From contig WPIO01000008.1 in assembly GCA_009760855.2 (NCBI GenBank), positions 10,085,001 through 10,149,000 on the forward strand: a stretch of DNA of 64,000 nt, given 5' to 3'. The stretch comes from Cristatella mucedo. Taxonomy: Eukaryota > Bryozoa > Phylactolaemata > Cristatellidae. A program made the translations under genes and the position numbers. Below, piece after piece: positions 1 through 64,000 of this stretch. Each line of letters opens with the position of its first letter. The stretch's first letter is position 1. The notes under the pieces are model-generated. The model was not told the DNA's origin and made no database searches. It saw only the letters and a list, made by a program, of their open reading frames with translations.

Positions 1-4
1 TAAA

Positions 5-24688
<24,684 letters not shown>

Positions 24689-25104
24689 CGACGCTCGAGC
24701 CTTCGTTCCATCGAGCACGTGATTGCTGCATTGCTGTGATTCGAGCCACTCGATGCACTGTGCATGCAGTGCAACCATTGCTCAATTCTAGTCATGATCA
24801 TGATCCTTCCAAGGCAGCTGTTGCTGGCCTTTCTCCTTATCCGGTATCGGTCCTGAGTGGACCGTGGGAAGCTCGGTAGCACTGCGGCTGTTTTATATTT
24901 TTGACCTAGTCCCTTCTCTGATCTGATTGTGAGAACTACTTACTGACCATTGGTTGTGGCATCAACTTTGCTGTATACATGCTGTATGTTGATGCTGACG
25001 AAATGCACAGCGATATAATTATTTGATCTCCACTGCACTTGTAATTCTATAAGTAAGCTGTTCTCTTGCTCGCATTTTGCCACGAGACGCATCTGTAATG
25101 TGCA

Positions 25105-25615
25105 AGTTAATCAGCCAATGCACGACGTTCGGCGCACTAGGAGCCGACAGTTGGGTCATCGACATGAATGTTAAAAAATTCTCAATACAAGAAAGGAAAG
25201 ATTTCTGAAATACATAAAATGGAGTCAGAAAACTCTGAAATAAAGAAAAACTGGTAACCGAGGGAATAGATTGCCACCGTTGGCTTGTTTGAGGAACTCA
25301 ATGCAAGATTTGAGGAACTCAATGCAAGGCTGCTTCGAGAGGAGTGTGCAAACTCCTTGAAATTGAGGGGGAAAACAAAAGATACGTCATTGCCAGTCGT
25401 GATTGATCTCGAAGTATGATCTCGAAGACAAATGCTTGAATCAGATGACATTTACTCAGTTGACCCAATGGAATTAAGTTGGTAATTAAATGGACCTCAG
25501 CAGGTCCAGATCTGTACAGGCCGTCTTTATGCAAACAGCTAAGGCTGTGTAGTAGTGTGTGTGTGACTGAATCGAGCCTCGGAAAGGCAATCTGGAGCTC
25601 CCTTTAACGATCGTC
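25105..25615 (-). mobile_element. LINE family A endonuclease-region fragment
   Basis: Closely parallels 33333-33600 and 34090-34440 (cagttgggtcatcgacat, gatctcgaagtatgatctcg, ggaaaggcaatctg). It shows no intact frame. It begins about 400 bases after the TDRD5 stop. Confidence 0.72.
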
Positions 25616-25819
25616 ACTGTGCCGATCGATCTGACCGCTCTGACTCGAAGCTGATGCCTCTCCTGATCGGCCAGTGCTGGCAGGAATCAGCTACGGCTCC
25701 TAGTGCTCGTAGTTAAGCTAAGTGGGTGCTGCTGCAGCCATTCCCCGAGCAATCGACGTAAACAGCATCGTTTGAACACCCGAACAGTCAACTAAACCTG
25801 CGATATCTTTATCTGGTCG

Positions 25820-25880
25820 TGAGCAGGGTGGCCCAGGGGTTAAGATGCTTGCCTTTTAACGACCGATGTCAAGGTGAAAG
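25820..25880 (+). repeat. SINE family 2 head fragment
   Basis: Contains gtggcccaggggttaagatg and cttgccttttaacgaccgat, the tRNA-like head of SINE family 2, joined to the tail of LINE family B. Confidence 0.5.
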
Positions 25881-28170
25881 CAGTTGTAATGTAATGTATC
25901 TCCGTCAGTAACTCCACAAAGTCATAAAGACCATGTGGGCGTTACGCAGGAGAGTTTTGTATAGCGCACTCAGCCTAAGCGGCTTTCGGTACGCATTCAG
26001 ACAACGTCTCACGCAACAAAGAGAAAGTGGGAAGCATAGCTGAGTTAGGAGAGCAGTTGAGGTAGTGAGTAGCATAGAAGTAGCCGTTCAGGACCGCTGA
26101 AAAAGATGTGCCATAGTCGGCAGTTGGAGAGTAGATGTCGTTGCGTAAGAATTGTGGAAGCGAGTTCCACAGTCTAGGACCTGCAGAGCTAAAGCTTCTG
26201 TCGCCAACTGTCTTTAAGCAGAGGAATGGGACAGCTAATTTATTGTCCACACAGGACCTGAGGGCGCGAACAGGCTGAAACTGATGTAGCAGTTCAGCTA
26301 GGTATGAAGCAGCCAAGCCGTGGCGGGCCTTGTGGGTCAGCGTAAGAACTTAGCTCCGTATACTTTGCTCAACCGGCAACCGTCCTAGCTTTTCCAGCAA
26401 AGGTGACACGTGCTCAAACCGCTGGGACTTGAAGACCAGCCTTGCAGCCATATTCATAGTCCGCTGTAGTGGCATAATAGCTCTGTTTGGTAGCCCAGCC
26501 AAAAGGGAATTACAATAATCAAGCCGAGACAGAACTAGAGAGCTAGTTAAATTTTTTACAAGCCACACTGTGGGATACAGCTTCTAATCTTGGATAGGGA
26601 TCGGATGTGATGGCTAGCTGTAGAGGCAGTCTTCTGAATGAAGCTTTTGAAATTGAGGCAGCTGTCGAACACGACACCTAGATTACGAGCACGTGGTGAA
26701 GGTCGTACAATAGCATCGCCTATTAGAACAGCAAAGCCTTTTAATCCAGCCACACGCTTAGGGTGTCCTATGAGAAGCAGTTCGGTTTTATCGTCATTTA
26801 ATTTCAGGAAGTTTTCCGACATCCAGGATCGAATATCGGCAAGGCAAGCATTCAGTTTGCTCAGTTGCTTTTCGGCTGAGCCCTTAATATCTGGGGAGTC
26901 AGACCTCACAGCATTGGCCAGTAAATGGTTTACTGTCTTATAAATCTGTTTAGTGTCCGACTGGCAGGAATTCAGTTTTCTAATGAAAAAAGAAGCCCTG
27001 GCTTTCTTAAGCTTTCGTGCGTAAACACGAAGGAAGTCTTTAAAATTGACTAAGTCTGCCTCAGACCCCGATTTCTTGAAACGACGTTCCAGCCTGCGCT
27101 TAACACGGCACATCTTAAGGAGTTTTTTTGTAAATTGAAAGCAATCTCGACGACTTTGAACACGGATAGAGCGAACGGGAGCATGCTTGTCAAAAGCTTA
27201 ACACGGCACATCTTAAGGAGTTTTTTTGTAAATTGAAAGCAATCTCGACGACTTTGAACACGGATAGAGCGAACGGGAGCATGCTTGTCAAGAGCACTCC
27301 TGAGTGTCATGTTCATCGCATCTGTGAGGGTATCGAGGCTGCCGGTCGAGTCTGAATGCAGATCAAGAAGGCCTGCATCACAAACAGATTTCAAAAACTT
27401 GTCCATGTCAATGCTTTGTAAGTTACGTCGTTTGGAAAATTCGACATTGCCCTGCACGTACGAGGGAGCAGGAACAGTAAACGAGACCGAACAATGATCT
27501 GAGAGGGTCAGTGGGCACACCACAAAGTCAGTGGGGAGGACATCCTTAGTGATCACGAGATCTAGAATGTGGCCACCGACGTGGGTGCTATGATTAACGT
27601 GTTGGGCCAAACCAAGATTCTCCAGACAGTCAAGAAATGAGCGGACCTGGCTGTTGCTAGGGTTGTCAACGCGAATATTGAAGTCTCCTAAAATCAGTAG
27701 CGGCCTGTCACACACAAATATTTTAGCGAGGAACTCTGAAAACTCCTCTATAAACAAGTTTAGACAGCCATAAGGAGGCCGGTATATCACAACGGTGAGA
27801 GGCATTGTCTTTGATGAAGACCTGATAGCAACCGATTCAAACGATGACACATGCGAGAAACTGCACATTTTATAGCCAAACGATTCGCGAACAACAATTG
27901 CAACCCCGCCACCAACCTTGTCAGAACGCATGGACTGATAGAATGAGAACCCGGGTGGGGTGGTCGCGGAAATACAGCTACTGGAACATGGCGTCATCCA
28001 GGTTTCGGTAAGCAGAAATGCATCTAGCTTCTCCTGGACCACCTGATCGCGGATAAGTAACCCCTTGGTTTTTAGCGAGCGGATATTTAGTTGGTGGCTG
28101 AGCTCTGCTGCATATGCCAAGCGCCCGGATAAACAGCACTGTTGTAAGTTGTCTTAGGGGGCTGCACAAA
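25881..28170 (-). mobile_element. LINE family B with APE-type endonuclease; RT core deleted
   Basis: On the minus strand, 28120 to about 27300 encodes an apurinic-type endonuclease: LNIRSLKTKGLLI, LLTETWMTP, GGGVAIVVRES, LILGDFNIRVD, and LSDHCSVSFTV. It then carries a 98-bp tandem duplication, and 27113-26350 resumes with the distal RT region (FLKLNDDKTELLLIG, NLGVVFDS, LDYCNSLLAGLP). The catalytic palm (PQGSVL, YADD) is missing, so the element is internally deleted. The tail is unlike family A. Confidence 0.87.
27098..27293. repeat. 98-bp tandem duplication within LINE family B
   Basis: 27098-27195 is repeated at 27196-27293 with about one mismatch (cttaacacggcacatcttaa start). 98 is not a multiple of three, so it shifts the frame. 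Confidence 0.95.
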
Positions 28171-29314
28171 TGAATTGTATTTTGATTTAATGAAAGTTGA
28201 TACGCAAGTAGCTTTGTTTCCATTACACTTTTATCCACGTGTGCTTGCCCTGCCTCTAGACGGCCTTGCCGAGCATCCAACTCGCGAGTGCTGCTTACGT
28301 AAGCTTTGGTATATGCACATTTGCCACGAATGTTGATTTACTGAACCACATACTGGTCGGACGCCCGGATGAGAGCCGTTTGCAGCCCTGAGCAAAAACA
28401 TCCAGAGCAAGTGGACCCTCTTAATGTCACTGCTAAGCGTCACGACCGAGCTGAATTGATAGCACGACCTGAGCATGTGACTGCGGCTCGTGCTATTATT
28501 TACCGACTAAGTCGATTCTGTGCCAGCCTTTGATAGGCTAGGGCCAGGTGAATGATTCTGCCAGTGCCGGTCACCCTCAAATGGCTCGTACCTGCCCGAA
28601 CCAGCAGTCGAAAAGCTGCAGGACCTGCCGCCTTGAGTAAAGCAAAACCTTGCATCCAAATAAGATTCAATTGGTGTCCTTAATCAAGCGAAGCGCATGC
28701 GATGTGATCTGGGTGCCTCTTGTACGTGCTCAGGCATTGGTACCCAAGGGATGATAAGTAAACAATTGACGGCAGCAAATGTGGAAAGTTGTGAGAAGGA
28801 TATTAGTTTGATTAGCAACAACGAAATCGGCTTTTGAGCTTGTACTAATGCCGACTTGTCCTCAGTAAGGGGTTTAGTTCGATAGTCTCCAAAACGTAAG
28901 GTAGGCGACAGAACGCAGAACACCGAAGCAGATTCAAAGAGGCGGTTATTCACGCACGGGACAGTACACGACCGCACTGCCCGGCTTCTTTCCTGACGAG
29001 CCTCTGCAGCCCGTTACTTAACAATCTCTAACACAAATCCTAACTGCCCACGAACAAACTATAAATAAACAGCTGTGCAATAATCTCTGCTGGGCTATAG
29101 CTAACTCTAGCTCATTAACTGGCAATAGCGGGAATAACCAGGTAATAAATCCTATTGACCCAGAAACTACAAATACCATACATCAGCCACAAGGGGAGAG
29201 CTTGACTTCAAATCAACCTCTATTTCATTTCACTCGATCCTGAAAAAATATATATGTATATATATATACATATATGTAAACATATAAATAAATAAATATA
29301 TATATATATATATA
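28171..29314. other. Intergenic, unassigned
   Basis: No gene recognised. AT-rich alternating TATA tracts lie at 29248-29317. Confidence 0.5.
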
Positions 29315-29450
29315 TAGTAGTTCATTTGTATAGCGCCCCAAGAGAACCTAATCTCTTTTCAGGCGCTTCACATATGCCTCGGGGCTCGAGCCCACGGCCT
29401 CAGCCAGACCTTGGTCGGGGCGAGCACCTTAACCGCTGGACCAAAGTTAG
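29315..29450 (-). mobile_element. SINE family 2, antisense
   Basis: Reverse complement of hairpin and head: tatagcgccccaagagaacc, taatctcttttcaggcgctt, catatgcctcggggctcgag, cgagcaccttaaccgctgg. Its 3' end abuts the TA-rich tract. Confidence 0.75.
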
Positions 29451-29762
29451 TTACACAAACTTTTAACCGACAAACTGGGTTCATCAGTGCGAGCGCCTTA
29501 CTCCTTCGCTAAGACCCAGCCAACAGCTCGAATTACTTTGATAATAATGACACATCCAGATAATTCAAGCGAACACGTTTAACTCCGATATCCGAACTGT
29601 TTTCCTCTAGGGTCATAAGCAAACAACGACAGTAAGAATACAGCTGCCCATTGGATCTCCTCGACGTGCAGCATTATATCCTTCGATCACAGGGTCGGGC
29701 AGCAAATAGCGTTGAGAGGGTCAGATCCCTAAGGTCAGCTGGGTAGTGCTCAAGCATGGTCT

Positions 29763-30125
29763 CTCAAGTAATATAATGTAATGTATCTCCTTCTGTAACT
29801 CCACAAAGTCATAAAGACTGTGGGTGTAACGCAGGAGAGTTTTGTATAGCGCACTCATAGCCTAAGTGCCTTTCGGTGCGCATTCGGTGGCCAACACACT
29901 TCGTCTCACGCACCTAAGAGAAAGTGGGAAGCATACCCGAGTCAAGAGAGCAGTTGATGTAGTGAGTAGCATGGAGGTAGCAGCTCAGGATCGCTGGAAA
30001 GGATGAGCCATAGTCGGCAGCAGGAGAGTAGTTGTCGTTGCGTATGTAGTTAGCTTTAGTCGAAACAGGCGATGTGTTTATAGACAATTTAAGCAGGGCC
30101 AATAGTGCCAAGGCTATTCTGACCT
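29763..30125 (-). mobile_element. LINE family B 3' end
   Basis: Matches 25890-26200 (taatgtatctcc, actccacaaagtcataaaga, gtaacgcaggagagttttgt). The frame NYSPAADYGSSFPAIL parallels IYSPTADYGTSFSAVL. Confidence 0.82.
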
Positions 30126-30164
30126 TGGGTACCTGCAGATGAAACTGTTAAATCAACTGCTGTT

Positions 30165-31600
30165 TTCATTGCTTGCACCGGTAGACCAGCAAGCAGTGAG
30201 TCACCAAAGTCAAGACTGGATGTCACATATTCGTGGACCAATTTCGATGTGGTATCCCTGTCTAAACAAGCCCCGACTTTAGAAATGTTATACAGCTGAG
30301 AGTAGGCAGACTAGACTGTGGAGCTGATGTGGTCGTCTAGCGAAAGGTCACTTTGGACACCTAGATTTCGTGCAGATTCAACAGGAGATATGCTGGCAGA
30401 GACAACTTTGAGCGTTAAACTTTTCAATTTTTGAATCTCACGTAGTTTGCCCATAATTAGTAAGTTGATTTTGTCGTCATTTAATTTAAGAAAATTTGCC
30501 TTCATCCATGTACAGATGTCATAAGTATGTGCAGCAAAAGAGTTAAGAGAATTCGACGTGCTGGAGGACTGGGAGGGATCGAAGCCAGGGTGCGACTGAG
30601 TGTCATCTTCGTAGAAGGGAAAGCCTGGGTTATGCCTGGCCATCACAACGGCTAGCAGGAGAGTATAAACCGTGAAAAGAACTAGTCCAAGTACAGAATC
30701 CTGAGGGGCACAATACTCCAGAAGTTCCTCGAACGATCTTTGTCCACTCACATCAATACTATGGAAGCTCCCACTGAGATAGGACCTGAACCATTGCAAT
30801 GAAGTGCCAGTGCTGCGCAGGCGAGACGAGAGGCGCTCAAGATGGACTTGGTGATCGATAGTATCAAAAGCTGTCGAAAGATCGAGCAAAACAAGCAGAG
30901 ATACTCTACCCAAGTCTGCATTCCTAAGTTGGTCGTTATACACCCGAAGCAATGCCGACTCGGTGGAGTGATTAGCTCTAAAACCAGACTGGAACTTACT
31001 AGCAAGGTTTAAAGTTTCAATAGATGAGTTCAGCTGGTCTGCCACGACTCGTCCCAGTGGCTTTGATAGAAATGGTGGAAGGGAGACTGGGCGGTAGTTG
31101 CTCAAGTTCTCTTGGCCTAGGCTTTCTTGAGCAGTGGCCTGACGACAGCCTTTTTGAAAGGTGCAGGGACATGACCTTGGGCCAATGACATGTTTATGTT
31201 AATTATGGATGGAAGTAGCAGTTCAGTGCATCGTAGAAGCAGGGCAGTGAGAATACAGTCTGGAGGACCAGCTGTCTTCTTTGATTGGGAGGACGAGGTC
31301 ACTGGTGGCCTCTTTTAATGTAGACATTGAGGTGCTGAATGGAATTGAGGGGGTGAGATTCCAGGGGGGATGCTGCCATCGTATGGATGGACTCCCTGAT
31401 CTCGTCTATCTTGCTGACAAAGAAGTTAGAGAAGACACTAGCTATATCATCACAAGCAAATCTGATTCGGGTGAGGTTGTCGTGGTGGGGCGACGCACCT
31501 AGCAGATTCACTACAGCAGCACGAGCACTCTCCGGTTTAGTCAAAGCAATAGCATAGTCGTCGAGCTAATAACCCATCTAAGCCAACGACATCTCGACCT
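30165..31600 (-). mobile_element. LINE family A reverse transcriptase body, antisense
   Basis: The minus frame 31105-30311 has MSNYRPVSLPPFLSK, LDLSTAFDTIDHQ, APQDSVLGLVLFTVY, and FYEDDTQ in place of FYADDTQ. 31550-31117 continues with upstream pre-RT sequence. Changes in PQGS and YADD suggest an inactive copy. Confidence 0.87.
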
Positions 31601-32169
31601 TTGCTGACGACTTTGACACTCCTCTGCAATCTGAGCCTCGACCTTTGCAAGGATCGATACATTATATAACTGAAAGCATTCTCGTGACCATGACTTCTGA
31701 CCTTCGGCTCAGTCTGGGTGGATGCAGCTCCGAGGCTGAGTCCACGAAAATGGCCCGATCGGATTCCGGCAACACTTCATTCAGTAGGATTACAATGACC
31801 CTAGATGTGGGCTAGGGTGTACACCACTTACCGATCTAGGAAATGGGCTTGGACTACAGCAGCAAGTGATTCCACTATTGCTCGAAGGGAGTGGAAATGA
31901 TAGCCACTTAGGTTCTTGTGTTGCTACATAATTAAGGCTGTCAAGAATGATATAATGACATCTATAGTACACCCAAGATCGACTATCTTGTTATGCACTT
32001 TGCATAAACTGGGAAAAGTCAATTGGCACGAAAGCTCAGCAGCATGACCAGCATGTATAAGCACATTAAGGACCGAACACATGAAACGGATGCTGTGAAG
32101 AGGAGCAGATGCCTTGTTAGCTTCTTTTCAACTAGCATCAAGTCAGGTGATGTCTTGACGCCAGTCGGT

Positions 32170-32330
32170 GCTCGTGGATCTTAGCCCCCGGGGGGGGGGG
32201 GGAGTTAGGTGCTCACTCTTCACGACCCAGGTCGTGGGTTCGAGTCGTGCGTTTTGCGATCCTTTATTCTCCACTGCAAGCGTTGGTGAAAGCGTTTAAC
32301 GCTCTTTAGCCGATATAAGGTCGGGAGGGA
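32170..32330 (+). mobile_element. tRNA-derived SINE, family 1
   Basis: gtcgtgggttcgagtcgtgc B-box region, then gcgatcctttattctccact and aagcgtttaacgctctttag. A 14-G run lies just upstream (32190-32203). Confidence 0.75.
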
Positions 32331-32744
32331 CACATGCTGGAAGGCATGGAGAGACGTGTGCTGGAAGGGTTTGCTCCAAAGCAGATGTGCAGCATCTCAG
32401 GTCTCATCAGAATAAAAATGAAAGCCTAGAGTGGGCTTGGAGATTATATCGGCAAGAGGGCAAGTTTAAATTATGAAAAGAAGCCGACCAAGAACAGACC
32501 CTCACAGTACCCTATACTTCAATGGTTCATTGGGCGACTGACCCGTTGACATACATGATCTGAAATATTCCACCGATATAGTTAGGTGTTTCACCAAGTG
32601 TAGTGCAGTACCAGTGGTGACCAGTCGAGATGATCGCCCTCAAAAGGACTCAAAGTGTGATAAAGAGTATCAAACTCAGCAAAAAGATCCAGCCGGGCTG
32701 GTACCTAACTCAAGCATATCGTGCCATTATTATTATTCCTAAGA

Positions 32745-33633
32745 ATGGAGTATATGCTAGCATTAGTGCTTACTCTGTGGAGTGATTAGCTCTAAGAACT
32801 GATCGAAACTTGCTAGGTTTGAAGTTTTGATATAAGACTAACGCTCAGCAGTCACAACTCGTTCCAGTGTCTTAGGTACGAACTGCACTGGGGAGACTGG
32901 GCGGAGGTTGCCCAAGTTTAATTGCAGTCGCGACTTCTTCCAGGGTTTCCTTAGGACAACCTTTTGAAGGAACCAGACCTAAGGATAATAATAGACATGC
33001 ATTTATTATGTTAGTTTCACTCATTTAGAGCTTCGGCTAATGTGTTTCGTAAAATTTCACCAGTAAAGGCAGGTCGGATGGAGCTGAGCAGAAGGGGCTG
33101 AGGAAAGATATTTTTCGCACGGCATCGATATCACGGGTCTTAGAGTCTTGCAATTAAGAGACGATTTTTGACACCGAAGACAATACGTAGAGCAGAAAGA
33201 AGAGACCTGCATGTGGTCTAACGTGCTAAGTTCGATAGTAACAGACCAGTTGCTACCATACAATGGTGGGAGAACCTTTGACCTTTGTTGTGAGTGAGGC
33301 GATTCACACGAGCCACAGAAGAAAATGAATTGGCCAATGCACGACATTCGGCAATCAAGGGGCCGCCAGTTGGGTCATCGACATAAATGTTAAAAAATAC
33401 ACAGTACAAGGAAGGGATGATTTCTGGAAAACATAACCAAAATGAGGTCAGAAAAAATCTGAAATAAAGCAAGACTTGGTAACCGGGGGGGGGGGGGAAT
33501 AGATTGCCACCACTGGCTTGTTGGAGGGACTCAATACACAATTTGAGACCCCTTCGAGAGTAGTGCAAGCTCCTTGACATTGAAGGAGGAAAACAATAAT
33601 GATCACCCCACTATCAGTTTTGATTGATCTCGA
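32745..33633 (-). mobile_element. LINE family A, distal part (RT to endonuclease), interrupted
   Basis: Minus-strand fragments: RT-leading region at 32745-33000 and endonuclease region at 33060-33600 (VDDPTGGPLIAECRALANSF and VNRLTHNKGQ, compare VNSPTHIKGH at 52190). It is interrupted at 33633 by an insertion and resumes at 34069. Confidence 0.78.
33614..33633. repeat. 20-bp direct repeat, left copy (target-site-duplication-like)
   Basis: tcagttttgattgatctcga, identical to 34069-34088. It flanks the 435-bp insertion inside the LINE. Confidence 0.93.
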
Positions 33634-33775
33634 TTTGATTTGGCTGCAACACTAACTCAGTCTGCCTCAAGATTTTCTCGGTCCACTGCTTCGTCCTTTC
33701 AGCTCTCAGGAAGAGATTCTCGAGGTGAGCATCTAATTCTGTTCTGTCAGAGGTGCCAAGCTTTTCCTCGGTGTA
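33634..33775 (-). pseudogene. Captured endophilin-B (SH3GLB)-like exon
   Basis: On the minus strand an acceptor (tctgcattgcag after a long TC tract) is followed by 47 codons: [20 protein letters not shown], then LFLRAERTKQWTEKILRQTE and LVLQPNQ. This is the N-BAR start of endophilin-B (SH3GLB1 has [17 protein letters not shown] and WTEKI.KQTE.LLQPN). The frame then runs into the LINE and stops after six residues. No other exons of this gene are nearby, so it is an isolated fragment, not a gene. Confidence 0.85.
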
Positions 33776-33780
33776 CTGCA

Positions 33781-33784
<4 letters not shown>

Positions 33785-33870
<86 letters not shown>
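33785..33870 (+). repeat. (GA)n microsatellite
   Basis: About 86 bases of GA on +. On the minus strand it is the polypyrimidine tract of the captured endophilin-B acceptor. Confidence 0.97.
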
Positions 33871-33874
<4 letters not shown>

Positions 33875-34068
33875 TGACAGCACGTGAACCGACCGTGCAG
33901 ACAGCAGCCTCACCTCAACAGGAAAGCTACAAAGCACGAGATAGCAGAGAGAAAGGCTCGTGATTAGGCTAGCAGTGAGGGCAGGATCGGTGGCTTGTAT
34001 CCCTGCCGACCCACATCCCCCTTCTCTGCCGCACCCGAGTCCATCTCATCGCATCTAAAGTAAAGTGC
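33871..34068 (-). other. Rest of the insertion: presumed flanking intron of the captured exon
   Basis: Lies between the GA tract and the right-hand 20-bp direct repeat. No coding match recognised; a GTTGAG|gtgagg donor-like site is seen on the minus strand near 33915. No poly(A). Confidence 0.45.
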
Positions 34069-34440
34069 TCAGTTTTGATTGATCTCGAGGTATGAAAGAA
34101 ACAAAGCCTGTATGGGTGGAAAAGCAAGATCTTGGTTACAGCAAACCGGTCCAAGTTGCCATCACGTTAAGTATTCGTAGGGGTTTATTACACATTGAAC
34201 GGCATGCCAAACCTATACTTTAAGTAGCCCAAGGTTATATATAGTTGGCCTGACGGCCACTAAGGGCGACACACTGCAATGCTTGAACCAGATGACCTCT
34301 AGTCTTTAACTTGCTCCGAAATTACAAGGGCCCCCAGCAGCTGCAAGTCTATAAAGGCCATCTCAATGCAAACGAACCAAGACCATGTCTTTTCATGCCT
34401 GGATCAATGCTTGGAAAGGCAATCTGAGCCTCATTTAAGC
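34069..34440 (-). mobile_element. LINE family A, resumed endonuclease region
   Basis: Starts with the right copy of the 20-bp repeat (34069-34088), then ggtatgaaagaaac and aggggtttattacacattga, parallel to the near full-length copy at 52515-52690. Confidence 0.75.
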
Positions 34441-35494
34441 CAAATTCTCACCCCTAATGGCATCCTGCCATGCAGTCTTGTTCTACTGCTAGCTGTGCCA
34501 ATAGGAGCCTTGCAAGCCATAAGTTTTTTTTTTTAAATAGGCCGACAATGCTGGGTAGTGCAGCTTTGCCTCATAAATGGAAGCGCACTGTTTTAGTAAC
34601 AGATTAACAAAAAATAAATAATGTCATTCCCAACAGTCGGCAGCCATAGGCACAAACAGCGATTTTGCAGCAGCAGCAAAGCAAACCACAAGAAATGACA
34701 GATACTGCCGGCAGGCACGTTCCGCGGGCCACAGAGAGTCGCTTGCCTGCGTGACGGCTGTGCCGCCTCGACAGCAGTGTCACCGCCGTGACAGTTCCAC
34801 GGAATGCCACCAGCCTGGCTTCTTTGAACTTGTGGAGCACGAAGAGTCCTTAACAGAAGGAATAGTTCAGCCGCCGTCAAGAATGGACGGCAGCAGAAGG
34901 AATTTGGAAATCACGATCGTGAGAAGGCAATCTTTTGAAAAGCATGCTTATAGGTATGCTTGTCGTGCAAAGGTGTGCATGAGCAGTGTCTGCGTGTGCC
35001 TACGTGCTGGTAGCCCGATGCCAAACGGGAGTTGTCACTGCCATGTCCATAAGATGCCTGGCAAAACGACACTGCAGCCTAAGCTGCTTGGCCCCCGACA
35101 CCGCTAACTTACGCCGTGTTCGCTCAAGCTCGGGGCTCGAACGACGGTGGGAACATAACATCATCGTGAGGCACGCCAATGTCTTATATCCGGCCACTAG
35201 AAACGATGCAATTGGTAGGCATGCCTTGATTGTAGTCCAATAGGCTGCCCAGATCTCTATGGCCTGACTGCTGGACAGAGATGACGCGACCAACCTGTCA
35301 CAAGCAAGCTGAAGGACAATGCACTGGAAGCATCTGTAACTGGAGACAGTCACTGCCTCACTCTCCACGGGAACGATCAAAATCTGAAGGCGATCGAGAG
35401 AAAAGCACTATCGATGTACAGCCCGAACACTCGATCAATTACGACCGCCACAGTCGTCGTCGTAGTAGTAGCAGTAATCCCTAGTCTCTTCCCC
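34441..35494. other. 3' flank of GOLGA2
   Basis: No AATAAA or ATTAAA is seen on the minus strand within about 1 kb of the GOLGA2 stop. A + strand ATG at 34884 opens a 24-codon frame ending in a gtatgc donor-like site, without recognised homology. Confidence 0.45.
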
Positions 35495-35826
35495 TCAGAT
35501 GGCATAGATGGGTCCTGAGCAGTGGCTACAATGCAGCACTCGATGGCTGCTGCCGCGGCTGGCGATTGCATGCTCGCCTGCCGAACGGCCCATCTCACTC
35601 AGCAGCGCCATTATTCGATGGGCCGTGTTAGTGTCACCCTGTGTCTCGCCGCCAGTCACAGCCGAGGCACGTGGCGATGCTGAAGGCATCGGCCGATCTT
35701 CAAGCAAGCCTGCCCTGTGAGTCGTCTCGATGCCTGCTGCCGAGAGTGGCTCGGGGTAGAGTCTCGACATCTCGGGCAGAGTCTGGCTCAGGTTTGCCTC
35801 GGATGACGGATCACCATCTGGCCAAT
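35495..35826 (-). CDS. GOLGA2: GOLGA2 exon 18: C terminus and stop
   Basis: Residues about 914-1023. Acceptor ctgctctatag, phase 1. It contains DTNTAHRIMALLSEMGRSAG, matching TAQQIMQLLREM in human GM130, and ends SGPIYAI, a short hydrophobic C terminus in the position of the GRASP65-binding ITVI tail. Confidence 0.93.
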
Positions 35827-36470
35827 CTATAGAGCAGCACACGAGGTGAGTTAGTGTAACCTGCACTACAAGGGCAGCAGCAGCACAGTTGCAAAAATGC
35901 ATGATGGCAGCTGCACATCTGCACCGATTCTATCTCTCCATCTCTCATCTCTATCTGTCAGTGTGTCTGTTTCTTCACCTGCTCACCAATTCCCTCCTTG
36001 CCTCACTAGCTTAGGGTCTGCTAGCCTCACTTCTGCCTTGACACCAGCGGTCTTTGACCGTTAGAATTCGGTTTTAGAGGTGGTGGCGAGTATAACCGAT
36101 TCCGAGTCCATACACCAGATGCAGTTTTCCAAATACTTCTTGTATTGTTTGCAATGGTTTTCTTCGGCAGGTTGCAGACTCTGGCACTACTCACTCTGTT
36201 GCATGACCCATAGCTGTCTGCTGAATGACTCTGGTGCTTCCATTCTGGCGGTCGTTTGATGCTATGTCTTTAGTAATTGCTGAACGGCCTAGCGCTTCAG
36301 TTAGGCCTCCTACTTGTCCTTAGCTACACGATGTATATGCTGCTCGTGCATCGTGGATTGTGCATCGAGGGCTTTGAGTTTGAGCTCCTGGTAGAGAACG
36401 TTCCTCAGCATGAGGATCACGGCTAGCCTAGAATGAGATTAGGTTCTCTGAGGGCGCTTTATCAAGTGTA

Positions 36471-36504
<34 letters not shown>

Positions 36505-36551
36505 GCATGGTCTCCTCATCCCTTACCCTCTGTCTCTCTGACTACTCCCAC

Positions 36552-36625
<74 letters not shown>

Positions 36626-37888
36626 ATCTCTGTCACTCCTCTCTCTAAGCATCCATCTATGTGTCTATATATCTATTACAGTGCCGTAAGTATTTACGCA
36701 GGCCAGCATTGTGTTCCTCGGACAGCTGACTCGTAATCCTCCCGATAAAGCTGTCGCCCAACAGCCGTCGAGTGCATCAAATGCAATTGCTTTGCAGCAC
36801 GTTAATACAAACACTCTGGACACTAATGCCAAGAATGCGATGCAGTGCTCCAATACATGCACCAAAAAAAGAGTCCCAAACCACGATCTTGCCATTGCTG
36901 TACTTCCCAGCGTACTGCAGGCAGTCGTCTCTGTATTACTCCCCTTTCACCAGGATACTCGAGACCGACGTTTGCTGCTACAGAACAGCTGAGATTTGGT
37001 TTCGTCTGTTAAATAAACCGAATACCAATCTTTAGGAGACACTTGGCTTGGTGTAGCAGCTTCCACTGACTGGGCTAGCTTGGCCGAGCTGGCCTACCAA
37101 TCTCGTACTGCAGCCATCTTCAGCAGACGATCCTCCGTGCAGCAGACGATCCGTGGCTCCTCGATGTCTTGTACCACAGCTGCCTAGGCAGCAGCTGCTG
37201 ACTATGACGCCCTATCTAGTGCACTTAGCCAAATTATGCCTGACACAACCTTTCCTCATTCTAGGTATGAGAGAGAGCAATCTTCCTATTGCTCCAGCCC
37301 TATACGTGAGGGGCTGCTATGCTAAGTCACCTTGGCCTTCAGCATGCTGCAGCCGAACCGGTTCCCACTAGATTGACCAAAAACGGTAATAGAATAGGCT
37401 ATAAGGTCATAAGCAACGAACACACATTCCCTTGCACTGAACAAAACTCGAATAGTAAACAGCTTCAAGGCTTGATTATGCCAATGCATAGAGATTTAAA
37501 AATGGAAAGTTCATGCCGTGAAATTGGTTGATTTCGACAGCTTCTGTTGGTATAGCTCATCGAAACCATGCCTGTATGTCTCTACAAGGTACGATCCCTA
37601 ATTTCTGTTGCAAGGGATGTCACTAATGAGCCTTTAAGCTGGTTGTCGCTTCGACAGAATAAGAATGGGGTCTCTCTTGGGTACATAAATAAATACTTTT
37701 GGCCCTGAGTGTATCTATCTATCTACCTGCATACGTATCTATGTACATACACATATATCGATAAATCAACCAATGCATTTACACATCTACCCACCTACAC
37801 ACCTACTTTACTACCTATCCATCTACCTATTATCTAGTATATTTTTTTACACATAATCCAGCTCTTCATACTGTCATACTGTCAATCT

Positions 37889-37978
<90 letters not shown>

Positions 37979-40900
37979 GGCTCAAGTACTATCCTCAAAT
38001 CCTTCAGACGGTACAGCATCAGTGCACCCCTGTGACTTAATGCCCGAAACAAGACATTGGCTAGTTGAGCAGAGCAGCTCCAAACAAAGCCTGCCCAAAG
38101 CTACGGGCCGGCATCAAGCAACCTTGCTGAGAATACACTATAAAAAAATCGCTTAACACTGCTCTGTTGCTGCTGTGGACGCACGTACACACTCACACAC
38201 AAACACTGCTCGTCAGAAACCACTTTTGGGGGCATCGAGCTGCAAATGCGGAAGGCCTGAGCACACTCCGCCACCGATTAGACCCGATTCCAGATCCAGA
38301 TCTGGATTCAGATCTGCTCACGCACCGTCCGTCTCGCGCAGCAATGACGAGTCGGTCTCGCGTAGAGCTGACGAGTCCGACTGATGATCTGTCATCGACA
38401 GCAACGAAGGTGACACAGCGTGCAACGTCACTGCCGCCGAATATCCGTCGGATTTCGGTGCGCTATCGCTACCCGTCGGGTACGAGTGGAGCGCGTCTCG
38501 CTCTTGCAGCAGCCGGAACACGAGTGCCTGCAGCTCCGTCACCTTGGCAAGCACGCCGTCTCGCTCGTGCGCGAGCTGAGCGATGCACCTGCATGCAGGC
38601 AGAGCACAGCGGCGCACAGATCACGATCCGACTCCGGAGGCAAGGCGGCCGAACTCGCAAGGCGCCCTCACAAGCAAGGCGGCCGTATGCGTGAGGCGGA
38701 CGAATACAGATCAGCTGCTCCTGTTACCGTTAACGGCCCCCTCCCACCCTTGGAGATGAGAAGGAAGGGCAGGGTGGCCAGCCAGTGCGCATCTCTGCAC
38801 ACCTGCCAAACACATTCACAAGTCGGACCCTGCAGTCGGACCGCTGAGTGACGCAGGTGAAAGGAGGAGAACAGGGACAGGCAGCGGCAGCCGGAAGAAG
38901 GAGCAGCGGTCGGCCGGCCGAGCGAGCTTAGGCACCTGTCCTTGGCCTCGGAGCGCTCCTTCATGACGGCTCGCTGCTGGTGATACATGGAGATATAGTC
39001 GCCGATCGTCTCCGCCTCGCCCTGCAGCTGTGCGTTCTCGTGCTGAAGCCGCTCGCTGGCGTCCAGCAGATCGGCGCGAAGCTGCGCCAGGGCGCTGAAC
39101 TTGTCCTGCATCGACCGGCCACGCAGACGTGACAGCCCGCGACGTGCTCCCCGTCCATTCAAGGTCGCTGACGATTGAGCTCAGGCCCCACCCCAGATTG
39201 CCATTGCGAATGCCGTCGCGATGATGCTGGCATGCACTCGAGATGCGTGCGCATGTGGGCATCTGCGTTCGAGAGCTAGTGCCAGCACTAAGGGGCATGA
39301 ACAAATAGGCACGCTTCTGGATTTCCTTGGGTTCAGCACGTAGGAGTCCTCCTGAGCAATAAGTTATGGACCAAAACTCTGCTTCTTGCTAGGCAATTAA
39401 GTCAAAAAGCCAATAGCCAATGAAAGCATAATTTTTTTTAGTACTTCCCATCAATTTACAGGCTTTAATTAGGTCAAAAAGCCAATAGCCAATGAAAGCA
39501 TAATGTTTTTAGTACTTACCATCAATTTGCAAGATTTCAAACAGTTACGTGTCTTTGTGAGCACACGTGTGCCCTCGAATCCACGGGTGTGTATTTGTGC
39601 ATGTATGGGTCACCAGCAAGTGCTAGCAGGTGCACACGGGCGCAGGTCTATGAGTGTGTGTGTGTGTGTGTGCATGTGCGAAATGTGCGCTTGTAAGCAT
39701 TTAAGTTTGCATGTATGCATTCTGCTCATCCGCACGTGCACGTGGAACAAGCGAAGCTATGCTCGAGTGGGCTTCCCTGGGAAGGAGGCATGGGTCGTGA
39801 TCGTGCATGAGGGCAATCGCTGCTGCCTCATCGCATGCACGATCACGTCAACGTCTAGCATACCAGACAAACGAGGCAGCGTCTGAACATGGCATGGTAT
39901 CAGAAGCTGAAAAGGGACAATCCTATTATTGGCAAGATTCAAACTGGGGGGAGGGGCTAGGAGTCTGGGTGTCAAAACATTTTTAGACCCACTGCACTAA
40001 CCACTCATCAACAGCAGAGGTAAACCTAGGCAGGCAGGAAATGGAGGTTGCTATGGCTACTGTAGAGGCAATTAGCAAATGTAAAGCGCCTAGAAGGAGA
40101 TTGAGTTCTCTGAGGGCGCTTTATCAAGTTTACTATTATTATTATTATTATTATTAATTAAAGTGTGCTGGCGCCGACTCGGATCAACATGTGCCAAACA
40201 CGAAGCACAATGCTGGCTGGTAAGTGACTGGCAATGAGTAGGCACCACCCTCATGCAGCAGTGAAGAAGGAGGAAGGGTAGGAGGAAGAGAAGGAGGAAG
40301 GGAAGGAGGAAGGAATGGAGGAAGAGAAAGAGGAAGGAAAGGAGGAAGGAAAGGAGGAAGAAAAGGAAGAAGAAAAGGAGGAAGAAAAGGAGGAAGGAAA
40401 TGAGGAAGAAAAGGAGGAAGAAAAGGAGGAAGGAAATGAGGAAGGAAATGAGGAAGGAAATGAGGAAGGAAATGAGGAAGGGAAGGAAGAAGGGAAGGAG
40501 GAAGGGAAGGAGGAAGGGAAGGAGGAAGGAAAGGAGGAAGGGAAGGAGGAAGGGAAGGAGGAAGGGAAGGAGGAAGGGAAGGAACAAGGGAAGGAAAAAG
40601 GGAAGGGAAAAGGGAAGGGAAAAGGGAAGGGCCCTGCCGGAGGCAGATGGGCGGCCGAGCACAACAAAGGACGCAGCAGGTTGAATGACAGCTTTCGAGC
40701 ATCCTTCCACCCCGATTCGACACGCGCACTCCTTTGAATGCGATGCCCGCCAGCAATCGAACGCTCAGCACAAACGTGAATTTCAAATGGATTCTTGCGA
40801 TCGCAGCTAGAAGCACGGCGGTAGCACACCTGTAACCACTGGTAAACTGCATGTAAACCACATGGTAAACACATTGTTGTGGGACCGACACTAAACGGCT

Positions 40901-41530
40901 GGCTGAGTCGCAAAGGGCAGCAGGTTGCTTGCCGGCCAGACGGCAAATAGAGCGGTGTCGCCGTCGGCAGCCAGAGCTCCGATTAGAGGCAGAGAAATAA
41001 GTGCCGACGAGCCGGCAGGACGAGGCCGGCAGCACCGGATGAGAGGGTGGCAGCCGAGCGCGGCGGCGCCGAGGCCGCTCGACAGCAGTGTCGGCCAGCA
41101 AAGCCAGCGCAGGTGCCGGCAGAGAGCGTCTCCTTGCACACTTTTGCGAGCGCCCACCTGGAGTAGCAGCATGGAGTTCTCGAGCGTGCGGTACTGCTCG
41201 AGCGGCACAAACTCCGCCGAGCTCAGCGAGTCGTCGTGCGAAAACGGCGCCGCTGCTGCGGCATCTAGCAGTGACGGCCTGCTGTTGGCGACCTGCTGCA
41301 CGAGCAGCTCGTTCTCGTGCTTCATCTCCTCGTACTGAGCAAGGACCTGGTTGCGCTCCATCTCCAGTTGCCTTATGGCAGCCGACAACGACGCGACCTG
41401 TGCACGGGCGACGGCAGCATCAGAGCAGAGAACCGAGCAACGAACAACGAGAGCCCGGCAAGCCTTCGGGAGGGGGAGGTCAAGGGCATTCAGCCGTTAG
41501 CAACGAGGTGGCTTCCTCTCTCTATCCCTC

Positions 41531-41563
<33 letters not shown>

Positions 41564-41713
41564 CTGTCTCTCCCTCTTTCTCCAAAAGTCTCTGCCTGTG
41601 CCTGTCTAGTTCTGTCTCAACATCTTTCTGTCTCTTGCTTATCTGCCTTTGTGTCTCTCTGCTATGTCTCCATGTCCATAATCTCTCTCTGTCTCTGTCT
41701 CTCTGTCTGTCTC

Positions 41714-41765
<52 letters not shown>

Positions 41766-44700
41766 TCTGATTATAAGGCCAACCATTGGCCGACGAAGTG
41801 CTCGGCTACAGGACGGCGAGCCCTACAGTGTCCTACCATCTCCTGGCTCCTAGCCCAGTCGCGATGGTGAACTTGATCGTCACCGTCCGCGCTGTCGGTG
41901 CTCGCCGTTGGAGCGTTGGCAGCCTGAACGACAAGCCTTCGCAGGTCGCCATTCTGCCGAGTCAATGCGGTGACAGCTTCCTGCACAAGCGAACGAACGA
42001 AGAATGAAAAGTGAGCATGCACGACGCCGAAAGAACGAACGGGGAGGGGTCTCCATCATAACGAAAACGACAGAATCGTGCCGTTTTCGAAAGGGTCTCT
42101 AAGCCGGGCCACCTGCACGAGCACAGGCTTTAGAAGCAGACGGCTGGACGACAGCATCGGCCATAACAAGAGCTCGAACAGCAGAGCACGTGAAACAGCG
42201 AGCTCAAATGCAATGGTCAGATCCAGCTCAGAGAGGCAGGCGGGAGGCCGCCGCAAATGCTCGGGCGAGGACACCGGCGGTGGACAGCTTTGTCATGAGC
42301 GTGTCACTCTTTGCGCGCTCATGCGTCACAGACTGGGGTCTAGTGTCCCAATGAGACTACAACGAAGTCTAGTGAGCATGGCTTGACTCGATATATGAAG
42401 TCGCCCAGGCATGAAGTGCCTGCTTTGCACATCATTCACGGTTGCATAAAACAAGCATTTCAAGGGAGAATGTCAAGAAAATATCTATAAAATTTGTCCG
42501 ACAATCGAATGTGTTTGTGGTACCTTTCGAAAGACAAATATGTTAGAACTGGGATCGGAAGTTCTAAGGAATTCCACGTGAAAGAAAAATCACTTATGCC
42601 AACCATGCCTAACCCGGATGTAAACCGGAAGCAACAAATCTACAAATAAAAGATTTACCAATCTCTGCATCATATGCGACTTGTATCCCAACTTGTCGAA
42701 CCTTGGTAGATCGCTATAGATGCTTGAAGCTTGTTGAGGTGCATATTTGTGACTTTTATGCAGCTTCATTTCCAGGGTTGGTTGGTGCCTTGTAAATTAA
42801 ATAACCTAATATTTCGTATCGGAATGAAATTTGAAATGCAAGTTCAGCTCTGCTTCTTTTACCCTAGTTTTAATTATTTTGATTTCGGTTTGATAAATTT
42901 GGCTGTATACGTCATCAAACGTCCTGGAGCTTTATTTTCCGTAATCGTGGACATATAGAACCAATTGCATCAAACCGAAATCAAAGATATTAAAAACTAA
43001 AGCAGAGCTGAACTCACATTTCAAATTACACTACGATACGTGTAATACTAGTGAGATTATTTAATTTACAAGGCACCAACCAACCCTGGAAATGAAGCTG
43101 CATAAAAGTCACAAATATGCACCTCAACAAGCTTCAAGCATCTATAGCGATCTACCAAGGTTCGACAAGTTGGGATACAAGTCGCATATGATGCAGGGAT
43201 CGGTAAATCTTTTATTTGTAGATTTGTTGCTTCCGGTTTACATCCGGGTTAGACGTGGTTTGCATAACGAATTTTTCCTTTCATGCAGAAGTTGTCAGAA
43301 TTTCCGATCCCAGTTCTAACATATTTGTCTTTCGAAAGGTACCATAGACACGTATTCGATTGCCGGAGAAATGTTATTTTCTTGACTTTCCCGCTTTAAG
43401 TAATTCATTTTATCCTCAAGGAAAAAAGTTAACACAATTATAAACAAACTCATTTATATAGCAGCAGAAGAGGCCTTTACGGCTTGCAGTGGGCAATCAA
43501 GAATCGCCCACAGCAGGACCCGAAAGCTCGACCTGGATCGTGAAGAGGGAGCACCTAACCCCTGGGCTAAGACCTTGGGTCCAGGCCTAGATATTAAAAT
43601 CAAACAGTAGCGTTATGGCCCCAAGCCAGGAAGGCCAGCGAGCTGCAGCTATGAAAACAGCCCGTGTAAGTACTTGAAGGAAAATTAACATGGATTAAGA
43701 AAATGCTGCAAAGAACAGGCTAGTTTTAAGTGGCCCTGGTTTGGCCCAGGGGTTCCACTCGCCTTTAACAACTCTGGTCAAGATGAATGCATTTGATGAC
43801 CGAGGTCGTGGGCTCGAGCCCTGCGGCATATGTGAAGCGCCTGGATAGAGACTACGGTCTCTTAGGGGCTATACAAATACAGTACATGTATATATATCTA
43901 AGTTTCCCTGTAAATATCAAGACAGGGAATGTTGTAATGTCAGTCGGTAGCAAGTTGCCAGTGTTGGGAGCATAGGAGCTGATGGCACGTTCTCTAAATA
44001 AGTTGAGATTGTCTATCAGCACAGCTAAACGATCTGAGTCGGAAGAACCTGGTGGTAAGGAGGGAATATCAAGAAAATACTGATAAAGCTGGTCTGCCAA
44101 CTGAGTATTTGTTTAGTGTATTTTTCAAAAGACAAACTTGTTAGAAATGGGATCACGAGATGTCCACGATTCTAAAAAATAAAGCTCCGGACGTTTGAAG
44201 ACATGTGCAGCAAACTGTATCTCACTTAAATCAGAAGTTTTTCTAAAATCTGCCATTCAACCAGAGCTGAACTGCACAGCAAATTTCACCCTGGTACTTG
44301 AAGGCAATCAAGTGATTTTGCAAGGCATCAAGCTACAACAAAAATGAAGCTGTATAAAAGTCACGAGCACGCACCTCAATAAGTGTCACACATTTAGCTC
44401 GATCTACTAAGGTTCAGAAAGTCATGATACAAGCCGAATTACTATGGTGCAGATCTGTAAATTTGTCCTTTGTAGATATGTTGCTTCCGGTTTAATCCGG
44501 GTTATGCATGGCTTGCATAAAAAAATCAGTTTTTCTTTTATGTTGAAGTCGTCAGAACTTCCGATCCCATTTCTAACATGCTTATCTTTTGAAAGGTACC
44601 ATAAATAAATATTTGGTTGCCGGACCAAAATTATAATAATCTTAACATTCCCCTCCCTGTAAGCTAGGAAGCCTAAGCAGTATGTATTTCAGAAATGTAA

Positions 44701-47700
44701 GCCGAAGCATTAGAATGAAGAGACCGAAGAGGTAATGACAGCTCACTGAAGTCGACACACTGCTGGACAGTTGCTACCAGCATAGCGAGCAAGAGCCCAG
44801 AACTCAGAACCCAGTCAACTTCACTGACCAAAGGCTGCTGAAGCAAATCCACAGTATACCCACTATTTCAATGCAGTAATGGCTTCAAAAAAAGAAAAAT
44901 TACACGCATTTCATCAATGGATGGCAAAAAACCCAAGCGCTTATTACAGTGCCACTGATTACATAAGTGCCATCTAATCTTGTTATCGGCTAGGAGAAAG
45001 CTGGCATTGACTATGCAGTCACGCTCTATGCACTATGAAACAGTTGGCCAAACGTTCCTGCTGCTAACTTAATGATTTGAAACTATGACCTCAAGGTCAA
45101 CGATAAGCAAATATGCCATGGGCTCTCACTCTCTCTGCTGTCTGTCTGGCAGTCTCTCTATCTGACTTTACTGATTTTCTAATCTCTCTCTCTCTCTCTC
45201 TCTCTCTCCCCTACCCTTGCGATGAGCACACACCAACCATCACAGCCTGGCTTTAGTTGCTAGGTAAGTAAGGCAATACTCATTGGGTGTGTAAGAATTT
45301 CAGCAACAAAAACCTGAAAACTGGGGTCTTTGAAGTGAGCAAGCATATTTATCTCGGAAAACTGGTTGAGAGCGACCTAAGCCATGTTCTAACAGACTGC
45401 TGACGACTCCCAACGTGAGTCACATCGCTAACGAATAACCACACGAACTTCGGGCGCCTTCTTTACAGAGAAAATGGCACCGTTTGGTAAGCTTTCTCCA
45501 AGTCGGCTAGAACAGGTACATACAAAAGTCAAACCGTCTGCCAGATCCACCCAGCCCTACACGTTAAAGACACGTCGAAGCGATCGACAAAAGGAAAACA
45601 CGTCACGTGCCGACCTTGCGAGCTGAACCAGTGACCTCACGGAAACAAGGTAGGAGTCAGACCATCTTACACATTTCAAGACGATCCAGCACGAGCAAGC
45701 AAGAAAAAATCCACAGCACGAGCAGCGCCATCCTTCAAACGCCGTCTCGGCAACAGGCTGATGTCGTCGCCTAGTGCCCGGTCGGACAGCTGCGCAGCTT
45801 AGCGGACAGTAGTGGGGAAGCGGACAGTAGTGGGGAAGCGTGCTCCACCGGTCCGGGGGAGGGAGGGGCGCCGACACCGGAAGCTGACAAGCTGCGGCGA
45901 CTGCGCCGGAAGCCCTAGGCTGCGGCTGCGCCAGGCAGCAGAGCGCGCGGCTGCGGCGGCGTGCACCTGACTGGCGTGCAGCTCTCGCTGCAGCGTCTCG
46001 ACGAGCTGAGCCTGTGCCTCGTAGTGACGTATGCGGTCGGCGAGCTGGTCTTGCTGGAACACGAGCCGCGCGGCTCGCGCCTCGCCCTCCTCGACGCGCT
46101 CCAGTCGACGGCCGCGCTCCTCCAGCTCGGCCAGCGCAGCCGTGTGCTCAGATTCGAGCTGCTCGAGGCGAGAGGCGAGCTCGCGAGCTGAGTGCTCCTG
46201 AGACTGCAGGCGCGTCGCCGTGTCCATATTGTCGTTGGTGATGGCGACGAACCTGCGGACCCAGACGAGCGAACGAGTGAGCGTCACGAGCGGTCCGAGG
46301 ACGGCCAACAAGAGCAATGCACGAGGTCGAAGGTTGCGGCTGGTGGCAAGCCGAAGCGAACAGCTTCGCTGGAGCCGCCGTGGCGTGCCTCGCCCACCGA
46401 ACCCAGCCGGGAGGACATGGGCCAGCGGCAGTCAAGCGGAGCAAACGCCAGCAATAAGAGAGACGGCCACGAGGATGCGGCGCTGGCAACCGGGCAATGC
46501 TGCCGCAATGCTATACGATCACGGCCGAAAGAGAAAGGGATTGACTGGCAACTTCTGACACTACGGGGAAGGGGGGGGCACAGGCAGCCAGAACACCCCT
46601 GCAGGCAGCCACTACAAACGAAAAGTAAAAGGGTTCGCTAGCGACATCAGCCCGGAGTCTGCCGAGGTGTGCCGACCAAAGCTGTGCTCTGCAAGCTCAT
46701 CCGTCGGTAGATCGGAGAGGATGCGACTGGTTAAATAGGAGATCTCAACGACGCCAGGCGCAACCACACCGAGACAGACAGAGCCAGCAGTACACCATTT
46801 AAACGCTTCGCTTTCCTCTCTGTCTCTCTTTCTCTCTCCCTCTCTCTGTCTCTGTCTGTCTGTCTCACTGTCTCTGTCTCTCTCTGTCTCTCTCGGACGC
46901 AGAGTGGTGGCCATCCATCGGCCTGAGCTGGCCCGGGGCTCACTCACCGATTCTGCAGCTCCTCCAGCTGCGCCTTGAGCTCTCGGTTCTGCGACAGAGC
47001 GCGGCTCAGCGCCGTCTTGTCGCTCTGCGTCGCGTCCAGCAGCCGCTGCCTGCTCTCTTGCTCGTCTTGCAGCCGCTCGGAGAGCGACTCGAGCTCCGAC
47101 AGACGCTCCTCGCGCTCCTCCAGCAGCCTGCGAGCGTGCAAGGACAGCAAGAGTGCGCGCTGCTTCCCGCGGCGAGGCTCAGTGCGCGCCGATCCGCTCC
47201 AGCTGCGCTGGAGGAGGCAGAGATGGGGGAGGTAAAAAAGGAAGTGGCGACGGAGGCTCACTTGGACAGCTGTGCATTATCGGCAGACAGGACGTCGCAG
47301 TTTCGAGCGACCGCCTCCAGCTGCTGCCGAAGCAGCTCGCAGTGAGCCAGCAGCTCCTCGACCTTCACGTCGTGGCGTGCCGCCGTGGTGGCTGCTGAAG
47401 AGGCCGCAGAGGCCTGCTCGCCCTCTCTGTCGGCTGGTGCCTCAGCCGTCGACTCGTCTAGATTTGGAAAGCGGATCTCATCCGCACACCGAGCAAGCCC
47501 AGCTACGAGCTGGCGTGGCAGTCCGCAAGCAAAGTCGGTCAGCAGCGACGGGTGGCGCACGATCGGGAAGGACTTCTACTAGCGGGAGAGGAGAAGGTGG
47601 GGTGCTGTGGGCAGGATGGGAGGAGGCGTGGACCGAGAGGTGGTGACGATCGGCGGCCGATGCGATCTCGCAGATGGACGGGGCGAGGGGCACAGGCCCC

Positions 47701-50700
47701 CCGGGGCACCAGAGTGCTCTTAGTGCTTGCATGCCGTGCCGCCGCGAGCGCTAGCTGGCAAAGCATGACGGGGTGTTGGCACCAAGGCCGGCGTACCTCC
47801 ACTCCTACTGGCGGCAGCTGCTGCTCTCTGCGCTTCCAGTTCGTTCGCTCTGGCCTGTGCAGCATCTCGGTCGGCAAGCGCTTGCTGCAGCTGCAAGAGA
47901 AGAATAAAGGAGTGGCAGCAGCGACACTTCCCCAGCCACTTCTGCTGCTGCCATGCCCCCCCCCCCCGGCAGCAGAAGGACTGGCCACGGAAACTACAGC
48001 AAACACCGACCGGCGGAGGCAGAGAGCCGCACGGGCTGACTCACCTGAGCCGCGTAGTGCTGGTACCGATCTTCCATGGCGCTGATGACCTGGGTGTACT
48101 GTGCGGTGAGCTGCTCCCGCTCCGCCGCCAGCCGCCGGTACGCATCCTCGTACTGTGCGCGGGAGACGTGCGGTGGGTTTGCGAGCGTCAGGCGACGAGG
48201 CCAGCGCCCGGGCAGGCCTGACCGCAGCCAATCGGCTACTAGCAGCGAGCGGCGACAGATCACTATGCTGCCTCGGTTGGCAAAAGTGCTCGCCACCGGC
48301 TGGTGAGTTTTGCATGCACGAATGAAAAAGGAAGAGAGAGACAGAGAGCAGGCGCTGCCGCCCCTCGAGCGTGCGAGGCAGCAGTGCGCAGCAAAAAAAA
48401 CAGGGGCCGGTGAACATGCAAGCAGCCACACGATGGTGGCAGCGGCCTCGCGAAAAGCTGCGGCATCAGCAGGGCCCGGTTCTTTCTCCTCTCGGAGGCG
48501 TGCTGACCTGCATGACTTTCTCATACAGCTCGGCCTTCTCACGCCTGAGCTCTTCCGTCTGCTGCGCATAGAGGCTCATCTCCTCGGCCCCGCCGCTGCT
48601 TCCGCCGGATAGCTGCAGCGGTGGAAGCAGCAAGGCTGCGCTGCGGACCGCACCCAACTGCGGGGGGGGGGGGGGGGGTGAGTGCCGCGGTCCGGGTGCA
48701 GCGGGCCACCTCACAGCTGCCGCTAGGCGAGAGCGGGCTCGTGCCAGCGTGAGACCGGGAGTGCTGCCTCCTGGCGTCCTTTGCACATTCGGCTGCACGT
48801 ACCTGCTGCACGTAGGCAATCGACATGTCCAGCTTGCCGGACAGGTCGGTGACAGAGGCCTCCAGCTCGCCGCACTGCGCCGCCTTGGACTCGAGCTGGA
48901 CAGTCAGCTCCGACTTCTGCTGCAGCAGCTCCTCGAGCTCCTTGCTGCAGAGCGGAGCGAGCGCTGCTGCAGACAGCGAGCGCCCGGCAGCAGCAGGCAT
49001 TCGCAGACGTGGCAGGGGGGCCTGCCGCCACAGCAGCAGCAGCTTGGAGCTCTGTCCCGGCGCTCTGCTGTCCTCCGACTGCCCATATACGCCCTTCCGC
49101 CAACTCCGGAACAGCATTTGGCCGAATTCTTACCACTACTGCCACACCACCACCGGCATCGCCTACAGCTGCCGCAGCATTAGCACCGTGCAGCGTGCTA
49201 ATGCACCGTCCTGATGGCAGCTCCACAAATCCCATGGACATCAGTTGGTCGTGCCTCCCCCAACTCGTGCTAACTGGACAGCTGTCGTGACATATGTGTT
49301 ATGCAGCAGCACATAACATCATGTCCTCCTTGTACTTCGACCACGTTGTAGAAAAAATTGATGCCTCACTGGGCAACTCCAATGCAGCACCAGCACCAGG
49401 AGTAGCAATTGCAGCACAATCCCGATGTGCAAGCAATTCTAGGTAGGATCTCACTAATGTAGGCGCGTGCTAATGAGTGTGACTGTGTGTCTCTGTGTGC
49501 GTGCAGGGAGGAGCTTGCACAGCCACGGAAGGCATTAATTTATGCAAATAAGGTAGAGCTCGGTTGAAGCCTAGTCAAAATGGGCAGGCTCAGCGATATG
49601 TATAATAGTCTTTAAATGTAAGCAGATCTGTAGCCAATCTCAGACACTTGCGGCAGCCTGTTCTATAAGTCAGGCAGGATAATAATACTAACAATAATAA
49701 TACATTTGATATAGCGCTCTCAAAGAACTCAATCTCTTTCTAGGTGCTTTACATTTGCTGCAAAGGAAACAGGATCGAATGGTGAGTGGTAGCATGCTCG
49801 ATAAACAACGTGAATAACGTGATTAGGGGTGACATGCACACTGTCAGCATGCAAGTGTGGTTAGTGGCAGCATGCACAGAGTCAGCATGCATAAGCACAT
49901 ACAGGACCAACCACCGGTACCCACTAAATGCCGTGATAAATAGATGTTTCTAAATTCTTTTTAAATATGTATAAGTCAGGAGATGTCGTGACGGAAGTCA
50001 GGAGTGAGTTCCAGACTTTAGAAGCATACGAACTAAAGGCACGGCCTCCAAAGGGTTTGAGGTTTAAACGAAGTATATGTATACAGTTAGACTCCTAAAA
50101 GCTTGCGGTACGATGCTAAGCCTGGTGGGGGAGTAGATCTTATAGGTAGGCTTGAGTAAAAAAATGAAGGGATCAGAGAGTAAGCGACAAAACCTTGAAG
50201 TCGATGCGTTGCTTGACTTGGGAACCAGTGTAGGTGGGCAAGATGTGGTGAGATGTGGCAACTGCGCCGCTCACGATAGACTAGCCTAGCTGCAGAGTTC
50301 TGCACCAACTGTAAGCGTCTGATTGTACATGCCGGTAGACCAGCAAGCAGTGAGTTACAGAAGTCAAGAATGTCACAAATGCATGGACCAATTCAGGTGT
50401 GGTATCCCTGTCTAATCAAGCCTGAATTGTAGCAATGCTACGTAGCTGAAAGTTGCAGACTTATCTGTGGAGCTGATGCGGTCGTCTAACGAAAGGTCAC
50501 TTTGGAATATGACACCTAGATTTCGTGCACATTCAACAAGAGATAAGCTGGCAGAGCCGATTGTGAGCATGAGCCTTGCCAATTTCTGAATCACACTTGG
50601 TTTGCCCATAACTAGTAATTTGTTTTTATCATCATTCAATTTAAGAAAGTTTGCTGCCATCCATGTGCAAATGTCATCAATACATGCAGAAAGTTGAGGT

Positions 50701-53700
50701 AGGAGTTGAGAGAATTCGACTTGCTGGAGGGATCAAAGCAAAGGTACAAATGAGTGTGATCTGTATAGAAGTGAAAGCCTAGATTATGCTTTGCAATCAC
50801 ATCGGTAAGAGGGAGAGTATAAACCGTGAAAAGAACGGGACCAAGCATTAAGCCCTGAAGTAACCCATATTTCAGAGGTTCCTTGGATGATCTTTGCGCA
50901 TTCACACCAATAATTTGGAGTCTCCACTGAGACAGGACCTGAACCATTGCAATGCAGTGCCAGTGATGCCCAGGCGAGATGAGAGGTACTCAAGAAGGAG
51001 TTGGTAATCGATGGCATCAAGGCTGCCGAAAGATCGAGCAAAACAAGCAGAGATAGTCTACCCAAGTCTGCATTCCTAAGTAGGTCGTTGCACACCCGAA
51101 GCAATACTGACTCTGTGGAGTGATTAGCTCTGAAGTCAGACTGGAACTTACTAGCAAGGTTTGAAGTTTTAATAAATGTGTTCAGCTGGTCTGCCACGAC
51201 TCATTCCAGTTTGACAGGAATGGTAGAAGGGAGACTAGGCAGAAGTTGCCTAAGTTCTCTTGGACTAGTGTTGCTTTCTTGAGTAATGGCCTGACTACAG
51301 CCTTTTTGTGAGGTGCTGGGACATGACCTGAAGCTAATGACATATTAGTGATGTTAGTTATGCATGGCAGCAGCAGATCAATGCATCGTAGAAGCAGGGA
51401 AATGGGAATAGGATCCAGTAGACTAGTTGTCTTCTTTAATTGGGGTATGAACTTCAGAACGAGGTCATAAGTGACCTTTAATGTAGACATTGTGGTGCTG
51501 CAAGGAATTGAGAGACAGCATTCCAGGGGGATGCTGTCATCCCTGATCTTGTCTATCTTCTGGACAAAGAAGAAGCTAGAGAAGCGATCAGCTAGATCAT
51601 CACATGGATCATTTTGTAAGGAGCTAGCATGGGAGCGATTGAGGAGATGGTTGATCGTCGACGTCGGCATTTTTGGATTGTGCATTTGTGATTCAACAAT
51701 GTTTGTATAGAAAGCTAGATTTGCCCTCTGCTATGATCGATTGGTACGATCTACAGTAGTCCTCGTATGCCTGTCGATGGACAGTCAGTCCTGATCTTTT
51801 GTATGTTTTTTCAAGCTTGCACTTAGTAGACCTAGATAGTTTAATGTATGTGGTAAACCATAGGCCGTCTGGGCAAGGGTGCACAGTGGGCTTAGTCAGA
51901 GGTGCAAACTTGTCGAGCGTGTCAGCTAGTTTTGTGTTGCAGCAATCTACTAATGATGACAGGTCGGAAGGGGAACTGAGCAGCAGAGGCGAGGCAGATA
52001 TTCTCACACGAACAGCATCGATGTCAAGGGTCTTTAAGTTTCGCGATTCACACGTGAATTTAGTGGAGGAGGGCACACATTGTGGACTAAATGAGATCTG
52101 CAGTTTGGTCAGATAAGCAGGATTTGGTAGTAATTGCTGATGACAAAGTGTATGTGTATGAGACGATTTGGTCGAGTGTGTGACCCTTGATGTGAGTAGG
52201 GCTATTCACACGAGTCACAAGAGACAATGAGTCAGTCAATGCACAAAATTCAGTGCTGAAGACATCAAATAAGTTATCAAAGTGAATGTTGAAATCACAA
52301 ATAACGAGGAAGGATCGATTTCTCGCACACAGAATCGAAATGAGATAGGAGAAATCTGAGATAAAGGAGGACTTGGTACCTGGTGGGAAATAGACTACTG
52401 CCACCATCAGTAGCTTGTTGCCGGGTGAAATCAAGACAATCGATTCGAAAGACTGCTTCGAGGGTACTGCAAATGGCTTGAAGTCAAACTTCGAGGGAAT
52501 GGTAATAGCAACTCCACCTCCAGTTTTGACTGATCTGGGGGTGTGAAAGAATGAAAAAATTGTCGGGGTAACATCTTTAGTTGTCGGGCAGTTTACTGAT
52601 TTTAGCCAAGTTTCAGTCAAGGCGAGCAGGTCGAGATCATTTTCAGAAATAAGGTTGCTTATTCCTAGAGGTTTATTGCACATTGAGCGAAGATTCCAAA
52701 GACAAGCGTTAAGTTGGGCCGCCGGAGTTATAATAAGCCGGATGACCTACTAAGTTAGTGAGATTACCAGTGCCACTTGTGGGGGAGCATGCTGAGCAGT
52801 TCGAGACAATGCTAGGGATACCAAACAAGCGGGTACTCAGCTCGAAGTTCCCACTAAACGAGCGCCGTCTAAGCTGGTGGCTCCGGCTACCACGGCGGCT
52901 CAAGGGTGCTTTTCTTTTGTTAGTGCATAATTCACGAATCTTAGCAACAACAGTAACATCCAGGAATGCATTTGAGCTACGATGACGAAGCAATAATAGG
53001 TGCGCACGACTATAACTAGCATGCAGGTTACTGGGATGGAGCACAACAGTAGATGTGGTGGCCGCTGCTGCCACCGGCTTCACGGTGAGTCGGAAGCATC
53101 TGCTCAGCAGCAGAATCCGTTGCAGCGAGCATGCGGGTCTTTCACCACTAAACCTAAGAGTCCGTCTGCTCATCACCGCGAGGTCAGTGACAAAGCCAAG
53201 CTCACGAGCAGGCTGCATACACTTGCAACTCCACCAGCAGTTTACCTTTTTCTATAGACATCCATCTTCAATCGATCCACGTCCTTCGACGAGTCTTTGA
53301 TTTGCTGAAAATTATGCAACATGACTCATGCGTTTTTGCCAGCCAGGCAGCAGCGAATGCTGGTGAGCTACAGCCCAGGTGGTAAGGTGCTCAGGACTAA
53401 GATCGTGGGTTCGAATCCTACAGTGGGCGATCCTTTATGGCAAATTGCAGGCGATGGCGACAGCCACTAAGGGTCTTCTGCTGCTATAGAAATGAGGCTG
53501 TAAAGTCAGCAAACATTTTTTTATGATGAGGTAATCAACGTTAGGGTGAAGGTAATTTTCAACAAGAGAAATATCACCTTGTGGCCCTCCAATTAAGCTT
53601 TCTAATAAGAGCACCCAAAAAGATTCTGTCGAAATATGAGCACACTTGACCAATGTATAAAGACAGCTCAACGATCAGCCGGCGACTGCACAGATTCAAT

Positions 53701-54149
53701 GACTGGCAAGGCAAAATGAGAACCAGGAAACGTCTATACATGATTCACACTCTGGCATAACTAAACACTTACTTCACTCACTGCTAATTCTCCTCTTCAT
53801 CTAGTCTTGTTGCTACATCAAAACTACTGATTGTAACCAATAACCTTTAACCAGGTTCGTTTTACTTGTTTCTATTTTCATTTAAGAAATGCTACATGCA
53901 TCATAGGTAACTAGATGGCAAATGAGCCTTTGTGTGTGTGCTTGTTGATACTGACTGTACTGAGTGCGCGTAAGCATCCATGGTGAACTCTTGGCCATTT
54001 TCCAAGTCAAACTTCAAAACTAAAGAAAACCTTTTGATAATCATCACCTACTACAGTCGTAGGTATGAGATAGTAAGAGCTCTCAAACACGAGTTGAATG
54101 GGTGTATGAAGAATGGCATCCACTAAGGACGAATAAAGGGCACAGTCCA

Positions 54150-54245
<96 letters not shown>

Positions 54246-55880
54246 ACGAATGCATGCACATGCATATATGTGAGAGAGATTTTGTCTGAACATCTGGTGG
54301 TCTAGTCAATATTGCTCATGCTAATAGAGCTTCAATAAAAAGACAAAATAATTCTTGTTAGTCTAGCTTTAAAAGGAAAGCTACGGTCATTGGCAGGAAT
54401 GGGCTCGGAACTAATCATCTAAGGTGAACAGCTGTGCTGGGAGGAAGGAGCAAATGCTGAATCAACAAACAACTGGAATAGATATCGACAGATAACACAA
54501 CAGCTGAACTTATTTCATCTGATCCTGGGAGTATGGCAAGGTAGTAAGCAGCAATGACCGTACCTCAGCATTGTGACCTTGACCTAATTAGAGACAATTT
54601 CCAGACTTAGATCTTCACAGGGACATTGATGGGCACATCTACCCATTTTACCCTTAGTAGCAACCGGTTGTAAAACCGGTCGGCTCAACCTGCAACTCGG
54701 CATTGCAGATTCATAGCAATGGCGGTTGCAGTGCAGGCGGTTAGCAAATGGCCCCACTTGGCTTTCTATGAAAGCTAGAGTGTCCGTAGCAAGCTAAAAG
54801 AGACCATGCCCACTAGACGTTGGCTCACTGGTAACGAGTTGCAGAGACTGGTGAATATGGATTCACCATATCAAAAATGGGGGAGCAAACATGAAGAAAC
54901 GTAAAAGGGAAAACATTCCACGATACCTACCTTTTGAAGACGGTTCAATTTTGAAGCAGAAGACTGTGCGATTTGGGACAGCTGCACAGCAGCTACAATT
55001 CTCTATCGCACAGGAGGCAACACAGACCAGTACTTGGACATGGCTAAAATGTCATCATTCCGAACATGATGTCCATCAGAGGGGTGGATGTTATCTGGCA
55101 ATAGGATGCCGATCCAAAGCACGTTGTACGTTCAGTGAGATAACTTTCTTAGTCACTATCAGAGATCACTGATATCTTCTGCTAGCTGTATTACATTTTC
55201 TGAGCAGGAGCCCTGATTTGAGACCCCATTGAAAAACCGCCTGTATGGTTTAAATAAAAGGGTACAGAGAGCATCCCATCATCGACTAGTTTGTGTCATT
55301 TCAAGAGAAAAGCACGGTTTCAGTCACTTCTAGCAAGAAAGAAATCGATCTGGAATTGTGCAGTACGATGACAGCATCATTACAAGTCATTTAGTTATTC
55401 AAATTTGAAGTGTAACACGGTTAGCTAGGAATCTTCGAATTTAGGTGCATGCAAAATAATGCACCCTGACAGCAACACTGGATATTATACCGGTCACGAG
55501 TGATCTACTTTCAGGTTAGCATGGCAGCTAGTGAAGACTCTAGACGGTACCTACATATATTTATACACATGTATATTATTTAATTTTCCAACCTTTACTA
55601 TACTGTTTGCACACTTTGCTATATTCAAACCTTTTAATTCTCAAACCTGTACTGTACTTATTGCAGAGAAAATTAGGGGGCGTGACTTTCAAAAATCAAT
55701 TTTTAATTTGTCCGACTCCTGCATTAACATGCACGATTGCGCTGTTTGTGAATAAGCAAGAAAATGCTAGCAACAGCACAAGGGCCAATGCTGCAGCACC
55801 GCCAAGAGGCTGGTCAGCACCGGCGGTGGCAGCAGCAGCAGCCCAGTGGCCATAGCAGAAGCAGTGGGGGTCATTAACAG

Positions 55881-55972
<92 letters not shown>

Positions 55973-57423
55973 GCAGGCAGACAGCCAAGGCTGAGAGCAG
56001 TGGGTGGGTAGGTGGGAGGGTGGGAGGGGTGCGCCTTGAACTCACCTGTTCGTGCTGCTGCTTGGTGCTGACGGCCTGAGCGAGCTGCTTTTCCAGCTCG
56101 GCGACACGCTGCCGGGACGCTTTCAGGCGGCCGCTCAGCTCCTCCAGCTCATCTACAGTGGCGGTGGCAGCCACTGCAGCAGCAGCTCAGACGGGGGGGG
56201 GGTGGGGCAGGAGGGACAGACGACGAGCAGGCGTGGGGCACGGCATGGCAAGAGCGAGCAGGAGGCCACAGCAGTGGCCGAGGCACTTGCCAGTAGCGCG
56301 ACTATTGCGTACTACTCAATGGATTCTATCCAAGCTTACCTGGCTGCAGCCAGAGGACATAGCAAACCAGAGCAAGGGTGGCAGACGAGTAAGGCTTGCA
56401 CTGCGCCCCCATCCTACGGGTACCCAGTGCACAGCAGCAGCAGGGCCAAGACAGGTGGCCACTGGCATTGAAATCGCTTGCGCGTGGCCCAGGGCAGCTC
56501 GAGCACTGGGTGCTGGCAGGCTAAGTATGACTGCTGCATACCAGCAATCTCTAGATAGCAGGGAGGGCACCGCAGCCAGAAGAAACTATAGGGGAGTCAC
56601 ACACACATGCACACCAATTTGCTAGCTTGCAGAAGACATGCCCTCCCTGCTACTGCTGCATATGGGTCAGAGAACGTGTCCCGAGCCACGTGGCAGCAGT
56701 GCATCTATACACGGCCTGTTTAGGCTAGCCCTGCAGCAGATAGCAATTGCATAATTGGGGGGGGGGGTTCAGGCCTTTCTCAGAAGAGACAGCAGCAGCA
56801 GACGACAGTATTAAGTTAACTGTCTGACCTGGGTGTCAAGAGGGAAGGAAAACTAAGCAGTGCACTGTACAGGCCATCGTTGACCAAATATAGCTATGAG
56901 TCGCTATCAAAAACGTGACTGCCCAGAACCCTGCACGGCACTCGACTGCTCAGACGCAGAGAAGAGAAGACCATGAAGAAACAATGAGCGGTCGTGCCAA
57001 TTGTCACGGCGTCAGCAGGGGTGCCGCCATGGCACTTGGCTATGTGTAGAATATTTCTTTTGCATGACACTACGACAGTCAGTCGGTTCCTGATCCACCC
57101 AGGCTAGCGGGTAGGAACAAGAGGAGGAAAAAGAAAGAGCTGTGCGCCAGCTGCAAGCGGCAGACTCTGCCAGAGTGCCTGACGCATGGACCGATTCTCT
57201 TCCTCCTCCTCAGTTTTCTCTCATGTGCTCTAAAGATGAGAGCATGCGCAGGCAGAACTGGCTAGCACCACATCACCCCCCATTCCCGTACTGGCGGGCT
57301 GGACAGAGGAGTGGGATGGTAGAGCCGAGGCAGGAGAGGAGTGAGACAGCACAGCACGGGGGTGGGGTGGGAGGGCAAGAGCATGCAAGCCTGCAGAGCA
57401 AACAGCATGACCGACGAAAGAGC

Positions 57424-57467
<44 letters not shown>

Positions 57468-60400
57468 GAGAAAGGACGCACATCTTCACTCACTGCCTAG
57501 TCTGGTACTACACTAAAGTGGGTAGATAACTGAGCATGCATTTTGTGGCTTTGTGGGCACGCAGCAGCAAGGCTCTCTTTGTTTCACGCCCCCACAGCAC
57601 CAAGATCACGCCCCACAGCACCAAGACATAACAGCAAGCATACTCAGTAATACAACTACTCATCGCACTCATAAACCCTTCCTCCTTAACGCCCCCAAGC
57701 CTCCCTCCTCAGGTCTATATCGCTGACCAGATGCATCAGGCTAAGCATGTGGTCGCACATGTAAATAACGACCGGAACTTAACAATAAAATGGCAAAAAG
57801 AAATGTCTTGCCATGCGTTTGTCCAAATGCTATCTAACTAGCTTTCTGATCAAGGAGTCATACGAACCGATTCATATTGTCCTAGCATTAATCACGCCGA
57901 AAAAAAAGTTGCTATCAACTTGCAGCTTTGGCCGAGAAGCATTAAGACGAAGCAAGACAAATGCTTGAGCAGAGCAGCAAGGTACAGACCCACACTGCCA
58001 GGCAACAGCAGTGAGCAGGGTCCGGCAAACGAGACACTGATGCATTCGGCAAGCGAAATTGAACATACGTGCACGTGTCAGCTGGCACGGGTCACACCTG
58101 GCACACCCACCCCTCCATTATCGGCCCCAGAAAGAGTGAGCCAGGAAGCAAGTCGCACGCCTGTTCCGCACTCTACAGTATACGATTGTCCTCCTTGGAT
58201 CAGGCCGAGGTCTGGCTCACCTAGACCTGATCTTAAGAGAGCCTCTGCCTGAAGACGAGGCTTTTGCATCTGCCAAAATCACAGCCATAACGGAATGGAC
58301 GATGTGAGGCAGGCTCGGCCGGTGCATCCTGCCCGGACTGCGCCTAGCTGGCACGACTTGCAAGATCACAGAGGTGTACCCAGTGCACTCGGCAGTAGCA
58401 AGCGGCTGATTCAACAGCCTCGGTCACACGTAGGCGACAGACGAGCCTTGGAGGCATTCATCCGCTTTCAGCAGGCAACACAAGAGTTGCCTGCGGCAGG
58501 ACTCGAACCTTAGAACCGGTAGCACCAGCACCAACACGGACTTTTGCGGGCCGTTGCAGCAAACGATGGCTGCGGCCCAACAAGGAGGCCAAGAAGGATG
58601 GGCAGAGGGGGGGCAGGCCACTGGCTACCGTCAGGAGTGTAGGCGATGGGCTTCGGCAGGTGCAGCGGCAGCAGCCGCTGCAATGGAGGGCTCGGCTCAC
58701 CGGACTTCTGCTGCAGCTGGCGCTGCGACTGGTTGGTGGACTTCTGCAGCGCCTGCTTCTCTTCCACCAGTATGCCTATCGTCTGTATGTGCACCTGCAG
58801 CTGCTCCTTGGCGTGCTGCAGCTCGCGCACGTAGCGAGCGCTCTGCGCGTCCCGTTCCTCCTCCAGGCGGCGCTGCAGCTCCTCGTTGTGCCGCTGCTGC
58901 AACAGCGGCCGGCGGAGCGCACCCCTTGTGACGAGCTTGCCGAATCAGCTCGATTGCTTTTCACGCCAGCCAGCCAGCCAGCCAGCCTCGGCTAGCCAGA
59001 CCAGCAGCACTGAGCGGCAGGACAGAACCAGTCGCGCGTGCTCGGCTAGGGGGCGGCGCGGCAGGAGCACGGCGCACTGCCACCTCTGTCCTTGGCTCCT
59101 GCTGCTAGCCCCCCCCCCCCCCCGGCAGGCTACGGAAAGAAAGATGCGAGTGTCTTTCGATGGGACCGATGGGAACGACAAGAACGTGACAATCAGCCAC
59201 CGCTAGCCTGCAACGGAGCACTACCGGTTGGATGGTGCATCAACAGAAAGCCACCTGCCATGGCCAGAAATGCCTTGCTTGGGAAGCGAGCTGCAGCGGA
59301 GTACTAATGAAGCCGAAAATAAACACCATGAGATCTTGGCAAGATACAGCCCCCCAGGGATTAGGAGGCAAGCGACCGGACAGACGAGGACGCTAACAGA
59401 GGTAATAACCTACTCGAGCGTTCCGCCCTCATTTCTGCATCTGCGGACCACTACCAGTCGTGGCCAGAGAGGACAAATCCAATCCACGCAGGAGATGCCC
59501 TGCTCCAATCCCCTCCCCCCCACAGGTGTCCAGGTGTGGCAGCTCACAGGTGGGTAGCCTCGCACGCACGAGCACACAAACGAGCGTGAGAAAGGAAAGC
59601 AGCAGCTGCTAATAATATAATAAGAATAATAAAGCACTTGATAAAATGCCCTCCGAGAACTCAATCTCTTTCTAGGCGCTTTACATTTGCTGCAAAAGAA
59701 ACACGATCGAATGGTGAGTGGTATCATGCCTGATAAACAACATGAATAACATGGTTAGGGGTGCCATGCACAGGGTCAGCATGCAAGTGTGGTTAATGGC
59801 AGCGTGCAACAGTGTCAGCACGTATAAGCACATGAAGGACGAATCACAGGGACCCACTAAATGCTGTCCTAAATAGGTGCGTTTTAAAAACTGCTGCCGA
59901 CAATTGGAGGAAGCAGGACAGGAGATGAGCACTGGGATCATGCAAGTGAATTCCACTGGTTAGGTAGGACCGGCAGGGAAAAAGCTTCTCCGTCACCGAA
60001 GGTCTTCCAGAAGGGGACAGCTCATCATCCATACACTGTATTGAGTGGCGACAACGAATCCAAAGCAAGCCCTGGAAGGCGGCGCCACCGCAACATGGTC
60101 CCGCTGTGTTTGCCGAGCGCAGACGTGCCAAGCTGCATGCAGATAGAGCGCCCTGGCGCCCGAATGACGGCGTCGAACGGTGCAACCACCCCTTCGGCAT
60201 CGAAAGTCCGCACTGGCATTCCTCCTCTGCCTTCCTCCCCCCAGAGAGTCAGAGCACGCCGGAAGTTGGGCAGGCACAGGCGCACGAGGCAGGCAAGAGG
60301 TCGCAGGAGTATGAGTCGGTGGGGGCAGGCGCCAGGCGTCGAATTCACGGCCCTTTACCAACTCGGAGTTACGCTTCTCGAACTGCAGCGAGGCCTCCTT

Positions 60401-61219
60401 GTGATTCTTAACCATTTCCGCCAGGTGCCTATTGCGAGCTTCGAGATCGTTCGGGGAGTGGTTCTGACTAGATGCGCTGGCATCGCCTCCGTCGGACAGG
60501 GCGTCCGCCGACGCCGCCGCCAGGTGCCGCTCGTCGAGCAGACCGTTGAGCTGCGTGCTCAGCTGCAGGATGCTCTCTACGGTCGACGACTCTCCGCCTC
60601 TGCCAAACGCACCACGCGACGGTGAGCGAAGAGAAAGCAGGGACATAGCCGGGTCTGAGGCAACATCCGGTAGCAGTGTACGAGCGCTCGCGGCCGAAGC
60701 AGCGGCGCGGCACCGACGCGAGCGAGCGAGCGAGCGCTACTGACTTGGCACTGAACGACGCGGAGCCGTTGGTGAAGGGTACAGGAGACGAGCTGGTCGT
60801 GTAGCCGTTTGCGTGCGGAGCTGGCGAGACAGCTTTCTGCTTTTCCTTGAACTGCTTCAGCTGCAATTGGGCAGAGAGAGAGAGAGAGAGAGAGAGTGGG
60901 AGATAGTATGCGCCGAACGAATTGAAAGAGCGACGAGCGTCCAGCCCGAGGTGCCTGTCATTCTGCGCTCGGAGCGTGCGGAGCAAGGCGCTACGACGCG
61001 TTACATCTGGAGAAGCCGCGCCGCTAGCGGAAGTCCCAGCGGGGCCGCAGCTCAGTTCGTCGGGAATGTGGTAGCTCTGTCGTCCAACCACCACCTTTAA
61101 TGCCTGCGTGAAGAAAACATGCCCGCGGCTTTTTAAGCCAGCGCACCGACAGCACGCAAAGCAAGGCTAACCTTTTTACGGGCCGCCGCAAGCTTGGCAT
61201 CCCTCTGGTTAGGTTCCAT
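35495..61219 (-). CDS. GOLGA2: Golgin GM130 (GOLGA2), complete 18-exon gene
   Basis: Exons in transcription order: 61219-61172, 60860-60745, 60599-60359, 58896-58701, 56152-56046, 53304-53246, 48944-48803, 48657-48508, 48152-48045, 47890-47797, 47457-47262, 47127-46948, 46252-45967, 41980-41837, 41397-41158, 39105-38936, 38588-38326, 35826-35495. All phases agree; total 3,072 nt, 1,023 residues plus stop (human about 1,000). Conserved blocks: KLAAARKK at the N terminus, LQVHIQTIGILV, SRALSQNRELK, FVAITNDNMD, ETIGDYISMYHQQRAV, and AHRIMALLSEM near the C terminus. GM130 is a cis-Golgi coiled-coil tether: its basic N terminus binds p115/USO1, its C terminus binds GRASP65, and it supports COPII vesicle capture and Golgi stacking. 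Identification is very secure; splice sites were chosen by phase and motif. Confidence 0.96.
35827..38325. other. GOLGA2 intron 17 with (TC)n tracts and a LINE/SINE tail
   Basis: Holds (TC)n at 36559-36623 and 37894-37974, a hairpin-plus-(ATT)n tail at about 36430-36503 preceded by SINE-2-like sequence, and tetranucleotide-like tatc/tacc runs near 37700-37830. No exon recognised. Confidence 0.7.
38326..38588 (-). CDS. GOLGA2: GOLGA2 exon 17
   Basis: Residues about 826-914. Acceptor gcatgcag, phase 2; donor GACG|gtgcgt, phase 1. It contains CIAQLAHERDGVLAKVTELQ and ALVFRLLQERDALH, matching the LLELQELVLRLVGDRNEWH segment of GM130, then a Ser/Asp-rich acidic linker. Confidence 0.93.
38936..39105 (-). 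CDS. GOLGA2: GOLGA2 exon 16
   Basis: Residues about 770-826. Acceptor gtcgatgcag, phase 0; donor GACAG|gtgcct, phase 2. It contains EAETIGDYISMYHQQRAVMK, one of the most conserved GM130 blocks (ETDTIGEYIALYQSQRAVLK in human). Confidence 0.96.
39395..39538. repeat. 72-bp tandem duplication
   Basis: aattaagtcaaaaagccaat starting at 39395 recurs as aattaggtcaaaaagccaat at 39467 with the rest of the unit conserved. Confidence 0.9.
40078..40156 (+). repeat. LINE family A 3' hairpin and (ATT)n tail
   Basis: aatgtaaagcgcctagaagg, agattgagttctctgagggc, gctttatcaagttt then (att)n. Only the extreme 3' end is present. Confidence 0.88.
40258..40632 (+). repeat. 375-bp homopurine tract (GGAAGGAA/GGAGGAA type)
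   Basis: Almost pure G/A on the + strand (a few T/C), built from gaaggaaggagga-like units. The open Glu/Lys/Gly-rich frames over it are artefacts. It is antisense to the GOLGA2 transcript, so the pre-mRNA is UUCC-rich here. Confidence 0.97.
41158..41397 (-). CDS. GOLGA2: GOLGA2 exon 15
   Basis: Residues 690-769. Acceptor ccgtgcacag, donor CTCCAG|gtgggc, phase 0 both ends. It contains AAIRQLEMERNQVLAQYEEM, a heptad coiled coil, then an Ala/Ser linker and EQYRTLENSMLLLQ. Confidence 0.93.
41520..41770 (+). repeat. Imperfect TC/TCTG simple repeat in GOLGA2 intron 14
   Basis: Runs of ctctct, tctgtctg and related units through most of intron 14 (41398-41836). Confidence 0.9.
41837..41980 (-). CDS. 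GOLGA2: GOLGA2 exon 14
   Basis: Residues 642-689. Acceptor cgcttgtgcag, donor GAGATG|gtagga, phase 0 both ends. It contains EAVTALTRQNGDLRRLVVQA, equivalent to the EAATQQNQQLRAQL segment of GM130, then an acidic Ser/Asp linker. Confidence 0.9.
42465..43400. mobile_element. Foldback element: ~430-bp inverted repeat
   Basis: The left arm (about 42470-42895) reads inverted in the right arm (about 42970-43395): aagaaaatatctataaaatt vs aatgttattttctt; gacaaatatgttagaactgg vs ccagttctaacatatttgtc; acccggatgtaaaccggaag vs cttccggtttacatccgggt; gcatatttgtgacttttatg vs cataaaagtcacaaatatgc. The central spacer is about 70 bases. No transposase frame is seen. It lies in GOLGA2 intron 13. Confidence 0.95.
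43440..43580 (-). mobile_element. tRNA-derived SINE, family 1, antisense
   Basis: Tail tatagcagcagaagaggcct, ggcaatcaagaatcgcccac, inverted B-box aggacccgaaagctcgacct, and tcgtgaagagggagcaccta. Confidence 0.78.
43730..43890 (+). mobile_element. tRNA-derived SINE, family 2, with LINE-type hairpin
   Basis: Head ctggtttggcccaggggtt, B-box-like gtcgtgggctcgagccctgc, cggcatatgtgaagcgcctg, then hairpin gatagagactacggtctctt and aggggctatacaaatacagt. Confidence 0.8.
44065..44650. mobile_element. Second, diverged and partly deleted foldback element copy
   Basis: Its right half parallels the right arm of the 42465-43400 element (aatgaagctgtataaaagtc, cttccggtttaatccgggtt, ccgatcccatttctaacatg, ttgaaaggtacc). 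Its left half keeps only the end (atcaagaaaatactgataaa, aaaagacaaacttgttagaa). Confidence 0.85.
44651..45966. other. GOLGA2 intron 13, proximal part
   Basis: A short (TC)n lies at 45184-45207 and a duplicated ggacagtagtggggaag unit at about 45803-45838. No exon recognised. Confidence 0.55.
45967..46252 (-). CDS. GOLGA2: GOLGA2 exon 13
   Basis: Residues about 546-641. Acceptor gggtccgcag, phase 2; donor AGTCAG|gtgcac, phase 0. It begins FVAITNDNMDTATRLQSQEH (human FVKLTNENMEITSALQSEQH) and continues as a heptad coiled coil ending LVETLQRELHASQ. Confidence 0.97.
46948..47127 (-). CDS. GOLGA2: GOLGA2 exon 12
   Basis: Residues about 486-546. Acceptor cacgctcgcag, phase 2; donor AATCG|gtgagt, phase 2. 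It contains DKTALSRALSQNRELKAQLE, nearly identical to the RALSQNRELKEQLAEL block of vertebrate GM130. Confidence 0.97.
47262..47457 (-). CDS. GOLGA2: GOLGA2 exon 11
   Basis: Residues about 421-486. Acceptor ccaaatctag, phase 1; donor TCCAA|gtgagc, phase 2. An acidic/Ala linker is followed by VKVEELLAHCELLRQQLEAV, a coiled coil. Confidence 0.87.
47797..47890 (-). CDS. GOLGA2: GOLGA2 exon 10
   Basis: Residues 390-421. Acceptor ttctcttgcag, phase 0; donor GGAG|gtacgc, phase 1. It contains LQQALADRDAAQARANELEA, a heptad coil continuous with exon 9. Confidence 0.87.
48045..48152 (-). CDS. GOLGA2: GOLGA2 exon 9
   Basis: Residues 354-389. Acceptor cgcgcacag, donor GCTCAG|gtgagt, phase 0 both ends. 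It contains YEDAYRRLAAEREQLTAQYT and SAMEDRYQHYAAQ. Confidence 0.9.
48508..48657 (-). CDS. GOLGA2: GOLGA2 exon 8
   Basis: Residues 304-353. The acceptor's pyrimidine tract is a long C run (48661-48679 as G on +). Donor ATGCAG|gtcagc, phase 0 both ends. It contains YAQQTEELRREKAELYEKVM after a Ser/Gly linker. Confidence 0.88.
48661..48679 (+). repeat. Poly-G run (poly-C in the GOLGA2 pre-mRNA)
   Basis: About 18 consecutive G on +, forming an all-C polypyrimidine tract two to three bases upstream of the exon 8 acceptor AG. Confidence 0.9.
48803..48944 (-). CDS. GOLGA2: GOLGA2 exon 7
   Basis: Residues about 256-303. Acceptor cgctctgcag, phase 2; donor CAGCAG|gtacgt, phase 0. It contains KELEELLQQKSELTVQLESK and LSGKLDMSIAYVQQ, equivalent to the LEELQKKLEMTELLLQQF block. 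Confidence 0.95.
48945..49688. other. GOLGA2 intron 6, proximal part
   Basis: CAG/CTG-rich but without a coding signature in the required phase. Confidence 0.5.
49689..53235 (-). mobile_element. Near full-length LINE family A, degenerate, in GOLGA2 intron 6
   Basis: The 3' hairpin and (aat)n tail lie at 49689-49770. RT fragments span 51685-50410 (SKFQSDFRANHSTESVL, LDLSAALMPSI, GLLQGLMLGPVLFTVY, FYTDHTHLYL in place of YADD). The endonuclease is at 52683-51700 (LDLLALTETWLKS, GGGVAITIPSKFDF, ICDFNIHFDN). A 169-residue Ser/Arg-rich upstream frame (53218-52709) may be 5' UTR or ORF1 remnant. It has several frame breaks and lies in the same sense as GOLGA2. Confidence 0.9.
53246..53304 (-). CDS. 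GOLGA2: GOLGA2 exon 6 (59 nt)
   Basis: Residues about 237-256. Acceptor cataattttcag, donor AAAAAG|gtaaac. It encodes QIKDSSKDVDRLKMDVYRK, turning phase 0 into phase 2 as required between exons 5 and 7. It aligns with the DRYNKELTKERDALRLELYK region of GM130. It is too short to be found by open-frame length. Confidence 0.88.
53360..53520 (+). mobile_element. tRNA-derived SINE, family 1
   Basis: Head agcccaggtggtaaggtgct, perfect B-box gtgggttcgaatcctacagt, body gggcgatcctttatggcaaa and gacagccactaagggtcttc, end aatgaggctgtaaagtcagc. The best-preserved copy. Confidence 0.85.
53521..55880. other. GOLGA2 intron 5, unassigned part
   Basis: (AC)n at 54162-54243 is the only clear repeat. A 93-codon + frame at 54891-55172 has no recognised motif. 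Confidence 0.6.
54162..54243 (+). repeat. (AC)n microsatellite
   Basis: About 41 AC units preceded by a short (TA)n. Confidence 0.97.
55882..55971 (-). repeat. (CTG)30 triplet repeat in GOLGA2 intron 5
   Basis: Thirty uninterrupted CAG units on +, i.e. CUG in the GOLGA2 pre-mRNA, starting about 75 bases downstream of the exon 5 donor. Gln/Cys/Ser frames are artefacts. Confidence 0.97.
56046..56152 (-). CDS. GOLGA2: GOLGA2 exon 5
   Basis: Residues about 201-236. Acceptor ccgccactgtag, phase 1; donor GAACAG|gtgagt, phase 0. It contains LKASRQRVAELEKQLAQAVS (human LQYSRRRVGELERALSAVS). Confidence 0.95.
56153..58700. other. GOLGA2 intron 4
   Basis: G runs near 56195 and 56757 and (GA)n at 57426-57461 on +. 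CAG-rich, but no coding frame in the right phase. Nothing else recognised. Confidence 0.6.
58701..58896 (-). CDS. GOLGA2: GOLGA2 exon 4
   Basis: Residues 136-201. Acceptor cgctgttgcag, phase 0; donor AAGTCCG|gtgagc, phase 1. It contains HAKEQLQVHIQTIGILVEEK, essentially identical to the REQLQVHIQTIGILVSEK block that marks GM130. Confidence 0.98.
59615..59990 (-). mobile_element. LINE family A 3' end in GOLGA2 intron 3
   Basis: (aat)n tail and reverse hairpin at 59620-59690, UTR motifs to about 59850, then the start of the degraded RT C-terminus region (aggagatgagcactgggatc). Confidence 0.83.
60359..60599 (-). CDS. GOLGA2: GOLGA2 exon 3
   Basis: Residues about 55-135. Acceptor gcgtttggcag, phase 2; donor GAGTTG|gtaaag, phase 0. 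It contains SSTVESILQLSTQLNGLLDE (human SSTESLRQLSQQLNGL) and NDLEARNRHLAEMVK. Confidence 0.96.
60745..60860 (-). CDS. GOLGA2: GOLGA2 exon 2
   Basis: Residues about 17-55. Acceptor cccaattgcag downstream of a TC tract, phase 0; donor GCCAA|gtcagt, phase 2. It contains LKQFKEKQKAVSPAPHANGY, continuing the basic N-terminal segment, then a Ser/Thr/Pro linker. Confidence 0.93.
60868..60896 (+). repeat. (GA)n, the TC polypyrimidine tract of GOLGA2 exon 2
   Basis: About 28 bases of GA on +, UC in the GOLGA2 pre-mRNA, a few bases upstream of the exon 2 acceptor. Confidence 0.93.
61172..61219 (-). CDS. GOLGA2: GOLGA2 exon 1: start codon
   Basis: Sixteen codons, MEPNQRDAKLAAARKK, donor AAAAAG|gttagc (phase 0). 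KLAAARKK matches SKLAAAKKK at the human N terminus, the p115-binding and nuclear-import-like basic segment. The Met is chosen as the only in-frame ATG before this motif. Confidence 0.95.
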
Positions 61220-61500
61220 ATTCACTGCGCATGCCTGCCACGCAACGAGAACCGGAAATAAACAGGCGTACTTCCGCTGTGTAGCAACTACTTCGTCAGT
61301 ATCGTTTTCACTGCACTTTCCTGAGCGCCTTTGCCAGTGCCAACCAGGACGCAGTATCGAGGCGAGAGAAGTCCTTCGGAAGAGTGGGCTGCTATATTAT
61401 ATCGCACTCTTTTGTATCGCTCGCGCGGTGTCTTCTGCAGAACAATTCGCGGCGCGGCCTCCTCACCGCCTGCGGTCTTACGTGACACCATGGAATTCAG
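61220..61500. promoter_or_regulatory. Upstream region of GOLGA2 (inferred promoter/5' UTR)
   Basis: GC-richer sequence directly upstream of the GOLGA2 ATG. No TATA box in a clear position. Inferred only from location; a + strand ATG in good context (gacaccATGG, 61491) lies at its far side. Confidence 0.35.
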
Positions 61501-61719
61501 CTACCAGATCGTGAAGCTGTTGATGCTGCTACTTTCACCTTGTGATGTCATGCAAGAATTTGGTGATTTTAGGAATGGTAGAGCTTTAAGCTTGATTTGT
61601 TCTACTTATATTAAAATGACTGTGGCAGCAGCTGAGGGGAGACAAGTTAAAGCTGAGTAAGGGAGCTCAGCCAGTCAAGAAGTTCCACGTATCGTATAGG
61701 GTTAAAAAATCAGATAATC

Positions 61720-61805
61720 TTGACTGGGCTTGATATTTAAACTCTCTAAGGAAGAGATTAAGCTCTCTGGTGGGGCTATATAAATGTATTATTATTGTTA
61801 TTATC
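61720..61805 (+). repeat. LINE/SINE-type 3' hairpin with (ATT)n tail
   Basis: ctctaaggaagagattaagc, tctctggtggggctatataa then (att)n. An isolated tail. Confidence 0.65.
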
Positions 61806-61859
61806 ATTGATAAGGGAACTCCTCGACAAGGACGGTTAATCGGCACCCGCTTTATACCC

Positions 61860-62025
61860 AGATATTACAAGGGCCCGGGAGGTAAGGTGCTCGCTCTTCA
61901 CGTCCGAGGTCGTGAGTTCGAATCTTGCAGTTGGGTGAATCTATATTGCCAACTGCAAGCGGTGACGATGGCCGATAAGGTTGTTCTGCCTCTATACAAA
62001 TGAGGCTGTTAAATCAGCTAAGATT
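61860..62025 (+). mobile_element. tRNA-derived SINE, family 1
   Basis: Head cccgggaggtaaggtgctcg, B-box gtcgtgagttcgaatcttgc, body gtgaatctatattgccaact, gatggccgataaggttgttc, end aatgaggctgttaaatcagc. Confidence 0.83.
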
Positions 62026-62412
62026 TTTTTAATATCATCGATATTGCAGTGACTAAACACGCCCAGCATAGGGTAGTATTGGTGATGTATCGAGATTTTT
62101 GTGTAATGTTTCAGATTCATCAAGCGGCCGTGCCTAACAAGATCATACAAACTGAGGATAGGTACAATACGAAACCGAACGATAGCCCAAGTAACAGGAA
62201 CTGCTCTCAGCGACAAGGGATTGCAAAGGCAAACAGCTGCTCCTGAGGGTGTGGCGCCAGTCTTGGCTTGGCTCCCATGAGAAGAGTTGTTTGCTGCCGA
62301 CCACAACTAATCAGCTGGTTAAAAATTACAGTTATAAGAACCTCGATCTTCGCGTGGAGTCCGCGATCCAGAAGGGGTAATAACCGTTGTACCTCTAGAT
62401 AGATTTAGTAAT

Positions 62413-62472
62413 GCTGACAAGTATGCGTATGCAACGATACATACGTATCGTTGCATACGCATACTTGTCAGC
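62413..62472. repeat. Perfect inverted repeat, 28-bp arms, 4-base loop
   Basis: The left arm gctgacaagtatgcgtatgc (continuing aacgatac) is exactly mirrored by gtatcgttgcatacgcatac (continuing ttgtcagc), separated by atac. Confidence 0.98.
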
Positions 62473-63663
62473 CCAACTTCAATATATAGGTCACTTACTA
62501 ATATAGTACATCGTATTGCTTTTTCATTGATATTGGCGAGTAAGTGAACACAAATGTGTGACCCCTGTATGCAAAAACACCAGGCTATATAGAGTGATGT
62601 GAAGAACATGCAGAGTTTGGATGCTAAAAGGGTTAACAATCACTCTGCAAAGGTGGTGGCACTCGGCTGAGCTTATCTATTTTAACGCACAGGTCCACGA
62701 TGTAATAGGAAACTCCGAACGCACGATACGCGATTTCGCACTCCTAATCGGAGTGCTATAGTTCTCAATCGGCTTCGAGTGCTTGTAATTTGCGTGTCCT
62801 CTTCGACGACTGTGACGATTAACGTTTTATTCTGAAGATGGTTGTATTAATAGTAAGAATGGAACCTGCCGAAACGCTTCGGCAAAATGTAATGTTCCCG
62901 AATTTCGGAAGCTGCATGTGCTTCGTATGGTTCCGTAATGGAGGTCCAAGCATTAAAGTTGTAGAGTAACGTGAACATGTACATTTTCCCAGGAGCATTT
63001 CGGCGGGTGTTCGTGCTGCTATGGTCTTCACAGCTAGTCCTCATATTTGATCGCTGTCCATGATTATTGACTACTATTGACTACTTACTGCACTGGCCAA
63101 AGATCATATATTCTTTGTGATTCTTTCTATAATAGATTTTCTTAACTCAGTATTAGGGGCATTCAAATAGTTTACCAGTCTACGTATGTCCATAAAGATC
63201 GTTGCTACACCGGTCTTTAAATCCAAGAAATTCAGTGATGTGCGTCATTGCTAGTGATTTTGCTACGGCTTCAGGCTGATCAACGGATACGCCTTAAAGT
63301 TCATATTTGGACTCACAATGCCTGCCATGGATTGAATCTCAATATATAGTCAAATTAATTTAACAGTTCAGTCTTCTCAAGCCCTCAGGTCTTCACAGGA
63401 CACTACATTACCCCACTCCTTAGCTGTTTTTTCTTGTCCTAAAACTTGGCGGTAGGAGCTTTCTCCCAACAGGTTACTCCTACTTCTTGTGTGCTCACTT
63501 CGTCGACTGTCCTCGTGACCCAAAGAGGGCTATCACTTTCTGTTTCTGCTTGAGACAATGCCCACTTAAAGCGACTGAGGCTTTGTGCTAGCTGTTCCCT
63601 AGTTTCCAGAGTATACCAACTGAGGCCTTGTGGAGTTACTCAACGATACAATAACTCACAGAC
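62473..63663. other. Unassigned flank
   Basis: No gene or repeat recognised. Confidence 0.5.
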
Positions 63664-63806
63664 ATGCATCGGTTGGAGCATAAGTACAGCCAGCCGTACG
63701 TCAAGGTCATTCAGCTGAAAAAGGAACCTTCAAGTGGAGCAGTGGCCGGAAGGGCTGGTTGGTATAGCGGCCGCACGATGCTCACGATTATGATCGGCAT
63801 GCTGTG
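63664..63806 (+). CDS. Candidate first exon of an unidentified gene
   Basis: An ATG opens 47 codons plus two bases ending at TGTG|gtacgt, a good donor. It contains HKYSQPYVKVIQLKKEPSSG and a hydrophobic TMLTIMIGMLW, like a short membrane-anchor segment. The frame also runs open to 63894. I recognise no family and see no second exon before the window ends. Confidence 0.3.
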
Positions 63807-64000
63807 GTACGTAGCCTTCTCCCGTTGGCTGCCACGTGCTTTGATTTGCCATGGAGTAGAGCAGCACCCCCATAAAAGAGCACCAAAGTTATGATCTTCG
63901 GCTGGATAATCTAATGCAGAAATGGTTCAGAATAGGTTTGTTCTTCTAATTCGCGGTATTATAATAATTTCATATTTGTCGAGCCACAGACCACAACGAA

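Follow-up and report, generated by a model that had tools for sequence, protein, structure and literature searches.

A recent insertion of an endophilin-B exon and its intron tail into a decayed LINE of Cristatella mucedo

A segment of about 430 bp from the endophilin-B (SH3GLB) gene of Cristatella mucedo, starting in intron 1 and stopping 3 nt short of the exon 2 end, was recently inserted by copy and paste into a decayed LINE on another contig. The source lies on contig C550 and the copy on contig C676, within the 64-kb stretch of DNA analyzed here (the window). The observation made in the initial annotation of this window, an endophilin-B exon with an intron tail that lies in a LINE between 20-bp repeats, is confirmed. 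With regard to mechanism, we lean slightly towards a tailless retrocopy of unspliced endophilin-B pre-mRNA made at a LINE nick (probability about 0.5). The insert is an instance of a known route for the scattering of gene pieces, and a single, probably inert copy leaves the general view unchanged. It is nevertheless a very young and well resolved case, with source, copy and related empty sites in one genome, and it shows the transfer of an exon together with its own acceptor, including the junction bases on which the arguments about mechanism rest.

The copied exon and its source gene

The insert occupies 435 bp (33634-34068) and its sense strand is the minus strand. Over residues 1-47, the minus-strand peptide that begins at 33775 matches Endophilin-B1 in PDB (E 3.6e-16), and it also matches the Pfam BAR domain (2.4e-09), which bears out the 47-codon SH3GLB-like N-BAR segment described initially. 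The intact acceptor and the long TC tract of that description are likewise present: the acceptor, ...CTCTGCATTGCAG|TACACC, stands directly upstream of the copied exon, and TRF counts 45 TC units at 33785-33874 (minus strand). The first 139 nt of endophilin-B exon 2 (33637-33775, minus strand) show no difference from the source; the exon's final 3 nt (CGA) and the donor are absent, and an ORF reading gives an open frame of 53 codons followed by a TGA inside the flanking repeat (33614-33775, minus strand). The 3' end of intron 1, including the acceptor AG, was copied along with the exon (33776-34065, minus strand).

The parental gene was sought in the whole genome (572 Mb, 688 contigs). A DNA search with a 475-bp stretch, of a type that ignores simple repeats and highly frequent words, returned two places, the insert itself and C550:11635791-11636145. 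The protein search found the same two places and one match at E 5.3; this match aside, no third copy of the insert was found by either search. At the C550 locus (11.636 Mb), a typed human SH3GLB1 query identified exon 2, later BAR exons and SH3 exons, arranged in that order across ~20 kb, with one further match (E 0.41) outside the exon order, and did not find exon 1. The same query applied to the window found exon 2 alone and no other endophilin-B exon. Neither of the two results named initially as refuting, a protein search without endophilin-B similarity or adjacent in-phase endophilin-B exons, was obtained.

Outside the TC tract, 2 differences separate source and copy over 347 bases. Both fall in the 197 bases of intron before the tract, each a C in the source and a T in the copy, and none lies in the 150 bases that begin just ahead of the acceptor and end at the breakpoint, which indicates that the insertion is recent. 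The tract itself is longer in the copy than in the source, with a pure CT run of 43 versus 6 units. Past the breakpoint the source continues CCAAATC CGA|gtgagt and has further exons beyond exon 2. If the donor is read at CCGA|gtgagt, which is our reading of the sequence, the breakpoint would lie 3 nt before the exon 2 donor.

Target LINE and empty sites

The insert is flanked by two identical copies of a 20-bp direct repeat, TCAGTTTTGATTGATCTCGA, at a spacing of 455. In the sense of the insert, the copy at 34069-34088 lies on the 5' side and the copy at 33614-33633 on the 3' side. Beyond them are two parts of the endonuclease domain of a decayed LINE, both on the minus strand: an upstream part (34089-34256) and a downstream part (33281-33613) with interspersed relatives. 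The similarity is weak on both flanks (tblastn), extending over 34256-34071 upstream (E 0.002, to a LINE ORF at 52746-52087) and over 33630-33454 (E 1.4e-5) and 33502-33281 (E 0.015) downstream. Part of the shared RSIKT stretch is encoded by the 20-bp repeat.

From the genome, 28 related LINE loci were cut out and 17 of them compared with the joined flanks. The 11 loci left out comprise the window itself (two), a repeated cut of a locus that had been included before (one) and eight that were left out for no substantive reason. When at least 6 bases past the junction are taken as a crossing (our own limit), 11 of the 17 loci cross the site, none of which carries the insert, and 6 do not cross the junction. 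Three of the crossings are short (7 bases in L017, 13 in L033 and 17 in L012), and L009 crosses by 55. In the crossing loci the LINE continues without interruption through the 20-bp sequence, which is present once and partly diverged, so that the repeat is a true target-site duplication (TSD). The initial view of a piece that splits a LINE and is bordered by a perfect, TSD-like duplication is therefore upheld. One pair of cuts, L009/L010 (C676:10062191-10062531), lies 56 kb away and matches the right flank at 72-86% not only in the LINE but also in sequence past it, a likeness that suggests an older local duplication.

Junction bases

Of the 435 bp given initially, 429 bp correspond to the source, TC-tract length aside; the 3 bases at each end are found neither in the source nor in the target. 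Read on the minus strand, the 5' junction has the order TSD, GCA, source sequence CTTTACTTTAG; this GCA (34066-34068) is absent from the source at that point and from the empty sites shown. The order at the 3' junction is ...CCAAATC, AAA, TSD TCGAGATC, where AAA is placed at 33634-33636 by sequence comparison. Together with its neighbours it may form a 5-nt tandem, AAATC AAATC. The insert has no poly(A), AAA alone preceding the TSD, and neither AATAAA nor ATTAAA occurs within it. On the insert-sense strand the target site is CATACC|TCGAGATC, which is not A-rich (W/AAAA), and there is no A tract and no TTTT/A at the insertion site. Four nucleotides, CGAG, are common to donor and target at the 3' junction; random placements give a match of at least 4, no more than two bases from the junction, in ~3% of cases (chance about 0.03). 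A nine-letter word of the minus strand, ACCTCGAGA, occurs just twice in the window, both strands considered: in the copied exon (33718-33726) and across the target nick (34083-34091, ACC|TCGAGA), which may be chance.

Mechanism of the insertion

In the initial annotation, the retained intron was taken to mean that genomic DNA had been moved. An intron-containing segment did come from the endophilin-B locus elsewhere in the genome, but movement as DNA is not proven by the intron, because unspliced pre-mRNA has the same sequence and would give the same product. In the tailless retrocopy that we slightly favour, a pair of nicks staggered by 20 bp, for which a LINE endonuclease is the simplest agent, would free a 3' end, ...GATCTCGA. 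Unspliced endophilin-B pre-mRNA would then serve as template for the extension of this end, at the nearby CGAG. One 5-nt slip during extension would produce AAATC AAATC, synthesis would halt in intron 1, and end joining would add GCA and fill in the 20-bp duplication. A duplication of this length fits LINE-type staggered nicks. The tails of two resident LINEs, read by eye, are short repeats and not poly(A), namely (TTA)n, whose end is shared by other copies, and an ACATT-type tail seen in one copy. With such tails, the missing A-tail is weak evidence against LINE machinery in this genome.

Published tailless retrocopies have a TSD, no A-tail and a 3' truncation that is explained by internal priming (PMC5322556, PMC2912911). 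The present insert shares with those described there the TSD, the absence of an A-tail, a 3' end truncated inside the source RNA and, at that end, a short stretch common to target and template. It differs in its would-be template, an unspliced pre-mRNA, and in having a target that is not A-rich; the cases described in these reports are mammalian, ascribed to L1 and located at A-rich targets, and the screens covered small RNAs, rRNAs and some mRNA sets (PMC5322556, PMC2912911). The target, unlike the A-rich sites of mammalian tailless retrocopies, speaks against the retrocopy. Further points against it are that priming and slip require a mismatch and a 5-nt repeat and were fitted after the fact, and that the one resident LINE duplication available, an 8-11 bp repeat read by eye around the (TTA)n copy in the source intron (n=1), is shorter than 20 bp. 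Templated sequence insertion polymorphisms of class 1, as described in PMC5110952, have a tract of 10-40 A, an upstream AATAAA, a TTTT/A site and a TSD. The insert resembles them as a distant templated sequence with a TSD and lacks the 10-40 A tract, AATAAA and TTTT/A site.

The same junctions would be reached in fewer steps by patch repair at the DNA level, which we regard as quite possible. A staggered double-strand break in the LINE would have been filled with a fragment of the endophilin-B locus or a synthesis product from it, fill-in of the overhangs yielding the 20-bp duplication and end joining the fillers. Fillers at both junctions and the lack of poly(A) agree with such a repair. Short templated repeats are typical of joining by polymerase theta, and AAATC AAATC resembles them. 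In the sample of Pace et al. (2009; PMC2671141), 12 duplications between chromosomes lacked an A-tail; five of these had filler plus TSD and seven had a TSD in all, TSD sizes ranging over 4-21 nt. The donors in that study also include 4 partial exon/intron pieces. Its duplications inside transposable elements resemble the present insert as genomic sequence of other origin within an element, with filler plus TSD and no A-tail, and as templated inserts with filler, here with the CGAG as possible microhomology. The 824 cases accepted there, however, had a donor within 5 kb, and the authors state that farther ones cannot be assigned to repair with confidence (PMC2671141). In the present case the donor is on another contig. 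LINE endonucleases are, moreover, the more usual cause of a precise 20-bp duplication. Class 2, the repair-like human insertions of PMC5110952, shares non-templated junction bases with the insert and is described as free of TSDs, in contrast to the 20-bp TSD found here.

It is conceivable, though improbable, that the template was a splicing intermediate. The free 5' exon released after the first step of splicing, with intron 1 attached and its 3' end at the exon 2 donor, would have been trimmed by 3 nt, given a short A tail (AAA) and reverse transcribed into the LINE nick. This would account for a breakpoint 3 nt from the donor CCGA|gtgagt that is followed by 3 A. The CGAG microhomology explains the same position, however, the event is single, and the AAA can also be read within the 5-nt tandem; no precedent was found in a limited literature search. 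On the sequence of this one event, the CGAG match and the exon end compete as explanations for the 3' breakpoint, and AAA may be filler, a tiny A tail or part of the tandem. If a splicing intermediate was indeed used, LINE machinery would be able to reverse-transcribe such intermediates into the germline and to deliver donor-cut exons with a ready 3' splice site. A resident endophilin-B paralogue or an assembly error, for which no support was found, is very improbable: exon 2 is the sole endophilin-B exon in the window, the paralogue being rejected on this ground, related LINE sites are empty, and a perfect TSD marks the limits of homology, 3 nt of filler aside. Capture by a DNA transposon was rejected by a test of terminal inverted repeats, in which none of at least 12 nt was present at either end of the insert and its two terminal 12-letter words do not form one.

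As far as the cited reports describe their cases, known parallels cover the main features of the insert, apart from an unspliced template in a site that is not A-rich. A limited literature search found no report of unspliced, intron-bearing LINE retrocopies with a target-site duplication, nor of endophilin B exon duplication by a retrotransposon. In a survey for sister insertions with GM130 or downstream endophilin-B queries, repeats dominated the matches listed. If the RNA route is true, RNA that is neither spliced nor tailed can be mobilized by LINEs whose own tails are short repeats.

Possible effect on host transcription

From its sequence, the insert is most likely inert. The acceptor is intact, looks usable and could work, and there is no AG between 33900 and the acceptor AG. 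Downstream of the captured exon, no GTRAG donor is present at 33640-33000, and polyadenylation-type signals (AATAAA/ATTAAA) occur at 33007, 32922 and 32268 in the stretch down to 32000; a further AATAAA is located at 34189, just before the insert. The initial proposal, in which a captured exon brings along a mobile and ready-made 3' splice site, was too strong, given a single event as far as the search extends (two places in the genome), a donor left behind in the source and no GTRAG donor at 33640-33000. A multi-copy mobile unit is likewise unsupported, as the genome DNA search for other copies of the 435-bp unit yielded the source and the insert only and the protein search added just the match at E 5.3. 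With the 43-unit TC run of the copy, any branch point upstream of the tract would be moved well away from the AG.

By eye, a GM130 (GOLGA2)-like gene in the same orientation as the insert seems to span about 61 kb to 35.5 kb of the window, and the insert appears to lie ~1.4 kb downstream of its putative last exon. A coiled-coil exon at 38917-39111 (minus strand) matches Pfam GOLGA2L5 (E 8.7e-16). What we take to be the last exon was assigned by eye on the basis of human sequence; its putative frame has no Pfam match, and searches for the final exon gave five motif matches in one case, none of which was used, and 0 in another. Splicing from this upstream gene into the captured exon was rejected in a phase comparison that covers one donor: the donor read after 38936 (GAC AG|gtgcct) leaves phase 2, against a phase 0 start of the captured exon.

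Other repeats in the window

A very abundant young LINE with a (TTA)n tail is found at 668-1966. Of the other matches listed, 39 of 41 are 93-96% identical, the best 40 of 9395 candidates having been scored. A copy of this LINE lies antisense in the source gene intron (L006:7157-8009) and is flanked by the repeat CGATGTTTAAT. The region 42460-43400 is an interspersed repeat of ~940 bp that matches itself in inverted orientation as a long palindrome; many copies are among the matches listed, most of them with 86-89% identity in one orientation. At 27098-27295, a 98-bp tandem duplication with 99% matches is located inside a LINE reading frame.
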